DNA from: Pirellulales bacterium
Lineage (GTDB): Bacteria > Planctomycetota > Planctomycetia > Pirellulales > JAEUIK01
DNA length: 64,000 nucleotides
Reading direction: 5' to 3'
NCBI GenBank assembly: GCA_019694435.1
Contig: JAIBBZ010000007.1
Coordinates: forward strand, 62,001-126,000
Below are positions 1 through 64,000 of this stretch, piece after piece; positions within the stretch are counted from its first letter, which is position 1; each line of letters starts with the position of its first letter. Below the pieces are notes generated by a model. The model made no database searches. It was given only the letters and a program-made list of their open reading frames with translations, and was not told the origin of the DNA. The position numbers and the translations under genes were made by a program.

Positions 1-2026
1 CGGGAATCGCATTGAGCGTGTACCAGGCTTCACGGTGCATGAGTTGCTCGCCCGCGGTGCTGTTGACGCCCGAGATGCGGAGAAAGTACACCCGTCGCGC
101 TTCACGGCCGGCGACCTGCAGATGCACCGTCTGCCCGTCGGCGTCGATTTGCACCTGTTCGATCGCGTGCTTGCGGCGATCGATTTCAGGTGAGCCGTAG
201 GTGTCCCAGTAGTGATACGTGAACGAATCGATCGAGTAGGCCTTGGCCTCGTCGGCAGTCTCCGCCCGCAGCGGCTGAGTGAATTTCAAATCCCAACCGA
301 CGGACGTCGCGCGCATCTCGGCAATCTCAAAGGGAGCGTGTCCCGTGTAGACGAGTCGCTGCACGCCCTGTTCTTGCCCGCCGATCGATCCCCAGCCGCG
401 GTTGGTTTCGCCCACCAGCAAGCTGCCATCGGGCGCAAAGGCCAGCCGGTTGACGCCGCATTGAAATCCGCGCCGAAACACGAAGCAGGCCCCCTGCTGC
501 CGGCCACCGACTTCCTCGAGATACACCCGCATCAGCAAGGCATTCGTCACGTCGCCGACGAAGCACTGTCCCGTGAACGGGCCAAATCGCCCGCCCGTCG
601 TGTCCCAGACCGGTTCGCTCGCGGAACGGCAAACAAAGAACGGAAACCATAAGGCCGGCGGGACGAACTCGGGACGCGTGGCGGGATCATCCTCGGGCTG
701 GCCAATGCGATCCGCCCGCCATCTCAAGCTGTCGACGTGCCCGCAGAAGTCGCCTTCGCGCATTTCTTGCAGCTTGCAGGCCGGCACCCATTCGCCTTGG
801 TTATCCGTGCAAAACAAGCGACCGGCCGGGTCGAACGCCAAGCCGTTGGGGCTGCGCAATCCGCTGGCCCAAGGGGTTACGCGGCCATCGTCGGGCGATA
901 CGCGCAGGCACCAACCGCGGTAGGCCACCTTCGAGCGATGCCCTCCGGCGAGACTCGTGTTGAGCGTGATGAACAGCTGGCCGTCGGCCCCGCGCACCGG
1001 GCCGTACAGAAACTCGTGGTAGTCGCCTGAGATGCCGAAATGGTCGCACACGCAGTCAAACTCGTCGGGCAGCCTGTCGCCGTCCGTGTCGCGCAAACGC
1101 GTCACCTCGGGACGCTGGCCGACGAGCACATCTGCGCCGTCGACGGCGAGTCCGAGGATTTCGTGCAGGCCGCGGGCCAGTGGCCGGAATTCGATTGCGT
1201 CGAGATCGTCGGCCGTCGGCTGAGCAATCTGCCAGATCTCGCCGCGGCGGGTGCCGACCAGCAGGCTGCCGTCGGGACGAAAGGCCAGCCCGCCCACTTC
1301 GATCTGACGATCTTCTGGCACCGGCAAAGTGAGCATCCGGTAATGCTGAGCTTCGCCGGCCAACGGAAAGTCATCGTCCAGGCGGCGTTCGAGCCGTGCC
1401 AAGAGCCGCGACGGCGGTACGACGTTGAAATAGACGCTCCAGTCCCCTTCGCGATTGGCCAGCTTCAGCAGGATTTCGTTCTTGCCTGCGCGCAGCGGCA
1501 AGACGGCCCGTACTTCGTCGGGACTATCGCCGCGCTGGCGATCGCGCTGGACGATTTGTTCGCCGTTGACCCACAGGGCGATGCCGTCGTCGGTGCCCAG
1601 ACTCGCGCGCACCGACAGAGGCCGATCGAACTCGATCGTCCGGTACAGGTAGCCCACCGCATCTGGCCCGGGCGCGAGGCGCTTCAGGTCGAACGCGATA
1701 TTCGGATTGATGCTGACCTTGCGCCAGCGGGCCTCGCCCGACTTGCCGGCGTAGCGTCCGTTGAGGTCGATCCCCTGCTCCGGCGGATAGACCGTGGCCA
1801 GGCCGCCACTGGCAGCCAGATCGAAGGGCCCGATGAAGTGCCATCCCGAGGGCCAGCGCCCGTAACCGCTCGCCGCGAGCGAGGCGCGATGCGATTCCTC
1901 GCGTGTCTCGGCACGAACATACACGAGGCCGTCTTCGGCCGGCGACTCGGAGTCTCCTGCTGCCCGCGCAAGGGCGGCAGGATCGATCAGCGCGGCGACC
2001 AGCAGGACGCCAACCCGCAGCTTCAT
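1..2026 (-). CDS. Secreted membrane-bound-dehydrogenase-type beta-propeller protein (C-terminus cut by window)
   Basis: An open frame of at least 675 codons starts at ATG 2026 and runs off the left edge. It begins MKLRVGVLLVAAL, a signal peptide. Residues about 55-200 look like a jelly-roll sugar-binding-type module (HFIGPF; later LWVNGEQI). Then comes a beta-propeller with repeated FAPDGSLLVG-like strands and D-x-D-G-D turns, as in the glucose/sorbosone dehydrogenase-like proteins common in Planctomycetes and Verrucomicrobia. The visible end (EAWYTLNAIP) resembles the usual C-terminus of the family, so little is probably missing. The start codon overlaps the stop of the upstream multi-haem cytochrome gene (ATGA), so the two are probably translationally coupled. 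The likely job is periplasmic oxidation of a sugar or polyol with electrons passed to the cytochrome; the substrate is unknown. Confidence 0.75.
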   Translation of the reverse strand, partial: MKLRVGVLLVAALIDPAALARAAGDSESPAEDGLVYVRAETREESHRASLAASGYGRWPSGWHFIGPFDLAASGGLATVYPPEQGIDLNGRYAGKSGEARWRKVSINPNIAFDLKRLAPGPDAVGYLYRTIEFDRPLSVRASLGTDDGIALWVNGEQIVQRDRQRGDSPDEVRAVLPLRAGKNEILLKLANREGDWSVYFNVVPPSRLLARLERRLDDDFPLAGEAQHYRMLTLPVPEDRQIEVGGLAFRPDGSLLVGTRRGEIWQIAQPTADDLDAIEFRPLARGLHEILGLAVDGADVLVGQRPEVTRLRDTDGDRLPDEFDCVCDHFGISGDYHEFLYGPVRGADGQLFITLNTSLAGGHRSKVAYRGWCLRVSPDDGRVTPWASGLRSPNGLAFDPAGRLFCTDNQGEWVPACKLQEMREGDFCGHVDSLRWRADRIGQPEDDPATRPEFVPPALWFPFFVCRSASEPVWDTTGGRFGPFTGQCFVGDVTNALLMRVYLEEVGGRQQGACFVFRRGFQCGVNRLAFAPDGSLLVGETNRGWGSIGGQEQGVQRLVYTGHAPFEIAEMRATSVGWDLKFTQPLRAETADEAKAYSIDSFTYHYWDTYGSPEIDRRKHAIEQVQIDADGQTVHLQVAGREARRVYFLRISGVNSTAGEQLMHREAWYTLNAIP

Positions 2027-5000
2027 GGTTGATCGCTCCGCGAAAAGGCATCCAGCAAGGTCTGTTCGTCGACCGGGGTATTGCCTTGTGGGATCGCCAG
2101 TCGAACTGTCAGCGCCGTTTCTTGCGCTGGCAACGGCATGACGATCAGCAGGTCGAAACGCCCGTCGCGTTGGTCGAGCTGCCACTGGGCGCCTGCGGGC
2201 AGTTGGGCTGTGCACCAGGTCTGTGGTGCGTCAGTGGCTTGCCACTTCCATACGGCCTGGCCCGGCAGACGTGGCAGCTCGCTGCGGACCGGTTCGCGAT
2301 CGAGGCTGGCCACGCGCAGCCAGGCGTAACTGGTCGTCTCTCCCGAGACGGTCCAGCGCCGCTGGAGAACGCATGCGCCCTGTTCGAGCCTGCCCGTGGT
2401 CTGCTCGCGGAATTGGGCCAGCTCGGATGCCGTCTCGACGTCGCCGGGGCGCAACAATGCATAGCTCCACTGGTACGCGCCGGCCGATTGCCGATAGCCG
2501 CCAAAGCGTACCTGGCGCGGATGGATCCGGCCGTCCTCGGGCGGCATCGCGCCGTATGCCGGATCGGCGGCTTGCGCGGCGAAATCGGGGGGCGATTCGC
2601 GCGTGCTCGTCACGGCCCACGGGAACCCTGCCGGCGCTCGCCAGACGATGGGCCCCAGCGGGCGCGCGGGTCGTCCGCCGCGACCGCTCCAGGCCGGCTC
2701 GGCGTCGAGAAAATCTCCCGTCCAGGCATAGGCCATGCGGCAAGCCTGGGCGTCGAAGGCGAAATGCACGCCGCCGTGGCCCCGGATGGCAATGCTGCGC
2801 GGCGTGAGGTCGGGCAAGAAGGTGCGCAACAGCTCGGGGACGGCGTCGCTGGCCAACGGTTCGCTCGAGGCTGAGCGCACGCCCTCAGGCAGCGGCAGAT
2901 TGCGGCAGGCGATCAGGTAATGCCAGATCGCCTCGCGCTGGCGCGCCGGATCTCCTGCCAACACGTTCTTGTAAGGCGATTGGCCTTGGAAGAAGACCGT
3001 CGGCATGCGCGTGCCCGGCTGGATGCGCTGCGGGTCGATCATCCAGCGCTCGTACCAGGCACGTTCGATACGCTGAGGCACCTTGGCCAGGTCCGGCCCG
3101 CGCGTTCCGCTGCTCGCGTGACCGAGCAGATCGTGACATTTCGTGCAGCCGAACCCTTGCGAGCCCATCAGCGTGCGGCCCGCCTCGGCCAACTCGGGAT
3201 CAGGCTCGGGCAAGCTCGAATCGGTTGCGAGTCGATGTCCCTCGAGCGCGGCGAGCTGCCGCGGAAGTTCGCCGACATTGGCAGTGCCAAAATCCGGCAT
3301 CCGCAGGCTCATCCACGGTCGCGAGCGCGCGTCGCCGGTCAACACGTCGGCCAACGCCTGCGAGCGCAGCTTATATGTGACGGACGTCAACGGCGGCGGA
3401 GCGATCATCTCTGCCGCTTCGGCCGACTGTCCGGCCATGAGCTGCGTGAGCAATTCGCTCGCAAGCCCGCCTTGGGCCCCGCGCTGATGGCACCCGAGGC
3501 AGTTGAAACGCGCCAGGGTCAACCGGGCGGCTTGCCGGGGCGCAGCCGCAGGGGGCCACGCAGCCGCGGTGGCGAGATAGTGTGCGGTGTTTTCGCGATG
3601 CAACGACGAACCGAAGCGCGGGGCCCGGACCGGGGCCTGGCCGGCTGGCGCGAGGCAGCCGCCGGCTGAATGCTTTGCGGACACGGCTTGCCGCACGTGT
3701 TCAGTGATCTTGCCGAGCGAGGGCGCCGCGCTGGGCGAAATCGTTTCGGCGACCAATTGCGGCGCGAGCTCATGACAGGCCTGGCAGCGGCGCTTGGCGA
3801 TCGCCGCGCGTCCGAGCATGCCGGCCTTGTCCGTAGCGCCGGCAGCCTCAAAAGCGCGGCGCAGCTCTGCCGCAGGGTTCGCGGCATCGAACGCCGCGGT
3901 AATCTCGGCGTCGCTCGGCGCAGGCAAAGCAGCCACGGCGGAGTTTTGTGCGTCGCGCGCGATCAGCCAGGTGGCGAGGGCCGTTGCCTGCGTTGCCTCG
4001 AGCCGCAGGTTGGGCATCCGCCCCGCGGGATCAATCGCCTCGGGATGCTGCAAGAATTCGACCAGGTGCGCATTGGCCAGCTTGCTCCCGATCCGGGCGA
4101 GCGTCGCGCGGGCCGGACGCTGCCCCTGGCGGAGGTGGCAGACGGTGCAGCCGATCGTGTTGAAGAGCGCTTCGCCTTGCGCAGCCAACGCGTCGTCCCG
4201 AGGTGGAACCTCGGCCGGCGCGTCGCTGGCGGCAAGCAGCCTGGCAATGGCCCAGCGCTCGGCGCGATCGGTTGGGCCGTCGGCGAACACGCGGGGCATG
4301 GTCGCTTCCGCCCGGTAGGCCTGAGGATCGTCCAGCCAGGCCGCGACCCAGGCCCGGTTCAGACGAGGCGCATGCAGCTCCAGGCGCGGCGCAGGGCGCA
4401 TCGGACGTCCAGGCTGCTCTGCGTGTCCCTCGGGTCCGTGGCACCGAATACAGTTGTGTTCCTCGAACATCAACTGCCCGGCGTCGAACGGGTCGAGATC
4501 GCCCGTGGCTGGTTGTTCCTGATGAGCGGCGGGCACCCCCCAGCTCGACGCGGGGATCGGTTCGCGGGCGAAGAAGTCACTTTCCCACGACAAGCGCAAT
4601 TGCGCATCGGGGGCGGCAGGCGCAAAATCGATTTCGACCGCATGCCAACCCAGCGGCATGGCAAAGGGTTCGCTCACCGTCTCGGCCGGCTCGTCGGACT
4701 TGCTTTGCAGAACGAGCTGCCCATCGACTCGTACGGAGAGCGTCCCGTGAATAAGCGCGGCCAGTCGATAGCTGGCATCGGCGATCGATTCGAGCTGACC
4801 CGACCATTGAACCGACCACGCCCGGGGCGACAGCCGGGGATCGGGCACCTCGTCCGCCGCGACGAACAGCGTCGGTTCGTCTTCGAGGCGCGAGAACGTG
4901 ATCGAAGCGGACTGGCCGCGATAGGTCGCCAACAGTCCCGGCGCGGGACGGGTGTCGATGCCTTCGTCGTCGTTGTCGCCCGTCGACCCGGCCGGGTTCG

Positions 5001-5109
5001 GCGCCTGAGCACGGCCAGGCTGCACAAGCCCGGGCAGGCAGAGAAACGCCAGCAGCAATGCTTGGCCCGAGATACGTCGATGCTGCCGCGAATGCCTCAT
5101 CCGGGGCAT
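2023..5109 (-). CDS. Secreted PA14-domain multi-haem (five CxxCH) cytochrome c
   Basis: About 1,028 residues. A signal peptide (ALLLAFLCLPGLVQP) is followed by a PA14-like carbohydrate-binding region at about 60-180. Five haem-c sites follow: CIRCH near 220, CTVCH near 321, CQACH near 442, CLGCH near 537 and CTKCH near 655. Methionines in RMPN, RMPDF and TRMPT stretches after several sites could be axial ligands. The C-terminal 250 residues are beta-rich without haem motifs. The frame also offers a TTG at 5136 and an ATG at 5100; ATG 5109 leaves a sensible signal peptide. It overlaps the downstream dehydrogenase gene by 4 nt, so it is probably its periplasmic electron acceptor. Large PA14/cytochrome proteins of this kind are characteristic of Planctomycetes; the substrate cannot be told from sequence. 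Confidence 0.8.
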   Translation of the reverse strand: MPRMRHSRQHRRISGQALLLAFLCLPGLVQPGRAQAPNPAGSTGDNDDEGIDTRPAPGLLATYRGQSASITFSRLEDEPTLFVAADEVPDPRLSPRAWSVQWSGQLESIADASYRLAALIHGTLSVRVDGQLVLQSKSDEPAETVSEPFAMPLGWHAVEIDFAPAAPDAQLRLSWESDFFAREPIPASSWGVPAAHQEQPATGDLDPFDAGQLMFEEHNCIRCHGPEGHAEQPGRPMRPAPRLELHAPRLNRAWVAAWLDDPQAYRAEATMPRVFADGPTDRAERWAIARLLAASDAPAEVPPRDDALAAQGEALFNTIGCTVCHLRQGQRPARATLARIGSKLANAHLVEFLQHPEAIDPAGRMPNLRLEATQATALATWLIARDAQNSAVAALPAPSDAEITAAFDAANPAAELRRAFEAAGATDKAGMLGRAAIAKRRCQACHELAPQLVAETISPSAAPSLGKITEHVRQAVSAKHSAGGCLAPAGQAPVRAPRFGSSLHRENTAHYLATAAAWPPAAAPRQAARLTLARFNCLGCHQRGAQGGLASELLTQLMAGQSAEAAEMIAPPPLTSVTYKLRSQALADVLTGDARSRPWMSLRMPDFGTANVGELPRQLAALEGHRLATDSSLPEPDPELAEAGRTLMGSQGFGCTKCHDLLGHASSGTRGPDLAKVPQRIERAWYERWMIDPQRIQPGTRMPTVFFQGQSPYKNVLAGDPARQREAIWHYLIACRNLPLPEGVRSASSEPLASDAVPELLRTFLPDLTPRSIAIRGHGGVHFAFDAQACRMAYAWTGDFLDAEPAWSGRGGRPARPLGPIVWRAPAGFPWAVTSTRESPPDFAAQAADPAYGAMPPEDGRIHPRQVRFGGYRQSAGAYQWSYALLRPGDVETASELAQFREQTTGRLEQGACVLQRRWTVSGETTSYAWLRVASLDREPVRSELPRLPGQAVWKWQATDAPQTWCTAQLPAGAQWQLDQRDGRFDLLIVMPLPAQETALTVRLAIPQGNTPVDEQTLLDAFSRSDQP

Positions 5110-5298
5110 GATAGTTGGGGCAGTTCGGCGCGACAATCACCGGGCGGCGCTACGTTCCGCTCACCTGGTGGGTCGAAAACGCACCCACAATAAGGCTTGA
5201 TTTGTCGGTCGTGGAGAGCAGGCCGTAACTTTCCGCATTGCAGCTTAACGGGCAAGTCGTTCAACTCCCTGGTACGTCGCTTGCAACTGCTCAAGATT

Positions 5299-5311
5299 GG
5301 GGGGGGGGGGG
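5299..5311 (+). repeat. G13 homopolymer in the 5' leader of the small cytochrome gene
   Basis: Thirteen consecutive G residues lie 35 nt upstream of ATG 5347 and about 20 nt upstream of its ribosome-binding site. Long poly-G tracts are prone to slipped-strand length change, which in other bacteria alters promoter spacing or leader structure. No such effect is shown here. Confidence 0.8.
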
Positions 5312-5346
5312 CGCGACGCGAGATCTTAGTTGAGGAGCCGAGCACG

Positions 5347-5778
5347 ATGAAAAGGTCGTCATGGATTGCCGCGGGGATGCTGGCAGGTGCCGCGTTGTGG
5401 GCCTTGGTGCCTGACTCGTGGGCCGGTGCGCCGAAAGACGAAGACCAGGTAAGCGAGTTCATGCAGCAGAAGTTGGTTCACGCCGAGGCGGTTCTCGAGG
5501 GCGTGGTGCTGGAAGATTTCGAGCAAATCGCCACCGAGGCGCAAAAACTGAGCCTGATCAGCCTCGATTCGACCTGGCAGGTGCTGCAATCGGACGAATA
5601 TGCCAAGCAGAGCGCCGAATTTCGTCGCACGGCCCAGGCGATGGCCAAGGCGGCCGATGAAAAGAACTTGGACGGCTCCGCACTCGCCTACGTCGAAATG
5701 ACGATGAAGTGCGTCAAGTGCCACAAGTACGTGCGCGACGTGAAGAAGTCCAATGCAGCGAAAGCATCGGAAAAATAG
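5347..5778 (+). CDS. Small periplasmic mono-haem cytochrome c (cytochrome c'/c556-like)
   Basis: 143 residues. The signal peptide covers residues 1-26 (hydrophobic GMLAGAALWAL, cleavage after SWA). A helical mature domain ends in a single haem site, CVKCH at 122-126, close to the C-terminus, as in cytochromes c' and c556. GAGGAG at about 5332-5337 fixes the start at ATG 5347, although the frame is open further upstream. A run of 13 G lies in the leader. It is transcribed divergently from the PA14 cytochrome/dehydrogenase pair and could carry electrons for it, but this is inference. Confidence 0.8.
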   Translation: MKRSSWIAAGMLAGAALWALVPDSWAGAPKDEDQVSEFMQQKLVHAEAVLEGVVLEDFEQIATEAQKLSLISLDSTWQVLQSDEYAKQSAEFRRTAQAMAKAADEKNLDGSALAYVEMTMKCVKCHKYVRDVKKSNAAKASEK

Positions 5779-5973
5779 CCGCTCCGTACAAGCCGGAGAA
5801 TCGGTGTGGCCGGAACGAATGGCTGTAGAAAATGCAGGGTCTAAGTGTCTGATCCTGTCGGGGTATCTGTTGCGCCCTATATGTTCATAGGCGACTGATC
5901 TTGTGGTTTCTATTGGGCAGGTTTGCGAGACGATGCGGTCGCCGGGGCAAAGCCTTGCAACCGGTGCCGCTGC

Positions 5974-8432
<2,459 letters not shown>

Positions 8433-8436
<4 letters not shown>

Positions 8437-9608
8437 GCGCTGCGCAATTCGCGGCGCAACGCCTCGCAGAGTCGATCGATGTCAGCCCGGCGCGTATAGA
8501 CATGGCACGACACGCGGATGAGCGGTCGATCCTGCCACAGCGAAACCGGTACTTCGATGCCATACCGTTGCCACAGGGTCTGATGGAGCGCGACGGGATC
8601 GCCCGAGGGCAACGGCACGGCGATCATCGATCCGTACCACGCCCGATCGTCGGGCACGAGCGGCGGCAGCCCGGCTAGTTCTGCAATCTGCTGACGTGCA
8701 TACCGCGCCAAATCGTGCGTGCGCTGGCGAAAGCTTTCGATGCCGATGTCCTCGAGAATATCGATCGCGGCCGGCAAAGCCATAAAAGCCGAAGGATCGC
8801 GGGTGCCCAGCCAGACAAATTCGTCGCGCCAATCGCCGCGTGCGCCGGCCGGCGGAGTGCCCCAACTGATGAGCATCGGCCGCACCTGCGCTTGCACGCG
8901 CGGGGCGGCATAGAGAAATCCTGTGCCGAAAGGTCCAGCGAGCCATTTATGGCAGCTCACGGCATAGAAATCGGCGTCGAGCGTTGCCAGATCCAGCGGT
9001 CGCATAGCCAGGGCATGCGGTCCATCGACGCAAACCAGCACGCCCAGTTCGCGTGCCCGCTGACAAATCGCCTCGACCGGAAGCACCACGGCCGTCTTCG
9101 ACGTGACGTGACTGACCACCAGCAGGCGCGTGCGCGGCGTGATGGCCCCGATGACGCGCTCGACCACTTCGTCGGACGACGTGAGCGGCGTCGGCAGCGC
9201 CACGGTGCGCAGGCTCGCGCCGCCGAGATCGCAGCGCTGCTGCCATAGCCGCGCCACGGCACCGTACTCGTGATCGGTCAGCAAGACTTCGTCACCCGCG
9301 GCAAGCTGCACGCTCTGCGCGACGACGTTCATGGCTGCGGTGGCGTTGTCGAGCAGCACCAGGCTCTCGGCCGCGGTGCCGACCAGCAATCCCAGCCGCG
9401 CCGCCACGCGATGCAGTTCATGTTCGAGATGGCGCTCGAAGAAATCGGCCGGCTGCGACTCGATCCGATCGATCCAGGTGACTCGCTCTTGGCGCACCCG
9501 CCGCGGCGACGGACCAAAGGCGCCATGGTTGAGGTAAGTCACCTCGGGCGGGAATTGCCACTCGGTGCGAAGTGTCTCCCAGCCGGCGTCGTCGTAAGGG
9601 TCGAGCAT
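8433..9608 (-). CDS. Class V PLP-dependent aminotransferase (isopenicillin-N-epimerase-like)
   Basis: 391 residues from ATG 9608. The N-terminal YLNHGAFGPSPRRV is typical of the isopenicillin N epimerase/cysteine-desulfurase-like class V group. DNATAAMN is the cofactor phosphate region, VDGPHAL carries the PLP-contacting Asp and SCHKWLAGPFGTGFLY holds the Schiff-base Lys. No cysteine-desulfurase active-site Cys loop is evident. Candidate roles are racemisation, desulfuration or C-S lyase chemistry on an unknown amino acid. It converges with the sensor kinase gene, sharing TTAA at the stops, so it is probably monocistronic. Confidence 0.85.
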
Positions 9609-9744
9609 GTTCGGCGCGGTCGGCAAGGCCGCGAGGGCGGTTCTTGAGGCTGCCCGGTTGTAGCAGGCAGCAGCCGATCGCGCCTATGACCGCGCTCGCG
9701 CGGCGCAGTGCTCAACGCTTGAGTTGGCCACGAGGGGGATCGGC

Positions 9745-9969
9745 TCAGCCCGGGACGGCCGCCGGCAAGCTGGCAACCGGCATGGGCGCCGGGGCCGCCG
9801 CGCGGCGCGGCACGTTGCCGTTTATCATGACTTCCTGTCGATGAACGGGCACGGATGCAGGCGCTTCGATTCCTAGCCGCACGCGACCGCGGCCGAGTTC
9901 GAGCACCGTGACGACGATCGTGTCGTCGATGACGATCGACTCACTCAACTTCCGCGACAGGACGAGCAT
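9745..9969 (-). CDS. csrA: Carbon storage regulator CsrA (RNA-binding)
   Basis: 74 residues beginning MLVLSRKLSESIVI, the CsrA/RsmA signature. The core VTVLELGRGRVRLGIEAP and VHRQEV is conserved. CsrA dimers bind GGA motifs in mRNA leaders and change translation or stability. The last 20 or so residues are an Ala/Pro-rich tail beyond the usual 60-65 residue core. It stands alone, 136 nt downstream of the aminotransferase start on the same strand, with no flagellar gene or fliW partner in view. Confidence 0.95.
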   Translation of the reverse strand: MLVLSRKLSESIVIDDTIVVTVLELGRGRVRLGIEAPASVPVHRQEVMINGNVPRRAAAPAPMPVASLPAAVPG

Positions 9970-10332
9970 GGCAAGTGCCTTTGTCGGTCGCTAATCTTTG
10001 ACGAGCGAGCCCGGCGCGACCTGCCCATGAGCCCACTCAGCGCAATCCGTGCCGAACGGCGCTTAAGCTAGCAAGCGGGTGTTGGGTTGCTGCTAGCACG
10101 GCGTAAATTCGGCGCAAATGCAGAAGCGGGGCCCTAACGCCTTTGTACCCAGTGGGTTAAGCAACTCGACTTGACGAATTGAGCCCAAATCGCAAGAACG
10201 GCGCGTGGGGCTCGAAATACTCGAGTCGGGTGGAAGACTTGTAGGCTGCCGTGGCACGGACGGCGGCTAAGCCTTTACCTGCTCCCGCTTTCGATCCAGG
10301 ACCTCTCGCGCATACCTCTCGACTCGACTTTC
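9970..10332. other. Divergent intergenic region between csrA and signal peptidase I
   Basis: About 360 bases without a credible gene. It must hold the promoters of csrA (leftward) and lepB (rightward), but I cannot assign -35/-10 elements with confidence. Only a weak 5-bp inverted repeat (CTCGA/TCGAG near 10211-10225) is visible. Confidence 0.5.
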
Positions 10333-12087
10333 ATGGCGAAACGATCTTCCGCACCCTCGAAGGCCACTGCCCCCCCCTCAAAGCAGCAGCCCAAGGTTGA
10401 CAGTACTCGCGAGACGATCGAGTCAGTCGTCATCGCGTTCATGCTCGCCTTCCTGTTCCGGACGTTCGAGGCCGAGGGTTTCGAAATCCCGACCGGCTCG
10501 ATGGCGCCGACGCTGATGGGCATGCACAAGGACTTCGAGTGTCCACAATGTGGCTATGCGTATCAGGTGGGCGCCAGTCATGAGGTCGATTTGGAAACCG
10601 GTCGGCAAACCGGCGATCTGATCAAGAGCGCGACCTGTCCGATGTGCCGATTTCCTACTCGGCTCGACCAAGACAACCCCTTGGGGCGCAGCTATCGCAC
10701 CTACTCCGGCGACCGAATTCAGGCGGCGAAGTTCACCTACTACGGCGGCCAAGAGGCACAGCGTTGGGACGTCACGCTGTTCAAATATCCGCACGGCGCC
10801 GAGACGAACTACATCAAGCGCCTGGTTGGACTGCCAAACGAAACGCTGAGCGTCTGGCACGGCGATCTCTACGTCCGTCCTCAGGGTGAATCGGCCTTCA
10901 AAATTTCGCGCAAGCCTGCCGAAAAAGTCCGCGCCACGCTGCAAGAGGTTTACGACAACGACTACCTGCTCGAGAAGTTGATCGAACGGGGTTGGCCCTT
11001 GCGCTGGCAATCGCGCGAAACGGCCGGCGGCGCGGCTTGGCAAGCCGAAGACCAGGGGCGGCGGTTCAGCGTCACAGCCAAGGCGGACGCGGCGAGTTGG
11101 CTGGCCTACGAGCACACGCCTCCCTCGTGGAACGATTGGCAGGCCTTGGAACAAGGACCCTTGCCGGCGGGTACCTCGGTCTCGCCGCAGCTCGTTACCG
11201 ATTTCTGCGCCTATAACACCGGCGCGACGACTGCGACGGGTCCGCCGAAGAAACAAGCGCTCTTCGCCCAAGGGCTGCACTGGGTCGGTGACCTGGCGAT
11301 CGACTTTACCTGCGACGTGGCTGCCGACACCGGCAAGCTGCTCATCGATCTGGTCGAAGCCGGGCGCCACTACCAGTGTGCGATCGAGTTGTCGTCAGGC
11401 GAGGCCAGCCTGTCGATTGATGGGCAGGTGCTGGGCAAAGCGCACACGCCGGTCCAAGGATCGGGCGAGTATGAACTCAGCTTTGCGAACGTCGACGATC
11501 AACTGTTCCTGTGGGTCGACGGCGACGTGATCGAGTTTCCCGAGAGCGTCGGCGGCGGCCTCCCGTACCCGACACCCAGCGCCGCGCGACCGCAACCCGA
11601 CGATTTGCGACCGGCCCGAATCGGGGCCCAAGGAGCCAAGGTCGACGTCCGTCATTTGCGGCTCCGGCGCGACATCTACTACATCGCCTGCCGCGCGCCG
11701 CGGCAGTTTCCCGACTACAGCATCAGCATTGACGACTACGATCCCAATTGTCCGCTGTTCTCCCAACTCGACGAGCAACACATTCGCCGCATGATGTCCG
11801 ATCCGAACGTGTGGGGTTTTTTCGACGGCCGGCGGCCCGTCGAATTTGTGATGGGCGCTAATCAGTTCTTAATGTTCGGCGACAACAGCTCCGCGAGCAT
11901 GGACAGCCGGCTCTGGCTGCGCTCGGACAACTCCGGCGATCCGGCGCTCGTCGATCGCAGTTTGTTGATCGGCAAGGCAATGTTCGTCTACTGGCCGCAC
12001 GCCTGGGAAACGCCGGTCTCGATCGACGTCGTGGGCTATCCCGTGCCTTTCTATCCGAACTTCCGGAAGTTCCGCCTCGTGCGGTAA
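10333..12087 (+). CDS. lepB: Signal peptidase I with zinc-ribbon and large inserted domain
   Basis: 584 residues against 200-320 for most signal peptidases I. One membrane anchor (residues about 29-44) is followed by the catalytic Ser56 in PTGSMAPT and general-base Lys162 in NYIKRLVGLP. The late conserved box GDNSSASMDSRLW lies near 515-527. Two insertions stand out: a zinc ribbon between Ser and Lys (C70, C73, C102, C105) and about 330 residues between the Lys box and the late box, partly beta-rich (DLAIDFTCDV, IELSSGEASLSIDG), which may form a lectin-like sandwich. It cleaves signal peptides outside the inner membrane. The zinc-ribbon form is familiar in Planctomycetes; the purpose of the insert is unknown. 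Confidence 0.9.
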   Translation: MAKRSSAPSKATAPPSKQQPKVDSTRETIESVVIAFMLAFLFRTFEAEGFEIPTGSMAPTLMGMHKDFECPQCGYAYQVGASHEVDLETGRQTGDLIKSATCPMCRFPTRLDQDNPLGRSYRTYSGDRIQAAKFTYYGGQEAQRWDVTLFKYPHGAETNYIKRLVGLPNETLSVWHGDLYVRPQGESAFKISRKPAEKVRATLQEVYDNDYLLEKLIERGWPLRWQSRETAGGAAWQAEDQGRRFSVTAKADAASWLAYEHTPPSWNDWQALEQGPLPAGTSVSPQLVTDFCAYNTGATTATGPPKKQALFAQGLHWVGDLAIDFTCDVAADTGKLLIDLVEAGRHYQCAIELSSGEASLSIDGQVLGKAHTPVQGSGEYELSFANVDDQLFLWVDGDVIEFPESVGGGLPYPTPSAARPQPDDLRPARIGAQGAKVDVRHLRLRRDIYYIACRAPRQFPDYSISIDDYDPNCPLFSQLDEQHIRRMMSDPNVWGFFDGRRPVEFVMGANQFLMFGDNSSASMDSRLWLRSDNSGDPALVDRSLLIGKAMFVYWPHAWETPVSIDVVGYPVPFYPNFRKFRLVR

Positions 12088-12778
12088 GTCGGCGTTTAAG
12101 GCGCACGGGGGGGATGGCGCTGGTCGCATTTTCTCCCGCGCGGATGCCACGACTCCCGTCTTTTCGTGCGCCGATCCCCCCAGGTGGTTGCTGGGACTGC
12201 GCCAATGATGCTATGCGAAAAATAAAATACAAACCTTTTCGTGGCAACCACTTACTGCTGGGAAAAAAAACGCAATAATTGCCTCGCAACACGGTTTGGT
12301 GCATAGGGTGGTTTGGAATGCCCCCAAGAGACTGGGGTAGCGCAGACACGTCGGATTCAGGGCGTATCGCCGTAGTTTCGCGGTTGAGCGAAACCTTCGG
12401 GCGGAAGCGAGCGCTCAAGGCATGGCGTCGGCGTGTGAAGTTTTTCGGGCGCTGTGGCCTGGATGAATTCGTCGCTTCACGCAACAGCAGGTGTCTGCAA
12501 TTGCAATGTGTTGGGCAGCGCATTGCCTGTGGAGCACGCGAACAGCAACGCACGAAAGACGTGCGCGGCGGTTTGCCCAGGGCTATGTGATGTCCGCCCG
12601 TAGATTCCGGGAAACGACTTCCTTGGTACGGCGATGACTCACGGTTGGACCCAACGGCGAGGCCTCCACGGACAGCAGCGCTTCACGAATTTCGCGATTG
12701 CATGACAGTCGGCACCGAGTGACCACCCGGGCAACGCGTATCTCCGACGTTTTTGATTGAGTTCGAGTGAGTTCGTTC
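12088..12778. other. 690-base gene-poor region before the NarL regulator
   Basis: No convincing coding region. An A/T-rich stretch (about 12205-12290) contains A8 and AAAATAAAATA runs, unusual in this GC-rich window. A perfect hairpin, GTTTCGC/GCGAAAC with a GGTTGA loop, lies at 12375-12394 and is followed by a smaller CTTC/GAAG hairpin. It may hold a promoter, a long leader or a small RNA, but I recognise no known RNA family. Short open frames here lack ribosome-binding sites and family resemblance. Confidence 0.4.
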
Positions 12779-13411
12779 ATGTCCATTCGCATCGTCATCG
12801 CCGACGACCATGCTGTTGTTCGCGATGGCCTGATCATGTTGTTGGCAGGCACCGAAATCGAAGTTGTCGGCCAGGCGGCGACGGGCGACGAAGCCGTGCG
12901 GTTGGCCTCAGAGTTGAAGCCTAGCCTTGTCCTGCTCGATGTGCGCATGGGCGGGGGCGACGGCCTGGCAGCTTTGGGCCGCCTGAAAATCGACCATCCC
13001 GACCAGGCCGTGCTGATGTTCTCGGCCTACGACAATCCCACCTACGTCGCGCGGGCCGTGGCGCTCGGCGCGGCGGGCTATTTGCTCAAGGAATGCACTC
13101 GCGATGAATTGCTGACGGCCATTCGGGCCGTCGCGGCGGGCGACGCCATCTGGACGCGGGAAGAATTGCGACGGGTCACCGGCGCCTTGGCCGCGCCGCG
13201 GCTGGGGGGCGATACGGAGGTGCCCCTGACCCAACGCGAGGCGGACGTTCTGCGCCAGATCGCCTTGGGCTTGACGAATCGCGAGATCGCCCAGACGCTG
13301 GATATCAGCTACGAGACGGTCAAAGAGCACGTGCAAAACATGCTCCGCAAGATCGGCGTCTCGGATCGCACCCAAGCAGCGGTGTGGGCGGTCCGTAAGG
13401 GCCTGGTGTGA
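12779..13411 (+). CDS. NarL/LuxR-family two-component response regulator
   Basis: 210 residues. The N-terminal receiver has the acidic pair in VIADDHAVV, phospho-acceptor Asp in LVLLDVRMG, Ser in LMFSAYD and Lys in GYLLKECT. The C-terminal LuxR-type helix-turn-helix is LTQREADVLRQIALG followed by TNREIAQTLDIS and TVKEHVQNMLRKIGV. An in-frame GTG at 12767 is possible, but ATG 12779 matches the family start. No cognate kinase is adjacent; the nearest in the window is the hybrid kinase at 5974-8436, so it is formally an orphan. Confidence 0.9.
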   Translation: MSIRIVIADDHAVVRDGLIMLLAGTEIEVVGQAATGDEAVRLASELKPSLVLLDVRMGGGDGLAALGRLKIDHPDQAVLMFSAYDNPTYVARAVALGAAGYLLKECTRDELLTAIRAVAAGDAIWTREELRRVTGALAAPRLGGDTEVPLTQREADVLRQIALGLTNREIAQTLDISYETVKEHVQNMLRKIGVSDRTQAAVWAVRKGLV

Positions 13412-13464
13412 TTCAGGTCGCCCGCGCCGCCGAACCGTCGCCGTCTCGACGAGGGCCACGCACG

Positions 13465-13776
13465 ATGCAGGTCGAAATCGTCTATTGCTTGCCTTGCGGA
13501 TATCGCCCTTTGGCACGCCAGGTGGCAGCCCGGCTCGAACGCGAACACGGTGCGCAGGTGATGCTCCGGGCCGGTTTTCCGGGGATGTTCCGGGTCGTCG
13601 CCGATGGCAGCGAAATCTACGACAAGCGGCGGACGCGCGGCTGGCTGGGCAAAATCGGCTTTGGCCGCGTACCCGAGGTCGACGAGGTGGTGTCGTTAGT
13701 CTCGGCCGCGGCGCGGCGCGAATCGAGCCACCACAGCCCGGCGAACAAGGGCGCGAGCACGACCGCGGCCCATTGA
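13465..13776 (+). CDS. Rdx-family protein (SelT/SelW/SelH-like, Cys form)
   Basis: 103 residues from ATG 13465. VEIVYCLPCGY gives the CxxC redox motif at the start of a thioredoxin-like fold, followed by ARLEREHGAQVMLRAGFPGMFRVVADG and a conserved G-rich end (GKIGFGRVPEVDEVV). The family is thought to act in thiol redox reactions; here the selenocysteine position is Cys. The core ends near residue 85. The remaining Ser/Ala-rich tail is encoded opposite the 3' end of the Lgt-like gene, an overlap of 160 nt. Confidence 0.8.
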   Translation: MQVEIVYCLPCGYRPLARQVAARLEREHGAQVMLRAGFPGMFRVVADGSEIYDKRRTRGWLGKIGFGRVPEVDEVVSLVSAAARRESSHHSPANKGASTTAAH

Positions 13777-14387
13777 TATCCGGTCCAGCCGAGCCACATC
13801 TCCGGCTCTGGGCGCCACTCCTCCGACACAAAGCGGTAGGCCAGATACGCGAGGATGTACAGCTTGATCAGTTGGCGCCGCAAAGCACCACGCCGGTACA
13901 GCCGCCAGAGGATCAGGGCTGCCGCGAAATGGAACGCGGCTTCGTAGAGTTGCGCGGGATGACGGCGCACCCCGTCCCCGAAATCGACGCCCCAGGGAAG
14001 TATCGTTGCGGTGCCGTAGCAGCACCCGCCCACGAAGCAAGCGAGTCGCCCGACGGCAATCGATGCCGCAACCGGCACCGCAAAGCTGTCGCCTGTCTTG
14101 GTGCGAATGTGCAAGGCCCACTTCGCCACCTCGACGCCCAGGTAGCCGCCTACCAGCCCGAGCACGATCGTCTTGCCCGAGGGCGCGAACCAGTCGGCTT
14201 GCGTCCAGTCGCGGGCAGCGCCGAGCACAAAGGGGAGGCGCGCGGTGAACATCGCCCCGCATAGGGCACCGATCGCGAGCCCGATGCGCTCGCCGCGCCG
14301 CAGCGGAGCCTCGGTTGGAAAGCGCCTGGACACGATCAGGCCCGTCGCTAGGGCCACCCCCATGGCGCCGGCGTACGCCAGATTCAT
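13617..14387 (-). CDS. Lgt-like (prolipoprotein diacylglyceryl transferase family) membrane protein
   Basis: 256 residues with about six or seven membrane segments. It resembles Lgt in its overall plan and in RHPAQLYEA (Lgt HPSQLYE). The Lgt signature GRxGNFxNxE is changed to GRLACFVGGCCYG, the Cys-containing form of an uncharacterised subfamily, so the Glu and Asn known from E. coli Lgt are missing. It may transfer a glycerolipid group to something other than a lipoprotein Cys. ATG 14387 overlaps the stop of the radical SAM gene (ATGA), so the two are probably co-translated. The last 35 or so residues are polar and lie antisense to the Rdx gene tail. Confidence 0.75.
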   Translation of the reverse strand: MNLAYAGAMGVALATGLIVSRRFPTEAPLRRGERIGLAIGALCGAMFTARLPFVLGAARDWTQADWFAPSGKTIVLGLVGGYLGVEVAKWALHIRTKTGDSFAVPVAASIAVGRLACFVGGCCYGTATILPWGVDFGDGVRRHPAQLYEAAFHFAAALILWRLYRRGALRRQLIKLYILAYLAYRFVSEEWRPEPEMWLGWTGYQWAAVVLAPLFAGLWWLDSRRAAAETNDTTSSTSGTRPKPILPSQPRVRRLS

Positions 14388-15901
14388 CGTCCAGGTTCCG
14401 CTAGCTGCACCAGCGGTGCCGCGGCTCGCGACACCGGGGCGTCGATCTGCAGCTTTTCCAGCGTTGGCAGCGGCACGTGCCCTTCGCGGTACAGCACGTT
14501 GTAGGCACAAAACGGCACGACGTGCCCGCTGGGCAAAACGTGGTGGATGCAGCACTTCATCAGTCGCCGCAGATCGAAGTTATAGGCGTCGAGAAACGAA
14601 GTGATCGTGATGCGCAGCACGTCTTCCGGATCGACCTGCTCGGCCAAGGCCCGGCGGAAGAACTCTTCGGCCAGCTCGTCGCGCGGTGCTGGCGCGTCGC
14701 CAAGCACGGGCAACCCGGGCTGGTCTTCCTTGTCCGGTCCCAACGTGGGCCCGCAGCCACAGCCGGGGCCGCACGCGCCGACTCGCGCCAAATATTCTTC
14801 AATCAACTGCCGAGCCCGAGGCCGGTTAAAGGTGATGCCGCCTGAAAGCAGCTCGAGATGCTCGTGGGCGTTGATGAATCGCGTGAGCGGGCGTGCCCTG
14901 CCTTGGCTGCGATACAAATAGCTCAGCGTGTGGCAATTCGGGTGCGCACAGGGCAGCGGCAAGAAATCGTCGGACTGGAAAAGCCCGTCACACTGCTCGA
15001 CCAGTGCCCGCACCACGTCGGGAAAGGTCACGCGGTTTTCGAGGTCGGCAGGTAAGACGTGCCGTCCACTGTAAGTGGCCGGTTGAAAGCTGACGCCCGT
15101 AATCCAGGGGCGCACGATGGCAAACCGCACGAGGTCGCCGACCTCGTCGAGATTCAAGTCGCCTTGCAACGTGGCGACGAGAGTTGTGCGCAGCCCTTGG
15201 CGGCCCAATTTTTCAACGGCCCGCAATTTTGTAGCCAGCAGCGGCTCGCCGCGGAGTTCGCGATAGCTCGATTCGCGCAGGCCGTCGAACTGCAGGTAGA
15301 TCTCCAGCCGCTTGCGTCGCGCCGCGAGTTTTTCCAGCAAGTCGTCGTCGTTCGCCAGCCGGATCCCGTTGGTGTTGATCATCACCACGTCGATCGGCTG
15401 GTTGCAGGCGTACTCGACCAGCTGGACAAACTCGGGGTGCAAAGTGGGCTCGCCGCCGGAAAGTTGCACCACTTCGGCCCGACCTTCGACCTCGACCAGG
15501 CGATCGATGGCACGGCAGGCATCGGCCAGGCTCAGGTGTTTGCCGCCCGGTCCGCTCGAGGCGAAGCACATCGGGCAGCGCAGATTGCACGAGTCGGTGA
15601 TTTCAACCAGCCCTACGCAGGTGTGTTGCTCGTGTTCGGTGCAGAGGCCGCAATCGTACGGGCAGCCGCGTTGCGGCGTGGTGCCAAATTCCGCCGGGAT
15701 GCGGCCCGGCACGCTGTATTCGAGGCGGTCGTAGGCCGACACGTCCGAGCAGATGAAATCCTCGCGTGTGCCGTGCGTCGGACAGTGCTTGCGGAAATAG
15801 ACGCGCCCCTGCCTCACCAGAATCTTCGCCGGTACCACGGCCAGGCACTCCGGGCAAAGGCTCTGCGTGGTGCCAAGCATTGTGTAGTCGCGCAGTTGCA
15901 T
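14384..15901 (-). CDS. Radical SAM protein of the MJ0619/tetraether-synthase (Tes) type
   Basis: 505 residues. The N-terminus has a zinc-type knot (C16, C19, C40, H43: CPEC and CPTHG). A second Cys cluster follows (C80, C84, C87 in GCPYDCGLC), then the radical SAM motif CNLRCPMC (C105, C109, C112), SGGEPTLH for SAM binding and INTNGIRLA. The C-terminus has GPGCGCGP and a CCIHHV...PFCAYNVL segment. This three-cluster layout is that of the archaeal MJ0619 family, first linked to methylation of a pterin and later to joining lipid tails in tetraether synthesis. AGGAG lies 13 nt before ATG 15901. Fourth gene of a five-gene minus operon; the Lgt-like gene downstream favours a lipid substrate, which is inference. 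Confidence 0.75.
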   Translation of the reverse strand: MQLRDYTMLGTTQSLCPECLAVVPAKILVRQGRVYFRKHCPTHGTREDFICSDVSAYDRLEYSVPGRIPAEFGTTPQRGCPYDCGLCTEHEQHTCVGLVEITDSCNLRCPMCFASSGPGGKHLSLADACRAIDRLVEVEGRAEVVQLSGGEPTLHPEFVQLVEYACNQPIDVVMINTNGIRLANDDDLLEKLAARRKRLEIYLQFDGLRESSYRELRGEPLLATKLRAVEKLGRQGLRTTLVATLQGDLNLDEVGDLVRFAIVRPWITGVSFQPATYSGRHVLPADLENRVTFPDVVRALVEQCDGLFQSDDFLPLPCAHPNCHTLSYLYRSQGRARPLTRFINAHEHLELLSGGITFNRPRARQLIEEYLARVGACGPGCGCGPTLGPDKEDQPGLPVLGDAPAPRDELAEEFFRRALAEQVDPEDVLRITITSFLDAYNFDLRRLMKCCIHHVLPSGHVVPFCAYNVLYREGHVPLPTLEKLQIDAPVSRAAAPLVQLAEPGR

Positions 15902-15915
15902 GCTTCGTGTGGCTC

Positions 15916-16533
15916 CTACGGCCGAGGCTGATCCTGGTTCAAGTCTTCAAGCTCGCGACGCAGGCCGCGCGCGGAAAATCGATAAATCACCGCGCTCACG
16001 AGTGCGACAACAACCGCCGTAACCCCAGCGATCGTCAGCATTCGATTGGAGAGGCGGGCGAAAGACTCTTCGTTCGCCTGGCGGCCGGACGTCTGGTTTA
16101 CGCAAGCCATGAAAAAGAAGGCCGCCATCGCAACAACCGCATAGGCGGATACCGCCAGGGTGGTGATTGTGATCCAGATGGCTTCGAGCGGCGTGGGCCC
16201 CGAATCGCGGCGCAACGCGATCAGGCCTGCGTGAATCAAGAGAGGCAGAACCATGATCACGAACATCAGCCCTGCTGCAGGCGCCACGGCCGTGAGGCCG
16301 GCAGTTACGACGATCAGATCGAACAACACCAGCGCAGTCGTGAGATTGCCCGCGGAGGACCCGCGGGCAGGCCGCGCGGCGTATCTTTGTACGGTGGTGT
16401 TTACTCTGGCCTTACAAAGCCAACAGGGAACGATGATCGGTGCGTCGTCTGCGAGCACGTTCATGGCCCCGCACTTCGGACAAAGGAAAGCTGACGCAGG
16501 CTCGGCAGTTGGGCTGTTTGAAGCTTCAATCAT
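15916..16533 (-). CDS. Zinc-ribbon membrane protein (paralog of the next gene upstream)
   Basis: 205 residues from ATG 16533 (an in-frame GTG at 16542 is also possible). The N-terminal knuckle FLCPKCGAMNV plus PCWLCKARV forms a four-Cys zinc ribbon. It is followed by four membrane segments (roughly residues 68-86, 90-107, 120-145, 165-185) and a basic/acidic C-terminal tail. Its arrangement and CPxCGAxN...CWLC motif match the neighbouring product of 16546-17187, so the two probably arose by tandem duplication. It lies 14 nt upstream of the radical SAM gene. Function unknown; likely an accessory or scaffold protein of this operon. Confidence 0.7.
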   Translation of the reverse strand: MIEASNSPTAEPASAFLCPKCGAMNVLADDAPIIVPCWLCKARVNTTVQRYAARPARGSSAGNLTTALVLFDLIVVTAGLTAVAPAAGLMFVIMVLPLLIHAGLIALRRDSGPTPLEAIWITITTLAVSAYAVVAMAAFFFMACVNQTSGRQANEESFARLSNRMLTIAGVTAVVVALVSAVIYRFSARGLRRELEDLNQDQPRP

Positions 16534-16545
16534 TCGGCGCACGAC

Positions 16546-17187
16546 TCAGAGTGCCTGAGTGCTAGAGGGGGGCTCGTCGCAGGGTGGCGCGGTGTTCCGC
16601 GCGCGCCAAAAGAATCTCAGCAGTCCGACCAGCACCAGCAAAGCGGCCACAGCACCCAGCACGGCACCAAACATCAAGTCGTAGCTCAGCGCCTCTTCGC
16701 TGCCCACGCCCAAGGATTCGAGCGCCAAGGCACCGCCTACGAACCCGGCCGTACAGACCGCCAAGAATGCTCCCGCGGCCGAAACCCAGGCCACGAATAC
16801 CGCGCCGGCCGACGACCAGAGCAGCAGGAATTTTTCGCCCAACGTGGCCGGTTGGCCGCGCCGGCGGAGGACGACGGTCGTGCGAATGAGCGCGGGCAGG
16901 GTCAGCAGGAAGAACAGGACGGCCATCGGTGGTGCCGCGGCCAGCAACCCGAAGAAGATCGCCACCAGCGTGATGCACAACAGCAGGGAACTCAGACCGA
17001 ACTGCAGCGGCCGTTGCTCGGTTGCCGGCGAGGAGGCGCGCATCGCATCGGCGGCACCGAAGACACGCCGGCACAACCAACACTCCGCTGGCCGCGGCGC
17101 GCCGGGGATGGTCAGATTTGCAGCGCCGCATTCGGGGCAGATGATGGCGTCGGCAATGGGTTCAGCGGTCTCGGTCGCGGAACTCAA
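16546..17187 (-). CDS. Zinc-ribbon membrane protein (tandem paralog)
   Basis: 213 residues. The start is TTG 17187, set by AAGGAG seven bases upstream; the TTG overlaps the stop of the previous gene (TTGA). The zinc ribbon is IICPECGAANL with ECWLCRRVF, followed by membrane segments at SSLLLCITLVAIFFGLLAA, MAVLFFLLTLPALI, AGAVFVAWVSAAGAFLAV and AVLGAVAALLVLVGLL. It is a paralog of the product of 15916-16533, with a longer final helical pair. The frame is open much further upstream, but that part is a shadow of the preceding gene. Function unknown. Confidence 0.7.
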   Translation of the reverse strand: MSSATETAEPIADAIICPECGAANLTIPGAPRPAECWLCRRVFGAADAMRASSPATEQRPLQFGLSSLLLCITLVAIFFGLLAAAPPMAVLFFLLTLPALIRTTVVLRRRGQPATLGEKFLLLWSSAGAVFVAWVSAAGAFLAVCTAGFVGGALALESLGVGSEEALSYDLMFGAVLGAVAALLVLVGLLRFFWRARNTAPPCDEPPSSTQAL

Positions 17188-17858
17188 GGGCGGGCTCCTT
17201 CTGCTGTCAGACGCGCGACGTCCGCCTCCTGGCGTCGGGCATAGTCCGCGGCGATGCCGCGCACGCGCCGAATCAGTTGGCCCAGGAGCACTCCGGAAAA
17301 CATCAGGGCCAGCAAAAAGATCAACTGGTAGTAGCGGGGTACGATCACCGTTTCGGGCTGCGGCGCATACCAGCGGGCATAGCCAAGCAGAAACAAGTAG
17401 CCGGCCAGGGCGCAGCCGGTCGCGAACCAGACCAGCGACAAGCTGAATCGCAGTCCAGCCAGGAGTATCAGCAGGAAATAGACCACCAGCAACGGGCTGC
17501 GCGGGCCGGCGGCGATGGTCAGCAGGCCGGTCAACAGCGCCATGTCCGCGGCCGTCGTGACGAACTTGAATGCCGGCGGAAAGTATTGCTGCCGCAGGCT
17601 CGAATAGACGCCCAGGGCGAGCGCCGACCACGCCGCGCATAGCACGGTCACAGCCAGATGAAATCGTCCGTCGACGCCTTCGACCTTGGGCAGTTCGAGC
17701 CCGCCCAGCCGCAGGCCGTGATAGTTGATCAACTCGACGGTGTAGAAGCCGCCGATCCCGATGGTGCGCAGCAGGTTGGCCCGCAGCTCACCTTCGTACT
17801 GCTGCCAACGATCGGTGATGTACCAAGGCCGATCCTGCGCCCCGGGAAGTGCATTCAT
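17184..17858 (-). CDS. Multi-pass membrane protein of unknown function (first gene of the radical SAM/Lgt-like operon)
   Basis: 224 residues from ATG 17858. After about 55 soluble residues come five or six hydrophobic segments (LAVTVLCAAWSALALGVY, AADMALLTGLLTIAAG, PLLVVYFLLILLAGL, LVWFATGCALAGYLFLLGY, YYQLIFLLALMFSGVLLG) and a short charged cytoplasmic end (RRVRGIAADYARRQEAD). The layout resembles the membrane sensor module of some planctomycete kinases, but no kinase or cyclase domain follows. Its stop overlaps the TTG of the next gene. The PBP4-type peptidase gene is divergent, with its start about 200 nt away. Confidence 0.6.
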   Translation of the reverse strand: MNALPGAQDRPWYITDRWQQYEGELRANLLRTIGIGGFYTVELINYHGLRLGGLELPKVEGVDGRFHLAVTVLCAAWSALALGVYSSLRQQYFPPAFKFVTTAADMALLTGLLTIAAGPRSPLLVVYFLLILLAGLRFSLSLVWFATGCALAGYLFLLGYARWYAPQPETVIVPRYYQLIFLLALMFSGVLLGQLIRRVRGIAADYARRQEADVARLTAEGARP

Positions 17859-18060
17859 CCATGTGGCTCCGTCCTGGCCGTTGGCAACTCTGTATTGGTT
17901 CTGATTCTTGCGCAAACTCCGGCCTGGAGCAAGCAATCCTGGTCGCAGCAAGAAAAACCCAGGCGGCGTCCTGCCGGGGCCCCGGCGCCGCGTAGTGACC
18001 TGCACCGCGCCGGTCTACAATGTGCCCGTCCGGCACACGAGAGAGGAAGGGATAAGTTAC

Positions 18061-19635
18061 ATGATGTCAGCACTGAAGTTCGCCTCACCTTTGCTTCCGC
18101 TGCTCGGCGTCTTGCTGTTCGGCTTGACGGTTTCCCGAGCGGCAGTGGCCGGCGATTTGGATGCGCGCCTCGCCGAGGTGATCGACGCGCCCGAATACAA
18201 GTCGGCCCACTGGGGATTACTCGTCGCCGATCTGGCCTCGGGCGAGGTGCTCCACGAATTCCACGGCGACAAGTTGTTTGCGCCCGCTTCGACCACGAAG
18301 CTCTACTCGGTGGCCGCGGCGCTCGATGCGCTGGGAGCCGACTATCGGTTCGAGACGCGTGTGGTCTATTCCGGACCCTTGGCCCTGTCCGGCAAGCTCC
18401 ACGGCGATTTGATTCTGATCGCCAGTGGCGACCTCACGCTAGGCGGGCGCACCACGAGCGCGGGAGAGATCGCTTTCAAGGACACGGATCACACGTACGC
18501 CAACGGCGGCCTCGATGCTCAAATGACCGAACCCGATCCATTGGCTGGATTGGACGAACTGGCGCGGCAGGTGCGCGCGTCGGGGATCTCGCTGGTTTCG
18601 GGCAATGTGCTGATCGACGATCGCTTGTTCGATCACGAAATGGGCACCGGCAGCGGTCCCAGCACGCTCACGCCGATCATCGTCAATGACAACGTCGTCG
18701 ACGTGGTGGTCACGCCTGCGGCCGAAGGCCAGATGGCGACGATGACTTACCGGCCGCAGGCCCCCGGAATTTCCGTCGAGAGCATTGTCGAGACCACGGC
18801 CGCGGGCAGCGAAACGGCGATCGATATCGAGATGATCGCCCCGGGCCGGATCGTCGTGCGTGGCAAGATTCCGGCCAATTCGCGACCGATCGTGCGCGTG
18901 GCGGAAGTCGACGACGCTGCGGCGTTTGCCCGCTGTCTGTTCATCGAGGCCTTGCGTCGCGCCGGAGTTGCCGTCGAGGCCGCGGCGACCGCCGGCAACG
19001 ATTCCGCCGCCCTGCCGTCGAGAGAGCAGGTGGCTGGGCTGCCGGTCGCGGCGAAGTTCATGTCTCCACCCTTCGCGGAGGAGGCGCGGTTGATTCTCAA
19101 GGTGAGCCACAACCTGCACGCGAGCATCCTGCCCATCTTGCTGGCGGTGAAGCAGGGGCGGCGGTCGTTGTCCGACGGCATGCGGCTCGAAGGCGAATTC
19201 CTGGCCCGCGCCGGCGTCGACGTCCAGGCGATTTCATTCGGCAGTGGCGCCGGCGGGTCGCGCGGCGATTGCATCACGCCGAGGGCCACGGTGCAGTTGC
19301 TCAGGGCCATGGCGCAGCGGCCCGATTTCGACGTGTATCTGCGGGCCATGCCGGTCCTGGGGGTCGATGGCACTCTCGCCGAATCGGTGGGCCCCGAGAG
19401 CCCGGCGCGCGGCAAGATACAGGCAAAAACCGGGACCTATTATTGGGAAAACCTGCTGGACGGCCGGCTGCTGCTGGTGAGCAAAGCGCTGGCCGGCTAC
19501 ATGACCACGGCCTCGGGCCGGAAGCTGGCGTTCGCCCTGTTCGTCAACAATGCCCACTTGAAGACGTCGGACGAGACGAAGCGCGTGGGCCGTTCGCTAG
19601 GCCAGATCTGCGAGATCTTGCACGACGCCTGGTGA
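18061..19635 (+). CDS. dacB: D-alanyl-D-alanine carboxypeptidase/endopeptidase, PBP4 (DacB) family S13
   Basis: 524 residues with a signal peptide at 1-30 (LLPLLGVLLFGLTVSRAAVA). Active-site motifs of family S13 are present: Ser77-x-x-Lys80 in PASTTKLYS, the SHN triad in VSHNLHAS and KTG in QAKTGTYYW. A large domain typical of PBP4 lies between the first two motifs. The enzyme trims or cuts D-Ala cross-links in periplasmic peptidoglycan, consistent with planctomycetes having peptidoglycan. AGGAAGG about 13 bases upstream supports ATG 18061; an earlier in-frame start at 17908 would spoil the signal peptide. Confidence 0.9.
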   Translation: MMSALKFASPLLPLLGVLLFGLTVSRAAVAGDLDARLAEVIDAPEYKSAHWGLLVADLASGEVLHEFHGDKLFAPASTTKLYSVAAALDALGADYRFETRVVYSGPLALSGKLHGDLILIASGDLTLGGRTTSAGEIAFKDTDHTYANGGLDAQMTEPDPLAGLDELARQVRASGISLVSGNVLIDDRLFDHEMGTGSGPSTLTPIIVNDNVVDVVVTPAAEGQMATMTYRPQAPGISVESIVETTAAGSETAIDIEMIAPGRIVVRGKIPANSRPIVRVAEVDDAAAFARCLFIEALRRAGVAVEAAATAGNDSAALPSREQVAGLPVAAKFMSPPFAEEARLILKVSHNLHASILPILLAVKQGRRSLSDGMRLEGEFLARAGVDVQAISFGSGAGGSRGDCITPRATVQLLRAMAQRPDFDVYLRAMPVLGVDGTLAESVGPESPARGKIQAKTGTYYWENLLDGRLLLVSKALAGYMTTASGRKLAFALFVNNAHLKTSDETKRVGRSLGQICEILHDAW

Positions 19636-19677
19636 ATCGCCCAAACTGAACTTGGCCCACGGCCCGGGGACGGATCC

Positions 19678-20946
19678 TTGTTCAAGTTCATTCACGCCGC
19701 CGATTTGCACCTCGACAGCCCGCTGCGCGGACTGGATACCTACGACGGCGCGCCGGTCGAGGAAATCCGGCTTGCCGCGCGCCGGGCCTGCGCGGCCCTG
19801 GTCGATCTGGCAATCGACGAGCAAGTGGTCCTCGTGGCCCTGGCCGGCGATATCTACGACGGCGATTGGCCCGACTACAGCACGGGCTTGTTTTTCGTCA
19901 GTCAACTGGCGCGGCTGCGGGCGGCCGGCATCCGGGTGTGCCTGATCGCCGGCAATCACGACGCGGCGAACAAGATGACCCGCTCGCTGCCGTTGCCCGA
20001 AAACGTCACGTTTTTCTCACACCAGCACCCCGAGTCGATTGAACTGCCCGATTACGACCTGGTGGTGCATGGGCAGAGCTTCGCCCGGGCCGCCGAAACG
20101 GATGATTTGTCGGCGCGCTATCCGGCCGCACGGCGCGGAGCGTTCAATCTTGGTTTGCTGCATACCTGCGCCGGCGGTCGCGAAGGCCACGAGCGCTATG
20201 CCCCTTGCTCGCTCGAGGGTTTGCTGGCCAAGCAATACGACTACTGGGCGCTCGGCCATGTCCACACGCGCGAGGTTCTGAACGCGGAGCCGCACGTGGC
20301 CTTTTGCGGCAACCTGCAAGGCCGGAACATCCGCGAGACCGGGCCCAAAGGTTGCCTACTCGTGTCGGTCGATGACCGGCGCGCCGTGCGAACCGAATTT
20401 CGTGAGCTGGACGTCGTCCGCTGGTCGAGAGTCGAGGTCGATCTGCCCGGCGGCTCGCGCCGCGACGATGCGTTGGCCTTGGCGGGCGAGGCCTTGCGCG
20501 CGGAATCCGCGATCGCGGGCGGGCGCATCGTGGCCGCGCGCATCGAGCTCGCGGGCGAACCCGCGGTGGCCAATCCGCTGCGGGCAGTGCGCCAGGAACT
20601 GCTCGAAGACATCCGTGCCTTGGCCACCGACGTCGGCCAGGGCGAGATTTGGGTCGAAAAGCTACAGGTGCGCAGCCGCGCGGATGAAACGGCCGCGGCC
20701 GACTCGGCCGAGCTGCTCGGCCCCTTGGACTCGTTGCGTGGGCTGATCGCCGAGTTGCGCAACGATCCGCGGCGTTTGGCCGAGCTGGGTGTCGATCTGA
20801 GCGATCTGGCCGCCAGGTTGCCCAGCGAGCTGATCGACCCGGGCGAAGCCACGCGCGTCGACGACCCGTTGTGGCTGGCCCAGTTCCTTGACGAAGTCGA
20901 GCCGCTGCTGGTCTCGCGGCTCCTCGGGCCGGGTGCGACGCCGTGA
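19678..20946 (+). CDS. YhaO/SbcD-like DNA repair exonuclease (metallophosphoesterase)
   Basis: 422 residues from TTG 19678. The calcineurin-like phosphoesterase motifs are complete: HAADLHLDS, GDIYDGD, AGNHDAA, LLHT and GHVHTRE, the two-metal site of SbcD/Mre11 nucleases. The C-terminal 180 residues are helical and would contact the ATPase partner. Its stop overlaps the GTG of the next gene (GTGA), giving a tightly coupled nuclease/ATPase pair like YhaO-YhaN in Firmicutes. Likely role: processing of DNA ends or blocked ends in double-strand-break repair. Confidence 0.85.
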   Translation: MFKFIHAADLHLDSPLRGLDTYDGAPVEEIRLAARRACAALVDLAIDEQVVLVALAGDIYDGDWPDYSTGLFFVSQLARLRAAGIRVCLIAGNHDAANKMTRSLPLPENVTFFSHQHPESIELPDYDLVVHGQSFARAAETDDLSARYPAARRGAFNLGLLHTCAGGREGHERYAPCSLEGLLAKQYDYWALGHVHTREVLNAEPHVAFCGNLQGRNIRETGPKGCLLVSVDDRRAVRTEFRELDVVRWSRVEVDLPGGSRRDDALALAGEALRAESAIAGGRIVAARIELAGEPAVANPLRAVRQELLEDIRALATDVGQGEIWVEKLQVRSRADETAAADSAELLGPLDSLRGLIAELRNDPRRLAELGVDLSDLAARLPSELIDPGEATRVDDPLWLAQFLDEVEPLLVSRLLGPGATP

Positions 20947-23900
20947 GATTCGACGCCCTCCGCCTGTTGGCCTTTGGGCCGTTCACACAGCTGGGCATCG
21001 ACTTGTCGGCCGGCAACCAGGGCCTGCACGTCATCTACGGGCCAAACGAAGCCGGCAAGACCTCGTCGCTGCGGGCCCTGCACGGCTTGCTTTACGGAAT
21101 TCCGGAGCGTTCGAGCGACGACTTTTTGCACCTCAGCAAAGAGCTGCGCATCGGCGGATCGTTGCGCGGCAGCGGAGGACAGCGGCTCGACGTGGTACGG
21201 CGCAAGGCGCGCAAGAATTCGCTGCGCGACGGCAGCGACGACGCGGTGATCGAGGAGCAGGCCCTGACCCGCCTGCTCGGAGGCGTCGATCAGAAACTGT
21301 TCGGCATGCTGTTCGCGCTCGATCACGCGACGCTGGTCGCCGGCGGCAAAGAGATTCTGCAAGGCCGGGGACAAGTCGGCGAGCTGTTGTTCGCGGCTGG
21401 CGCCGGCATCGCGCCCTTGCGCCGCCTGCAATTCGACTTGCAAGCTCAAGCGGACGAACTTTTCAAACGCAGCGCCGTCAAGCCGCGGATCAATGCCACG
21501 CTGGCCGAATACAACAGCACGCGGCTGATGCTCAAACGGGCGCAGCTTTCGGTAGAAGAATGGCGCCGGCAGGACCAGCAGTGCAAGAACGCCCAAACGC
21601 GGCGTCAGGAGCTGAACGCGCAATTGGCCGAGGCGCGCACGGAACTGGCGCGGCTCGACCGGCTACATAAGGCCGGTTACGCCGTGAGCCGTTGGCGCGA
21701 GTTGGTCGACCAACGCGAACGGCTCGGCGAGGGCCCCTGGTTGGCGGTCGATTTCGGTTCGCGCCGCGAGCGCGCGCAGGCCGATCTGCGCAATGCCCAG
21801 CAGACGGTCCGGGCCGCCGAGGAGGCCCTGACGCGACTGAGCGCGGAACACGAGGCCCTGCCGGTGGCGACGCCCCTGGTCCAAGAGCATGACCTGGTCG
21901 ACGAGCTCCGCGAGCGTCTGGGGAGCCATCGCAAGGCGATGCGCGACCGGCCCGCGCTGCACGACGAGGTCAAGCAGGCGAACGAATTGATTCGCGAGCT
22001 GCTGCATCGCCTGGGTCGTGACGACGAGCCCGACGACGGCTTCGCGGTCGGCGTGCCCGAGCATGTCAGGCTGGGCATCACTCAACTCAGCGAGAAGCTG
22101 ATTCGCACCCGCGAACAGTCCGTGGTCATCGAGCGCGACTGCCGCCGGCTGCGCGGCGAAATTGCGCGCATCGAGTCTGAGTGCGATGCGGTGACCTCCG
22201 AAGGCTCGCTCCAGCCCTGGCGCGCCGAGCTGCGCCGGCTGCGGCCCCTGGCCGAGGAAGAGGCAGCGCTGGGCGAGTTGCAGGCGAAAAGCAGGCGGCT
22301 GCAGCGCGAAGCCGAGACTCGACTGCAGGCCCTCGGACTGTGGCAGGGCGAACTCGAGGCCGTTCAAGCTTTGCCTGTCCCGCCCGAGGAGTCGATCGAG
22401 CGATTCGACGCCCAGCGGCGCGATCTCGACGCACGCTGTGAATCGCAACAGCGCCATCTGACGGAGCTCAACCAGGAGATCGACCAGCTGCAAGCGACAT
22501 TGGGCCAGCTCGAGGCCGCCGGCGCGGTGCCGTCGGCCAGCGATCTCGCCGCGGCGCGCGCGTTGCGCGACCGTGGCTGGCGCTTGGTCATGGCCGCCTG
22601 GCAAGGCGGCGGCCCTGGCGCTCCGGAGCAGGGCGAGTTTCTTGCCGCCTGCAGCCGGGACAATCTGCCGGACGCATACGCCCAGTGCGTACAGGCCGCC
22701 GACGAGCTGGCCGACCGATTGCGGCGCGAGGCCGACCGCGTGGCCGACAAGGCCAGGCTGTCTGGCCAGTTGGATCGCGCGCGCCGGCGCGCCGCCGATG
22801 CCGACATGGCTCTGCAACAGACGTGCGAGGCCTGCGCTCGGTGGCAGAACCAATGGGTCCAGCTCTGGGAGCCCTTGGCGTTGGCCCCGCTGCCGCCCGG
22901 CGAGATGCGGGCCTGGCTACGGCGACAGCGCGAGCTGGCCGAGCTTGTCGGCCAATGGCAACAAACTGTGGAAGACATTCGCGATCGCTCCGAGGAACTT
23001 GCCCGGCAGCGCATATCGGTCGGCCGGATTGCGACCGAGCTGGGGCTATCACCCGCCGCGGCCGATGTATCGCTCGTCGCGCTGGTCGAGGCGGCCAGCG
23101 ATCGGGCCGAAGCCTTGCATGACGCGGCCAGGCGGCGCGCCGATCGGCGCGCGCAGTTGCCGGCGATGCGCAAAGAATTGCACGACTTGGAGCACCAGCA
23201 AGGCAAGCTGTCCGACGTGCTGCAAGAACTGGGACGCGATTGGGCGCAGTTCATGCGCCCCCTGGGGCTGGCCGAACACGCGACGGCGGAACAAGCGGCG
23301 AGCGTGCTGGAGACCCTGGCGCAGATTGCCGAGCAACGCGCCCGACGCCACCAGTTTGCCGTGCGGGTAGCGGGCATCGATGCCGAGGCACGGCAGTTCG
23401 CCGCGGACGTAATTGCCGCTGCCGAACGATTGGCGCCCGATCTGGGAGACCAAGAGCCGGAACGAATCGTGCTCCAGCTTGCCGAGCGATTTGCTCAGTC
23501 GCATCGGGCCGACGTGCAGCGCAAGTCGCTGGCCGAGCGGCTGGCCGACGAGCGGTCACGGCTGGAAAGAGCCCGGGTGGCGTTTCGCCAGGCCGAATCG
23601 ATGCTCGCGCAGCTTTGCGAGGAGGCCGGGTGCGAGGAAATCGCTCAGCTGGCAAAACTCGAGCAGCAGTCGACCGAACGCCGCGAGGTGCAGAACGCTC
23701 TCGGCGAGGCGCAGCGGCAATTGAGCGAACTCGCTGCTGGGCGCAGCCTGACCGAGTTCGTCGACGACGTGGTGCAGCAGGCCGATGAATTGCCGACTCG
23801 CATCGAGACGCTGCAGTCTGGAATCGCTCAGCTCGAGGAACAGCGCGATGCGGCCCTGCGTGCCGCCACCGAGGCCGAAACAGAACTCAAACGCATGAGC

Positions 23901-24455
23901 GGGGGCGAGGGAGCCATCGGCCTGGCCGAACGGTGCGAATCGCTGCTGGCACGCTTGCGGGGAGACGCCGAACGGCTCGCCGTACTGCGGCTGGCGCAAG
24001 CTGTGCTCCGCGAAGGCGTCGACCGCTACCGGCGCGAAAACGCCAGCGCCGTCCTCGATCGGGCCAGCACGCTCTTCACGCAATTGACGTGTGGGTCGTT
24101 CGCGGGCCTGCGGACGGAGATCGACGAAGACGAAGAAGTGATCGTGGGAGTACGGCCCGATGGGACCTGGCTGACCGTCGAAGGCATGAGCGAAGGCACG
24201 GCCGACCAGTTGTTCCTAGCACTGCGCCTGGCGAGCGTGCGCGCCTGGGCCGAGGAGCACGAGCCAATTCCGCTGGCGCTCGACGATATCCTGGTGAACT
24301 TCGACGATCGCCGTTCGGCGGCGGCGCTGTTGGCCTTGGCCGAGCTTTCCGATCACGTGCAGGTCGTGTTCTTTACGCACCACGCACATCTGGTAGAACT
24401 GGCTCGCCAGCACGTTGCGCCCGAGCGCGTGTTCGTACACGAACTCCGCCGCTAA
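20943..24455 (+). CDS. YhaN/SbcC-like AAA ATPase with long coiled coil
   Basis: 1,170 residues from GTG 20943. Walker A is GPNEAGKTS near residues 33-41, in an N-terminal lobe that starts with a family-typical AFGPFTQ. About 850 residues of Ala/Glu/Arg/Leu-rich coiled coil follow. The C-terminal lobe has a signature-like EGMSEGTADQLFLALR and a Walker B/D-loop LALDDILVNFD. This is the Rad50/SbcC layout without an obvious CxxC zinc hook; the YhaN subfamily also lacks one. It should form a complex with the upstream nuclease. Confidence 0.85.
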   Translation: MRFDALRLLAFGPFTQLGIDLSAGNQGLHVIYGPNEAGKTSSLRALHGLLYGIPERSSDDFLHLSKELRIGGSLRGSGGQRLDVVRRKARKNSLRDGSDDAVIEEQALTRLLGGVDQKLFGMLFALDHATLVAGGKEILQGRGQVGELLFAAGAGIAPLRRLQFDLQAQADELFKRSAVKPRINATLAEYNSTRLMLKRAQLSVEEWRRQDQQCKNAQTRRQELNAQLAEARTELARLDRLHKAGYAVSRWRELVDQRERLGEGPWLAVDFGSRRERAQADLRNAQQTVRAAEEALTRLSAEHEALPVATPLVQEHDLVDELRERLGSHRKAMRDRPALHDEVKQANELIRELLHRLGRDDEPDDGFAVGVPEHVRLGITQLSEKLIRTREQSVVIERDCRRLRGEIARIESECDAVTSEGSLQPWRAELRRLRPLAEEEAALGELQAKSRRLQREAETRLQALGLWQGELEAVQALPVPPEESIERFDAQRRDLDARCESQQRHLTELNQEIDQLQATLGQLEAAGAVPSASDLAAARALRDRGWRLVMAAWQGGGPGAPEQGEFLAACSRDNLPDAYAQCVQAADELADRLRREADRVADKARLSGQLDRARRRAADADMALQQTCEACARWQNQWVQLWEPLALAPLPPGEMRAWLRRQRELAELVGQWQQTVEDIRDRSEELARQRISVGRIATELGLSPAAADVSLVALVEAASDRAEALHDAARRRADRRAQLPAMRKELHDLEHQQGKLSDVLQELGRDWAQFMRPLGLAEHATAEQAASVLETLAQIAEQRARRHQFAVRVAGIDAEARQFAADVIAAAERLAPDLGDQEPERIVLQLAERFAQSHRADVQRKSLAERLADERSRLERARVAFRQAESMLAQLCEEAGCEEIAQLAKLEQQSTERREVQNALGEAQRQLSELAAGRSLTEFVDDVVQQADELPTRIETLQSGIAQLEEQRDAALRAATEAETELKRMSGGEGAIGLAERCESLLARLRGDAERLAVLRLAQAVLREGVDRYRRENASAVLDRASTLFTQLTCGSFAGLRTEIDEDEEVIVGVRPDGTWLTVEGMSEGTADQLFLALRLASVRAWAEEHEPIPLALDDILVNFDDRRSAAALLALAELSDHVQVVFFTHHAHLVELARQHVAPERVFVHELRR

Positions 24456-24511
24456 CCGCGCCGCTTGCGTCGTGGTTCGCCGTGAGGCTTCCCGTTGCCG
24501 CGAGACTGCCG

Positions 24512-25786
24512 ATGGACCACCACGCCGAATTGGCTCAGCTCGTCATGCCGGCCGGGTCGAACGGAGAGTTCAACCTGCCGTCTGAGCTGTCGATCGTGAT
24601 CGAGCGCGGCCACGGCTGCGAGTTGTGGGATACGACCGGCCGGCGGTTTCTCGACTTTTCCACGGGTTGGGGCTCCGTGCTCGTCGGCCATGCCCGGCCC
24701 GAGGTTGTCGCGGCCGTCACGCGGCAGGCGGCGCTCGGATCGAATTTTTCGTACCCCACGGCGCCGACCGTGGCCTTGGCCGCCGAATTGGTGCGGCTCA
24801 GTCCGGCCTGCGAGCAGGTTCGGTTTTGCGCCTCGGGAACCGAGGCGACGATGTATTGTCAGCGCCTGGCGCGCGCATTCACCGGCCGGCCGAAGATACT
24901 CAAGTTCGAGGGCGCCTATCACGGCGCCAACGAGGTCGGCGTGACCAGCCTGTTTCCGCAGGCGCCGCCCGACTTCCCCCAACCGGACCCAACCAGCGCC
25001 GGGATCGAGGAGATTGCCCGCGTGGGGATTCTGGTCGCGCCTTACAACGATCTGGCGGTCACGCGCCGACTGATTGAAGCACATGTACACGAGCTGGCGG
25101 CCGTGATTGTCGAGCCGTTGCAGCGCTGCACGCCGCCCCGGCCCGGTTTTCTCGAAGGTCTGCGCGAGTTGACGCGCCAGCACGACGTGCTGCTGATCTT
25201 CGACGAGGTGGTCACCGGTTTCCGGCTCGCTTACGGCGGCGCACAAGAATACTACGGCGTCGTTCCCGACCTGGTGGCATATGGAAAAGCGCTCGGCGGC
25301 GGCTATCCAATCGGCGCCTTTGGCGGCCGACGCGAGTTGCTCGCGCTGGTGTGCGAGGAGCGCCTGGGCCAGTTACCCTACGTCTGGACGGCATCGACGC
25401 TGGGCGGCAATCCGATTTCGGCGGCCGCGGCCCTGGCGGCCTTGGGTGTGTTCCGCGGCGCGGGGGTCTACGCGCGCCTGCACGCCCTGGGGCGATATCT
25501 GCGCTCCGGTCTGGTCGGGGCGCTCCAGGCGTACGGCGTGGTCGGACAGATCCTCGGCGATGGGCCCCTGGCCCAGGTCGTGTTTTCTCCCCAGCCGGTG
25601 CATGACTATCGTAGCGGGTTGCGGGCCGATCGGGCCCGAGCGCGGGCGCTGATGCTCGAATTGTTTCGCAGCGGGATCTTTCTCAACCCGATGGGTACGA
25701 AGCTGTACTTGTCGCTCGCGCATGACGAAGCGGCCTGCGACGAGCTGATCGAACTTTTCACTGCGGCGCTGCGTCGGACCGGTTGA
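24512..25786 (+). CDS. Class III aminotransferase, glutamate-1-semialdehyde 2,1-aminomutase-like
   Basis: 424 residues from ATG 24512 (an in-frame GTG at 24482 is possible). Class III features: SGTEATMYCQRLARAFTGR, KFEGAYHGAN, IFDEVVTGFR with the PLP-contacting Asp, and Schiff-base Lys in AYGKALGGGYPIG. It is close to HemL-type aminomutases, but so are many aminotransferases with other substrates. A second, different class III enzyme lies at 60607-61983. The frame stays open to 23933 inside the YhaN gene, but that part is a shadow. It follows the yhaN-like stop by 56 nt, so co-transcription is possible. Confidence 0.75.
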   Translation: MDHHAELAQLVMPAGSNGEFNLPSELSIVIERGHGCELWDTTGRRFLDFSTGWGSVLVGHARPEVVAAVTRQAALGSNFSYPTAPTVALAAELVRLSPACEQVRFCASGTEATMYCQRLARAFTGRPKILKFEGAYHGANEVGVTSLFPQAPPDFPQPDPTSAGIEEIARVGILVAPYNDLAVTRRLIEAHVHELAAVIVEPLQRCTPPRPGFLEGLRELTRQHDVLLIFDEVVTGFRLAYGGAQEYYGVVPDLVAYGKALGGGYPIGAFGGRRELLALVCEERLGQLPYVWTASTLGGNPISAAAALAALGVFRGAGVYARLHALGRYLRSGLVGALQAYGVVGQILGDGPLAQVVFSPQPVHDYRSGLRADRARARALMLELFRSGIFLNPMGTKLYLSLAHDEAACDELIELFTAALRRTG

Positions 25787-25835
25787 CCGATCGCGCGACG
25801 AGCGGCGCCGGCCACCCGCCACTGGAGCAGACGCC

Positions 25836-26036
25836 TTACTCGGGCGTCGCGGTCGAATCGCCCGGATTGAGTTGGCGCTCGAACCCGGCGCAATCGAGCA
25901 TCGGCAACCGGGGATATTTGGGATAGCGCGGGTCGTGTTGCGAGCGGCCACAAAGATAGAAGGTGCTGCCGCGCCCCGTTTCCACGCGCCGCGCGTGGCG
26001 ACACCCTGCGCACAGGCCCACCGGAACGCCGGTCAT
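25836..26036 (-). CDS. Small conserved CxxC protein
   Basis: 66 residues. CAGCRHARRV, GSTFYLCGRS, PRYPKYPRLP and LDCAGFE form a conserved-looking core with four Cys that could hold one zinc. Similar 55-70 residue proteins occur in several phyla without assigned function. Its start lies 7 nt after the ECF sigma gene on the same strand, so the two are probably co-transcribed. Confidence 0.6.
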   Translation of the reverse strand: MTGVPVGLCAGCRHARRVETGRGSTFYLCGRSQHDPRYPKYPRLPMLDCAGFERQLNPGDSTATPE

Positions 26037-26043
26037 GGCGCAC

Positions 26044-26658
26044 TCACTTTTCCAGCATGGGGCCCAGGATGCCTTGCAGCTTGGTCAAGCTGCGCGACAG
26101 CATCACCCGCACCGCGCCGTCCGACTTCCCCAGCTTCTCGGCGATCTCCTTCGACGGCAGCCCCTCGACGTAGCGCAGGCGCAGCGCTTCGCGCTGCTCT
26201 TCGGGCAACTCGTCGAGTGCGGCCAGCAATTTCACCTCGCGCTGACCGCGCGAAAACGCCTGGCTGGCCGTAGTCATGCTGGCAACGAGCAGGTTGATAA
26301 ACCCGCCGCGGTTGGAATCGTCCGTGCGGTTGTCGATTGACACCTCGCGGGCGGCGGAACGCTTTTGCGCGCCGAACAGCCTGCGGTGGGCGTCGACGAT
26401 CCTGCGCTGGGCAATCTGACAGAGCCAACCAAACGGATCGCGATCGCCCAGCTCCATCGCCGGCAGCGATCGAACCGCTTCGGCGCTCACCTCTTGCGCC
26501 AGGTCCTCGGGCTCGATGCGCGAACGCAGGCCGGGTCCCATCTGGCGGACGATATAGCCCAACAACTGCGGACCCTTGGCGGCCAGGTACTGACCGAGCG
26601 CCTCGCCATCGCCTTGCTTCAAACGCTCGACCAGGGCCTGTTGTTCGTCATCGTTCAT
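26044..26658 (-). CDS. ECF-type RNA polymerase sigma factor
   Basis: 204 residues from ATG 26658. Region 2 is IEPEDLAQEV and DPFGWLCQIAQRRIVDAHR; region 4 is LPEEQREALRLRYVEGLPSKEIAEKLGKSDGAVRVMLSRSLTKL. The two are joined by a Ser/Asn-rich linker of about 50 residues. The frame is open upstream past the kinase start, but that is a shadow. It is transcribed divergently from a Ser/Thr protein kinase 188 nt away, an arrangement common in planctomycetes, where such kinases are thought to control the sigma factor instead of a classic anti-sigma. Confidence 0.85.
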   Translation of the reverse strand: MNDDEQQALVERLKQGDGEALGQYLAAKGPQLLGYIVRQMGPGLRSRIEPEDLAQEVSAEAVRSLPAMELGDRDPFGWLCQIAQRRIVDAHRRLFGAQKRSAAREVSIDNRTDDSNRGGFINLLVASMTTASQAFSRGQREVKLLAALDELPEEQREALRLRYVEGLPSKEIAEKLGKSDGAVRVMLSRSLTKLQGILGPMLEK

Positions 26659-26845
26659 AGTCGGGTTTCCCTGGCCGGGCGCTGCCGCCGCAGGCCGGAT
26701 GTGTCTGGGAGCGTTACCGAAGAGATTGTAAATTGAAGCCGAGGCACTGAGAATCGGCTCTGGGCGTCTGCGCGGTGCAGCATCCGACCGGCGCAGCAGA
26801 CCGTGTCCGGCAGCCGAATCTAGCAAATCGCCCTCTGGGACAGCC

Positions 26846-29152
26846 GTGAACTCTTCCGACGCGACACCCACGTTGGGCATGGACGACTCGAGCCGGGTCT
26901 GGGACTTGCTCGCCGGCCGGATCGAGACTTTGGTCGAGCAGTGGGAATCGGGCGCCGAGCCGCCGCTGTTAGCCGACCTGCTCGAAGCCCGCGACCCGCC
27001 CAATTTCCGCCGGCTGGCCCTGATCGAGCTGATCAAGGTCGACCTGGAATACCGCTGGCAGCGTCGGCAGATGCCTCGGCTGATCGAGGAGTATGTTGCC
27101 GAGTTCCCCGAGTTGATCGACCCCGATTTGCCGTGCGACCTGATCTATGAGGAATTTCACGTTCGCCGCCGGGCGGGCGAAAGCGTTCGCGGCTCGGACT
27201 ATTACGAGCGGTTTCCCGAGCAGGCCGAGGAGTTGCGGCGGTTGATCGCCTTCGAGTCGCCGGAGACGTCGACCTCGGTCTTTGGCACGAGCGGCAAACG
27301 CCCGACCGTGGCGGTCGGCGAGCGGCTGGACGAATTCGACCTGCTCGCGCAATTGGGGAGCGGCGCTTTCGCCACGGTGTTCCTCGCCCGCCAGAATTCG
27401 CTGCAGCGACTCGTGGCGGTCAAGGTGTCAGCCGACCGCGGCACCGAGCCACAAACCCTGGCGCAGCTCGACCACCCGCATATTGTAAGGGTCTACGACC
27501 AGCGCGTCCTGGCCGATCGCAAGCTGCGGCTGCTCTACATGCAATACGTGGCCGGCGGCACGCTGCATACCGTCGTCGATCTGGTGCGCCAAACGCCGCT
27601 GCAACACCGCACGGGGCGGCTCGTGCTCCAAGCGGTCGACAAGTCGCTCGACACGAGGGGCGAATCGCCGCCCAGCGATTCGGCGACGCGCGGGCGCCTG
27701 GCCCGTTCGACCTGGCCCGAGGCCGTTTGCTGGTTGGGAAGCCGGCTGGCATCGGCGCTGGCCTACGCCCACCGAATGGGCGTTTTGCATCGCGACGTCA
27801 AGCCCGCCAACGTGCTGCTGGCGGCCGATGCTTCGCCGAAACTGGTCGACTTCAACATCAGCTTCAGCTCGAAGCTCGAAGGCGCCACACCGGCGGCCTA
27901 TTTCGGCGGCAGCCTCGCCTACATGTCGCCCGAACAGCTCGAGGCCTGTAACCCCAGCCACGACCGTCAACCCGGCGAGCTCGATCGCCGCGCCGACGTC
28001 TATTCGGTGGGGGTCATGCTCTGGGAACTGTTGACGGGCGAGCGGCCGTTTCCCGACGAATCGGTCGAAGTCGGTTGGGCCAAGACGCTGCAAGCGATGG
28101 CCGCGCGACGACGTGCCGGAGTGCCGGCCGAGCGCATTGCCGCCCTGCCCCGTGACCTGCCGGCGGGCCTGAAGCAGGTGCTGCTCGAATGTCTCGAGCC
28201 CGACGTCGATCGACGGATGCCTTCGGCCGAAGAATTAGGGCGGCAACTGGCCCTCTGTTTGCAACCGCGCGCGCAGCGCCTGATGCGGCCGGCACGCATG
28301 GCCTTGGGTGCGATCTTGCGCAATGCGCCGATCACCAGTTGGGCCGTGGCGGGGCTGCTGCCCAACGCGATCGCGAGTGTGTTCAACGTCCTCTACAACC
28401 TCAGGGGCATCCTGAATCGATTTCCTGACGAGTTGAAAGATTACTTCTTCACGGTCATGCTGCCGGCGGTCAACCTCGTGGCCTACCCGATCGGCTTTTT
28501 CGCGGGCCTGTTACTGGCCTGGCCGGTCTGCCGCGCGGTACATCGGCTGCGCCGCGGCAAGCCGGTCGATCTCACTCGCCTGCCGGCCTTGCGGCGGCGC
28601 TGCCTGGTGCTGGGCGATTGTGTCGCCCTGGTCGTCGCCGGCCTCTGGCTGGTCAGCGGGTTGGGGATTCCGCTCACGCTGCAGTTCGGCCCCGGCACCG
28701 TGGACCAGCCGGTGGAGGTCACCACGGGCGAGTTCGTACATTTCGAGGTCTCGCAGCTGCTGTTCGGCTTCATTGCCGCGACGCTCTGCTTTTTCCTGAT
28801 GACGTTCGTCGGCGTGCGCGGTTTCTATCCGCTGTTGCTGCAGCCCGATACGCAAGTTCCTGAGGATGGGCCGTCGCTGGGGCGGCTGGCCAATCGGCTG
28901 TGGATCTACCTGGCGATGAACGTCACGGTGCCATTCGTGGCGGTGCTGCTCTTGGCATTCTTCAAGACGCCGCTGACCGAAGCGTTCATTGTCCTGGGCG
29001 CGCTGGGGCTGGTGGGGTTTGCCGTCGTGTTCCTGCTGACCCGGGTCATTCAGGCCGATCTCGCGGCGATGCAGGTGGCCGTGAGGTCGTCACGCGAAGA
29101 TATCGACGAGGGTTCGATCGGCCTCGATTCGTTCTGGACGCGGTCGCGCTGA
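26846..29152 (+). CDS. Membrane Ser/Thr protein kinase (PknB-like, planctomycete type)
   Basis: 768 residues from GTG 26846. An N-terminal planctomycete-type helical region (about 50-135) precedes the kinase domain: glycine loop GSGAFATV (171-178), VAVKVS with Lys193, catalytic loop LHRDVKPANVLL near 314-325, VDFNIS in place of DFG, and AYMSPEQLE. A Ser/Thr-rich insert of about 50 residues sits before the catalytic loop. The C-terminal 270 residues contain six membrane segments instead of the usual single pass with sensor repeats. The lost Gly of DFG is tolerated in many active kinases. It is divergent from an ECF sigma gene and probably functionally paired with it. Confidence 0.85.
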   Translation: MNSSDATPTLGMDDSSRVWDLLAGRIETLVEQWESGAEPPLLADLLEARDPPNFRRLALIELIKVDLEYRWQRRQMPRLIEEYVAEFPELIDPDLPCDLIYEEFHVRRRAGESVRGSDYYERFPEQAEELRRLIAFESPETSTSVFGTSGKRPTVAVGERLDEFDLLAQLGSGAFATVFLARQNSLQRLVAVKVSADRGTEPQTLAQLDHPHIVRVYDQRVLADRKLRLLYMQYVAGGTLHTVVDLVRQTPLQHRTGRLVLQAVDKSLDTRGESPPSDSATRGRLARSTWPEAVCWLGSRLASALAYAHRMGVLHRDVKPANVLLAADASPKLVDFNISFSSKLEGATPAAYFGGSLAYMSPEQLEACNPSHDRQPGELDRRADVYSVGVMLWELLTGERPFPDESVEVGWAKTLQAMAARRRAGVPAERIAALPRDLPAGLKQVLLECLEPDVDRRMPSAEELGRQLALCLQPRAQRLMRPARMALGAILRNAPITSWAVAGLLPNAIASVFNVLYNLRGILNRFPDELKDYFFTVMLPAVNLVAYPIGFFAGLLLAWPVCRAVHRLRRGKPVDLTRLPALRRRCLVLGDCVALVVAGLWLVSGLGIPLTLQFGPGTVDQPVEVTTGEFVHFEVSQLLFGFIAATLCFFLMTFVGVRGFYPLLLQPDTQVPEDGPSLGRLANRLWIYLAMNVTVPFVAVLLLAFFKTPLTEAFIVLGALGLVGFAVVFLLTRVIQADLAAMQVAVRSSREDIDEGSIGLDSFWTRSR

Positions 29153-29177
29153 CGGCTGTGGCGAGACCGCGGGCGCT

Positions 29178-29214
29178 AAAAAAACGTCGCGAGGCAGGAT
29201 CGTGCCTCGCGACG
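29178..29214 (-). terminator. Rho-independent terminator of the BBP7 gene
   Basis: Perfect 12-bp stem CGTCGCGAGGCA/TGCCTCGCGACG (29185-29196 and 29203-29214) with a 6-base loop. Read leftward it is followed by seven U (A7 at 29178-29184 on the plus strand). It lies 38 nt after the stop of the minus-strand gene. Confidence 0.9.
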
Positions 29215-29251
29215 CTACGTGCTGGGTCGCACGTCGACCGGATGCGGTTGC

Positions 29252-31123
29252 CTAGAAGCGAATTTCGCCGCCGATATTGATGCCCTGGGCCCAGAAGGTC
29301 GTGTTGTTCCAGTTGAACGCCGGCCGGGCTTCGCCGGACAAGGTGCCCGGCGGAATTTGCGACGGGTTCAGGCCCAGATCGATGAAGTCGCCGGCGCGAG
29401 CCACGCGATCCCAGTAGATCAGGTTGTAGCCGACGTGCAGTTTCAGGTTGCAGGTCAGGAAGTACGACAGGTTCGCGTTCAACTGCGGAATGACGATGAA
29501 GTCGTTCTGTGTGTAACGGCCCGAGTTCGAGGCCTGTGTCAGCAGACCGGCTTCGTATTCCGTGGCGTCGAGGCCCGGCACCTGGATCACGGTGTGTCCG
29601 TTGATGTCCACGACCTGGCGATTGTTGCCCAGGGCCACCAGGGCGAGGCAGTCAAACCCCCAGCGCCCGCGGCGGACGTCGTAGTGCAGGCCCAATTCAC
29701 CGCCGTGGAAGTCGTTCGTGGCGCGGAAATTGTCGAACACGCCGAACGTGGTGCCCAGCGGAATCGAGCCGCCGGTGTTGGTCGAGATGAGATTCTCGCT
29801 CACCGAGACGCCGTCGTTGTACTTGTAGAAGCGGTAGCCGGCGAGGAAATCCAGCGTGCGATAGCTCATGTTTTCCCAGCCGCAGCCGCACATGGCCGTG
29901 CCGCAACTCTGGGTTCCGATGATGCCCGGCCCGCACTTCAGCCCTTGCGAGGGCTCGCAGAACGAGCTGCAGCACAGATTGCGACGCCAGCGGGCGCCGG
30001 CGCCCTGAAAGCTGCTCGAGGTGGCAATCGTCGCCGAGCCATCGACGATACCTGGATACCAGACCAACTCGGAGTCTTGAAGGCCGGTCTGGACGTTGTA
30101 GAAGGGACGCGCGAGAGCCAGGTTGTCGCTCTCGTCGCATTGGTATGTCTGGTTGAAATCGTTGTCGTTGATGGCAAAGTAGTCGCCTTCCAGGCCGCTG
30201 CAGTGGCATTGATCGAGCCACATGCCAAAGCGAATGCGGGCACCGCTCTGCGAGTTGTTGAACACGTCCTCGCGGCCATTGCCGAACAGGATGTTGGTAT
30301 TCATCTGGCCCAACACGCCGGACTGGTCGGCCGGCGTCGACGACGGGCTGCTGGCCAGCAGCGGCGGATACTCGGCGTCCTTGGTCCACCACAACAGGTA
30401 ATCGGCGCTCACCCAAAAACGTCCCGGCGGACCGCACAGCGTGCAGCAAGGATCGGCGCAGAGGTCGCAGGACCCATCGCTGCAGCCGTCAAACTCTTCC
30501 ATGGGGACGTACTCCGTCATCGGCATCTCCGACTCCGGATCGGTTTCCATCGGGACGGGCTGCAGCGAGCGGCCCTCGGTCGCCGGGGTTGGCGAACCTG
30601 CCGAAGGTGCTGCCATAGGTTCTTCCGGCGCGGCGATGTCCTCCGGCGGCAACTCCGGCTCAACCATCTCGTCTTCGACCTGCATGGCGCGCGAGACGCG
30701 GCGCACGTAGCCCGGGGGCACCTGGGCCGCGGCCTGGCGAGCCGCAGACCGGCGAGCCACGGGCTGGCGAACAACCGGCGGACGGGCAATCGGTTGGCGA
30801 GCCGCCGGCTGGCGAGCGGCCGCCGGGCGACGCAGGGCCTTGTTCGCTTCCTGTGCGGCCGACGGCGCGGGCAAGGTGCGCGGCACTGCCCGGCTGAACT
30901 CAGGCGCAGGGCGATCGCTGTAAGCCAGCGGCACATTGGCCGGCATCTGCCGCAGCGGATTGGCGATCAGCGGTGGCAGCTTGTTGGCCGAATTTCCTTC
31001 CTTCTGCCCTGCAGCCTTGCGTGCGGGCTTGCTGCTGGGCTGCTCGGCGCGGCTGGTCTCGGCCAGCATCAGTCCGGATGCCAGCAGAAGTGCCACGACG
31101 GGTGTCTTGGAAAAGGCGAACAT
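29252..31123 (-). CDS. BBP7-family outer-membrane beta-barrel protein
   Basis: 623 residues. Signal peptide (FSKTPVVALLLASGLMLAETSRA), then a low-complexity stretch near 85-145 of RQP/ARR/ARQ repeats, an acidic Pro/Glu stretch and a Cys-rich knot (GCSDGSCDLCADPCCTLCG) directly before WVSADYLLWWTKDAEYPP, the opening strand of BBP7 proteins in planctomycetes. Alternating barrel strands follow to a C-terminal Phe (NIGGEIRF), the usual barrel-assembly end. Loops are rich in Asn and Cys. ATG 31123 is chosen because the longer frame starts with TTG and would bury the signal peptide. Exact function unknown; a surface-exposed outer-membrane protein is most likely. Confidence 0.8.
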   Translation of the reverse strand: MFAFSKTPVVALLLASGLMLAETSRAEQPSSKPARKAAGQKEGNSANKLPPLIANPLRQMPANVPLAYSDRPAPEFSRAVPRTLPAPSAAQEANKALRRPAAARQPAARQPIARPPVVRQPVARRSAARQAAAQVPPGYVRRVSRAMQVEDEMVEPELPPEDIAAPEEPMAAPSAGSPTPATEGRSLQPVPMETDPESEMPMTEYVPMEEFDGCSDGSCDLCADPCCTLCGPPGRFWVSADYLLWWTKDAEYPPLLASSPSSTPADQSGVLGQMNTNILFGNGREDVFNNSQSGARIRFGMWLDQCHCSGLEGDYFAINDNDFNQTYQCDESDNLALARPFYNVQTGLQDSELVWYPGIVDGSATIATSSSFQGAGARWRRNLCCSSFCEPSQGLKCGPGIIGTQSCGTAMCGCGWENMSYRTLDFLAGYRFYKYNDGVSVSENLISTNTGGSIPLGTTFGVFDNFRATNDFHGGELGLHYDVRRGRWGFDCLALVALGNNRQVVDINGHTVIQVPGLDATEYEAGLLTQASNSGRYTQNDFIVIPQLNANLSYFLTCNLKLHVGYNLIYWDRVARAGDFIDLGLNPSQIPPGTLSGEARPAFNWNNTTFWAQGINIGGEIRF

Positions 31124-31358
31124 GAGTGGAGATCCTATGTGCGGGTCCGCGAGAAAAGTCCGGTCGTGCGGTACCTGAGGAATGGACCGCCTCTGGTCAT
31201 AGGACTCCTTCGACCGAAACAAACGGCAAATCCAGAACTACCGCGTTTGTCGGCAAACTCTCGCCAGGTTCGCTAGATTCCCTGGGGTGCCGTTGACGGG
31301 CCGTGGGGACCTAACTCGAGGCCCGTTCAGAAGCTGGAAGCCGCCGTACCAAAACGAA

Positions 31359-31394
31359 AGCAGCCGTGGCGGCTCGACTTCCGCCACGGCTGCT
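31359..31394 (-). terminator. Hairpin terminator after the PEP-CTERM gene
   Basis: A 14-bp perfect stem AGCAGCCGTGGCGG/CCGCCACGGCTGCT (31359-31372 and 31381-31394) with an 8-base loop, 43 nt past the stop of the minus-strand gene. Read leftward it is followed by a short U4 run, so it is weaker in tail than the BBP7 terminator. Confidence 0.75.
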
Positions 31395-31436
31395 CGTTTG
31401 ACTGCAACCATTCGTCCGCAGACGAACCAGGGGATA

Positions 31437-32228
31437 TCACTTCAGGCTGGCGTTGCTCCTCTTTCGACGGGCCAGGCCGTACCAACCCAGCATTCCGCCG
31501 CCGCAGATCAGCAGAACGAGGCTGGAAGGTTCAGGCACCATCGAGACTTCAATCCGGTCCAACTCGAAATCGACCGCGGGCAGAGCGGTCTTATTCAGGC
31601 ACACCGTGAGGCTCTTCAACTGGGTGAAGTCGAAGCCGGCATCGGTGGTGAACGAACTGTAGTCGACCTGATAGTCGAACGGGTTCGGATCTTCCGTGAT
31701 GTCTCCCAGATAGCTGGCATTCTTGCCGCCGGCGGAGACCGCACGGATTTCGATTTTAAAGGTGTTCTGGCTAGGGCCTGCGTCGGCGCTGAGGAACCCA
31801 AAGATGAATTTTCCCACGGTGCCGATGTTCAGCGACAAGCCCTGAGCGTCGACCAGCGCTGGGGTGCCCGGATCGTCCGCATCGAGGCCGTCGTATTGCA
31901 ACGTGGCCTTGGTGCCGGTCCGGGTACCGCCGTTGTAGTAGAGGATGCCGTCGCCAATGAAGCCGGTGTAGACCCCGGGAGTCACCATCCCGTTGACTTC
32001 GAACAGCGAGTCGCGCTCCAAGCCGACGACGTCCGCGGCCGGTTGCTTCACGAGCAACCGAGGACCGGGTTGTCCAGGCAGGATCCCGATCGCCTGAACG
32101 TCGGCCACGGCCGGCGTATTAAACTCATCGATCGTGAGCGTGGCTGCGGACGCCACGCCAGGTATCAGTGCCAACATGCAGATGATTGCGGCTGCATGCG
32201 GCGCGTGTCTGACCAATCGAAGCTGCAT
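31437..32228 (-). CDS. PEP-CTERM sorted extracellular protein
   Basis: 263 residues from ATG 32228, with AAAGGG upstream. Signal peptide (IICMLALIPGVASA); C-terminal tripartite sorting signal VPEPSSLVLLICGGGMLGWYG followed by RRKRS, the PEP-CTERM pattern recognised by exosortase, which is not in this window. The body is beta-rich, with LQYDGLDADD and VDFELDRIEV. Both motifs recur in a module inside the giant protein encoded next door (33180-38927, about residues 153-365), so the two share a domain. Probably anchored at the outer surface. Confidence 0.85.
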   Translation of the reverse strand: MQLRLVRHAPHAAAIICMLALIPGVASAATLTIDEFNTPAVADVQAIGILPGQPGPRLLVKQPAADVVGLERDSLFEVNGMVTPGVYTGFIGDGILYYNGGTRTGTKATLQYDGLDADDPGTPALVDAQGLSLNIGTVGKFIFGFLSADAGPSQNTFKIEIRAVSAGGKNASYLGDITEDPNPFDYQVDYSSFTTDAGFDFTQLKSLTVCLNKTALPAVDFELDRIEVSMVPEPSSLVLLICGGGMLGWYGLARRKRSNASLK

Positions 32229-33179
32229 ATCCCTTTTTCCGTCCACGGTGCCAAGCCGCCGGCGCAGGACACGCCGAGCGGGCGAATGGGTTGAAAACAC
32301 ATCCGAAGGGCGACCTTGGCTGGCCGGGCGAGCGCGCGGGATTCCGCAGTGAAACCGCGCGTCGAATGGCAGCGGGACCGGAAGGTGTGCGTCTCAAGCG
32401 AAGGCTTTACGATCGACGGCGCAGCAACACCATTCGATCAAGCCTTGCGTGAGCAGAACGGCGAAGCAGCAGAGGCTGCGACGCTGTTTCACTCCGCCCT
32501 ACCAAGGAAGCCACGACGTGAAGAACGACGTGTGCGATGCTGCATTAGCTTCCGTTGGTTGCCCGGGCATTCTTGCCCGCGGCCCTAGGGTTCGGGTGAT
32601 GGGGACTGAGTAACGATTCCGGCCGAAAACCCGCGCAAATCCCGCAGGAATCTGCGACAGAAATTCCGACACAGCCGTCATCCTAGTTAGACGTCGCCGG
32701 GCGTGCAAGCATTTTATGAAAAAAATCGGCACATCAGCGCGCGTCCGACCCTCAAGCGCCCTTTGCGCCTGCCTTTAGCGGTCGTGCCTCGGCGGTTGAC
32801 AAACAGTTGCGGTCAGGCACGCTCCGTTTTCTTGACCGTCGAGAAAAGCCGTGCCTAATATGAGCCCTGGGAAAAAATCTCCGAAGGCGGAGATTGGGAA
32901 GAGTGCGTAAAACAGGCGTGGGTTCCCAGGGCAAGATCCTCCCTTGGGTTCGCCATTCCGCGGAAGGCACTTTCCCCCGGCGGATGGCTCATTCGCGCTT
33001 CCGATCAGCTTCGTCCTGGCTGTTTCTAGGCCAGGCCTGACCGGCACCGCAAACAGGACGCCTTGAGCCAGTTTCATCCCGCGGCGGGTCGGGCCGCGGT
33101 GGCTGTCCTATCTCGGGACGTGTTCGACGAAGGAGCGTCGGGCTGCCTGCCCCCCCACTCCTCGAAGAAGCACCCTCTG
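32229..33179. other. 950-base divergent intergenic region with possible structured leader
   Basis: No credible gene. It separates the PEP-CTERM gene (leftward) from the giant surface-protein gene (rightward). The right half has several inverted repeats, listed separately at 32783-32970. A 90-codon open frame at 32316-32588 has no family resemblance. Promoters for both genes must lie here, but I cannot place them. Confidence 0.5.
32783..32970 (+). promoter_or_regulatory. Candidate structured RNA leader with alternative pairings
   Basis: By eye: CGTGCCT at 32783-32789 and again at 32850-32856; their complement AGGCACG at 32815-32821 and AGGCAC at 32965-32970. Inside the last pair are nested stems GCCCTGGG (32864-32871)/CCCAGGGC (32925-32932) and AATCTCCG (32876-32883)/CGGAGATT (32888-32895) with an AAGG loop. 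The two copies of each arm allow mutually exclusive folds. It ends about 210 nt before the start of the giant surface-protein gene. No known riboswitch class is recognised; it could also be an untranslated small RNA or chance. Confidence 0.35.
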
Positions 33180-36100
33180 ATGACCCGCAATCGTTCGGAC
33201 CGGCCTGCACGTCGGCGTTCGTCTCCCACGCGCCGCGCTCTTGGCTTTGGCGCGTCATCGCCTCGCCGTTCCGTCCGCCGACTCGGGATCGAGCGGTTCG
33301 AATCGCGTGTGCTGCTCGACGCCAACGGCGTCATCGCTGGGACCAAGTTCCACGATCTCACCGGCAATGGCATTACGCCTGACGATGTCCCCTTGCCGGG
33401 CACGACGATCCAGTTATTCAAGGACAACGGCGATGGGGTGTTCAACGACGCCCAAGACGCGCTCGTCAGCTCGCAGGTCACCAACGGCAGCGGGAAATAC
33501 TCGTTCGAACAGCTTCCCGACGGGACATACTTCGTGCGCGAAGTCGTGCCGCCGGGTGCCACGCAGACGGCGCCCACCGCGCCCAACTTCTACACGGTGG
33601 CGCTCAGCGGCATCGGCGCCAGCAGCTCGACGGACCTGCTGATCGACTCGTTCGACAGCCCGACACAAGTCGGATACTTGATCAACACGGTCAACCTCGA
33701 TCCGCACCTGATCAAGCAAACGGCCCCGATCAGTGTCGTTGTCGGAGGCGAGCGCGACTTGTTCATCGACGTGCTCGGGGCTTCCGCGCCCACGTCGGCC
33801 ACGGGGGCCATTGGGCGCGACCCCCTCGACGGGACCGGGTACTACAACTTTGTCACCGCCGAGCCCGGCGCTCGAGCCATCCTGCAGTACGACGGCATCG
33901 ACGCTGATGACCAGGTAGCTCCGGTCAGCCTGGTGAACAACCAGGGATTGGCCAACATTGATTTCCTGTCGAACGGTAACGACCGGATTCGCTTCGATTT
34001 TCTCAACGTCGATGGCGGTCCGGCCAACCAGGTCCAGCTCATTGTTCGCCTGACGAGCAACGGCGGAGGTACGGCTACCTTCGTCGGCAACGTGCCCGAA
34101 AGCGCAACTGCGCTGAGCTTTTTCGCCCCGTATGCGTCGTTCGGGACCGCCGGCGGCTTCTCGTTTTCGCAAGTGACCAGCATGGAGGTCGAGTTTAACG
34201 CTGTAGGCGGCGAAGACATCGACTTCGAGCTCGACCTGATCGCCCTTTCCAAAGTCGGGCTGGCCAACCCCTATGACTTTGCCAACACCTTCAACGGCAG
34301 CATCTCCGGCACGAAGTTTGAAGATCTCACCGGCAACGGCATCACGGGAGACGACCCGGGATTCGGTGGCGTCACGATCGAACTGTACCTCGACGACGGC
34401 GACAACGTGTTCGAGCCGGGCGCGGGCGACACACTCGTCACGACGCAAGTCACCGCGGCCAACGGCAGCTACAGCTTCAATAGCCTGCAATTCGGCACGT
34501 ACTTTGTCCGCGAACTGGTGCCCGCTGGCTCCCAACAGACGGGTGGCAACACGGTCTACACGATCAACCTGAATTCCGAGGTCAACCAGGTTGACGACAT
34601 CGATTTCGCCAACTTCCGCAACGGCTCCATCGCCGGGACCAAGTTTACCGACCTGACCGGTAACGGACTGACCGGAGACGACACACCCCGGCAGGGCACC
34701 ACGATCGAGCTGTACCTCGACGACGGCGACAGCCTGTTCGAGCCGGGCGCGGGCGACGCGCTCGTCACGACGCAAATCACCGCGGCTAACGGCACCTACA
34801 GCTTCACGAACCTCGGACCGGGGCGCTATTTCGTCCGCGAGCTGGTGCCGGGTGGAGCTACGCAAACGGCCCCCGTCGCGCCGAATTTTTACACGATTGT
34901 GATGGTCAGCGGCCTGGCGAGCACGGCCAACAACTTTGCCAACTTCTTCCCCGAGACGGTGACCGGCTCGATCAGCGGCCGCAAGGTGGAAGACATCACG
35001 GGCGACGGCATCACCAACGATGACATTGCGTTTGCCGGCGTGACGATTGAGCTGTACCGCGATGACGGCGACAACGTGTTCGAACCGGGGGCCGGCGATA
35101 CGCTCGTCGACACCGAGCTGACCGCGGCCAATGGCACCTACACCTTCAGCGGGCTGACCTCGGGCCGGTACTTCGTTCGCGAGCTCGTGCCGGCTGGGAC
35201 CACGCGCACCGCGCCGGCGGCCCCGGGGGTGTACACGGTCGTGCTCGACGAGGAAATCCACAACTCGACCGGCAATGACTTCGCCAATTTCCGCAATGGA
35301 TCGATCGCGGGGACCAAGTTCACCGACCTGACCGGCAATGGGCTGAGTGGCGACGACACGCCCCGGCAGGGCACCACGATCGAGTTGTATCTCGACAACG
35401 GCAACAGCTTGTTCGAGCCGGGCGCGGGCGACACGCTGGTGACGACGCAAGTCACCGCGGCCAACGGTACCTACAGCTTTACGAACCTGGGGCCCGGCCA
35501 GTACTTCGTCCGCGAACTGGTGCCGGGCGGTGCCACGCAGACGGCCCCCGTCGCACCGAATTTCTACACGATTGCGATGGTCAGCGGCCTGGCGAGCACT
35601 GGCAATAACTTTGCCAACTTCTTCCAAGGCTCGATTAGCGGCCGCAAGGTCGAAGACATCACGGGCGACGGCATCACCAACGACGACATCGCGTTTGCCG
35701 GCGTGACGATCGAGCTGTACCGCGACGATGGCGACAACGTGTTCGAACCGGGGGCCGGCGATACGCTCGTCGATACCGAGTTGACCGCAGCCAATGGCAC
35801 TTACACCTTTACCGGCCTGGCTCTGGGACGATACTTCGTTCGCGAGATTGTGCCGCCCGGGACTACGCGCACCGCACCGGCGGCTCCAGGCGTGTACACG
35901 GTCGTGCTCGACGAGGAGATCATTAACTCGAGCGGCAATGATTTTGCCAATTTCCGTAACGGTTCGATCTCGGGCACCAAGTTCACCGACTTGACCGGCA
36001 ACGGGCTGAGCGGCGACGACACGCCTCGGGCCGGCACGACGATCGAGTTGTACCTCGACGACAACGACGGCAATTTCGAGCCTGGTGCGGGCGACACGCT

Positions 36101-38927
36101 GGTGACCACGCAAGTTACCGCGGCCAACGGTACGTACAGCTTCACGAACCTGGGGCCCGGACGGTACTTCGTCCGCGAAATCGTGCCCGCTGGGGCATCG
36201 CAGACCACACCGGTCTCTCCGGCGTTCTACACGATCGTCATGACCAGCGGCCTGGATAGCGCGGAAAACGACTTTGCCAACTTCTTCGATGGCTCGATCG
36301 CCGGCAAGAAGGTGGAAGATCTGACCGGCAATGGCGTCTCCATGGACGACCCTGCTTTCGCCGGCGTGACGATCGAACTGTTTGCCGACGACGGCGATAA
36401 CGTGTTCGAGCCGGGCGCAGGCGACACACTCCACGATTCGGCGGTGACAGCCGCCGACGGCACCTATCAGTTCAGCAACTTGCCGCTGGGCCGGTACTTC
36501 ATCCGCGAAGTGGTGCCCAACGGCACGACGCAAACCGGCGCCACGACCGTCTACAACGTGCTGCTTACGGAGAACACGCCCGATTCGACCGGCAACAATT
36601 TTGCCAACTTCCGCAACGGATCGATCAACGGTCGCAAGGTGCAGGACCTGACCGGCAATGGCATCTCGATCGACGATACGGCGCTGGCCGGCACGACGAT
36701 CCAGTTGTTCCGCGACGACGGCAACGGGGTGTTCAATGACGCCGTCGATACGCTCGTGGCTTCGCAGCTCACCGACGCCACCGGCAATTTCAACTTTGCC
36801 AACCTCGGGCCGGGCACCTATTTCGTCCGCGAGATCGCCCCGGCCAATTCGATCCAGACCGGTGGGTTGGCTGTCTACACCGTGGTCATGACCAGCAATC
36901 TGACCTCCAACGGCAACGACTTTGGCAACTTCTTCCGCGGCAACGTCACCGGTACCAAATTCAACGACCTGACCGGCAATGGCATCAGCGGCGACGACAC
37001 GCCGCGGGCCGGAGTGGTGATCGAACTGTATCGCGACACCGGGAACAACTCGTTCGACCCAGCGGTCGACACCCTGGTCGATACCGAAACGACCGACGCG
37101 TCGGGCAACTACACCTTTGCCGCCCTGGGCCCCGGCCGGTATTTCGTGCGCGAGATCGTGCCGCAAGGCTATTTCCAGACCAGTAACCCGTCGTTCTATA
37201 CGATCGATCTGGTCAGCGGGCAGACGGCGGCCAACAACAATTTCTCGAACCGGCCGTTGCCATCGAGCATTTCGGGCTTCGTCTATATCGACGTCGACAA
37301 CGACGGCGTCTTCGATGCCACCGAAGATCCGATCCCCGGCGTGACGGTCACGCTGACCGGCACGGACTTGTTCGGCCAGCCGGTGAACCTGGTCAAGCAG
37401 ACCGACGCCACGGGCTTCTATATCTTCGACAACCTCTTGCCGGGAACCTACAAGCTCAACGAGACGCAGCCTGCGAATTTCATCGACGGCATCGACACTA
37501 TCGGCACGCCCGGCGGTACGACATCCAACGACATGTTCTCGAACATCAACCTGCCGGCCGACTTCGACGGCGTGCAGAATAACTTCGGGGAGCGCGGCAA
37601 ATACCCGTCGAAGGGCGACTTGATCAGCTCGAACTTCCCGAGCGACAGCGGCAACGGTAGCAACGGCGGCGGCGAGAGCGGCGTCGCCGGTGCCGTGCTT
37701 TCCAGCCAACTCGCCTCGAGCACCGTCAGCGTGTTCAATCCCGTGAACGCGATGTTCTACATCGGCAATACCAATGCCGCGGGGGCAGCGTCGGCCTCGT
37801 TCGCATTCGGGGCGCCGGGCTTCCAAGCCGTGGCGGGCGATTGGGACGGCGACGGTGTCGGTACCATCGGCGTTTTCGATCCGGCCTCGGCCACGTTCTA
37901 CCTGCGCAATTCGAATACGGCGGGCGCGGCCGACTACGTGATCCGCTTCGGCGCATCGGGCTGGACGCCCGTGGTCGGCGACTGGAACAACGACGGGATC
38001 GATACCATCGGTGTCTACGACCCGGCCAGTTCGACGTTCTACCTGCGCAACGCGAACACCTCCGGCGCAGCGGATGCCGGCGTGGTGGCCTTCGGTGCCC
38101 CGGGCTTCTTGCCGGTGGTCGGCGACTGGAACGGCGACGGCAGCGACACGGTGGGCGTGTTCAATCCGGTCAATGCGGTCTTCTACTTGCGTAACTCGAA
38201 CACGGCCGGCGCGGCGGACGCAGGAGCGTTTGTCTATGGCCCGCCGGGCGCTCGGCCCATCGCCGGCGACTGGGACGGCGACGGCAGCGACTCGATTGGC
38301 GTGCAGGTCTTGGCGACCTCGACGTTCTTCCTCCGCAATTCGAACAGCAGCGGCGCCGCCGACGTAGCTCCGTTCCAATTCGGTGGTGCGGGCTTCCAGG
38401 CCATGGCCGCCGATTTCGACGGTTCGACCGGTTCGCCGCTACGGGCCGCGACGCCGGCCGCCAGCGGAAAGGTCGTGGCCAGTGCGACGCTGAGCGGGGC
38501 GCCGCTGAACACGATGGTCGATGCGGCTGTCCAGCGCTGGGCGGCGGCCGGCCTCAATGCAACGCTGCAACAACGGCTGCGCTCGGCTCAGGTGATCGTG
38601 ACCAATCTGCCGGGCAATCTGCTGGCCCTGAGCTCGGGCAACCACATCTTTCTCGATAACGATGCCGCGGGCTTCGGCTGGTTCTTCGACCGCACGGTCC
38701 AAGACGATGCCGAGTTCGCCGGTCTGGCGGGCGACACCTTGATCGCCCGGACCGGCAGCGCCGCGCGTCGCTTCGATCTGCTGACGGTGCTCGAGCACGA
38801 GCTTGGCCACATGCTCGGACTGGACGACCTCGCGGCGACGGATGACAGCCTGATGAGCGGCGTCCTGGCCCGTGGTACACGGCGCGTGCCGACGGCGACG
38901 GAAGTCGACGCGCTGTTTGCCCAATAA
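33180..38927 (+). CDS. Giant surface protein: SdrD-B repeats, FG-GAP-like repeats and matrixin-type protease domain
   Basis: 1,915 residues from ATG 33180 (an in-frame TTG at 33063 is less likely). Order: Arg-rich head with an LEPR-XLL-like motif (IERFESRVLLDAN, about 37-50); first SdrD-B repeat (50-145); a beta-rich module shared with the neighbouring PEP-CTERM protein (about 153-365); nine further SdrD-B repeats of about 110 residues (TKFTDLTGNG, YFVRELVP) and one divergent copy to about 1475; five repeats of about 50 residues (VGDWNGDGSDTVG, FYLRNSNT) near 1513-1750, FG-GAP/VCBS-like with calcium-type loops; a C-terminal protease-like domain with zinc motif HELGHMLGLDD (His1873). There is no classical signal peptide; LEPR-XLL proteins are thought to be exported by another route. 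Probably a calcium-stabilised adhesin with protease activity. Confidence 0.85.
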   Translation: MTRNRSDRPARRRSSPTRRALGFGASSPRRSVRRLGIERFESRVLLDANGVIAGTKFHDLTGNGITPDDVPLPGTTIQLFKDNGDGVFNDAQDALVSSQVTNGSGKYSFEQLPDGTYFVREVVPPGATQTAPTAPNFYTVALSGIGASSSTDLLIDSFDSPTQVGYLINTVNLDPHLIKQTAPISVVVGGERDLFIDVLGASAPTSATGAIGRDPLDGTGYYNFVTAEPGARAILQYDGIDADDQVAPVSLVNNQGLANIDFLSNGNDRIRFDFLNVDGGPANQVQLIVRLTSNGGGTATFVGNVPESATALSFFAPYASFGTAGGFSFSQVTSMEVEFNAVGGEDIDFELDLIALSKVGLANPYDFANTFNGSISGTKFEDLTGNGITGDDPGFGGVTIELYLDDGDNVFEPGAGDTLVTTQVTAANGSYSFNSLQFGTYFVRELVPAGSQQTGGNTVYTINLNSEVNQVDDIDFANFRNGSIAGTKFTDLTGNGLTGDDTPRQGTTIELYLDDGDSLFEPGAGDALVTTQITAANGTYSFTNLGPGRYFVRELVPGGATQTAPVAPNFYTIVMVSGLASTANNFANFFPETVTGSISGRKVEDITGDGITNDDIAFAGVTIELYRDDGDNVFEPGAGDTLVDTELTAANGTYTFSGLTSGRYFVRELVPAGTTRTAPAAPGVYTVVLDEEIHNSTGNDFANFRNGSIAGTKFTDLTGNGLSGDDTPRQGTTIELYLDNGNSLFEPGAGDTLVTTQVTAANGTYSFTNLGPGQYFVRELVPGGATQTAPVAPNFYTIAMVSGLASTGNNFANFFQGSISGRKVEDITGDGITNDDIAFAGVTIELYRDDGDNVFEPGAGDTLVDTELTAANGTYTFTGLALGRYFVREIVPPGTTRTAPAAPGVYTVVLDEEIINSSGNDFANFRNGSISGTKFTDLTGNGLSGDDTPRAGTTIELYLDDNDGNFEPGAGDTLVTTQVTAANGTYSFTNLGPGRYFVREIVPAGASQTTPVSPAFYTIVMTSGLDSAENDFANFFDGSIAGKKVEDLTGNGVSMDDPAFAGVTIELFADDGDNVFEPGAGDTLHDSAVTAADGTYQFSNLPLGRYFIREVVPNGTTQTGATTVYNVLLTENTPDSTGNNFANFRNGSINGRKVQDLTGNGISIDDTALAGTTIQLFRDDGNGVFNDAVDTLVASQLTDATGNFNFANLGPGTYFVREIAPANSIQTGGLAVYTVVMTSNLTSNGNDFGNFFRGNVTGTKFNDLTGNGISGDDTPRAGVVIELYRDTGNNSFDPAVDTLVDTETTDASGNYTFAALGPGRYFVREIVPQGYFQTSNPSFYTIDLVSGQTAANNNFSNRPLPSSISGFVYIDVDNDGVFDATEDPIPGVTVTLTGTDLFGQPVNLVKQTDATGFYIFDNLLPGTYKLNETQPANFIDGIDTIGTPGGTTSNDMFSNINLPADFDGVQNNFGERGKYPSKGDLISSNFPSDSGNGSNGGGESGVAGAVLSSQLASSTVSVFNPVNAMFYIGNTNAAGAASASFAFGAPGFQAVAGDWDGDGVGTIGVFDPASATFYLRNSNTAGAADYVIRFGASGWTPVVGDWNNDGIDTIGVYDPASSTFYLRNANTSGAADAGVVAFGAPGFLPVVGDWNGDGSDTVGVFNPVNAVFYLRNSNTAGAADAGAFVYGPPGARPIAGDWDGDGSDSIGVQVLATSTFFLRNSNSSGAADVAPFQFGGAGFQAMAADFDGSTGSPLRAATPAASGKVVASATLSGAPLNTMVDAAVQRWAAAGLNATLQQRLRSAQVIVTNLPGNLLALSSGNHIFLDNDAAGFGWFFDRTVQDDAEFAGLAGDTLIARTGSAARRFDLLTVLEHELGHMLGLDDLAATDDSLMSGVLARGTRRVPTATEVDALFAQ
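34623..35960 (+). repeat. Recently duplicated two-repeat unit in the giant gene
   Basis: The SdrD-B repeats starting at 34623 and 34965 are nearly repeated, in the same order, at 35298 and 35628, so a unit of about 660-675 bases appears twice in tandem. Long stretches of near-identical DNA (for example the segments following 34981 and 35644) differ mostly at third codon positions. Confidence 0.75.
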
Positions 38928-38954
38928 CGAGATTTGTGAGCAGTACAACGAGCA

Positions 38955-38990
38955 CGGCCCCGGCGAGAACCGCCGGGGCCGCGCGTTTTT
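38955..38990 (+). terminator. Rho-independent terminator of the giant surface-protein gene
   Basis: Perfect 11-bp stem CGGCCCCGGCG/CGCCGGGGCCG (38955-38965 and 38971-38981), 5-base loop, then CGCG and T5 at 38986-38990, starting 28 nt after the stop. It also separates this gene from the convergent redoxin-fusion gene. Confidence 0.9.
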
Positions 38991-39024
38991 CTTCCGGTCG
39001 TCTGGCCGCGCGAGATGGCCAGCG

Positions 39025-40878
39025 TCAGTTGCTGGCCTGGTCCTCGGGCTTGGCCTCGCCGGCGACCGTGCCGGTTTTCGGGTCGATCTGCAGATTGAGC
39101 TGCTCGTCGTCGTTGATCCAGAAGACGAAACCGTTGAACATCTCGTCGATGGTCTGATCGCCGTAGGGCACGACGCGCGTCGGGTCAGGATTGTAGGCGT
39201 TGAACTTCGAGTTGTCGTAATGTGCTACGGCCTCGATGGTCGCGCCGACGGGCAGGTGATTGTTGCAGAGGTAGCCCAACTGCCACTCGAAGTTGTAGTT
39301 CGGAATCTGCAGCAACGTCTCCTTGCGGCCATCGGGATACGTGGCCGTGAACGTCATGTCACGACCGCGCACGTGCATGTGGGTGAACAGCCCCAACAGC
39401 GTCACGTTGTTCTTGAGTTTGAACGAGCCGCTGAGGCCCCACATGGGGTCGAACGGCGCGATCTCCAGGCCGCGCGGGTCGATGATCGCGTGCTGCGTCG
39501 TCTTGTCGACGCGGCCCTTGGCATACTTGAAGCCGACGGAGATCACCGATTCCTCGGGCTTGCCGGTCGTCACGTGATGGATCTGCAGTACCAGGGACGA
39601 TTTGGCAGGAATCCGCAGGGCGACTCTCGGCAATGAAGGATCGTCGTTGCGCAGGTCCATCGGCATGCCGCCGGGCACATAACCGGTGATGAACGTCTCG
39701 GCGCCGGCCTTGAAATCGCCCAGCCCCTTGCCCATCTGGATATAGGCCATGTTGCAGTGATGTACCACGCGGGGGTTGTGGGGCAGGATCTCGATGGCCT
39801 GGACATAGGTGTCGGCCGGGAAGGTGTAGGGCAGCACGACGTAGTCGTACGGAATCAGCCCCTCGGCCTGCACCTTCTTGGGCTTCTTCATCGTGATCTT
39901 CAGGTCCGGCTCGCCGATGCGCCATTCGGTATCGGCAAATTGCAGTGCCGGCGGTGCGTCGGCGGGGTTCCCCTCGGGTGTGCCCGCCTTGACCCAGGCC
40001 GCAACTTTGTCGCGCTCTTGCTGAGTCATGGCCGGGTCGTTGCTGAACTTGTTGTAGCTGGGGCTGGCGTACCAGGGCGGCATTTGCCCGTCGCGCACGA
40101 CTTCGGCAATCATCTCCGCGTGCGTCGACACGTCGTCGTAGCTCACCAGCCCGAACGGCGCCGCGGTGCCCTCGTGATGACACTGCTGGCAACGGGCCTG
40201 CAGAATCGGGGCGATGTCTTTGTGGAACGTGATGGGTGCTTCGAAGCTCGGATCGCGCGGCGCGGTCACCTTGCAGCCGTCGACCGGGGTTTCACTCACC
40301 GCGACCTGCTTCCCGGCGAGCAACTCGTCGACCGCCAGCTTCAGGTCATCGCGCGAGGGCGCCGCTTGCGTCCCGCCGGGGCGGTACTGGTCGTCAATCC
40401 GACCGCGATAGATCAATTGCATCGAGCCGTCGAGCACGGCCACCTGCGGCACCCGTTCGATTCCCAGGGCGCTGCAGACCGAGTGATCCTCGTCCTTGAC
40501 CACGGGGAATTTCAGATCGTTTTCCAAGGCGTGCGCGGCCATCGCCATGACCGTGTCGTTCGGCGAGCAGTAGACGCCTACCAGTTGCACATCGCGCGAC
40601 TCGAAATCAGCGTGCAGCGCCTTGAGCTTGGGCAGATAGCGTTTGGCCACCGGGCAATCGGTGTTCAAAAAGACGAGCACGTACGCGGCATGTTGGCCCA
40701 GATCGCTCAGGCTGCGCTTCAGGTACCGGATGTCCTTGAACTGCAGGCCATCGATCTTGGCGCCGATCTGCGGACGGTCGGCGCTCGCTTCGACCGCCCT
40801 AGCGCGGGAGGCGGTGCCGCTCAGCAGAGCTGCGAGAGTCAACCCAGCAACGAAAATCGACACGCGCGGCATGATCAT
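39025..40878 (-). CDS. Secreted redoxin - haem c - copper-monooxygenase-like fusion protein
   Basis: 617 residues; GGAGG seven bases before ATG 40878 fixes the start. Signal peptide at 1-28. Residues about 35-190 are an AhpC/TSA-type thioredoxin fold with a single Cys in NTDCPVAKRYLP, so not a CxxC thioredoxin. Then one haem-c site CQQCHHEG near 235-242. The C-terminal 300 residues resemble the copper type II ascorbate-dependent monooxygenase fold, with copper-type His in RVVHHCNMA, QIHHVTTG and THMHVRGRD. This three-part architecture occurs in planctomycetes and related bacteria without a known substrate. A periplasmic redox or hydroxylating enzyme is likely; whether the copper sites are complete cannot be judged by eye. 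Confidence 0.8.
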   Translation of the reverse strand: MIMPRVSIFVAGLTLAALLSGTASRARAVEASADRPQIGAKIDGLQFKDIRYLKRSLSDLGQHAAYVLVFLNTDCPVAKRYLPKLKALHADFESRDVQLVGVYCSPNDTVMAMAAHALENDLKFPVVKDEDHSVCSALGIERVPQVAVLDGSMQLIYRGRIDDQYRPGGTQAAPSRDDLKLAVDELLAGKQVAVSETPVDGCKVTAPRDPSFEAPITFHKDIAPILQARCQQCHHEGTAAPFGLVSYDDVSTHAEMIAEVVRDGQMPPWYASPSYNKFSNDPAMTQQERDKVAAWVKAGTPEGNPADAPPALQFADTEWRIGEPDLKITMKKPKKVQAEGLIPYDYVVLPYTFPADTYVQAIEILPHNPRVVHHCNMAYIQMGKGLGDFKAGAETFITGYVPGGMPMDLRNDDPSLPRVALRIPAKSSLVLQIHHVTTGKPEESVISVGFKYAKGRVDKTTQHAIIDPRGLEIAPFDPMWGLSGSFKLKNNVTLLGLFTHMHVRGRDMTFTATYPDGRKETLLQIPNYNFEWQLGYLCNNHLPVGATIEAVAHYDNSKFNAYNPDPTRVVPYGDQTIDEMFNGFVFWINDDEQLNLQIDPKTGTVAGEAKPEDQASN

Positions 40879-41136
40879 CGAGTCCTCCGCTTCCCCGGTT
40901 AACTAACCGATTCACCCTGTGCCGTCTTCATTCGGCGGCCATGGCGATCGGCTGCGAGATAAAATTCGCGCGAACAATCGACCCGCAGGGGTGGTCGGTC
41001 AGAACCGGATGCGTCGCGGGCAGTCGTTCGCTCGTCAAGAAGCGTTATATCAAGGGTGCGATTGCACTTGCAACACAAATCGGCGCTCTGACAGCTGGCA
41101 TTTACCGGGATCTTTCGACGCCGCGGACCGCCATGA

Positions 41137-43515
41137 TCACTGGTTGCTGACCGCAAAAGCGACCTTTTCAATGGTGCCTGAAAACTCGAATACACCCCGG
41201 TCCTTGTAGGCCGGATCGACCGGTGTGATCGAATCTCGCCCAATTTCGAACGGTTCGAGACCGTGCCGGAATGCGGAACGCTCGAGCTGGCCGGTCCCCG
41301 CCGGCTGGCCGTTGACGAACAGGTGGACGGCGCCGCCGCCCAATTTCGATCCGTCAGGAGCAAATTCGAGCTTGATCGCCACTTTGCCCGGCGGCACCTC
41401 GATGGTGCCCGGGATGGTCACATCGGCAATCTCGAAGAACGTGTACCGAAACACGGGCTTGCCCGACTTGATATACAGCGACCATCCGGCCGAAAACGCG
41501 CCGGCGCAGGCAATCACTCCCTCGGCACCTCCCGCCGGAATATCGAGATCGGCGATGAGGGAAAACCCGCGCGGAAAGAGCTGTGGGCCGATCGGCTCGG
41601 GCAGCCAGACCCGGTTACCGAAATATGTCCAACTGGTCGGTGGGTCGCCGGCGACGCGCAATTTGGGGTCCATCCGTTCCGCAAAGCGCGGGTCAAACGG
41701 CAGCACGTCGTACTTTTTGGCTTCCTCCAGGAACTTGGACTGCAGCGCTTGCAGCTTGTCGGGGTGCTTGGCTGCCAGATCGATGGCCTGGCTGAAGTCT
41801 TGCTCGATGTTGTACAGCTCCCAGGGAGCGTCCTCAAAACGCGTGGCCACGGCTCCCCTGTCGAGCGGCGTTCCAAAGCGGCTGCACGCGACCCAGCCGT
41901 CGTGATAGATGGCACGATTGCACTTCATTTCGAAGTACTGGGTAGTGCGCCGGCTCAGGGCATGCGCATCGTCGAAGGTATAGATCATCGAGACGCCTTC
42001 GATGGGCTTTTGCGGGATACCGTCGACCACCTTCGGCTCGGCAATTCCGCTGGCCTCGAGGATCGTGGGCACCACGTCGATCACGTGGTGAAACTGCGTG
42101 CGCTGTTCGCCGCGGGCCTTGATCCGCTTGGGCCAGTGCACGACCAGCGGATTCCGCGTGCCGCCAAAATGGCTGGCGACCTGCTTGGTCCATTGGAAGG
42201 GCGCGTCCATCGCCCACGCCCAGCCGACGGGCACGTGCGGCTCGCTCGAAGGCCCGCCGATTTCATCGAGACGGTTGATCGTGCTCTGCAGCCCCAGGTC
42301 GATTCCTAGCAGGCTGGCCAACTCGCTGAAGGTGCCCTCGAGACCACCCTCGGGACTGGCGCCGTTGTCGCCGACGATGTAGAAGACGAGCGTGTTTTCG
42401 AGCTCGCCGGACGCTTCGAGGCTGTCGAGCAGCCGGCCCACGTGGTGGTCGGTGTGGGCCATATATGCGGCATAGTTCTCCATGAGCCGCAGGTACACGC
42501 GCCGGTTGTCGGCCGGCAGGCTATCCCAAGCCGGGATTTCCTTGGGTCGCGGCGTCAGCCGGGTGCCAGGCGGGATGATGCCCAGTTCCAGTTGCCGCGC
42601 GTGGGTCAGCTCGCGCTGCTTGTCCCAGCCGTAATCGAACTTGCCGCGGTACTTGTCGCGCCAGGACTTGGGCACATGGTGCGGCGCATGCACGGCACCG
42701 GTGCTGAAGTAGCAGAACCACGGCTTGTCGCGATCGGCGGCCCGCACATTGTTGGTCCAGGCAATCGCCTCGTCGGTCATGTCCTCGGTGAAATGATACC
42801 CCTGCTCAGGCGTCTTGGGCGCCAGGACGGACGAGGTGTTGCGATACAGCGTGGGGTAGTACTGGTGCGCCTCGCCCTGGTTGAAGCCGTAGAAATACTC
42901 GAACCCCAGGCCCGTCGGCCAGCGGTCGAACGGACCTGCCGGGCTGATGTCGCGTTCGGGCGTGTTGTGCCATTTGCCGAACATCGCCGTGGCATAGCCG
43001 TTGTCACACAAGATCCGGGAAACGAGCGCGGTGCTTTTCGGAATGATGCCCGTGTAGCCCGGGTAGCCGGTGCCCATTTCGATGATCACGCCGGTGCCGC
43101 AGGAGTGGTGATTGCGGCCGGCCAACAGCGCGGCGCGCGTCGGGCTGCACAACGCGGTGGTGTGGAACCGGGTGTACTTCAGGCCGTTGCTGGCCAGCTT
43201 GTCCAGATGTGGCGTCGGCACCGGCCCGCCGAACGTCGAGCACATGCCAAAGCCCACGTCGTCCAACAAGATGATCAATACATTCGGGCTGCCCTTGGGA
43301 GCCTTGAGCGGCAAGGGGTAGCTGGGCTTCGAGTCGAGGTAGCTCTCTTCAATCTTGCCCGTGAATGGAGGGTCGGGCTGCGGCAGATCGACCGCCGTCG
43401 ATGCTTCTTCCGCCCCGGCCAGGATGCCTTGCGGCAGCGATCCGAATAGCCAGCCGCCGGCCAGGGCCAAGCACAGAACCAGCGGAACAGTCAGGTTTTT
43501 GTGGGCGCGCAACAT
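41137..43515 (-). CDS. Secreted arylsulfatase (formylglycine type)
   Basis: 792 residues; GGAG lies ten bases before ATG 43515. Signal peptide near 7-35. The metal-binding start of the alkaline-phosphatase superfamily is NVLIILLDDVGFG; the sulfatase signature CSPTRAALLAGRNHH has Cys123 as the residue oxidised to formylglycine. GDNGASPEGG and the substrate-side HFGGTRNP fit a type I sulfatase. The C-terminal 200 residues add a beta-sandwich (KVAIKLEFAPDG, HLFVNGQPAGTG). It would hydrolyse sulfate esters, plausibly on algal polysaccharides as in other planctomycetes. No formylglycine-generating enzyme is in the window. Confidence 0.9.
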   Translation of the reverse strand: MLRAHKNLTVPLVLCLALAGGWLFGSLPQGILAGAEEASTAVDLPQPDPPFTGKIEESYLDSKPSYPLPLKAPKGSPNVLIILLDDVGFGMCSTFGGPVPTPHLDKLASNGLKYTRFHTTALCSPTRAALLAGRNHHSCGTGVIIEMGTGYPGYTGIIPKSTALVSRILCDNGYATAMFGKWHNTPERDISPAGPFDRWPTGLGFEYFYGFNQGEAHQYYPTLYRNTSSVLAPKTPEQGYHFTEDMTDEAIAWTNNVRAADRDKPWFCYFSTGAVHAPHHVPKSWRDKYRGKFDYGWDKQRELTHARQLELGIIPPGTRLTPRPKEIPAWDSLPADNRRVYLRLMENYAAYMAHTDHHVGRLLDSLEASGELENTLVFYIVGDNGASPEGGLEGTFSELASLLGIDLGLQSTINRLDEIGGPSSEPHVPVGWAWAMDAPFQWTKQVASHFGGTRNPLVVHWPKRIKARGEQRTQFHHVIDVVPTILEASGIAEPKVVDGIPQKPIEGVSMIYTFDDAHALSRRTTQYFEMKCNRAIYHDGWVACSRFGTPLDRGAVATRFEDAPWELYNIEQDFSQAIDLAAKHPDKLQALQSKFLEEAKKYDVLPFDPRFAERMDPKLRVAGDPPTSWTYFGNRVWLPEPIGPQLFPRGFSLIADLDIPAGGAEGVIACAGAFSAGWSLYIKSGKPVFRYTFFEIADVTIPGTIEVPPGKVAIKLEFAPDGSKLGGGAVHLFVNGQPAGTGQLERSAFRHGLEPFEIGRDSITPVDPAYKDRGVFEFSGTIEKVAFAVSNQ

Positions 43516-43679
43516 GTTGTATCACTCCAGCAAATTGCCAGAACGAAGATCGACGTACCGTCTTGCCCGTTAGGATTCTAGCGATGGGCCGGAGCTTGCC
43601 GCCACAAAGAGAAAAAAGTAGCGGCCAAGTGCTCGGAGCAGGTTGCCCGCGGCGATGTGGTCGCGGGGCGGGCCGAGGG

Positions 43680-44828
43680 TCACGGCAACTCTTGAGCCAG
43701 CAGCCAATCCTCGAGCACGATGTGTTCGATGAATGGCGCCCGCAGAATGGCGGATTTGGACGAGATCAGGTTCGTGAGCCAGGGGCGTTTGCGGGCGATG
43801 CCGGACATTGCCCGCAGACCAAAGCTGTTGAGCGAGCGGCGCTTGAGCTGGCCGGTGACGTTATCCGAGAGTCGCTTGAACGTGGCCGGGATCAGGTTGG
43901 GAGTCGGCCCGACGTGGATGATCAGGTCCACGCCCGAAGCGAGCGTTTCGTAGAGGACGTCCCACAGCTTCTGGGGATGGTCGATCCAGCGGTTGAGGAT
44001 TTCGCGGCTGTTGAAGTCGTTGTAGCTCATCTTGCCGGTGACGCAGGAGATGATCGGCGGCTTGGGCGTGGTGAAGCCGCCGCCCATGGTGTGCTGCATC
44101 ACGGCCGCACGGTTGGGCACTCCGCGCTGCCACAGAATCGGCGTGTGCAGCGGCGGCCAGGTGTGTGAATTCTTGCGCAGGTGCACCTTTTCCGGCAGCG
44201 TGTCGTGCATGCGCTCGGAAAACATTTCGAGCGTCTTACCCTGGCCCAGCAACAGCACCGTATTGGGTGACAGGTAGGAACTGATCGAGATCACCCCCTG
44301 CCCTTCGCTGTTGATCAGCAGACACAAGCGTTCGACTTCGTGAAAGCTCAACGCCGGGCCGCGCGAAAACAACACCCCCATCGTCGTGTCCTGGGCCAGC
44401 TCGGCACATTCCCGGGCCAGGCTCAGCGGGGCCGGCAGGATGTCTTCGAGCCGGTAGACGCCCGAGGCGATCAAGGCCACGACTTCGCCCAGGCTGTAGC
44501 CCAAGGCGAATTTGGCTTTGAAGTAAGAAATGTCGAAGAACTGCTCCAACAACCGCACGTGAGCCAACTCGACGGCCGCGATCAGGGCCATGTCGATCGG
44601 AAACACCTCGGGCGTCGAAGGCCGGCCCGAACGCACGTGGTCGATCAGGTTGACTTCTTCATGCAGGCAATCGGAACAAATCCTCGAGGCCTCGCTCAAC
44701 TGCTCGGCCATGACCGAACCAAAGACCCGGTGTTCGAGCAGTTCCTTGGTGCGGCCAAGGTTTTCGACGTTGTAGCCGCGGAACGCGAAGGCCGTGTTCG
44801 ACAGTCGTTCGCGCAGATCGGTTGCCAT
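43680..44828 (-). CDS. FabD-like acyltransferase (malonyl-CoA:ACP transacylase-type fold)
   Basis: 382 residues from ATG 44828. The acyltransferase nucleophile motif is GYSLGEV (Ser112) after FKAKFALG, and a catalytic His fits PLHTPILWQ near 225. The fold order matches FabD and polyketide AT domains, but the N-terminal GQG oxyanion motif of FabD is not evident and the protein is longer than FabD (about 310). No ketosynthase, ACP or other fatty-acid gene adjoins it, so it is probably not the housekeeping FabD. It is divergent from the H4MPT operon, about 320 nt away. Confidence 0.65.
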   Translation of the reverse strand: MATDLRERLSNTAFAFRGYNVENLGRTKELLEHRVFGSVMAEQLSEASRICSDCLHEEVNLIDHVRSGRPSTPEVFPIDMALIAAVELAHVRLLEQFFDISYFKAKFALGYSLGEVVALIASGVYRLEDILPAPLSLARECAELAQDTTMGVLFSRGPALSFHEVERLCLLINSEGQGVISISSYLSPNTVLLLGQGKTLEMFSERMHDTLPEKVHLRKNSHTWPPLHTPILWQRGVPNRAAVMQHTMGGGFTTPKPPIISCVTGKMSYNDFNSREILNRWIDHPQKLWDVLYETLASGVDLIIHVGPTPNLIPATFKRLSDNVTGQLKRRSLNSFGLRAMSGIARKRPWLTNLISSKSAILRAPFIEHIVLEDWLLAQELP

Positions 44829-45152
44829 GAGCTTCGTGCCCCCGGGAGAGGGAATTAGGCCAGCCATCCGGCTCAGCCCGGCTCGGTAAGGCGCGGGTCG
44901 AGCACGAACTCGCCGGTGAAAGGGAGTCGACAGGCCCGGCGAGCGATCGCCCGGGCAGAAATATCTCTTTCGACGCTAACTACGTAATCGGCTTCTCGCA
45001 AGGACCGCGCGCAGTCGGCGGCGTTCGGGACGTTTTTTCTACCAGCTTGTTCGGCCGAGGGCGCACGACTACAAACGACAGAAGCTAGTGAAATCCTCGT
45101 CTTTTGCCCCCCCTTGCATCCCCAAACTCGTTGCGCGGAGCCCGTCATCGCC
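44829..45152. other. Divergent intergenic region before the H4MPT operon
   Basis: About 320 bases with no credible gene. It should hold the promoters of the FabD-like gene (leftward) and of the operon starting at 45153. It contains a T6 run and a C7 run, but no hairpin or operator I can support. Confidence 0.4.
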
Positions 45153-45929
45153 TTGCAATCGGCCCAACCCCAACCTGAGCTGCGGGGGCAAGCAGCGGTC
45201 ATCACCGGGGCCACCTCGGGAATTGGCCGCGCCATCGCCCTCGAACTCGCCCGAGCAGGTGCGGATATCTTCGTTCACGGGCGCTCCTCGCCCGAGCGGC
45301 TGGCCAGTTTGCGCGCCGCGGTCGAAGCCTTAGGTGCGCGAGTCGAGGGGCTCTTGGCGGACCTGGCCGACGAACGGGGGCAGGACACGCTCGTCCAAGG
45401 GGCCTTTGCCTGGCGACCCGACTTGTCCATCTGGATCAACAACGCCGGGGTCGACGTGCTGACGGGGGCCAATCGGGAATTGCCCTACGAGCAGAAGCTG
45501 GCGGCGTTGTGGCGCGTCGACGTTGCCGCCACGATCCGCCTGACGCGCGCCGTGGGCCAACGCCTCGCCGCGGCCGCCGGCGGCGTGATCCTGAACATGG
45601 GTTGGGACCAGGCCGAGCACGGAATGGGTGGCGACAGCGGCGAATTGTTTGCCGCCTCGAAGGGAGCCGTGATCGCCTTCACGCGCAGCGCGGCGCTCTC
45701 ACTGTCGCCCAAGGTGCGAGTCAATTGCCTGGCCCCGGGCTGGATCAAGACGGCCTGGGGAGAGCAGGCCTCGGACTATTGGCAGCAGCGGGCCATCAAA
45801 GAAAGCCAGTTGGCCCGCTGGGGTACGCCGGAAGACGTGGCCCGGGTGGCCCGCTGGCTGGTCTCGCCCGGTGCGGCCTACGTGCATGGCCAGGTCGTCG
45901 CGATCAACGGCGGGCCGAAAGCGATTTGA
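45153..45929 (+). CDS. SDR-fold protein lacking catalytic Tyr and Ser (first gene of H4MPT operon)
   Basis: 258 residues. No ATG is available near the N-terminus; TTG 45153 with GGAG upstream is preferred, and TTG 45114 is an alternative. The Rossmann motif TGATSGIG (18-25) and NNAG are intact, so NAD(P) binding is likely. At the catalytic site the YxxxK motif reads FAASK (Phe166, Lys170), and the strand that normally carries Ser reads ILNMGWDQ. It therefore lacks the usual Ser-Tyr pair. It may use another acid, bind a cofactor only, or act on a pterin like PTR1/FolM; the last idea rests only on its position 10 nt before the dihydropteroate-synthase-like gene. Confidence 0.75.
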   Translation: MQSAQPQPELRGQAAVITGATSGIGRAIALELARAGADIFVHGRSSPERLASLRAAVEALGARVEGLLADLADERGQDTLVQGAFAWRPDLSIWINNAGVDVLTGANRELPYEQKLAALWRVDVAATIRLTRAVGQRLAAAAGGVILNMGWDQAEHGMGGDSGELFAASKGAVIAFTRSAALSLSPKVRVNCLAPGWIKTAWGEQASDYWQQRAIKESQLARWGTPEDVARVARWLVSPGAAYVHGQVVAINGGPKAI

Positions 45930-45939
45930 GCGGCCAGCG

Positions 45940-47370
45940 ATGCCACGCGAGCACATCCACTTTGTCACCGGGCGTCTGGCCGAGCCCTTGCTGCGGCGCG
46001 TGCTTGAAGAGCTTGCGCCGCGCGCCGGTTTCGAATACACGATCGACGTACTCAAGATTTCGGTGGCGGCTTTGCTGTCGACCGAATGGGTCGCTCCCCG
46101 GGTCAGCGTGCCCCCGGGCGCGGCGCGGGTCGTTCTGCCGGGCTACTGTAGTGGCGATCTGGTGTTGGTACGCGCCGCGGCGGGCGTCGACGTGGTGCGC
46201 GGACCCAAGGACCTGCGCCGGCTGCCGGAATGGTTTGGCGGTGGTGAGACAGCCGCGCCGAGCGCCTACGGCGAGTATGACATCGAGATCCTGGCCGAAA
46301 TTAATCACGCCAACCGGTTGGATCGTGAAACGCTCCTCAGCCAGGCGGCCGACCTGCGCGAGTCGGGCGCCGACGTGATCGACGTCGGATGCACGCCGGG
46401 CGAGCCCTGGTCGGCTGTGGGCGATGCCATTCGGGCCTTGCGCGATGCCGGCCATCGCATCGCGATCGACAGCTTCGATCCGCAGGAAGTCGCCGCGGCC
46501 GTGCGATCTGGCGCGGAGCTGGTGTTGTCCGTCAATGCGACGAATCGGCAGGCTGCCGCCGACTGGGGCGTCGAGGTCGTGGCGGTGCCGGACGTGCCGG
46601 CCGATCTTGCGGGGCTCGACGCGACCGTTCAGTTGCTCGACGCGCAGCGTGTGCCCTACCGTGTCGATCCGATCTTGGAGCCGATTGGCTTTGGCTTTGC
46701 CGCGAGCTTGCAGCGCTATTTCGAGGTGCGTCGCCGCTGGCCCCACGTCGAGATGCTGATGGGCATCGGCAACCTCACCGAGCTGACCGACGTCGATTCG
46801 GCGGGTGTCAACGTATTGCTGTTGGCCATTTGCCAGGAGCTGGGCATTCGTAGCGTGTTGACGACGCAGGTGATCAACTGGGCTCGCGGCTCGGTGCGCG
46901 AATGCGACCTGGCGCGGCGGCTGGTGCACTATGCCGTCGAAGAGCGGGCCCTGCCCAAGCACGTCGAGCCGCGGTTGGTCATGCTGCGCGATCCTCGGGT
47001 GTTGCGCTATGGCACGGCCGCGCTGGAGGCCATGGCCGAACAGATCAAGGACTACAACTTTCGCTTGTTTGCCGAAGACGGCCAGTTGCACGCGTTGGCC
47101 GGGGGCCAATTGTTCAGCGACGACGACCCTTTCGCCTTGTTCGCGCGAATGGTGGCCGCTTCTCCCAAGCCGCTGACGGCCGATCACGCCTTTTACTTGG
47201 GCTACGAGCTGTCCAAGGCTGTCACCGCTTTGACGCTCGGTAAGGACTACCGGCAGGACCAGGCGCTCGATTGGGGGCTGCTGACGCGACCCGAGAAGCC
47301 GCATCGCCAACGCCCGCACGATGGACAGGGCGCGCGCGAGGACGCCGGTGGCGAGGAGACGCCGCCGTGA
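45940..47370 (+). CDS. Dihydropteroate-synthase-like protein of H4MPT biosynthesis (DUF6513 + pterin-binding domain)
   Basis: 476 residues from ATG 45940. The N-terminal 115 residues (HIHFVTGRLAEPLLRRVL, VLPGYCSGDL) match the DUF6513-type domain. The rest is a TIM-barrel pterin-binding domain (AEINHANRL, GADVIDVGCTPGE, IAIDSFDPQEV, LVLSVNATN, MGIGNLTELTD). Proteins of this form occur with methylotrophy and H4MPT genes rather than with folate synthesis. It probably condenses the pterin pyrophosphate with beta-RFA-phosphate or a related step; the exact reaction is not proven for bacteria. Its stop overlaps the GTG of pabB (GTGA). Confidence 0.75.
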   Translation: MPREHIHFVTGRLAEPLLRRVLEELAPRAGFEYTIDVLKISVAALLSTEWVAPRVSVPPGAARVVLPGYCSGDLVLVRAAAGVDVVRGPKDLRRLPEWFGGGETAAPSAYGEYDIEILAEINHANRLDRETLLSQAADLRESGADVIDVGCTPGEPWSAVGDAIRALRDAGHRIAIDSFDPQEVAAAVRSGAELVLSVNATNRQAAADWGVEVVAVPDVPADLAGLDATVQLLDAQRVPYRVDPILEPIGFGFAASLQRYFEVRRRWPHVEMLMGIGNLTELTDVDSAGVNVLLLAICQELGIRSVLTTQVINWARGSVRECDLARRLVHYAVEERALPKHVEPRLVMLRDPRVLRYGTAALEAMAEQIKDYNFRLFAEDGQLHALAGGQLFSDDDPFALFARMVAASPKPLTADHAFYLGYELSKAVTALTLGKDYRQDQALDWGLLTRPEKPHRQRPHDGQGAREDAGGEETPP

Positions 47371-48797
47371 CGACGGTCATACCCCCGCCCGTGGTCGTGG
47401 AACTCGCCTCGCCGCCCGAACCGCAAGAGGCCTTGGCCCGACTGGCCCACCTGCCGCACGTGGTTTTCTTCGACAGCGCGCGGCGCGACAGCCGGCTGGG
47501 ACGCTACTCGTTCTTGGCGGCTGATCCCTTTGCCTTTTATTCCGCGCCGGCGGCGGCAGTCGACTCGATCGGCGAACTGGCGAGCCGCGCGGCACAGTGG
47601 ACGGCCGAGCGCGTCGCGGAACTGCCGCCCTTTCAGGGTGGTCTGGCCGGCTTGTTCAGTTACGAATTGGGCCGGCAATTGGAACGCCTGCCGAGTCCGA
47701 CCTGGGACGAGTTTTCGCTGCCCGCGGTGGCAATCGGCTGGTACGACACGGTCGTGGCCTGGGATCACCTGCAGGGGCGCGCTTGGATCATCTCGCATGG
47801 ATTCCCTGAACGCGACAAGTCCCGGCGCGCCGCACGTGCGCAATTGCGCGCACAAACCGTCGGCCAGCTCCTTGCTCGTCCACGACGGCATCTCGAGCCG
47901 CCGCGTGAACACCCTGCACCGCAGGGCCCCGCCGTGCTGGCGGCTGCTCAGCTTGCGCCGAGTTTCGCCGTGCCCGGCCCAGCGGGGCTGGTCAGCAACT
48001 TCGACCGGTCGGCGTATCTCGGTGCGGTCGAGCGGGCCATCGAGTACATCCTGGCTGGGGACGTGTTTCAGGTGAACCTGGCGCAGCGGCTGCTGTTCCC
48101 GGCGCACGGCAGTTCGCTGGAGCTGTATGCCAGGCTGCGCGAACGCAATCCCGCCACGTTTGCGGCCTATTTCGACGGCGGCGATTTTCAGCTCGCCAGC
48201 GCCACGCCGGAGCGTTTTCTGAAGGTCGCCGACCGTCGCGTCGAGGCCCGGCCCATCAAGGGCACACGCCGCCGGACGCGTCAGCCCGAGGCCGACTTGT
48301 TCGCCGGGGATGACTTGCAGGAAAGCGCCAAGGACCGCGCCGAAAACGTGATGATCGTCGACCTGCTGCGCAACGACTTGTCGCGGGTGTGTCGGCCCGA
48401 GAGCGTGACGGTCACTCAATTGTGCGGGCTGGAGACGTACGAGTTCGTCCAGCACCTGGTCTCGGCCGTGCAGGGTACGCTCGACGACGACGTCGCGCCG
48501 CTCGATCTGCTGCGGGCAGCATTTCCGGGCGGGTCGGTGACCGGCGCACCGAAAATTCGCGCCATGGAGATCATTTCCGAACTGGAGCGCGTCGCGCGCG
48601 GGCCCTATTGTGGCTGCCTGGGCTATTTGGGTTTCGACGGCACGATGGACACCAACATCCTGATCCGCACGATCACCTCCAGCCGTGGCTGGTGGCAGTT
48701 GCCCGTCGGCGGCGGCATCGTCGTAGGCAGCGAGCCGAGCAACGAATACGAGGAGACCTGGCACAAGGCCGAAGGTCTGTTGCGCGCACTGAATTGA
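47367..48797 (+). CDS. pabB: Aminodeoxychorismate synthase component I (chorismate-binding)
   Basis: 476 residues from GTG 47367, overlapping the previous stop. The chorismate-binding domain is complete: FQVNLAQRL, ATPERFLKV, PIKGTRRRT (the PIKGT motif, with its Lys, marks PabB rather than the PIAGT of TrpE), DRAENVMIVDLLRNDL, GGSVTGAPKIRAMEI and GYLGFDG. It converts chorismate and ammonia to 4-amino-4-deoxychorismate, with ammonia from the PabA subunit encoded 31 nt downstream. No PabC lyase gene is in the window. Setting in this operon suggests that its 4-aminobenzoate feeds beta-RFAP synthase. Confidence 0.88.
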   Translation: MTTVIPPPVVVELASPPEPQEALARLAHLPHVVFFDSARRDSRLGRYSFLAADPFAFYSAPAAAVDSIGELASRAAQWTAERVAELPPFQGGLAGLFSYELGRQLERLPSPTWDEFSLPAVAIGWYDTVVAWDHLQGRAWIISHGFPERDKSRRAARAQLRAQTVGQLLARPRRHLEPPREHPAPQGPAVLAAAQLAPSFAVPGPAGLVSNFDRSAYLGAVERAIEYILAGDVFQVNLAQRLLFPAHGSSLELYARLRERNPATFAAYFDGGDFQLASATPERFLKVADRRVEARPIKGTRRRTRQPEADLFAGDDLQESAKDRAENVMIVDLLRNDLSRVCRPESVTVTQLCGLETYEFVQHLVSAVQGTLDDDVAPLDLLRAAFPGGSVTGAPKIRAMEIISELERVARGPYCGCLGYLGFDGTMDTNILIRTITSSRGWWQLPVGGGIVVGSEPSNEYEETWHKAEGLLRALN

Positions 48798-48828
48798 ACG
48801 AATTGCACCCGCTCGACGCTTTCCCAGC

Positions 48829-49491
48829 ATGATCCTCCTGGTCGACAACTTCGACAGCTTCGTGCACAACCTGGCGCGCTACCTGCGACGCCTAGGCCAG
48901 GTGGTGCAGGTCGTGCGCAACGATGCCGTCGACGTCGCGGCGGTGCGCGAGCTGCGACCCGGCGCGCTGGTGCTTTCGCCTGGTCCGTGCGCCCCGGCGC
49001 AGGCCGGCGCGTGCCTCGACCTGGTTCGTGCGCTGGCCGCCGAAGTACCGATCTTGGGCGTCTGCCTGGGCCACCAGGTGATCGCCGAGGCGCTCGGTGG
49101 GCACGTCGTGCGGTCGCCCGAGCCGCGCCATGGCAGGCCCTCGCCGATCGTTCATGACGGTACCGGACTTTTCGCCGGCTTGCCGAGCCCTTTCTCGGCC
49201 GGGCGTTACCATTCCTTGCTGGTCGACGAGGCGACCCTGCCGGCTGTGCTGCGCGTCACGGCCCGGACTGCCACGGGCTTGCCGATGGCGTTGGAGCATT
49301 CCCAAGCACCGATCTTCGGCGTCCAGTTTCATCCCGAATCGATCCTGACCGAACATGGCTACGAGCTGCTGGCCAATTTTCTGCGCAGCGCAGGGCTGGC
49401 CGTACGCCTGCCGTTACCGTCTTTGCAAGACGAAATCAGCGCGCCGCGTCCGAGCGATCGAGCCTTGCCGACTCGTCCGGTTACCTTTTGA
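48829..49491 (+). CDS. pabA: Aminodeoxychorismate/anthranilate synthase glutaminase subunit
   Basis: 220 residues. A class I glutamine amidotransferase with VDNFDSFVHNLARYL, oxyanion LSPGPCAP, nucleophile Cys in GVCLGHQ and the His/Glu pair in FGVQFHPESI. It supplies ammonia to the chorismate-binding subunit. By sequence alone PabA and TrpG cannot be told apart and one protein can serve both pathways; its place after pabB in a cofactor operon favours PabA. The last 25 residues are a poorly conserved tail. Confidence 0.85.
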   Translation: MILLVDNFDSFVHNLARYLRRLGQVVQVVRNDAVDVAAVRELRPGALVLSPGPCAPAQAGACLDLVRALAAEVPILGVCLGHQVIAEALGGHVVRSPEPRHGRPSPIVHDGTGLFAGLPSPFSAGRYHSLLVDEATLPAVLRVTARTATGLPMALEHSQAPIFGVQFHPESILTEHGYELLANFLRSAGLAVRLPLPSLQDEISAPRPSDRALPTRPVTF

Positions 49492-49503
49492 GGAGTCGCC
49501 CGC

Positions 49504-50070
49504 TTGATCCTCGAGGGAATTGTCACGACGACCAACACCGACGGCTCGATCAATGTCGCGCCGATGGGACCGTTCGTCGAATCGTTTCCGTTCGCGCGGT
49601 TGCGCTTGCGCCCCTTTCAGACTTCGACGAGCTACGCCAATTTGTTGCGGACGCGAGCCGGAGTGTTTCACGTGGTCGACGACGTCGAATTGCTGGTCCG
49701 GGCGGCGCTCGGTCTCTGGGAACATCCCCCTGCGTTTCAAGCCACGCCGGTGGCCGCCGGCGCCGTGTTGACGGACGCCTGCCGGTGGTACGCGTTTACC
49801 GTCACCAAGATTGACGATCGACCGCCCCGGGCCGACATGGAAGCCGAGGTCACGGCGCAGGGCACACTACATGAATTCGCCGGCTTCAATCGGGCCAAGC
49901 ATGCCATCGTCGAGGCGTGTATCCTTGCGACGCGGATCGAGATCTTGCCTGCCGGGCAGATTCGCGACGAGTTGGCCCGGCTGACGCTGCCGGTCGAAAA
50001 GACGGCCGGCCGGCAAGAACTGCGGGCCTGGGCACTGCTCCACGATTTCTTCGCGGCGAAATTGGGCTAG
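49504..50070 (+). CDS. DUF447-family protein (flavin-reductase-like split barrel)
   Basis: 188 residues from TTG 49504, supported by GAGGAG nine bases upstream. The opening EGIVTTTNTDGSINVAPMGPF and LLRTRAGVFHVVDD are characteristic of DUF447, a family of archaea and H4MPT-containing bacteria with a flavin-reductase-like barrel. The specific reaction is unknown. Clustering with beta-RFAP synthase suggests a reductive or flavin-dependent step in H4MPT synthesis. Confidence 0.75.
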   Translation: MILEGIVTTTNTDGSINVAPMGPFVESFPFARLRLRPFQTSTSYANLLRTRAGVFHVVDDVELLVRAALGLWEHPPAFQATPVAAGAVLTDACRWYAFTVTKIDDRPPRADMEAEVTAQGTLHEFAGFNRAKHAIVEACILATRIEILPAGQIRDELARLTLPVEKTAGRQELRAWALLHDFFAAKLG

Positions 50071-50081
50071 GGAGCCGCGCC

Positions 50082-51023
50082 ATGGCAAACCGCCAGGTCG
50101 AAGTTCGTGCCCCGGCTCGCCTGCACTTCGGCATGTTCGGCTTCGGTGCCGGCATGCATCGCCAATTTGGCGGCATTGGCGTGATGCTCGACGGACCGCA
50201 CGTTCGGCTGCGAGCGCAGCCTGCAGCACGGTTGGAAGTCGTCGGAGAAGACGCCCAGCGCGCCGCTGAAGCGGCGCGGCGCTGGTCCACCGCTGCCGGC
50301 GAGGAACCGCGCTGCCGCGTCGAGGTGATCGAGGCGCTGCCCGCGCATCAAGGGCTTGGCAGCGGTACGCAATTGGCCCTGGCCGTGGCCGCGGCACTCG
50401 ACGCCTTCGAGGGCCGCAGCCGGCGCCCGGCCATCGAGTTGGCGCGAATCGTCGAGCGCGGCCGCCGCAGCGCCGTGGGAGTTCATGGTTTCGACCTGGG
50501 AGGGCTCATCGTCGAGGCGGGCAAAGCCCCTGGCGAAACGATCGCTCCGTTGGTTGAACATGCCACATTGCCGGCCGACTGGCGCATCGCCCTGATTCTG
50601 CCGCACACGTCCCCCGGTTTGTCGGGGGAACCTGAACGGGCCGCCTTTGCCGACCTGCCGCCCGTACCGGCGGCAACCACCGCTGAGCTCTGGCACATCG
50701 CGAACGAGGAACTGTTGCCGGCGGTTCACACCGGCGATTTTGCATGCTTCGCCACGAGCGTTTACCGTTTCGGGTACCTCGCAGGTGAATGTTTCGCGAA
50801 GGCACAAGGCGGGCCCTACGCAGGGCCGGTCGTCGCCGGGCTGATCGAGCGGATCCGCGCCGCAGGCTTCACCGGCGTCGGCCAAAGCAGTTGGGGACCA
50901 GGTGTCTTTGTCTGGCTTCCGGATGCGTCGGCCGAACGCGCATTGCGCGAGGCCCTGCCTGCTCCCGTGCAGCTACGCCTGACTCGGCCGGCGCCATGTG
51001 GGGCCGCCGTCGAGTTGTCTTAG
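50082..51023 (+). CDS. mptG: Beta-ribofuranosylaminobenzene 5'-phosphate (beta-RFAP) synthase
   Basis: 313 residues from ATG 50082. GHMP-kinase fold: N-terminal VEVRAPARLHFGMFGFG, glycine-rich loop LPAHQGLGSGTQLALAVA, HGFDLGGLIVEAG and a C-terminal TGVGQSSWGP glycine loop. This is the key enzyme that separates methanopterin from folate synthesis: it joins 4-aminobenzoate to PRPP, with loss of CO2 and pyrophosphate, to give beta-RFA-phosphate. Its presence after pabA and pabB is strong support for an H4MPT operon. It is the last gene of the tight run. Confidence 0.85.
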   Translation: MANRQVEVRAPARLHFGMFGFGAGMHRQFGGIGVMLDGPHVRLRAQPAARLEVVGEDAQRAAEAARRWSTAAGEEPRCRVEVIEALPAHQGLGSGTQLALAVAAALDAFEGRSRRPAIELARIVERGRRSAVGVHGFDLGGLIVEAGKAPGETIAPLVEHATLPADWRIALILPHTSPGLSGEPERAAFADLPPVPAATTAELWHIANEELLPAVHTGDFACFATSVYRFGYLAGECFAKAQGGPYAGPVVAGLIERIRAAGFTGVGQSSWGPGVFVWLPDASAERALREALPAPVQLRLTRPAPCGAAVELS

Positions 51024-51142
51024 GTTGCCGCGCTTTGCCCGGTTTCTACCGCGGTGGTACGATTGACTGTATCGGCAGCAGGAGGCACCTGATTCGGCTC
51101 GATCCCGGACGGAGGAGAGGCCACCCGGGTGAGCCAAGCCCC

Positions 51143-51610
51143 ATGTCGATCCAGGTTACGTGTCCCAATGGGCACGTTCTCAAGGTCAAAGACAAGTACG
51201 CCGGTCAAACCGGTCTATGTCCTCGTTGCCAGGCGCGAATCTACGTGCCTGAACCTGCCGCGGCTCCGCTTTCTGAAGACGCGATCGTCGATCTGCTGGG
51301 ACCCCCGTCGCGCGTCGATCTGGATGCGATGCCCGTGCATCAAGAGTCCCGGCACCTGAGCGATTCGGGCGATTCGCTGATGGGTGGCTCCTCGGTCCAC
51401 GCCGGCGGGCCATCGCGCGAATGTCCCAAGTGTCGCAAACACGTCGCGGCGACCTATCGTATCTGCCCGCACTGCTGGACCTATTTCTCCGACTCGAGCA
51501 GCTCGTCGATCAACAAGAAAGTGCGCATGTCTTGTCCGAGTTGCGCGGCCGAGGTGATTCCCGGCGACCAGTTCTGCCCGGGCTGCGGCGTGCATTTGCG
51601 CCCCGCGTGA
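51143..51610 (+). CDS. Small multi-zinc-ribbon protein
   Basis: 155 residues from ATG 51143. Three zinc-ribbon-like modules: VTCPNGHVL with GLCPRCQAR at the N-terminus, ECPKCRKHV with ICPHCWTY in the middle and SCPSCAAEV with FCPGCGVHL at the C-terminus, joined by an acidic/Ser-rich linker. There is no membrane segment. Planctomycetes have many such adaptor-like proteins; no specific function can be given. It follows beta-RFAP synthase by 119 nt and may or may not belong to that operon. Confidence 0.7.
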   Translation: MSIQVTCPNGHVLKVKDKYAGQTGLCPRCQARIYVPEPAAAPLSEDAIVDLLGPPSRVDLDAMPVHQESRHLSDSGDSLMGGSSVHAGGPSRECPKCRKHVAATYRICPHCWTYFSDSSSSSINKKVRMSCPSCAAEVIPGDQFCPGCGVHLRPA

Positions 51611-51909
51611 TGCCACTCTGCTGGCGCTAGCTTCGGGTGCCAGAGCTGTACGTGGTAGTCCAGCGACGAATCCAGCGCGGAGACCATCGCGGCGACGGCT
51701 CGTCGAGTGCTTCGCGCGTCAATTTGCACATCTTGCAGCGTCGGTAACAGGGCCGTGCGCGCCAATTTGGCTCCGTGCCTGTCCGCAGCCGATGAACTCA
51801 TGCATACGCAAGGAAGCGTCGCAGAGTAGCGGTCGCCCGCGCAGTGCACGAAGCGCGAGCAGCCCGCTCGGCGTGACCCCGGGGGGCTCACTTGCCCTGG
51901 GAGACAAGG

Positions 51910-53685
51910 ATGATGGTTCATGATCCGCGTGCCTCGCGCAGGGGCGCAATTGCCGCGTGGTTGCTGATAGCACTTGGTGCGACGCATGCGCCCGCTCAAG
52001 CGATTGCGCCGGCTGTACCTTCGCAGGCGTATTCCCTGCCGCCGGGGTCGATCGCACCAATGGCTGCGCCGGTTGCGCCGTACCCCGGCGCACCGCTGAT
52101 GCCGCATGCCCGAGTCGTCGCCCCGGTGCCGCCGATGCAGCGGCCGCCGATGTATGTCGCGACGGCCCCTGCGCCGCCGCAGGCGCCAGTGTACGCACCT
52201 ACCGCGCCTCCAGCGGTTGCGGCACCCGTGGTGGCGCCGGTCCAGGCTCCCGTCACGACGTTGGCGAGCCCCCAGCCCGCCGAAGACATCCGTGTCGCAC
52301 GCGTCGCGCCGCCGCTCGATCCCAACCAACCGGGCAATCTCGAGAAGCGCCTCGAGGCGGCGGAAAAGGAAATCGCGACGCTGGAAAAGGAGAAAGCCAA
52401 GTCCGCGCTGCCGAACATCAAGCTCAGCGGCTTCTTTCAACTGGACCACGGCTCCTTTGCGCAAGATGAAACGAGCCGAATGCGATTGGGCGACATCGAA
52501 GACGGCTTCAGCTTCCGCCGGGCTCGCCTCCAGGCGTTGGGGAAGCTGACGGATTTCACCAATTTCTCGCTCGAGATGGACTTCGGCACCGTCGGACGGC
52601 CAAGCTTTCAGGACGTCTGGGGTGAGCAGACCAACCTGCCGTTCTTTGGAACCTTGCGCATCGGCCAGTTCCGTCAGCCGACCACGATGGACTGCTTGAC
52701 GAGCATTCGGCACCTCGAGTTCCTCGAACGTTCGGCGCCGTTCCAGGCGTTCGATCCGTTCCGCCGCGTCGGCATCATGGCCTACAACCTGAGCGAAAGC
52801 GAAATGACTCAGTGGGCCTATAGCGTCTACGGCACGGGTTTCACGTTCTTCGACGGCGTCGGCTCGGCTTATAGCACGCTCGGCGACAACCGTTTTGGCG
52901 CACAGATCGGCGACCGCAGCGGCGTGTCATTCGTTACGCGTGTGACTCATCTGCTGTACTACGACGAGCCTTCGGACGGCCGGTACTTGTTGCACGTCGG
53001 CGGCGGCTACAACTACAGCCAAATCGGCGGTAACGGAAACTCCGGAACGACCGCCTCGACGTACGAGGCGCGGCCCATTCCCGAGTTCTTCGTCGGCGAC
53101 CTGGCGGGCGCCTTTACGACGCGCTCCGGCGTGCCGGGCGTACTCGACACGGGCCGGATCTTGTCCGACAGCTTCAGCTTCTATCACGGCGAGTTGGCCG
53201 GCAACTTCGGCGCGGCCCACTTTCAGACCGAAGCCTATTTCACCGACCTGAACCAACGCGGCGGGCCGACGCTGCATTTCCCCGGCGCATATGTCCAGTG
53301 CGGCTATTTCCTCACTGGCGAAACTTGTCGCTACATCAAGACCACCGGCGTGCTCGACTACACCGTGACGCCCTACAGCGAGTTCTTCGGGCTGGGCAAG
53401 GGCCGTGGCTTCGGCGGCTGGGGCGCCTGGGAAGTCGCGTTCCGCTACTCCTATGTCGATCTGAGCACGACCGACATCAACCCGGCGAATCAGCTCTCAA
53501 ATCTTGCAGGGCCACCGCCGGCGCCCGATCTGGGTACGTTGAATTCGACCACGGTGGCGCTGAACTGGTGGTGGAACCAGTACGCTCGAGTGCAGTTCAA
53601 CTGGATTCATAGCATACCCGACTACAACGGCTTCGGCACAGCGCCGTTCGACATCTTCGCGACCCGGTTCCAGGTCGAGTTTTAG
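51910..53685 (+). CDS. Outer-membrane porin, phosphate-selective OprO/OprP type
   Basis: 591 residues; GGGAG six bases before ATG 51910. Signal peptide near 10-28, then about 100 residues rich in Pro/Ala (APVAPYP, APPQAPVYAP) and a short coiled coil (LEKRLEAAEKEIATLEKEK), which could reach the peptidoglycan or trimerise. The barrel follows from LSGFFQLDHGSF, with FRRARLQALGKLTDFTNFSLEMDFG and LRIGQFRQPTTMDCLTS as in OprP-type porins, ending in FQVEF with C-terminal Phe. Anion/phosphate selectivity is known for Pseudomonas OprO/P but should not be assumed here. Confidence 0.8.
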   Translation: MMVHDPRASRRGAIAAWLLIALGATHAPAQAIAPAVPSQAYSLPPGSIAPMAAPVAPYPGAPLMPHARVVAPVPPMQRPPMYVATAPAPPQAPVYAPTAPPAVAAPVVAPVQAPVTTLASPQPAEDIRVARVAPPLDPNQPGNLEKRLEAAEKEIATLEKEKAKSALPNIKLSGFFQLDHGSFAQDETSRMRLGDIEDGFSFRRARLQALGKLTDFTNFSLEMDFGTVGRPSFQDVWGEQTNLPFFGTLRIGQFRQPTTMDCLTSIRHLEFLERSAPFQAFDPFRRVGIMAYNLSESEMTQWAYSVYGTGFTFFDGVGSAYSTLGDNRFGAQIGDRSGVSFVTRVTHLLYYDEPSDGRYLLHVGGGYNYSQIGGNGNSGTTASTYEARPIPEFFVGDLAGAFTTRSGVPGVLDTGRILSDSFSFYHGELAGNFGAAHFQTEAYFTDLNQRGGPTLHFPGAYVQCGYFLTGETCRYIKTTGVLDYTVTPYSEFFGLGKGRGFGGWGAWEVAFRYSYVDLSTTDINPANQLSNLAGPPPAPDLGTLNSTTVALNWWWNQYARVQFNWIHSIPDYNGFGTAPFDIFATRFQVEF

Positions 53686-53749
53686 TTGAGCCAGTCGCGG
53701 CGGAATGGAAGCAACCTCCCTCAGGGCTCTTCGCCAAGGAAATCAGGTT

Positions 53750-54214
53750 ATGCGTACGAAAGCTTGGACGTTGCTCGGGCTGCTGGCGGTCATTGCCGTG
53801 GCCGGCAATTGGCTCGTGGCCGGCGAGCCGGATTGTGGCCAATGCGGTTGCTGCGGCTGCGAACTGTGCCGGGTGTGCGTGCCCAAGCGGACCGAGAAGG
53901 AAGTGACCAAGGTCTGCTGGGACGTGAAGTGTGAAGACGTGTGCATTCCCGGCTGCAGCAAGAAAGTCTGCGAGGTCTGCGGCGAGGACGAATGCGGCTG
54001 CTACAAGCAGAAGATTTGGGAACCAACCTGTGCGCGGATCAAGACCCGTAAGGTCCCGGTCAAGACCGAGGTCAAACGCAAAGTGCCGATGATCGAGTGG
54101 GTCGTCGAGTACCGCTGCCACCACTGTGGCGCGTGCTATGCGGCCAACGGCAGCCAGATTGCGTCATGCTGCTCGCAGCCGGAACCGGCCCCTGTTGCAC
54201 AGCCGCAGCAGTAG
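53750..54214 (+). CDS. Small secreted Cys-rich protein
   Basis: 154 residues from ATG 53750, with AAGGAAATCAGG just upstream. Signal peptide (TLLGLLAVIAVAGNWLVAG). The mature part has 21 Cys, many in CxxC or CGCC groups (CGQCGCCGCELCRVC, VCWDVKCEDVC, YRCHHCGACY), and many Lys/Arg; it ends in a Pro/Gln tail. Similar KxVCWDVKCEDVCIP-type proteins occur in planctomycetes without known function. It could bind metal or be held by disulfides at the cell surface, next to the porin gene 64 nt upstream. Confidence 0.7.
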   Translation: MRTKAWTLLGLLAVIAVAGNWLVAGEPDCGQCGCCGCELCRVCVPKRTEKEVTKVCWDVKCEDVCIPGCSKKVCEVCGEDECGCYKQKIWEPTCARIKTRKVPVKTEVKRKVPMIEWVVEYRCHHCGACYAANGSQIASCCSQPEPAPVAQPQQ

Positions 54215-54233
54215 CGTCTCGTTGGGGAAGCCA

Positions 54234-54263
54234 CGCGGGCGGCCGTCAGGTGAGCCGCCCGCG
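54234..54263. terminator. Possible bidirectional hairpin between convergent genes
   Basis: Perfect 10-bp stem CGCGGGCGGC/GCCGCCCGCG (54234-54243 and 54254-54263) with a 10-base loop, sitting across the stop of the minus gene and 19 nt past the stop of the plus gene. No U tract on either side, so termination is only suggested. Confidence 0.4.
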
Positions 54264-55361
54264 CGCGGCCAGCGGCCAGATCGCTTCGACGCGCCCGCCG
54301 CGGACGGCCAGGAAATGGTCGTGCAGCACGGCGGTGAAATCGCTGTAGCCGGGAATGACGTGCAGCCGCTCGCCGAGCGCGAGACCCTGTTCCTGTGGTT
54401 CGACGTCGAGCCAACCGTGCTCGGCCGACAATTTCGAGAACCGCAAGCCGGGGCGCCCCTCGACCTCGGGCATGATCAACTCGCCGTTGAGTGCCTTGCG
54501 CCCCGCGTCGACGATGGCCCGATCGGGCACCGGCCGGCTGACGACCGTGGTCACCAGTTTGAGCGCGTGGTCGAACCCGGTGACGTTGCAGACGTGGCGA
54601 TAATAGGCGTCCATCATTACCAGGCCGCCGGCCTGCAATTCGGTGATTCCCGGCAGGTGTGCGGTGATGGCGTACGATCCGGTGCCGCCTGCGGAAACGA
54701 TGTCGCAACAAAGCCCCGATCGCAGCAAGAGATCGCGCGACGCAATCAAGGGGGCAATGGCCGCCTCGATCTGGCGACGCTTGTCGGCCGGGTCGGGCAG
54801 CGCCAGCAGGTGTCCTTCATAGCCCATCAAGCCCACGAGGCGCAGGCCCGGCTGCCGATCGATGGCCTGGGCTAGCTCGAGCGTAGGCTCGCCCGGCGGC
54901 ACGCCGGCGCGCGCCAGGCCGATGTCGACCTCGATGATCGTGCGCAGCTCGACGCCGGCGGCGCGGGCAGCCTCGCCGGCCGCCGCGATGTGAGCCGGAT
55001 GGTCGACCGTCAGAATCGGGTCGGCCACGCGACGCAACGCCATGAGCCGGTCGAGCTTGGCCCGGCCAACGAGTTGATTGGCGACGAGCAAATCTTCAAT
55101 TCCGGCCGCCGCCATGACCTCGGCCTCGGCCAGCTTTGCACACGTCAGACCGATGGCGCCGGCCTCGATCTCGAGCGCGGCAAGCTGCGGGCACTTGTGC
55201 CCCTTGGCATGCGGCCGCCAGGCGACTCCGGCCGCAGCGCAATACTCTGCCATCCGGCGAATGTTGGCTTCGAGTCGATCGAGGTCGAGATACAAAGCCG
55301 GCGTGTCGACCTCGTCGAGCGCAGTGCCGACCGAGTGTGTTTCGGGCAACACGGTTACCAC
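54246..55361 (-). CDS. D-threonine-aldolase/D-serine-dehydratase-like PLP enzyme (alanine racemase fold)
   Basis: 371 residues from GTG 55361, with GGAGGG upstream. Fold type III PLP enzyme: DTPALYLDLDRLEANI, PLP Lys in RPHAKGHKC, GYEGHLLA, SAGGTGSY for the cofactor phosphate and a C-terminal metal motif VLHDHFLAVRGG. These fit the DSD1/D-threonine aldolase family, which acts on D-beta-hydroxy amino acids with a divalent metal. Natural substrate unknown. It overlaps the upstream SDR gene by 7 nt, so the two probably act together. Confidence 0.8.
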   Translation of the reverse strand: MVTVLPETHSVGTALDEVDTPALYLDLDRLEANIRRMAEYCAAAGVAWRPHAKGHKCPQLAALEIEAGAIGLTCAKLAEAEVMAAAGIEDLLVANQLVGRAKLDRLMALRRVADPILTVDHPAHIAAAGEAARAAGVELRTIIEVDIGLARAGVPPGEPTLELAQAIDRQPGLRLVGLMGYEGHLLALPDPADKRRQIEAAIAPLIASRDLLLRSGLCCDIVSAGGTGSYAITAHLPGITELQAGGLVMMDAYYRHVCNVTGFDHALKLVTTVVSRPVPDRAIVDAGRKALNGELIMPEVEGRPGLRFSKLSAEHGWLDVEPQEQGLALGERLHVIPGYSDFTAVLHDHFLAVRGGRVEAIWPLAARGRLT

Positions 55362-56134
55362 AACAACCGCCCTCCGTCGATGACCAGCACCGAGCCGGTC
55401 ATATAGCTCGACGCCTCGCTTGCCAGGTATACGGCCAGAGGACCGATTTCGGCCGGGTCGCCCATGCGGCCCATCGGGATCGTGGCGTCGATCTCGGCAT
55501 GCAGCTCCGGGCGCTCGCTAAACCACCGGCGGTTGGCATCGGTCAAGAACGGACCAGGCGCGATGGCGTTGACCGTGACGCCGGAGGCCGCCCAATCGGC
55601 CGCAACGGCCTTGGTGAACATGGTCAGCGCGGCTTTGGCCGTTTCGTACGAGCGGCCGCGCATCGGCTTGCCCGCCACAAAGGCCGAAATGGAACCGACG
55701 TTGATCACCCGTCCCCAGCCGCGCGGCAGCATGGCTCCGCCGATGCGCTTCGTGCAGACGAACGCCTGAGTCAGATTCAGGTCGAGCATCCGCAACCATT
55801 CTTCCTCGGGAAACTCCTCCGTCGGGTAATTGATCCGCCGCCCGCCCACGTTGTTGATCAGAATGTCGATCGGGCCCTGCTCGGCCAGCACGCGATCGCA
55901 GAACGCCACGGCGCTGGCGGCATCGACGAGTTCGGCCACGACCGCGTGGGCTCGATGCCCGGCGCCGGTCAATTGCTCGGTCGCTGCGGCGAGCGCAGCC
56001 GAGTCGCGGCTGGCGAGCACGACTTCTGCGCCGGACTCTGCCAGTGCTTGGGCCATGGCATACCCCAGCCCGCGGCTGGCGCCGGTGATGACGGCCTTGC
56101 GACCGGTCAAACGGAATTGATCGAGGACGGCCAT
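55355..56134 (-). CDS. SDR-family oxidoreductase (gluconate 5-dehydrogenase-like)
   Basis: 259 residues from ATG 56134. Complete short-chain dehydrogenase: TGASRGLGYAMA for NAD(P), NNVGG, catalytic Ser in NVGSISAF, Tyr and Lys in SYETAKAAL, then PGPFLTD and the C-terminal SVLVIDGG. It is closest in feel to gluconate 5-dehydrogenase/3-oxoacyl reductase groups; the substrate is uncertain. First gene of a two-gene unit with the PLP enzyme, suggesting oxidation of a hydroxy acid or hydroxy amino acid linked to the aldolase step (inference). Confidence 0.85.
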   Translation of the reverse strand: MAVLDQFRLTGRKAVITGASRGLGYAMAQALAESGAEVVLASRDSAALAAATEQLTGAGHRAHAVVAELVDAASAVAFCDRVLAEQGPIDILINNVGGRRINYPTEEFPEEEWLRMLDLNLTQAFVCTKRIGGAMLPRGWGRVINVGSISAFVAGKPMRGRSYETAKAALTMFTKAVAADWAASGVTVNAIAPGPFLTDANRRWFSERPELHAEIDATIPMGRMGDPAEIGPLAVYLASEASSYMTGSVLVIDGGRLLW

Positions 56135-56299
56135 GATGTAGTGCCGAACTTACGCCGCGCGACCGTCAACGGCAAGCGACGGCGCGGCGATACCGGCTGA
56201 TTGCTTGCAGCGGGCTCGTAAGCGTGCCATTTTGTTAGCCGGGTGTGCGTTGCTTGCCCGTCCTTCTGGTCCGATGTCGCTTATGACCCCGGTGCATTG

Positions 56300-58081
56300 A
56301 TGCAGCGCGAAACGGCGGCCGTTCAGCCTTTAAACACAACGACGACCGCGGAGGCCGAAGCGCCTTGGCCCGGATCGCGGCAAATGCCGCGGTGGACGGT
56401 GGCCGAGCTGATTCCGCCGCCGGTGTTTCGTTGGCGCTATCTGTTCGCCATGCTGGGGCCGGGCCTGCTCATGGGTGGATCGGCCATCGGCGGCGGCGAA
56501 TGGCTCACCGGGCCGGTGGTCACGGCCAAGTATGGTGGCGCCATGCTCTGGCTGGCGACGCTCAGCATCCTCGGCCAGGTGCTCTACAACTGCGAAATCA
56601 GCCGGTACACCCTTTACAGCGGCGAACCGATTTTCACGGGCAAATTTCGCACGTTGCCCGGGCCTTGGTTTTGGCTGCTGATCTACCTGCTGTTGGACTT
56701 TGGGTCGTTCTTTCCGTATCTCGCGGCCAGCGCTGCCACGCCCGCGGCGGCGCTCTGGCTGGGACATATGCCGCAGCCCGATGTGGTGCCCAGCGAAAAG
56801 CTGTTGCTGCGGGGATTGTCGTACGCCATTTTCCTGCTGGCGATGGTGCCGTTGTTCTTCGGCGGCAAGGTGTACAACTCGCTGAAGGCCATCATGACGT
56901 TCAAGATCTTGAGCGTGCTGGGCTTCTTGCTCGTGTTGGCGATCGGCTACTCGACCTTCGACACCTGGCGCGAGATTTTCACCGGCTTTGTCAAATTCGG
57001 CACGGTACCCATCCGCTCCGGCGAGGATCGCAATGGCAACGGCGTGCTCGATCCGGGGGAGGATTGGGACCGGGACGGCCGGCTCGACATCGACGAAAAG
57101 CCGGCCGGGTCGTCGCCGACGGTCGATTCGGACGGCGACGGCAAGCCGGACGCGTGGAAAGACGTCGACGGCGACGGCAAGCTCGACGGCGAGAATCTCG
57201 ACAACATCTTTGTGGCGCTCTGGCAAGGACGGCCGTTTCCCGGCATCGATTTCACGCTGATTGCCACGTTTTGCGCGCTGGCCGCAATTGCCGGCAACGG
57301 CGGACTGACCAACACCCCGATCAGCAATTTCACCCGCGACCAGGGCTGGGGGATGGGCTATCACGTCGGGGCGATTCCCAGCATGATCGGCGGCCAGAAC
57401 ATCGCGCTGTCGCACGTCGGGGCCGTCTTCATCCCCGGGCCCGAGTCCTTGCCGCGGTGGCGGCGATGGTATCGGCACGTGTTGCGAGATCAGTTGGGTG
57501 TCTGGATGCCGGCCTGCTTCATCGGCCTGGCCCTGCCGAGCATGCTCTCGGTGCAGTTCCTGGGGCGCGGCGTCTCGGCCGACAAATGGACTGCCGCCGG
57601 GATGACCGCCGCGGGGGTCCGCGATGAGGTGGCCCGGGTGTCAGGGAGTGCCACCGGGCAGCTTTTCTGGTTTCTCACCTTGCTGTGCGGTTTCCTCGTG
57701 CTGGCCCCGAGCGTTTCGACGACCGCCGACGGGGTGATTCGCCGTTGGATCGACGTGTTCTGGACGGCCAGTCGGCGGCTGCAAACGCTGGACCCCAAGT
57801 ACATCCGGCACTTGTACTTCCAAGTACTGGGTGCGTTTACGCTGCTGGGTCTGATTTTGCTGTCACTCGCCACACCCCAGAAGCTCTTGGATTATGCTAC
57901 GATGATCTACAACTACGCGCTCGGGGTGAGCTGCCTGCACACCCTGGCCGTGAACATGATCCTGCTTCCGCGGCCTTTGCGGCCGGGTTGGGCTGTGCGG
58001 ATTGGAATGGTCGTATCAGCCATCTTCTTCCTGGCGATGGCGACGGTGACCACTTTGCACAGCCTGCGAGGACCCGGCTGA
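56300..58081 (+). CDS. Nramp-related membrane transporter with inserted calcium-loop repeats
   Basis: 593 residues from ATG 56300, about eleven membrane segments. The first (AMLGPGLLMGGSAIGGGEWLTG) is that of the Nramp/APC-type family of planctomycetes, but the metal-binding DPGN of true Nramp is absent. Between segments near residue 240 and 305 lies a hydrophilic insert with four DxDxDG-type loops (DRNGNGVLD, DWDRDGRLD, DSDGDGKPD, DVDGDGKLD; nt about 57020-57205), resembling thrombospondin type 3/EF-hand calcium loops. Substrate unknown; the loops hint at calcium gating or an extracytoplasmic sensor. It is divergent from the SDR gene. Confidence 0.75.
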   Translation: MQRETAAVQPLNTTTTAEAEAPWPGSRQMPRWTVAELIPPPVFRWRYLFAMLGPGLLMGGSAIGGGEWLTGPVVTAKYGGAMLWLATLSILGQVLYNCEISRYTLYSGEPIFTGKFRTLPGPWFWLLIYLLLDFGSFFPYLAASAATPAAALWLGHMPQPDVVPSEKLLLRGLSYAIFLLAMVPLFFGGKVYNSLKAIMTFKILSVLGFLLVLAIGYSTFDTWREIFTGFVKFGTVPIRSGEDRNGNGVLDPGEDWDRDGRLDIDEKPAGSSPTVDSDGDGKPDAWKDVDGDGKLDGENLDNIFVALWQGRPFPGIDFTLIATFCALAAIAGNGGLTNTPISNFTRDQGWGMGYHVGAIPSMIGGQNIALSHVGAVFIPGPESLPRWRRWYRHVLRDQLGVWMPACFIGLALPSMLSVQFLGRGVSADKWTAAGMTAAGVRDEVARVSGSATGQLFWFLTLLCGFLVLAPSVSTTADGVIRRWIDVFWTASRRLQTLDPKYIRHLYFQVLGAFTLLGLILLSLATPQKLLDYATMIYNYALGVSCLHTLAVNMILLPRPLRPGWAVRIGMVVSAIFFLAMATVTTLHSLRGPG

Positions 58082-58155
58082 TCGGCCTTTGGTCGGGTCA
58101 TGCCGAGTAGCGGCCAGGGCCGGCAACCCTGAGCCTAGCGGACGAGAACGAAGCA

Positions 58156-59820
58156 TTGGCCGACCTGTATTACAAGTCGTTTTCGTACCGCGTCTTATCG
58201 GCGAGGGTCGACGAGTACTTGGCGATCCGCCATCAGGCCGACCAGCTCTACCGTCGGTATTTCGATCGGTTGCCGACTTACCTGCAATCGACTGCCGACC
58301 CTTACCAATGGCTCGAGCTGTACGCGTACGAAGACCCCGGCACCTACCGGATGTGCGTCGAGCGGTTGCAGGCCGATCCGGAGATGGATCGGCTTTGGCG
58401 GCGGTTCCGCACGGTGCTGGATCCGACTTATCCCGCCAAGTTTGAAGAGTTTCGTGTAGCGGCCGGCGCCGAACAAACGCAATCGCTCTACGCCCCTTCG
58501 TTTGCTGCCGGGCCGGTCGCCGCGCCAGTAGTCGAACCCGTCCGTCCCGAGCCCAGTGGGCCCGCCGCGCCGATCATCATGAGCGCCGCCGTACCCGCGG
58601 CGGAAACCGTGGTCGAGCCGCCCGTCGCGGCGCCGATCGCTTTGCCGCCCGCAGCTCCGGAAGCACAACCGCCACAGGCGGACGCGACCAGTTCCGTTGC
58701 CGAAGAATCACTCGATGCGTTCAGCGGCGAGAGCGCCGAAATCGAACTGCCCGAGGCCGCCACGGTGGTTGAGTATGGCGAAAGCAGTCTCACGATTGCC
58801 GATGTGCCGCCCGACGAACCCACGGTTGCAGAAGCCGCTCCGGCGGAACCTGAATTCGGCTTCGCCGACGAGCCCGCGGCATCATTCGAGCAGCCCGCGC
58901 TGGCGGATGAACCGGCGAGTTCGGAGACCTTCGATCTCGACTTCGAAACCGGCGGTACAACGGTCGCCGGCGCGCCCGAGCCCGTCGCCTCAGTCGCCGG
59001 CATCGTGCCCGAAGACGACATCGCGGCGGAAAGTGGCGACCTGCCGGAGGACAACGATTTCGGCTCAGGCGACATGCTTGAACTGCCGCCTCTGGATGCT
59101 GCCGCGGCCGAGGACGACTTCTCGTTGCCCGAACTGGCTGAGTTCGAAGCCGCGGAGGTCGACGGGCTGGGTGGCCAAACGCCGCAGCCCGAACTCAATG
59201 CGATCGACGATTTAAACGCCGTCGATTCGATCGAAGGCAACGACTCGCTATCCAAGGTTCGCCTCTCGACGCCGACGGAGAATATTTCGTCGGAGCCGAC
59301 CTTGCTGATGCCCGAGCCGCCGCCGGCGCTGCTGCCGTTTCCCCAATCGCTGACGCCGCCGCAGCCGGTCCGCGACGAGGTCTTGCCGCCACCGGTCGAA
59401 CCGCCCGCCGCGACGACTCCTCCGACCCGCGGTCGTAGCGGCGTGGAGACGCTATACATCCCGACGCAGATTGATTTGCCGCCGTTGGGTGCGTCGCCGT
59501 GGGGCCCCAGCGCGAAACAGCACCCCGAGGAACCACGGCCGCCGGTCGTGCCGCCCAAGCTGCCGGCAGCCGGCGCCGAAGGTGTCGGCGGTTTTGAGCC
59601 GGTCGAGTGGGACGAAATCTCGTTGGATAGCTTCGGCGGCAGCTTGCCGTCGAATGGTGCCACGCCGGCCAACGGTCGAGCGCACGATGCGCATGCAACC
59701 AACGGTGCAGCGGCAGATCATGAGCGAGCTGCCGAACTCGAGCCGATGTCGCTCGATCCGGCCGACGCCGAATTCGAGCTGCCCGACTTCGATCTGCCCA
59801 GCGACGACTCGCGCGGCTAG
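58156..59820 (+). CDS. Unknown protein: small alpha/beta domain plus long acidic Pro/Ala-rich tail
   Basis: 554 residues from TTG 58156. Residues 1-100 look globular, with Tyr/Arg/Leu-rich segments (LYYKSFSYRVL, WLELYAYEDPGTYRMCVERL) that resemble a dimeric alpha/beta-barrel (NIPSNAP/ABM-like) monomer; this likeness is weak. The remaining 450 residues are low complexity: Ala, Pro, Glu and Asp-rich, with VEPVRPEPSGP and LPPLDAAAAED-type segments and no membrane span. The tail is probably disordered. Function unknown. Confidence 0.6.
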   Translation: MADLYYKSFSYRVLSARVDEYLAIRHQADQLYRRYFDRLPTYLQSTADPYQWLELYAYEDPGTYRMCVERLQADPEMDRLWRRFRTVLDPTYPAKFEEFRVAAGAEQTQSLYAPSFAAGPVAAPVVEPVRPEPSGPAAPIIMSAAVPAAETVVEPPVAAPIALPPAAPEAQPPQADATSSVAEESLDAFSGESAEIELPEAATVVEYGESSLTIADVPPDEPTVAEAAPAEPEFGFADEPAASFEQPALADEPASSETFDLDFETGGTTVAGAPEPVASVAGIVPEDDIAAESGDLPEDNDFGSGDMLELPPLDAAAAEDDFSLPELAEFEAAEVDGLGGQTPQPELNAIDDLNAVDSIEGNDSLSKVRLSTPTENISSEPTLLMPEPPPALLPFPQSLTPPQPVRDEVLPPPVEPPAATTPPTRGRSGVETLYIPTQIDLPPLGASPWGPSAKQHPEEPRPPVVPPKLPAAGAEGVGGFEPVEWDEISLDSFGGSLPSNGATPANGRAHDAHATNGAAADHERAAELEPMSLDPADAEFELPDFDLPSDDSRG

Positions 59821-59890
59821 TTGCCCCTTGGAACAGCGCCTGCACCGCGCGGGTCGGGCACGCCTGTCTCGAAGGCCCCTGCCGGTCCTG

Positions 59891-60610
59891 CTAGGGGAAG
59901 AAGGGCGGGATGTCTGCCGTGCGACGTCCTTCGATCATGTCACGCACGTAATCGGCGACGCGCGCCACGATCAATTCGAACAGGACTTGACCCGCCGCCG
60001 CGGTTGCCAAGGCGGGGCTGGGGTCGGCTTGATCCGTCCAGATGGCCTTCCGCACGTTCTCCGGAAACTCGGCCAAAGCGACCGATGTCTCGAATTCCTG
60101 CGCGTGGCCAGGCAGAATGCCGGTCTGCAAATGCAACCGTGCCTCGTCGTCGCTGATGGTTTCCCAATAAGGGAGAAAGTGCAGATTGATGCCGGCCAGT
60201 TGCTGCAACTGGCTCCAGCAGCCGCGCACCGGGGCGTTGTTCCCACCATGGCCGTTGAGCACCAGGATGTGCTCGAACCCGGCACGGTGCATGCTGTCGA
60301 TCATGTCGGTCAGCACGGCGAGAAACGTGCCGGGACGCAGGCTGAGCGTGCCAGGATGCCGCATGTGATGCTCGCTGATCCCGGCCATTAATCCGCCGGC
60401 CACCAAGGTCGAGGGTGCGAGCCGCCGGGCAGCGGCCGCGGCCACGTGTGTAACGCTGCGCCAGTCGTGCTCCATGGCCAGATGTTCGAGATGCTGCTCG
60501 ATCGCCCCGGTGGGAATGATGCAAGCGCGCAGCTCGCCGCGCTGCATCCGTTCGCGAAATTCGCGGCGCGTCAGTTTGCCGAGGACCACTTCCGGGAGCG
60601 CAGCGCTCAT
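59891..60610 (-). CDS. Creatininase-family metalloamidohydrolase
   Basis: 239 residues from ATG 60610. Metal ligands of the creatininase fold: Glu and His in PTGAIEQHLEHL, Asp in MEHDWRSV, and the NGHGGNN loop, plus SEHHMRHPGT. Relatives include creatinine amidohydrolase, MftE (mycofactocin peptide cleavage) and ArfB-type enzymes that hydrolyse formamides, so the substrate cannot be named. It overlaps the upstream aminotransferase gene by 4 nt (ATGA) and probably acts on a related compound. Confidence 0.8.
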   Translation of the reverse strand: MSAALPEVVLGKLTRREFRERMQRGELRACIIPTGAIEQHLEHLAMEHDWRSVTHVAAAAARRLAPSTLVAGGLMAGISEHHMRHPGTLSLRPGTFLAVLTDMIDSMHRAGFEHILVLNGHGGNNAPVRGCWSQLQQLAGINLHFLPYWETISDDEARLHLQTGILPGHAQEFETSVALAEFPENVRKAIWTDQADPSPALATAAAGQVLFELIVARVADYVRDMIEGRRTADIPPFFP

Positions 60611-61983
60611 ATCAATTCGCCTTCCTCACGCAGCATCTTCAAGGTCGCGGCGAACGCGCCGACCGTCTGCTCCAGGTCGGCGTCGGTATGCACGGCCGAC
60701 GTCGGTCCGCCCGGCCAGGAAAAGATTTCGACGCCGTGAATCAACATGCCCAGTCGCAGCTTGGTCAACAGCTCGGGGCGCGGCCGGGCTTTCAAGACGC
60801 GGTAGTCGTAGTGTCCGGCCTCGATTTGTTCGGCCGAGAGCGGCAGCCGCTCGGGGTTGGGCCAGATGTGGAACCCTGAAAACGAGCCGTACACGATCCA
60901 CGAGGCGCCCTGTTCGCGGATCACTTCGCTCAGCGCCAGGCGCAAGCGGCGGCCGTACTCGTTGGCTCGCGCGCAGGCGTCGGTCGTGGCCACCATTTCG
61001 AGCGCGGCAATGCCGGCCGCGGCCGACAGGGGGTTCGCGTTGTAGGTCCCCTGGTGCGGCACCTTTTCGCGTTCCCCCGGCTGATCGGGAAAACTGAGCA
61101 AGTCGAGAATGTCGCGGCGACCGCCCACGGCGCCGCCCGGCAGACCGCCGGCCAGGATCTTGGCCAAGGTCGTCAGGTCGGGGCGAATGCCGAAATATTG
61201 CTGGGCTCCGCCGGGCGCGCAGCGGAATCCGCTGATCACTTCATCGAAGATCAGCAAGCTGCCGCGATGTGCCGTTTCGTGCCGCAGCGCGTGCAGGAAC
61301 TCGCCCAAAACCGGCAGCTGCCCCCAGCTCGCGCCGGTCGGTTCGATGATCACGGCGGCGAGGTCGGCATGCTGGTCCATCAGAGAACGCACTGCTTCGA
61401 GATCGCCGGGCGGCGCGAGCACGATCTGGTCGGCCACTTCGCGCAGCACGCCGATCGAAGGCCGGCCGTCGAAATGCGAGCCGACGCCGAAGGCCATGTG
61501 ATCGTGCCAGCCATGAAAATGGCCGGCAAAACGCATGATCTTGTTACGCCCCGTGTAGGCCCGCGCCAGGCGCAGTGCCAGATGCGTGGCCTCGGTGCCC
61601 GAGCTGGTGAAGCGCACGCACTCGCAGCTCGGCATCAAGCGGTGCACCCATTCGGCCCAGACGATTTCCTGTTCGTGGCCGGCGCCGTAATGCGTTCCCA
61701 GGGGGAGCTGGCGCTCGATGGCCGCGACGATCGTCGGGTGATTGTGCCCGAACAGCAAGGCCCCGTGTCCGCCGGTGTAGTCGACATACTCGCGTCCATC
61801 GACGTCCCATTTGCGCGAGCCCGCGGCGCGGGCCACGTAGATCGGATAAGGCTGCAAGAACCGGCTGTCGTGCGTGATGCCGCTGGGCAGTAACTGGCGT
61901 GCTTTGGCCGCCAGCTCGGCCGATCGCGGCGTCAGCCGGCGATATTCGGCCACGATCGGGGATTCGACGAGTGTGGCAGGCAT
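60607..61983 (-). CDS. Class III aminotransferase (glutamate-1-semialdehyde aminomutase-like)
   Basis: 458 residues from ATG 61983. Class III motifs: LLPSGITHDSRF near the N-terminus, SSGTEATHLALRLARAYTGR, FAGHFHGWHDH, IFDEVISGFR and Schiff-base Lys in LAKILAGGLPGGAVGG. It resembles HemL but has a longer N-terminus and a linked creatininase gene; many planctomycete genomes hold several such paralogs, so true HemL function is doubtful. The relative at 24512-25786 is clearly a different subtype (GYPIGAFGG at the Lys site). Confidence 0.8.
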   Translation of the reverse strand: MPATLVESPIVAEYRRLTPRSAELAAKARQLLPSGITHDSRFLQPYPIYVARAAGSRKWDVDGREYVDYTGGHGALLFGHNHPTIVAAIERQLPLGTHYGAGHEQEIVWAEWVHRLMPSCECVRFTSSGTEATHLALRLARAYTGRNKIMRFAGHFHGWHDHMAFGVGSHFDGRPSIGVLREVADQIVLAPPGDLEAVRSLMDQHADLAAVIIEPTGASWGQLPVLGEFLHALRHETAHRGSLLIFDEVISGFRCAPGGAQQYFGIRPDLTTLAKILAGGLPGGAVGGRRDILDLLSFPDQPGEREKVPHQGTYNANPLSAAAGIAALEMVATTDACARANEYGRRLRLALSEVIREQGASWIVYGSFSGFHIWPNPERLPLSAEQIEAGHYDYRVLKARPRPELLTKLRLGMLIHGVEIFSWPGGPTSAVHTDADLEQTVGAFAATLKMLREEGELI

Positions 61984-62049
61984 AGGGGCGTTGCTCGGTC
62001 CGAAAAATATCGAGTGAGGCGACCGTGTGTCGGCCGAATCTACCAGCCG

Positions 62050-63201
62050 TCAGGCGATCGTGAAACTTGCCGCGCTGTCTGCGGCGATCAATTGCTGATA
62101 GTGGCGGCCCAGTGCCTCGGCCGAGAGGGCGATCGTAAAGCACTCCTCGATGCGCCGCCGGGCGGCCGTTCCCTGCTCCTGCCGTCGCGAAGGGCTCGCG
62201 AACAATTCGGCCAGGGCCCGGGCCAACCGGCGGGGGTCGTCCGGTTCGATCAGCCAGGCCGAATTCGACTCGGGCGGAAAAATCTCCCGGGTGCCTCCGA
62301 CGTCGGTGGCGACGATCGCGCAGCCGCAGGCTGCACCTTCTAGCAAGACCCGTCCAAGCGGCTCCTGCCGCGCGGTCGAGGCGAGAACCGTCAACTCGGG
62401 CAGAATCTGCGCCACGTCTTCCCGAAGCCCCAGAAAATGCACGCGCGCATCGAGCCCGGCAGCCGCGGCCCGGTCGTGCAGGTCCTGTTCGAATTGGATC
62501 GACTCCGCCTTGCGGCTATGGCGCTCGCCGACGATCACCAGGTGCGCGGACGGATCACCCGCTGCCAACTCGGCGAAGGCGTCGAGCAGCACGTCTTGCC
62601 CTTTGCGCAGCCCGAGTTGACCGATGTTGCCGACGAGCTTGGCCGATCGCGGCAAGTCGAGTTCCTGATGCAGATAGCCCGTCGCCGGGCCGGGGCGAAA
62701 CTGCCGTTCGTCAACGCCGTTGTAGAGGACGTGACACCGCGCTGCTTCGATGCCTTGTGCCAGATGAAACTCGCGCGTGGCCGAGGAGACGGCCAGCAGG
62801 CGCCGATGTGTGTTCAGGGCGGCTACCGCGGCCCGGCTCAGCCCGACGATATCGCGCAAATGCACGAGACTCGGCCGGCCCGTGCGTTGGACGGGCGCGG
62901 CCGCGTGTCGCCCCATGGCCAGACTGTTGGCGTGCACGAGATCGGGGCGTGCCGTGTCCAGAATCGAGGCGATCTCGGCACCGATCGATTCGGGCGTGCG
63001 TCGCGGCGCTTCGACGCCAACGCCGGTCAGCGGGTAGACTCGCACGCCTTCCGCGGCGAGCAAGCTGGCAAGCGGCCCCTGCGCGGGCGCCGCAGCGAGG
63101 ATCTCCCAGCCGGTGGCGCGGAGTGGCGCCAGACAGGCCAACAGCGATCTTTCGGCGCCGTTGAGTGCAGCGAGTTCGAACAGCCACAGCACGCGCGGCA
63201 T
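62050..63201 (-). CDS. GT4-family glycosyltransferase
   Basis: 383 residues from ATG 63201. GT-B fold of family 4: N-terminal FELAALNGAERSLLACL with the acceptor-side glycine region, VLYNGVDERQF, LGLRKGQDVLLDAF and the donor-binding motif EPLGRVLLEGAACGCAIVATDVGG with its two Glu. It probably adds a sugar to a lipid or polysaccharide of the envelope. It lies only 9 nt after dapA and 66 nt before the aminotransferase, on the same strand. Confidence 0.85.
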   Translation of the reverse strand: MPRVLWLFELAALNGAERSLLACLAPLRATGWEILAAAPAQGPLASLLAAEGVRVYPLTGVGVEAPRRTPESIGAEIASILDTARPDLVHANSLAMGRHAAAPVQRTGRPSLVHLRDIVGLSRAAVAALNTHRRLLAVSSATREFHLAQGIEAARCHVLYNGVDERQFRPGPATGYLHQELDLPRSAKLVGNIGQLGLRKGQDVLLDAFAELAAGDPSAHLVIVGERHSRKAESIQFEQDLHDRAAAAGLDARVHFLGLREDVAQILPELTVLASTARQEPLGRVLLEGAACGCAIVATDVGGTREIFPPESNSAWLIEPDDPRRLARALAELFASPSRRQEQGTAARRRIEECFTIALSAEALGRHYQQLIAADSAASFTIA

Positions 63202-63210
63202 GTGGCCGAC

Positions 63211-64000
63211 CTACAGCAGGCCGTAAGCGGTGAGCGTCTTGTGCAGCTTGGCTTCCTCATCGCGCGACAGCGGCGTCATCGGCATCCTCAACTCGCCAGT
63301 GTCGCGGCTGAGCATCTTCATCGCGGCCTTGATCGGAATGGGATTCGTCGACAGGCCGAGCATGTCGCGGCACAGAGGAAAGAGCTTTCTGTGCCAACGC
63401 AGGGCCTCGGCGATGTTCCCCTCGTCAAAAGCACGCAGCAGCGCGAGCATGTCGCGAGGCACGATATTGCCGACGACCGAGATCACCCCGCGACCGCCGA
63501 TCGACAACAGCGGCAGCGTCAGGCTGTCGTCGCCCGAGAGCACCGTGAGATTCGTATTGCCGATGATCTGCGATGCCTGATCCATCGAGCCGGTTGCTTC
63601 CTTGACCACGGCGATTCCGGGCAATTCGGCCAGGCGGATGATCGTCTCGGGCTCGATATTTCGCCCTGTCCGGCCGGGGATGTTGTAGACACAGATGGGA
63701 ATGTCGACCGCCTCGGCCAAGGCGCGGAAGTGTTCGTACAGCCCTTGCTGCGTGGGCTTGTTGTAATAGGGGGCGACGACCAGCGCCGCGTCGGCACCTG
63801 CCTTAGCGGCCCATTTGGTCAGCCGCAAGGCTTCGTCCGTGCTGTTGCTGCCGGTGCCTGGCATGACCTTGATGCGGCCGGCGGCCACCTGCACGACCTC
63901 GGCGATGACCTCGTCGTGCTCTTCATGGCTCACCGTCGGCGACTCGCCGGTGGTGCCCATCGGGCACAAGAAATTCGTGCCAGCCTGGATCTGGAACTCG
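63211..64000 (-). CDS. dapA: 4-Hydroxy-tetrahydrodipicolinate synthase (N-terminus cut by window)
   Basis: At least 263 residues; the start lies beyond the right edge, and the visible part begins with [20 protein letters not shown]. Active-site residues are present: GTTGESPT, Tyr in [11 protein letters not shown] and Schiff-base Lys in VVKEATGS, plus [20 protein letters not shown]. It condenses pyruvate with aspartate semialdehyde in lysine/diaminopimelate synthesis. The usual length is about 295, so roughly 30 residues are missing. Other aldolases of the NAL/DHDPS family are possible, but the motifs favour DapA. Confidence 0.88.

Follow-up and report, generated by a model that had tools for sequence, protein, structure and literature searches.

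Homologues of the archaeal tetraether synthase (Tes) are known in bacteria, Planctomycetota included, and surveys have listed them as potential sources of membrane-spanning lipids (PMC8941075, PMC11868695). In the archaeal proteins, Lloyd et al. found that the residues equivalent to Met439 and Tyr459 of MJ0619 were completely conserved in 1000 homologues, and the M439A variant of MJ0619 remains active (PMC9433317). For the prolipoprotein-modifying enzyme Lgt, Mao et al. positioned R143 and R239 by the phosphatidylglycerol donor and proposed the H103-GGL region as the binding site of the lipobox peptide, H103 being essential in E. coli (PMC4728403). TrsS, in turn, is an already named selenoprotein family of radical SAM proteins. 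A literature search, which was carried out mostly outside subscription journals, found no description of a radical SAM (rSAM) protein paired with an Lgt-like protein or of small cysteine-bearing membrane proteins that accompany them. In this study, which was based on a 64,000-nt stretch of DNA from a Pirellulales bacterium (the window) and on the comparison of related loci, we describe such a pair together with a recurrent third part, the small Cys membrane proteins encoded beside it, which is new here. This recurrent set, found in many unrelated bacteria, may represent an undescribed route to attach or alter lipids on membrane proteins.

An ORF reading of the window resolved five tightly packed genes on the minus strand between 17858 and 13617 (Table 1), which bears out the five-gene operon of the original prediction. 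Neighbouring genes overlap by 4 nt at two of their four junctions (TTGA and ATGA) and are separated by 3 and 14 nt at the others. The rSAM and Lgt-like genes had been called fused; the genes do share the 4-nt overlap, but their products are not one fused protein. The three membrane proteins that were said to precede the pair were all found, but two of them, genes 2 and 3, proved in addition to be tandem zinc-ribbon paralogues (about 30% identical) and are the likely targets of the system. The start codon of gene 2 is TTG, lies within a 4-nt overlap with the stop of gene 1 and has AGAAGGAG upstream, while gene 3 starts either with GTG or with an ATG at 16533. Gene 1 gave no significant match to Pfam or NCBIfam; its homologues, which are 38-55% identical, adjoin rSAM/Lgt-like pairs and were present in 22 of the 40 loci read in the Pirellulales, the taxonomic order of the window. 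It constitutes a separate conserved family, which so far accompanies the pair in planctomycetes alone. On the opposite strand, a SelT/SelW/SelH (Rdx) family protein with a CxxC motif is encoded at 13408-13776, convergent with the operon and with its 3' end overlapping the Lgt-like gene by 160 nt; no such gene was found beside the other rSAM/Lgt-like loci that were examined.

Table 1. Features of the five-gene operon, with positions given in the window
Feature	Position	Strand	Remark
Gene 1, multi-TM membrane protein, 224 aa	17184..17858	-	ATG start; translation
Gene 2, zinc-ribbon and TM helices, putative lipidation substrate 1	16546..17187	-	Cys145
Codon of Cys145 in gene 2, conserved helix-end Cys (GAFLAVC-TAGF)	16753..16755	-	
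Gene 3, zinc-ribbon and TM helices, tandem paralogue of gene 2, putative lipidation substrate 2	15916..16542	-	Cys147
Codon of Cys147 in gene 3, conserved helix-end Cys (FFFMAC-VNQT)	16102..16104	-	
Tes/TrsS-like three-cluster rSAM protein, 505 aa	14384..15901	-	Profiles, model, residue alignment
Codon of rSAM Cys105, first Cys of the CNLRCPMC radical SAM motif	15587..15589	-	Aligns with CX3CX2C of MJ0619
Codon of rSAM Cys383, in the Cys-rich loop CGPGCGCGP	14753..14755	-	
Lgt-like membrane protein, 256 aa	13617..14387	-	ATG overlaps rSAM stop by 4 nt

Against Pfam, the rSAM protein scored 81 bits for Radical_SAM and 69 bits for the HMPTM zinc ribbon. Its best full-length model was NCBIfam TrsS (NF045646; 347.6 bits over residues 11-474, below the cut-off of 490), and NCBIfam Tes (NF045702) gave 294.8 bits, below its cut-off of 450, with the N-terminal 310 residues matching best; true Nitrososphaerota Tes score 690-698 bits on the same model. 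The closest curated family is TrsS and not Tes, but neither cut-off was reached and membership in TrsS is not established; in the 12 planctomycete genomes that were searched, there was no TrsS match over the cut-off. By sequence, GDGT-MAS was the only strong solved relative, and the AlphaFold2 model (51 sequences, pLDDT 89.6) matched its structures (PDB 7tol and 7tom) with a Z of 50.2 over 427 residues and 34% identity, the next structural neighbour outside GDGT-MAS standing at Z 21. The residue alignment showed that every alignable cluster ligand of MJ0619 is kept: C16, C19, C40 and H43 at the rubredoxin-like site, C80, C84, C87 and H90 at the N-terminal cluster, C105, C109 and C112 at the radical SAM cluster, and C323, C450, C451 and C465 as the Cys of the C-terminal cluster domain. 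At the positions of Met439 and Tyr459, the window protein has Thr434 and His454. In a maximum-likelihood tree of 59 proteins, it was placed among the Lgt-linked planctomycete proteins, and the grouping of this clade with archaeal Tes was rejected (AU p=8.55e-5); the full-length Tes in this tree and in the residue table are two Nitrososphaerota proteins (L135 and L136), and the MJ0619 row of both is an incomplete chain that was assembled from alignment output and has one extra T. The predicted MJ0619/Tes family thus holds for the fold and the metal ligands, yet the protein lies outside archaeal Tes, and Tes membership is rejected. Two further assignments were considered and dropped: pterin methylation, which rests on an annotation of MJ0619 that was found to be incorrect (PMC9433317), so that a placement in a pterin-methylating branch, originally named as a refutation, has no force, and links to sulfolipids, selenium or methanopterin, to which the neighbouring genes give no support. 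A likeness to Gms or GrsA was also set aside because Gms is described as a SPASM rSAM protein with a different domain plan (PMC11186832).

The prediction of an Lgt-family membrane protein agrees well with the match to Pfam LGT (PF01790; 81.4 bits, gathering cut-off 24.9) and with the retention of the donor-binding residues. The score against the equivalog TIGR00544 was 36.8 bits, below the cut-off of 118.9, and a canonical, stronger Lgt is encoded elsewhere in the genome; the protein belongs to the LGT fold family as an additional copy and is not a canonical Lgt. Its AlphaFold2 model (pLDDT 91.0) matched E. coli Lgt (PDB 5azb) with a Z of 13.7 over 226 aligned residues, followed by the next structure at Z 5.8; structural alignment gave 18% identity to E. 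coli Lgt, and the identity to the canonical Lgt of the genome was 26%. R143, R239 and Y235 were invariant in all 40 members of the Lgt-like subfamily that were compared, the donor-site Arg residues of the window protein being R114 and R185, and His103 was replaced in all 40, by Val in the window and by L, V, M, T, E or W in its relatives. The loss of His103 alone does not prove that activity was lost, since the canonical Lgt of this genome has a Tyr at position 103. Judging by these residues, the donor chemistry looks to have been kept and the recognition of the acceptor to have changed.

The linkage between the two genes, which the original prediction expected to recur in other genomes, was found in multiple phyla and in both gene orders, the Lgt-like gene being upstream of rSAM in some loci and downstream in others. 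From 199 sampled planctomycete genomes, 30 rSAM loci were read, the window included, and in 19 of these an Lgt-like gene was located within 1.5 kb of rSAM; in about 54 of the 80 loci of named genomes it lay inside the flank that was read; these 80 loci place the pair in Planctomycetota, Bacteroidota, Chloroflexota, Cyanobacteriota, Melainabacteria, Pseudomonadota and Myxococcota. Within the Pirellulales, rSAM was present in 52 of 196 genomes and was followed by an Lgt-like gene on the same strand in 34 of the 40 loci read. Because the adjacency recurs across phyla, it is not a product of chance. The rSAM relatives without an Lgt-like gene in Chloroflexota, Nitrososphaerota and Acidobacteriota mostly adjoin a methyltransferase related to DVU_1556 (136.8 bits against the family, whose cut-off is 155), with L076, L117 and L121 as exceptions in this part of the tree. 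Two Nitrososphaerota genomes (G199 and G200) have a TrsS-like rSAM gene (L077 and L078) beside a DVU_1556-like methyltransferase and also carry true Tes over the cut-off (L135 and L136). A further arrangement was observed in three planctomycete loci (L039, L042 and L047, from G065, G149 and G044), where two tandem Tes-like rSAM genes occur without an Lgt-like gene and are accompanied by FabF-like pairs, SDR/FabG-like genes and another rSAM gene, with an acyl-carrier-like protein in two of them, as identified by sequence and cluster. These rSAM proteins are better candidates for bacterial lipid-tail coupling than that of the window.

The pair is adjoined by one to five small multi-TM proteins whose sequences have diverged and which share one trait, a single conserved Cys that closes, on the outer side, an inside-to-outside helix preceded by a basic loop, the orientation being that predicted by the positive-inside rule. 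Such a protein is near-universal at the Bacteroidota pair loci and present at many others. When it was defined by at least two TM helices and a helix-terminal Cys, and same-strand flanking windows were used as the background, 31 of 34 Bacteroidota loci had a matching protein next to the pair, compared to 3 of 59 background windows (Fisher p 7e-18, a test that treats related loci as independent). In the other phyla, it was found in 16 of 35 loci compared to 5 of 61 (Fisher p 3e-5, under the same assumption and with the two-TM rule chosen afterwards, a looser helix-end Cys rule having a higher background and a non-Bacteroidota p of 0.02). The rSAM loci without an Lgt-like gene outside Bacteroidota were at the background level (3/28 vs 2/38); three Bacteroidota loci that were listed as lacking the Lgt-like gene have the small protein, and their contigs stop just before rSAM. 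At about nine non-Bacteroidota loci, there was no small Cys protein nearby. In the Bacteroidota alignment, the Cys was the most conserved column (34 of 35 rows), and a subset of 15 rows has the motif G-x-C-G. A profile of this subset was run over 12 whole Bacteroidota genomes and returned one strong match in eleven of them and two tandem matches in the remaining one; all of the strong matches were at the rSAM/Lgt-like locus, and the other matches were weak. None of the small proteins that were sampled exceeded any Pfam or NCBIfam cut-off. In the Pirellulales, they are zinc-ribbon/TM proteins that number up to five per operon, and the Cys was present in 61 of 65 of these planctomycete proteins (58 by the rule and three by eye). 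The sequence before the Cys is F-F-x-x-C in planctomycetes compared to G-x-C-G in Bacteroidota, and across phyla only a common architecture can be claimed, homology not being demonstrable. In three Pseudomonadota loci (L092, L118 and L132), the Cys is at the end of the first TM helix, in the contexts LLLPGLCAGAF, AAAGLCSLVF and FPGGCSLLAIF, respectively, which is nearer to a lipobox than elsewhere.

The two full-length Nitrososphaerota Tes lack the Cys-rich loop of the window rSAM protein, CGPGCGCGP, in whose place other bacterial relatives show CC, CxC or LLCCLP. At what may be the Sec/Cys site of TrsS, the window sequence GCGCGP corresponds to GESCGP in one relative (L007, genome G109) and to GES-TGA-GP in an Lgt-linked one (L006, genome G115). 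A selenocysteine reading of this in-frame TGA is likely, because the equivalent in G109 has a Cys and SelB was found over the cut-off in G115; L006 is probably a selenoprotein. SelB was also found over the cut-off in the genome of the window (G000:C3:226990-228879), although its rSAM protein uses Cys.

The combination of a constant enzyme pair with variable, multiplied small proteins that have one fixed Cys corresponds to the pattern of modifying enzymes and their substrates, and tandem repetition, with as many as five copies in an operon, is typical of substrates. We tentatively favour, as possible but short of probable, a dedicated system in which the Lgt-like protein lipidates the Cys of the small proteins and rSAM changes either the acyl tails or the site of modification. 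The small proteins, which are genes 2 and 3 in the window and number one to five elsewhere, would present their helix-end Cys in the manner of a lipobox Cys, and the Lgt-like protein, with its donor-site and catalytic residues retained and its acceptor site altered, would move diacylglyceryl from phosphatidylglycerol, or from a modified relative of it, onto this Cys. From the cytosolic side, rSAM would abstract a hydrogen from a carbon of the acyl chain or the peptide and would create a C-C or C-S bond, the most likely site being the acyl tails of either the donor or the lipidated protein. Diacylglyceryl transfer to Cys is favoured because the predicted orientation of the helix puts the Cys where Lgt acts. 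The gene order, its conservation, the folds, the metal ligands, the conserved Cys and its locus-specificity are observed here, whereas the topology, the Cys as acceptor, the donor lipid, the rSAM reaction and the sequence of the steps are inferred. Several points stand against this scheme. Given that E. coli Lgt cannot do without H103, the Lgt-like protein may lack transfer activity, and the residues ahead of the Cys do not form a canonical lipobox. Homology of the small proteins between phyla is not demonstrable, and about nine non-Bacteroidota loci have none nearby. Moreover, rSAM is cytosolic and the active site of Lgt faces out, so that the two steps would need opposite sides of the membrane. 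An extension of this scheme to a widespread bacterial pathway, in which the Lgt-like protein lipidates a Cys that terminates an internal or C-terminal TM helix and rSAM subsequently couples the acyl tail to a second lipid tail to give the membrane protein a cross-linked or membrane-spanning lipid anchor, seems to us rather improbable.

The pair could instead make a free unusual membrane lipid, i.e., a tail-coupled or otherwise modified diacylglycerol lipid, with the small proteins acting as accessory scaffolds. The Tes fold and ligands of rSAM and the proposals that bacterial and planctomycete Tes homologues are membrane-spanning-lipid enzymes (PMC8941075, PMC11868695) are in line with this reading. 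We nevertheless consider it unlikely, as rSAM is phylogenetically apart from Tes and lacks the Met439/Tyr459 pair, and as no recurrent fatty-acid or glycerolipid genes are found beside the pair, unlike in L039, L042 and L047. Moreover, a scaffold role would leave one invariant Cys in fast-diverging tandem proteins unexplained. Of the two products that were originally put forward, a membrane-spanning free lipid is consequently not favoured, rSAM being outside Tes and both residues being replaced, while the attachment of a modified lipid to a target comes nearer, with genes 2 and 3 as its likely targets.

If rSAM modified the Cys or a neighbouring residue directly, by a thioether or similar bond, the Lgt-like protein would bind or present the peptide with no lipid transfer. 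Small multicopy proteins beside an rSAM gene do resemble RiPP precursors, His103 of Lgt is lost, and RiPP maturases such as SuiB and SkfB come soon after GDGT-MAS in structural similarity. This last match, however, is a general similarity of the rSAM core only, the donor-site R143, R239 and Y235 are kept throughout the subfamily, and the Cys is predicted to be on the outer side while rSAM is cytosolic; we regard direct modification as fairly improbable. The Cys-rich loop of rSAM, with its probable Sec in one relative, and the zinc ribbons of some of the small proteins could also suggest that the latter are electron or thiol donors to the loop rather than substrates. A lone invariant Cys at the outer helix end is poorly suited to serving a cytosolic enzyme, and the copy number and sequence of the small proteins are too variable for such a role, which makes it very improbable.

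These findings set apart a large group of bacterial Tes homologues that are linked to an Lgt-like protein and small Cys proteins and lie outside archaeal Tes, a group that includes most of the Tes homologues that were retrieved here from Bacteroidota and Planctomycetota. If the favoured system acts on proteins, Lgt-linked Tes homologues should not be counted as evidence for tetraether lipids. The set also provides a candidate for a new protein modification that could be tested in bacteria amenable to genetics, such as Flavobacterium.

Compared with the known systems, the rSAM protein resembles GDGT-MAS and Tes in its fold, the rubredoxin site, the N-terminal cluster with a His ligand, the CX3CX2C motif and the aligned Cys of the C-terminal domain, and differs from them in its extra Cys/Sec loop and in the linked Lgt-like gene. 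It also differs from TrsS in its partner: the relatives without an Lgt-like gene mostly pair with the DVU_1556-related methyltransferase, whereas the window protein pairs with the Lgt-like protein. The Lgt-like protein shares with E. coli Lgt the fold, the signature GR, R143, R239, Y235, E243 and H196, but H103 is changed to an aliphatic residue (Val), N146 to Cys and the periplasmic head region is shortened. As in the lipobox of lipoproteins, the Cys of the small proteins terminates, on the outer side, a helix that runs from inside to outside and follows a basic segment. This helix, however, is internal or C-terminal and not an N-terminal signal peptide, and there is no canonical [LVI][ASTVI][GAS]C; because position -1 is often V, I, T or F, cleavage by LspA is unlikely.
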